A DNA stretch of 5,713 nt from positions 1 through 5,713 of the forward strand of contig JARFQM010000109.1 of the NCBI GenBank assembly GCA_029287755.1. Reading direction: 5' to 3'. The translations under genes and the position numbers were made by a program. Positions 1 through 5,713 of this stretch are shown here, one piece after another (position 1 is the first letter of the stretch; each line of letters begins with the position of its first letter). The DNA is from Desulfofustis sp. Its GTDB lineage: Bacteria > Desulfobacterota > Desulfobulbia > Desulfobulbales > Desulfocapsaceae. The notes beneath the pieces are model-generated. The model worked only from the letters and a program-made list of their open reading frames with translations, ran no database searches and was not told where the DNA came from.

Positions 1-344
1 CGATGCTGATCGGCGCCGTGGTCACCGCCATCTGTTTCAATCTGGTACAGGACCCGACCAACCCGCTGTACGCCCTTCCGGTACATTATCATCTCGTGCT
101 CGGCGGCTTCGCCTTCGGTCTGGTCTTTATGGCCACCGACCCGGTCTCGGCCGCCCAGACCCAGACGGGGCAGCTGCTCTACGGTCTGCTCATCGGATTC
201 CTGGTCATTTTCATCCGGGTGGCCAACCCCGCCTATCCCGAGAGTGTCATGCTGGCAATTCTGCTGGGCAACGTGTTCGCCCCGCTGTTCGACTACTTCG
301 TGGTCCGCGCCAACATCAGAAGGAGGCTCGTACGCAATGGCTAA
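1..344 (+). CDS. nqrB: Na+-NQR subunit B, C-terminal part (cut by window start)
   Basis: This is the last 113 codons of a subunit that is usually about 400 residues, read from the codon at position 3 to TAA at 342-344. NqrB is an integral membrane subunit of the Na+-translocating NADH:quinone oxidoreductase; in the family it carries a covalent FMN and riboflavin and lies near the quinone site. The fragment shows three to four hydrophobic helices (about residues 1-14, 31-44, 58-73 and 82-101 of the visible part). Between helices it has the conserved stretch FMATDPVSA (42-50), and it ends in a basic tail (RRRLVRNG). The FMN-attachment Thr lies upstream of the window and cannot be checked. The stop overlaps the nqrC start by 8 nt. 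Identification rests on the motif plus the exact nqrBCDEF gene order. Confidence 0.95.
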
Positions 345-1119
345 AGAACACCCTCTGAAACCGTTCTACTCGGTGCTGGTGCTCGCCTTCGCCTGCTCGG
401 CACTGGTGGCGGCCGCCGCGGTTGGACTGAGGCCCTACCAGGATGAAAACAAGTCCCTCGATCAGAAAAAAAATATTCTCACGGCAGCCGGCCTCTTCCA
501 GCAGGACGTTAGTATTGAAAAGCAGTTCGGTACGATAGAGACGAAGCTGGTGAACCTCGATACAGGCTCCTTCATCGAAGACGCCACCATCGATCTCACC
601 ACCTACGATCAGCTCGGAGCCGCCATGGACCAGGACAGCGGCCGGGAGATCGATGCCGATACCGATATTGCCGGCATCAAGCGGCAGGAAAAGTACTCGC
701 TAGTCTACCTGGTCAAGGATGGCGACAGGTTCGATCAGGTGGTGCTGCCCATCCGGGGCAAAGGCCTCTGGTCGACCATGTACGGGTATGTGGCCATCGA
801 TGCCGACCTCTCCACCATTCGCGGCGTGTCCTTCTACGAGCACGGCGAAACCCCGGGACTCGGCGGCGAGATCGCCAACCCGCGCTGGCAGAAAGGGTGG
901 CAGGATAAAGATCTCTACGATGAGAACAACGAGCTGGCGATATCCGTGGTCAAGAGCGGTACCCAGGCAAGCCCCGAAGAACAGGTCCATCAGATCGACG
1001 GGTTATCGGGGGCGACCATTACCACCCAGGGGGTCGACTCCATGCTGCAGTTCTGGTTCGGAGAGCACGGCTTCAAACCGTTTTTTGAGCAGTTAAAAAA
1101 CGGAGGACTCAATGGCTGA
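337..1119 (+). CDS. nqrC: Na+-NQR subunit C, covalent-FMN protein
   Basis: 260 residues, the usual family size. One N-terminal membrane helix (about 10-31) is followed by a large FMN-binding domain expected on the periplasmic side. The flavinylation motif DGLSGAT is at 221-227, so Thr227 is the predicted FMN phosphoester site, normally loaded by ApbE. Other conserved stretches are [14 protein letters not shown] (141-154) and [11 protein letters not shown] (169-179). I chose the ATG at 337, not the in-frame ATG at 244. The sequence upstream of 337 lies inside nqrB and reads as Cys/Trp/Ser-rich out-of-frame peptide, AGGAGG sits at 321-326 ten bases before 337, and the hydrophobic anchor then begins near residue 10. 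The 8-nt overlap with nqrB suggests translational coupling. Role: electron carrier between the Fe centre of NqrD/E and the FMN of NqrB. Confidence 0.96.
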
Positions 1120-1735
1120 AAGCAACAAGGAACTCCTCGTTCGTTCCGTCTTCAAACGAAACCCCATCGCCCTGCTGGTACTTGGTATCTGCTCGGCTCT
1201 GGCGGTCACCGGGCAGATGTCAACGGCCTTGGTCATGTCGATCTGTGTGACCCTGGTCACCGCCTTTTCGAGTCTGACCATCTCTATTGTGCGCTACCAG
1301 ATCCCCAACACGGTTCGCATAGGTCTGCAGATCATGGTCATTGCCACCCTGGTTATCCTCGTCGATCAGATTCTGCAGGCCTTTTTCTATGAGCTCTCCA
1401 AGCAGCTCTCCATCTTTGTCGGTCTGATCATCACCAACTGTATCGTCATGGGCCGGGCCGAAGGGTTTGCCATGTCCAACCCGCCGATCCCAAGTTTCAT
1501 CGACGGCATCGGCAACGGGCTCGGCTACAGCTTCATTCTGATGAGTGTTGCCTTGGTGCGGGAGCTGTTCGGCTCAGGATCGGTGTTTGGCTACCAAGTT
1601 TTCGCGACCGTTAACAACGGCGGCTGGTACGTGCCCAACGGCATGCTTGTGCTGCCGGCCAGCGGCTTCTTTCTGATCGCGCTGCTGATCTGGCTTATCC
1701 GCGCCTACGATCCCGAACAACAGGAGAGTCAATAA
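1112..1735 (+). CDS. nqrD: Na+-NQR subunit D, membrane Fe-S subunit
   Basis: 207 residues, normal length. About six transmembrane helices are seen (near 18-34, 37-57, 69-91, 99-114, 135-152 and 178-197). NqrD pairs with NqrE as a pseudo-symmetric dimer. In the family each contributes two Cys to an intramembrane iron centre that passes electrons from NqrF to NqrC. The expected residues are present: Cys27 in [11 protein letters not shown] and Cys110 in [16 protein letters not shown] at 1102-1106, five bases before the ATG, supports the start. The gene overlaps the nqrC stop by 8 nt, the same geometry as nqrB/nqrC. The tail after the last helix is short and polar (YDPEQQESQ). Confidence 0.97.
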
Positions 1736-2340
1736 TGCAGTATCTCGACATCATTTTCCGCTCCCTGTTCATCGAGAACCTGCCGCTGAGCTTTTTTCTC
1801 GGCATGTGCACCTTTCTGGCTATTTCCAAAAAGGTCACCTCGGCCGTGGGACTTGGCCTGGCGGTGGTGGTCCTCACCGCTATCACCGTGCCCCTGAACA
1901 ACTTTCTGCTCAATTCGCTTCTCAAGGGCGGGGCGCTGGGGTGGCTCGGCCAGCCGACTATTGATCTGACCTTCCTCGGGCTGATGATTTATATCGCCAC
2001 CATCGCCGCGGTGGTCCAGATTCTCGAGATGGTGCTCGACAAGTTCGTGCCGGCGCTGTACAACACCCTGGGCATTTTTCTGCCGCTGCTGACCGTCAAC
2101 TGTGCAATCCTCGGGGCTTCGCTGTTCATGGTCGAGCGCGACTACACCTTTCTGGAAAGCGCCGCCTACGGGCTAGGTGCCGGGGGCGGATTCATGATGG
2201 CCGTGATACTGCTGGCCGCGATCCGGGAAAAAAGCGAATATGCCGATTCCCCCAGAGGCTTGCGCGGACTGGGCATGACTTTTATTTCCGCCGGCCTGAT
2301 GGCCATGGCATTCATGGGCTTCGCGGGCATCAGTTTCTAG
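1735..2340 (+). CDS. nqrE: Na+-NQR subunit E, membrane Fe-S subunit
   Basis: 201 residues, normal length, with about six transmembrane helices (near 11-31, 36-60, 77-99, 107-130, 141-164 and 178-199). It is homologous to NqrD and set in the opposite membrane orientation in the family. The iron-ligand Cys are Cys25 ([13 protein letters not shown]) and Cys123 ([10 protein letters not shown]), matching Cys27/Cys110 of NqrD. The start ATG shares one base with the nqrD stop (TAATG), a typical coupled junction, and AGGAG lies at 1722-1726. A cytoplasmic loop [15 protein letters not shown] (164-178) precedes the last helix. Nothing unusual is seen. Confidence 0.97.
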
Positions 2341-2354
2341 TATTTGAGTATGAT

Positions 2355-2387
2355 ATGAAAGATCAACATACGGAAGTATCCGGATGA
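2355..2387 (+). other. 10-codon mini-ORF overlapping the nqrF start
   Basis: ATG at 2355 opens a frame encoding [10 protein letters not shown], which ends at TGA 2385-2387. That stop overlaps the nqrF ATG in a 4-nt ATGA junction. No good ribosome binding site precedes it (only TTGAG at 2344-2348), so it may be chance. If translated it could couple ribosomes from nqrE to nqrF across the only gap in the operon. No homology is expected for so short a peptide. Confidence 0.15.
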
Positions 2388-3604
2388 ATGAAATAATTTA
2401 CGGGGTATCCATATTTCTGGCCATCCAGTTCGTCCTGGTCGCCCTGATTGTGGGAACCAAGAAGACGCTGCTGCCGGGCGGCGACCTGTCCATTATCGTC
2501 AACGACGACAAGGAGTTGAAGGCCGAGCCGGGCGGTAAACTGCTGACCACCCTGGCCGACCAGGGAATTTTTCTGTCCTCCGCCTGCGGCGGCGGCGGCA
2601 GCTGCGCCCAGTGCCGCTGTATCGTCACCGAGGGCGGCGGCTCCATTCTGCCCACCGAGGAATCGGCGATCACCCGGCGCGAGGCCCGGGAGGGATACCG
2701 ACTCGCCTGTCAGGTGCCGGTGAAGCGGAGCATGAAGATCGAAGTGCCGCCGGAGATGCTCGAAACCAGAAAGTGGGAGTGCGTTGTCGCCTCGAACGAA
2801 AATGTCGCCACCTTCATCAAGGAACTGGTGCTCCAGCTGCCGGAGGGCGATTACGTCGATTTCAAGGCCGGCGGCTACATTCAGATCGAGGTACCGCCCC
2901 ACGAACTGGATTATCAGAGTTTCGACATCGACAACCGGTTTCTCGGCGACTGGCGGAAGTTCAGAATGTTCCAGTATAAATCACACGTCTACGTCCCCGT
3001 GACCAGGGCCTACTCGATGGCCAACTATCCCGAGGAGCGAGGCATTATCAAGCTCAACGTCCGCATCGCCAGCCCTCCCCCCGGTCAGCCGGCTGCTCCT
3101 CCGGGACAGGCCTCATCCTATATTTTCAACCTCAAGGAGGGTGACAGAGTCACTATTTCAGGCCCCTTCGGCGATTTTTTCATCCAGGAAAATGACCGAG
3201 AGATGGTGTACATAGGCGGAGGCGCCGGCATGGCGCCGCTGCGCAGCCATATCTTCGATTTATTCAAGCGCAAGAAGACCAAGCGCAAAGTCTCATACTG
3301 GTACGGCGGCCGTTCCATGCTTGAGGTCTTTTATCAGGATGAGTTCGAGGAACTGGCCAGAGAACACGACAATTTCACCTTCAACCTAGCCCTCAGCGCG
3401 CCCCTTCCCGAAGACAATTGGGAGGGGTACACCGGGTTCATCCACCTTGTGCTCTACGACAACTACCTCAAGGATCACCCGGCGCCCGAGGACATCGATT
3501 ACTATGTCTGCGGTCCGCCGATGATGCTCGAATCGGTGCAGGAGATGCTCGACAATCTCGGTGTAGAGCCGGAAAATATCCACTTTGACGATTTTGGCGG
3601 CTAA
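2384..3604 (+). CDS. nqrF: Na+-NQR subunit F, NADH dehydrogenase (FAD, 2Fe-2S)
   Basis: 406 residues, the usual size. It oxidises NADH in the cytoplasm and feeds electrons into the sodium pump. Domains in order: one membrane helix (about 4-24); a ferredoxin-type 2Fe-2S domain (about 33-125) with ligands Cys68, Cys74, Cys77 and Cys109; an FAD domain with RAYSMANYP (208-216) and the family's Pro-rich loop [12 protein letters not shown] (231-242) before GPFGDFF (260-266); and an NAD-binding domain with [12 protein letters not shown] (278-289) and CGPP (376-379). It ends in the family tail DDFGG. All catalytic and ligand residues expected are present. The ATG at 2384 has a modest GGAAG at 2372-2376. 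It lies 43 nt after nqrE, the only real gap within nqrB-F; a 10-codon ORF in that gap ends on the nqrF start. Confidence 0.98.
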
Positions 3605-3618
3605 ACCTGCAGAATCCT

Positions 3619-3647
3619 AAGACAGCGCTTTGAACCGTGGCTATATT
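3619..3647 (+). promoter_or_regulatory. Candidate sigma-70 promoter before nqrM-like gene
   Basis: AAGACA (3619-3624, 4/6 to TTGACA) and TATATT (3642-3647, 5/6 to TATAAT) are spaced by exactly 17 bp in the 75-nt gap after nqrF. Transcription would begin near 3654, giving a leader of about 26 nt before the ATG at 3680. No terminator is seen between nqrF and the next gene, so read-through from nqr is equally possible and this would be an extra internal promoter. This is consensus matching only. Confidence 0.35.
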
Positions 3648-3679
3648 TTTAGGGTAAAAGACAATCGCAAGGAGCAGTT

Positions 3680-3868
3680 ATGATGCTTTTTCTTTCGACC
3701 CTGGGCCTTACCATCGTACTTTTCATAGGGGCGGCCCTGGTTTTTAATTTCTCTAAACAAAAAACGGGCCGTTCCCGTCCCTCCGGGTCCCCGGGCTGTC
3801 AGCAGCGCGGTTCGCATCTGGGATGCAGTTGCAGTGCTGCGGTGCAAACCACGATTTCCCGCCTTTAA
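3680..3868 (+). CDS. nqrM: Probable NqrM-like (DUF539) Na+-NQR maturation protein
   Basis: 62 residues. A strong AAGGAG at 3669-3674 sits five bases before the ATG, and a second ATG follows at once at 3683. One hydrophobic helix (about 2-23) leads into a basic stretch (KQKTGRSR) and a small Gly/Ser/Cys tail with Cys40, Cys49 and Cys51, that is SGSPGC followed after eight residues by CSC. NqrM proteins have this plan: an N-terminal helix, then a short Cys-rich tail that includes a CxC. They are needed to install the NqrD/E iron centre. Position directly after nqrF supports the call. It is atypical in lacking the usual GSCGG wording and the final Pro-Cys pair, and in having only three Cys. It could be a diverged NqrM, a decayed copy, or an unrelated small membrane protein. 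Confidence 0.6.
   Translation: MMLFLSTLGLTIVLFIGAALVFNFSKQKTGRSRPSGSPGCQQRGSHLGCSCSAAVQTTISRL
3755..3778 (-). terminator. Minus-strand intrinsic-terminator-like hairpin inside the nqrM-like ORF
   Basis: Read on the minus strand, ACGGG-AACGG-CCCGT (3778 down to 3764) forms a 5-bp GC-rich stem followed at once by TTTTTTGTTT (3764 down to 3755). That is the form of a Rho-independent terminator for a transcript coming leftward from the 3780-4100 region. On the plus strand no T-run follows the stem, so it would not stop nqr transcription. No minus-strand gene with a ribosome binding site was found, so it would end a non-coding or antisense RNA, or be chance. Confidence 0.3.
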
Positions 3869-4040
3869 CCTGCCCTCGGGCCCCACCTCTGGTAAACTGC
3901 CTCAACCCGAGAACGTCAGGCTTGTTCCCCCGCTCTGAGCACATCCAAGCCCGGTCCTCTGTCTTTTTTCCTATCTCGAGAGCCAGCCCCGGTGCAATAA
4001 TTCGCGGCACACGCATAAAAGGAAAAAATTTGCGCCATAA
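3869..4040. other. Intergenic stretch without a supported gene
   Basis: After the nqrM-like stop this stretch is C-rich on the plus strand. ORFs on either strand lack ribosome binding sites and read as unstructured peptides. It contains the two inverted repeats described separately (3875-3911 and 3919-3951), a T6 run at 3963-3968 and an 8-bp palindrome TCTCGAGA at 3974-3981. It is best read as the 3' untranslated region of the nqr operon grading into the upstream control region of the Lrp-type gene. Confidence 0.5.
3875..3968 (+). terminator. Weak candidate terminator: two hairpins then T6
   Basis: Two successive perfect 6-bp inverted repeats occur: CTCGGG (3875-3880) with CCCGAG (3906-3911), and GGCTTG (3919-3924) with CAAGCC (3946-3951). 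The loops are long (25 and 21 nt). A T6 run lies at 3963-3968, about 11 nt past the second stem. The stem-to-T distance and the long loops make this a poor classic terminator. It is the only plus-strand candidate seen after the nqr genes, and the paired repeats may instead be structure in the 3' untranslated RNA. Confidence 0.25.
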
Positions 4041-4056
4041 TTTAGAGTTTGCTAAA
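4041..4056. promoter_or_regulatory. Dyad TTTAG-N6-CTAAA, candidate operator
   Basis: A perfect 5-bp inverted repeat (4041-4045 and 4052-4056) in AT-rich DNA lies just upstream of the best -35 box (4072-4077). Its arms are the same words as in the dyad at 4083-4097, in swapped order. Lrp/AsnC proteins typically bind such 15-16 bp AT-rich dyads near their own promoters, so autoregulation is a reasonable guess. Confidence 0.35.
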
Positions 4057-4082
4057 CATCTCCGACCCCGTTTGACAGTTAC

Positions 4083-4097
4083 CTAAATTTTATTTAG
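4083..4097. promoter_or_regulatory. Dyad CTAAA-N5-TTTAG, candidate operator over the -10 region
   Basis: A 15-bp AT-rich perfect dyad overlaps the -10 position of the TTGACA promoter. That is the size and base composition of Lrp/AsnC sites, although it does not match the E. coli Lrp consensus at the outer CAG/CTG-like bases. Its centre is about 41.5 bp from that of the dyad at 4041-4056, close to four helical turns. In the reconstructed uninterrupted sequence the arms lengthen to six bases (CCTAAA-N5-TTTAGG). Confidence 0.35.
4091..4096 (+). repeat. Left copy of 6-bp direct repeat TATTTA (possible target-site duplication)
   Basis: TATTTA directly abuts the left end (GTTTCC) of the 4097-4238 element. 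The same six bases abut its right end at 4239-4244, and the match extends to seven bases (TATTTAG) if the element's first G is counted. Direct repeats at both ends of an inverted-repeat-bounded segment are the mark of transposition. In AT-rich DNA a 6-bp chance match is possible. Confidence 0.5.
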
Positions 4098-4238
4098 TTT
4101 CCATCAGGAAACGTGAGATTTTGTTTCGAGATCGAGGCGTGCGAGAAATTTTACCACAGGCATATAGTTAATATTCCGAGGATAAAATTTTGAGCACAAC
4201 GAAGATATTGGACAAAAGGTCCGTTTCCGGATGGAAAC
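4097..4238. mobile_element. 142-bp palindromic MITE-like element with 17-bp terminal inverted repeats
   Basis: Left end GTTTCCATCAGGAAACG (4097-4113) and right end CGTTTCCGGATGGAAAC (4222-4238) are inverted copies, 16/17 identical. Each end is itself a palindrome, GTTTCC-N4-GGAAAC. Moving inward, GA and TTTTGT (within 4115-4124) and GTGC (4139-4142) find partners on the right at near-equal depth. The 8-bp pair AAATTTTA (4146-4153) and TAAAATTT (4183-4190) is centred at 4168, against 4167.5 for the ends. The whole segment could fold as one long imperfect hairpin. It codes for nothing and is flanked by TATTTA direct repeats. This fits a non-autonomous miniature element moved by a transposase encoded elsewhere. 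The rival view is a pair of regulatory palindromes around a promoter. No family is recognised. Confidence 0.55.
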
Positions 4239-4244
4239 TATTTA
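4239..4244 (+). repeat. Right copy of 6-bp direct repeat TATTTA (possible target-site duplication)
   Basis: Directly follows the right end (GGAAAC) of the 4097-4238 element and matches 4091-4096 exactly. The next base, G4245, extends the match to seven. Joining the left flank to the sequence after this copy restores the palindrome CCTAAATTTTATTTAGG. Confidence 0.5.
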
Positions 4245-4281
4245 GGATTCTCGATAATCCAACCGACTCACTGAGGCCGCC

Positions 4282-4725
4282 ATGCTCATCGATCAGCTCA
4301 ATCTTGATATCATAAGGCATCTCAAAGAAGGACGGAAATCGTTCAAAAAAATCGCCGATGCCCTCGACGTTACTGAAAATACCGTCCGTTCCCGCGTCAA
4401 CAAACTCTGTGCAGACGGCATCCTCGACTTCACCGGCAATATCGACCCCGAAAGCCTGAAAGGGCACCGCCTTCTCTATCTCGGAGTAAAACTCACCGAT
4501 CTCGACATTTCCAGAAAAGGAGATGACTTCAGCCGGTTGCCGGGAGTCCTGTCGGCAGCGATTGTCACCGGACGCTACGATCTCATCCTGCAGGTCCTGC
4601 TCAACGACAATTTCAATTTGCTCGAGTTCATCACCGAGCATGTGGCAAAAATAGAAGGAGTTCAGACGGTTGAGAGCTTCATCGTCTACAAGGGATACAA
4701 TTTGAAAGTGCCCTACATCCTCTAG
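4282..4725 (+). CDS. Lrp/AsnC-family transcriptional regulator
   Basis: 147 residues, a normal size for a one-copy Lrp/AsnC protein. The N-terminal winged helix-turn-helix covers about 1-50, opening with the family's LDQLNxDII-type start and reading FKKIADALDVTENTVRSRVNKLCADGI (21-47). A RAM (effector-binding, oligomerising) domain covers about 64-146 and contains LPGV, then TGRYDLILQVLL (96-107), and the late segment TVESFIVYKGYNLK (129-142). Such proteins sense small molecules, often amino acids, and bind AT-rich dyads. The effector here cannot be told. ATG 4282 is the first ATG after an in-frame stop at 4255-4257; its ribosome site (TGAGG, 4272-4276) is weak. The MITE-like element ends 43 nt upstream, so expression may be altered. 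Targets could be its own gene, the DUF2848 gene downstream or nqr. It stands apart from the nqr genes by over 400 nt. Confidence 0.93.
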   Translation: MLIDQLNLDIIRHLKEGRKSFKKIADALDVTENTVRSRVNKLCADGILDFTGNIDPESLKGHRLLYLGVKLTDLDISRKGDDFSRLPGVLSAAIVTGRYDLILQVLLNDNFNLLEFITEHVAKIEGVQTVESFIVYKGYNLKVPYIL

Positions 4726-4799
4726 ATGCACCATGGTCGATAACACCGGTAACCACCGTGTGAAGCCTTAGCACGCCCGCCGCCCAAGGAAAAAGACTC

Positions 4800-4967
4800 G
4801 TGTCCCTGACACTGCCCGTGGATAATTCTCCTTTCTCCAGTGGACGTCGCATCGCCATAGACACGGCGCTAAAAGCAAATGGTGTGGACGAACTCACCCC
4901 CCTGCTCAAGAGGTGGGGGAGTGTCCCGCCCCGGACCCGGGCCGCAAGCGCTGCTGTGTATAAATAA
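4800..4967 (+). CDS. Possible small hypothetical protein (GTG start)
   Basis: 55 codons opening with GTG. AAGGA at 4786-4790 lies nine bases upstream, an acceptable ribosome site, and the stop is TAA at 4965-4967. The predicted peptide is mixed and soluble-looking, with a plausible amphipathic stretch IDTALKANGVDELTPLLKRW (20-39) and a basic, Ala-rich end. Third positions are moderately G/C-rich, less so than in the nqr genes. I recognise no family. It could be a real short gene, the remnant of a larger decayed gene, or chance. A longer open frame on the other strand across this region has no better support. Confidence 0.25.
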   Translation: MSLTLPVDNSPFSSGRRIAIDTALKANGVDELTPLLKRWGSVPPRTRAASAAVYK

Positions 4968-5024
4968 AAAACCGGCCAGCAATGCATTTGGGGGGGATTT
5001 CTATCGACTTGTGGTCAGCATCGT

Positions 5025-5042
5025 GCCAATATGCATGGTGGC
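5025..5042. promoter_or_regulatory. Dyad GCCA-N10-TGGC upstream of the DUF2848 gene
   Basis: GCCA (5025-5028) and TGGC (5039-5042) are inverted around a spacer containing the palindrome ATGCAT (5031-5036). Looser pairing extends outward (CGT before, CACG after a 3-nt slip). It ends 26 nt before the start codon, a place where a repressor or activator could act. The match is short and may be chance. Confidence 0.2.
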
Positions 5043-5068
5043 AGCACGGCATATAATCAGGAGCGCAT

Positions 5069-5713
5069 ATGTATACTTTTCAAGTAATCGTCGAACTTTT
5101 GAACGCCACCCAGATTCCCCGGTCGCTGGTTATGGACGGCTGTGTGGCCGCAGGGTATACCGGTCGTGATCAAGCATCTGTGCACCAACATATTGAGGAG
5201 TTGAAAAAACTGGGTGTGGCGGCCCCATACGAAATCCCCGCCTTTTATTGGATCAGTCCGCATCGACTGACTCAGCAGGCGGAGATTCAGGTTGTTGGTG
5301 AACAAACCAGTCCAGAAGTGGAGTTTTTCTTGGCAGCCGGAAACGATGGCAGTCTATATATCACAATTGCCAGTGATCACACCGACCGGGAACTTGAAGC
5401 CGTGTCCGTCAGTAAATCAAAACAGGTCTGCGACACAGTGCTGGGCGACACGTTCTGGTCAGTGGACGATGTGGTCAATCACTGGAACGAGATAGAGATA
5501 TCAGCCAAGGTATATCATCAGGGCAGGTGGATTGACTATCAAGCTGGCATGCTGGGACAGATCCTGCACTACGCTGACCTGCTGGAACGCATCAAAAAAG
5601 ACGATCCCGGCAAGACTGCACCCGGACTGCTCAGCGGCACCCTCCCGATTATCGGGGGCGAGGCACTGTATGCCTCAGCCTGTGAGATAACCATGCGGGA
5701 TCCGGTTCTGAAA
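5069..5713 (+). CDS. DUF2848-family protein, N-terminal part (cut by window end)
   Basis: An open frame of 215 codons runs off the window, close to the full usual length of about 220-230 residues. The ATG at 5069 has AGGAG at 5059-5063 five bases upstream. Family-like stretches in order are AGYTGRDQASVHQHIEELKKLGV (28-50), the VPxFY-type EIPAFYW (55-61), a TSPEVEF segment (80-86), SDHTDRELE (102-110), SKSKQVC (115-121), a Trp-containing VVNHWNEI (135-142), LSGTLPIIGG (188-197) and the late EITMRDPVLK (206-215). I recognise this as DUF2848; its function is not established. A distant likeness to the fumarylacetoacetate-hydrolase fold is only a suspicion. It is separated from the Lrp-type gene by 343 nt and may or may not be its target. 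Codon use is less strictly G/C-ending than in nqr. Confidence 0.87.
   Translation, partial: MYTFQVIVELLNATQIPRSLVMDGCVAAGYTGRDQASVHQHIEELKKLGVAAPYEIPAFYWISPHRLTQQAEIQVVGEQTSPEVEFFLAAGNDGSLYITIASDHTDRELEAVSVSKSKQVCDTVLGDTFWSVDDVVNHWNEIEISAKVYHQGRWIDYQAGMLGQILHYADLLERIKKDDPGKTAPGLLSGTLPIIGGEALYASACEITMRDPVLK

Follow-up and report, generated by a model that had tools for sequence, protein, structure and literature searches.

What is the 142-bp nested hairpin that lies between the nqr genes and the gene of an AsnC/Lrp-family regulator in Desulfofustis sp., and which machinery could have moved it? The window, by which we mean the whole 5,713-nt stretch of contig JARFQM010000109.1 that was analysed, carries the element at 4097-4238 with 17-bp inverted ends, as read from the sequence (Table 1). 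The geometry described in an earlier note on this DNA is borne out: the terminal copies GTTTCCATCAGGAAACG and CGTTTCCGGATGGAAAC are reverse complementary with A4106/G4229 as the sole mismatch, TATTTA is present on both flanks, and the 8-bp inner pair, AAATTTTA (4146-4153) and TAAAATTT (4183-4190), is centred at 4168, the centre of the ends being 4167.5. A repeat finder reports arms of 28 nt (4086-4113 and 4222-4249) that are 82% complementary, and an inverted pair of 17 bp with at most one mismatch and at most 300 bp apart occurs in none of 100 shuffled windows, the shuffle being a crude one of two-base blocks. The entire element is predicted to form one hairpin, with folding energies of −62.3 kcal/mol for the plus strand as RNA (z −8.9) and −28.9 kcal/mol for the minus strand as DNA (z −7.8), and none of 200 shuffles folds as well in either case. 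Only mechanical ORFs overlap the element, none is contained within it, and it holds no transposase gene. Rfam gives no match to the element up to E=1 and one sub-threshold match elsewhere in the window, five exact patterns have no match in IMG/VR, phage searches found none, and a near search of its surroundings in plasmids found none; one plasmid record is matched weakly and partially by both the element and a core.

Table 1. Features of the element and its gene setting in the window.
Feature	Position	Strand	Basis
NqrF-like protein, last recognised upstream nqr gene	2384..3604	+	Pfam PF00111, PF00970, PF00175; name from neighbouring Nqr subunits
TTGACA, −35-like hexamer preceding the asnC/lrp gene	4072..4077	+	also in L124, L125, L128; putative promoter role
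Target-site duplication TATTTA, left copy (TANNTA class)	4091..4096	.	sequence; 6-bp duplication statistics
TAGTTT at −10 position	4095..4100	+	target TA plus element GTTT; putative function
Left terminal inverted repeat, palindromic GTTTCC-N4-GGAAAC	4097..4113	+	sequence, repeat finder; end type as in ISNCY of L304, L306
Conserved structured core, 109 bp, covariance-model positions 1-109	4114..4222	+	cmsearch, alignment, pair counts
Right terminal inverted repeat	4222..4238	-	outer 16 bp match ISNCY ends of L304, L306 at 15/16
Target-site duplication TATTTA, right copy	4239..4244	.	one copy fits the empty-site length in L124
AsnC/Lrp-family regulator, downstream of the element	4282..4725	+	Pfam PF01037, PF13412

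Comparison of the gap between the nqr genes and the regulator in relatives, a check that the earlier note had proposed, reveals an empty site. The regulator of the window is 95% identical to that of G001, a close Desulfofustis relative, 93% to that of G070 and 89% to that of G071. In G001 (locus L124) nqrF, the small ORF and asnC follow one another in the same order, without the element; the distance from TTGACA to the ATG is 64 bp, compared with 65 bp in the window once the element and one TATTTA are subtracted. G070, G071 and G074 likewise have no copy at this site, their gaps being too diverged for clean empty sites. The small ORF of the window (62 aa, 3680-3868, plus strand), which follows nqrF, begins with a hydrophobic stretch, has a Cys-containing tail and finds no match in Pfam; by alignment of the gaps, sequence related to this region occupies the corresponding position in G001, G070, G071 and G074, and we take the ORF to resemble the Nqr maturation factor NqrM. 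A DUF2848 protein begins further downstream (5069-5713, plus strand).

Further copies, which the earlier note had suggested looking for, are abundant in relatives. Near full-length copies are 90% identical in G070 and 85-86% identical in G001, and 76 of 93 genomes of the bacterial family have a DNA match to the element at E≤1e-3, many of them to the core alone; copy numbers come from the relatives' genomes, many of them fragmented MAGs in which several contigs end in these repeats, and exclude 10 loci outside the phylum that resemble chance terminators. The note had named a single copy conserved at its site as the result that would speak against an insertion, and the empty site in G001 and the many copies elsewhere contradict it. 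The same two observations make it extremely improbable that the element is a regulatory region fixed at the nqr/asnC locus, a reading to which its place between the nqr genes and the regulator, over promoter-like sequence, and a very weak core-model match in the G070 gap, on the opposite strand, would lend themselves. That match (L125, 2194-2297; 12.9 bits, E 0.53) lies nearer nqrF and could be a chance match or a decayed copy. Together, the many copies in relatives, the empty orthologous site in the closest relative and a statistically backed 6-bp duplication establish that the window element is a MITE, as the note had proposed.

The insertion appears to interrupt promoter-like sequence in front of the asnC/lrp gene and to take the place of its −10 region. 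TTGACA and TAGTTT are separated by a 17-bp spacer, and G001, which has no element, shows TAAATT at the position of TAGTTT. A consensus promoter scan reports no promoter at the TTGACA/TAGTTT site, and its promoter role is therefore one that we infer. The element would put a long hairpin into the asnC/lrp leader.

We call the ends of the window element type A, and collected 69 non-redundant type A inverted pairs with any centre from the fetched loci. An exact 6-bp direct repeat, mostly TANNTA, flanks 28 of them (shuffled mean 1.93, maximum 7 in 2000 shuffles), while exact repeats of 3, 4 and 5 bp number one, zero and zero, and a 7-bp match occurs in two. The other 41 pairs are without an exact 6-bp repeat, a number of them differing by one base. 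Some type A ends occur as solo 16-bp hairpins, for example in L084, L085, L106, L110 and L117, often with TANNTA-like flanks that are mutually unlike; ordinary genes lie near those in L106, L110 and L117 (Dus, a glycosyltransferase, DctP, RNase PH and a transporter).

Palindromic ends, inverted pairs and solo hairpins are also what REPINs and REP sequences display, in solo and paired forms alike, so that the element might be seen as a REPIN whose mover is a REP-associated Y1 transposase (RAYT). This is very improbable given the 6-bp target duplications and the existence of DDE-type insertion sequences with the identical end type; in these target duplications and DDE-type partners the present family differs from REPINs.

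Indeed, intact transposons with ends of this type, which the earlier note had proposed to look for, exist in the same bacterial family as ISNCY insertion sequences (NF033593) of about 1.7 kb. The note could assign the ends to no family; we now propose that they are ISNCY ends. Type A ends are found on both sides of ISNCY elements in L304 (1673 bp), L306 (1683 bp), L308 (1686 bp; ends recognised only with a looser pattern) and L305, L324 and L333 (1698 bp each), the last three being among nine equal-scoring ISNCY copies in the single-contig genome G033. Exact 6-bp TANNTA repeats flank all six ISNCY elements for which both ends were seen, and elements of the ISDol1 group of ISNCY make duplications of 6-7 bp. 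In the survey of the 93 family genomes, 20 match NF033593 at E≤1e-20, 7 of them above its cut-off; when 14 ISNCY loci were rechecked by end pattern, both ends were found in 5, one or a misplaced end in 7 and none in 2. The right end of the window element agrees with the ends of L304 and L306 in 15 of 16 bases. Since the ends and the TANNTA duplication are common to the element and to ISNCY, the ISNCY transposase is the likely mover of the window element. No ISNCY match at E≤1e-20 was found in the fragmented genomes of G001 and G070, the nearest relatives that hold many type A copies.

Other candidate partners were considered alongside ISNCY, the families surveyed being IS1182, IS1634 and ISNCY. 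IS1634 matches in 33 of the 93 genomes, and no type A end was found among the inverted pairs of 30 of its loci, several of them lacking plausible ends; this exclusion is weak, as the script behind it overlooks the type A ends of the G033 ISNCY copies by taking another reading frame. Wider type A pairs in G042 and G044 were rejected as partners: those in L108, L111, L118 and L119 span or abut ordinary genes, encoding an MFS transporter, a cNMP-binding protein, a protein of no family and a sensor kinase. Further wide type A pairs occur in L104 (818 bp) and in L123.

Had the element simply arisen by deletion from one ISNCY insertion sequence, with an ordinary centre, its ends and duplication would agree with ISNCY as they do. 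However, beyond the 16-bp end the best alignment of the element to three ISNCY elements reaches E 0.11, no match of the core model to L304, L305, L306 or L308 falls below E 0.08, and the same centre is found with other ends, which together render such an origin quite improbable. ISNCY elements share with the MITE the 16-bp ends and the TANNTA duplication, and differ in their length of about 1.7 kb, in encoding a transposase and in that no core was found in them.

The centre of the element is itself conserved. The window core scores 121.5 bits in cmsearch, the window itself being among the 61 sequences of the model, and the 61 aligned cores have a mean column identity of 76%. In the consensus fold, 17 of 24 stem pairs show changes on both sides, double-changed cells in the stems number 131 versus 37.3 in shuffles and further pair types 47 versus 32.3, counts in which related sequences may exceed shuffles even without structure; when the structure is slid along the alignment, the paired fraction drops to 35-59%. 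Unpaired columns equal paired ones in average conservation (0.883 versus 0.855), loop II (columns 27, 28, 96 and 97) being the most conserved of them (0.967), but helix 3 (0.915) exceeds loop I (0.844). The consensus energy is −13.3 kcal/mol on one strand versus −3.8 kcal/mol on the other, and by these predictions the fold belongs to one strand. There is a modest excess of G-T over A-C among pairs that are at least 70% Watson-Crick (40 versus 20) and a small one among pairs predicted on both strands (15 versus 11).

Within the phylum the core is widespread. The covariance model finds it in 79 of 395 Desulfobacterota genomes, which is a lower bound because the filters were strict and nine candidates were scored per genome, and two further Desulfobacterota MAGs have 112 and 92 matches at E≤0.01, some of them weak; in 10 genomes outside the phylum it finds none. 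Relative to genes as given by mechanical ORFs, 30 of 164 copies lie in the same sense, 32 antisense, 27 between convergent and 30 between divergent genes, with 15 inside an ORF and 30 at an edge, and 19 of the 164 lie more than 400 bp from an ORF. With no sense bias in the tandem settings (30 versus 32), the core is unlikely to be maintained by a function for host genes. Type A ends also surround folded centres that differ inside, in L001, L007, L009, L013, L039, L046 and L051, and likewise a different inner part in L034 and L045; some type A elements with a different inner part are longer and have a second inner hairpin.

Could the pairing of the core reflect something other than selection? 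Template-switch correction is known to act on long, nearly perfect hairpins, and switching at the hairpin during replication might have corrected one arm, which would be compatible with the missing gene-sense bias. However, conserved mismatched internal loops remain in the core, though such correction should remove them, and the consensus fold is far better on one strand than on the other; we regard template switching as an unlikely source of the pairing.

The same core is found between other ends. Of 192 core copies fetched, 164 have distinct context, 153 of these have enough flank and 130, with no duplicates among them, have one end type on both sides; the remainder of the 153 comprises 3 with mixed ends and 20 with one or both ends unassigned. 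The 130 typed cores fall into type A (66), type C (GAGCCTYTTGCAAAA, 30), type B (GGGTACCTTGAAAAAT-like, 21) and type E (GAGGCTGTCCGAGAA, 13), proportions that differ from natural frequencies as the set was grown from searches with the window element. Typing allowed at most 4 mismatches in 16 to consensus strings of our own choosing, and weak ends may be misfiled because of this limit. The typed elements are 138-143 bp long in 123 of the 130. Mean core identity is 0.743 within type A and 0.727, 0.747 and 0.698 between A and B, C and E, respectively; for the ends the corresponding means are 0.73 and 0.44, 0.45 and 0.51.

The end types differ further in their target duplications. Type A cores have an exact 6-bp duplication in 24 of 66 (shuffled mean 2.1) and a 4-bp one in none; type B cores have a 4-bp duplication in 14 of 21 (shuffled mean 1.1) and a 6-bp one in none; and type C cores have a 4-bp duplication in 19 of 30 (shuffled mean 0.75) and a 5-bp one in 3 of 30 (0.1). 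CTAG stands on both sides of 9 of the 13 type E cores versus a shuffled mean of 7.0, and because it is nearly constant there, a duplication is indistinguishable from a fixed part of the end. Types B and C, whose ends are the most alike of all pairs of types (0.59 identity), may be one class.

For type E the autonomous partner is an IS1182 element of 1.84 kb with a 502-aa transposase (NF033551, E=1.3e-114), which has 7 copies of equal score in G042, a single-contig genome, and there shares one CTAG with an adjoining core-bearing MITE. The IS1182 element shares its ends and CTAG flank with type E, and it is without the core: compared with core elements, no core similarity above chance was found beyond the ends. 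Its ends are not those of the window element, and mobilisation of the window copy by IS1182, which would entail GAGGCTGTCC ends and CTAG, is contradicted by the type A ends and TATTTA found instead. Contig G042:C1 (6.75 Mb) contains 284 matches to IS1182-type ends with at most 2 mismatches versus 6 with the reversed pattern; these and the 7 IS1182 copies perhaps represent a recent burst.

A partner for type C was sought in 20 regions of G092, G032 and G034, three of which, L338, L340 and L351, have wider pairs. A 1402-bp stretch of L340 that lies between type C ends (1138-2539) contains a short, broken transposase-like ORF that matches PF05598 (E 3e-7) and, far below the cut-off, the IS5 model NF033581 (E 0.0013), and its flanks do not match; possibly this is a decayed type C partner, a candidate that we offer as a lead only. 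L338 was rejected, its ORF encoding a SEC-C protein. In L189 (G032:C10:9555-10456) one copy of the core seems to have been the target of a type C element with the same core, CCGA standing on both sides. The left end of a core copy in L171 (G070:C194:3423-4340) seems to be B-like with 1 mismatch and its right end A-like with 4 mismatches, and this copy is possibly a recombinant.

One core with several ends could arise by exchange of ends or by descent. In the latter case the end types would be old, separate MITE lineages that split once, their ends having drifted with related transposases and without exchange. All four end types are about 16 bp long, begin with G and are 43-59% identical to one another over 16 bp, the IS1182 protein matches the ISNCY_1 model weakly (E 5e-16), and type A as a single clade is not rejected (p-AU 0.29), all of which would suit separate descent. 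On the other hand, the core is barely less similar between types than within type A, and a parsimony reconstruction on the tree of the 130 cores, which is built on 109 columns and is noisy, calls for at least 12 end-type changes (30 label shuffles: mean 57.6, minimum 52; possible minimum 3), of which only three are certain because these columns do not reject type A monophyly. We regard separate lineages as a genuine possibility, if the less probable one; even so, the transposase must really have changed at least once, because the duplication is 6 bp in type A versus 4 bp in types B and C.

We prefer, and as a whole consider quite probable, an explanation in which the window MITE has a mover of ISNCY type and contains a separate core cassette that has changed its transposase partners. 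The core is a cassette in its own right, strongly base-paired, found across Desulfobacterota and bearing other ends elsewhere. In the window, an ISNCY transposase acting in trans would bind the ends and move the element through 6-bp staggered insertion; more generally, DDE transposases of different families would act in trans on ends of loosely similar pattern, and through changes of its ends the cassette would have swapped partners while the core persisted throughout. The core would be maintained since its fold is of use to the element, most probably by forming a hairpin or cruciform while the element transposes; a role in the element's own mobility is the most likely one, the alternative being an RNA of its own. 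A bolder form of this proposal, which we put forward tentatively and think rather doubtful, is that the core is a parasite of transposases that stems from no single insertion sequence and has repeatedly gained ends for different DDE families (6-bp ISNCY, CTAG-flanked IS1182 and the 4-bp types), its conserved loops and one-strand fold being active either as a hairpin to which host or transposase proteins are drawn or as a small structured RNA.

Comparable elements have been described. Chunjie, a MITE of Geobacter uraniireducens that a review describes as 178-235 bp long, resembles the window family in being short and non-coding, in its inverted ends, direct repeats and many intergenic copies, and in its (former) deltaproteobacterial host (PMC10969869). 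The window family has a conserved centre and variable ends. Correia and ERIC elements, covered by the same review, are likewise short mobile repeats able to alter nearby expression (PMC10969869). A consortium containing a Desulfofustis has also been described (PMC9296519). As far as our searches by topic reach, we found no report of this core or MITE family in the literature.

In ordinary MITEs the ends are kept for the transposase and the centre decays, whereas here the centre is retained and its stems show paired changes, and the ends vary and agree with insertion sequences from different families. The window is an example of an insertion that would rebuild the promoter-like sequence of an Lrp/AsnC regulator beside nqr genes. 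The core family is large and phylum-wide, so that partner switching and selection on the core are testable. If confirmed, selection could act on the folded core as one part of a non-autonomous element, and such an element could outlive its transposase by switching partners.
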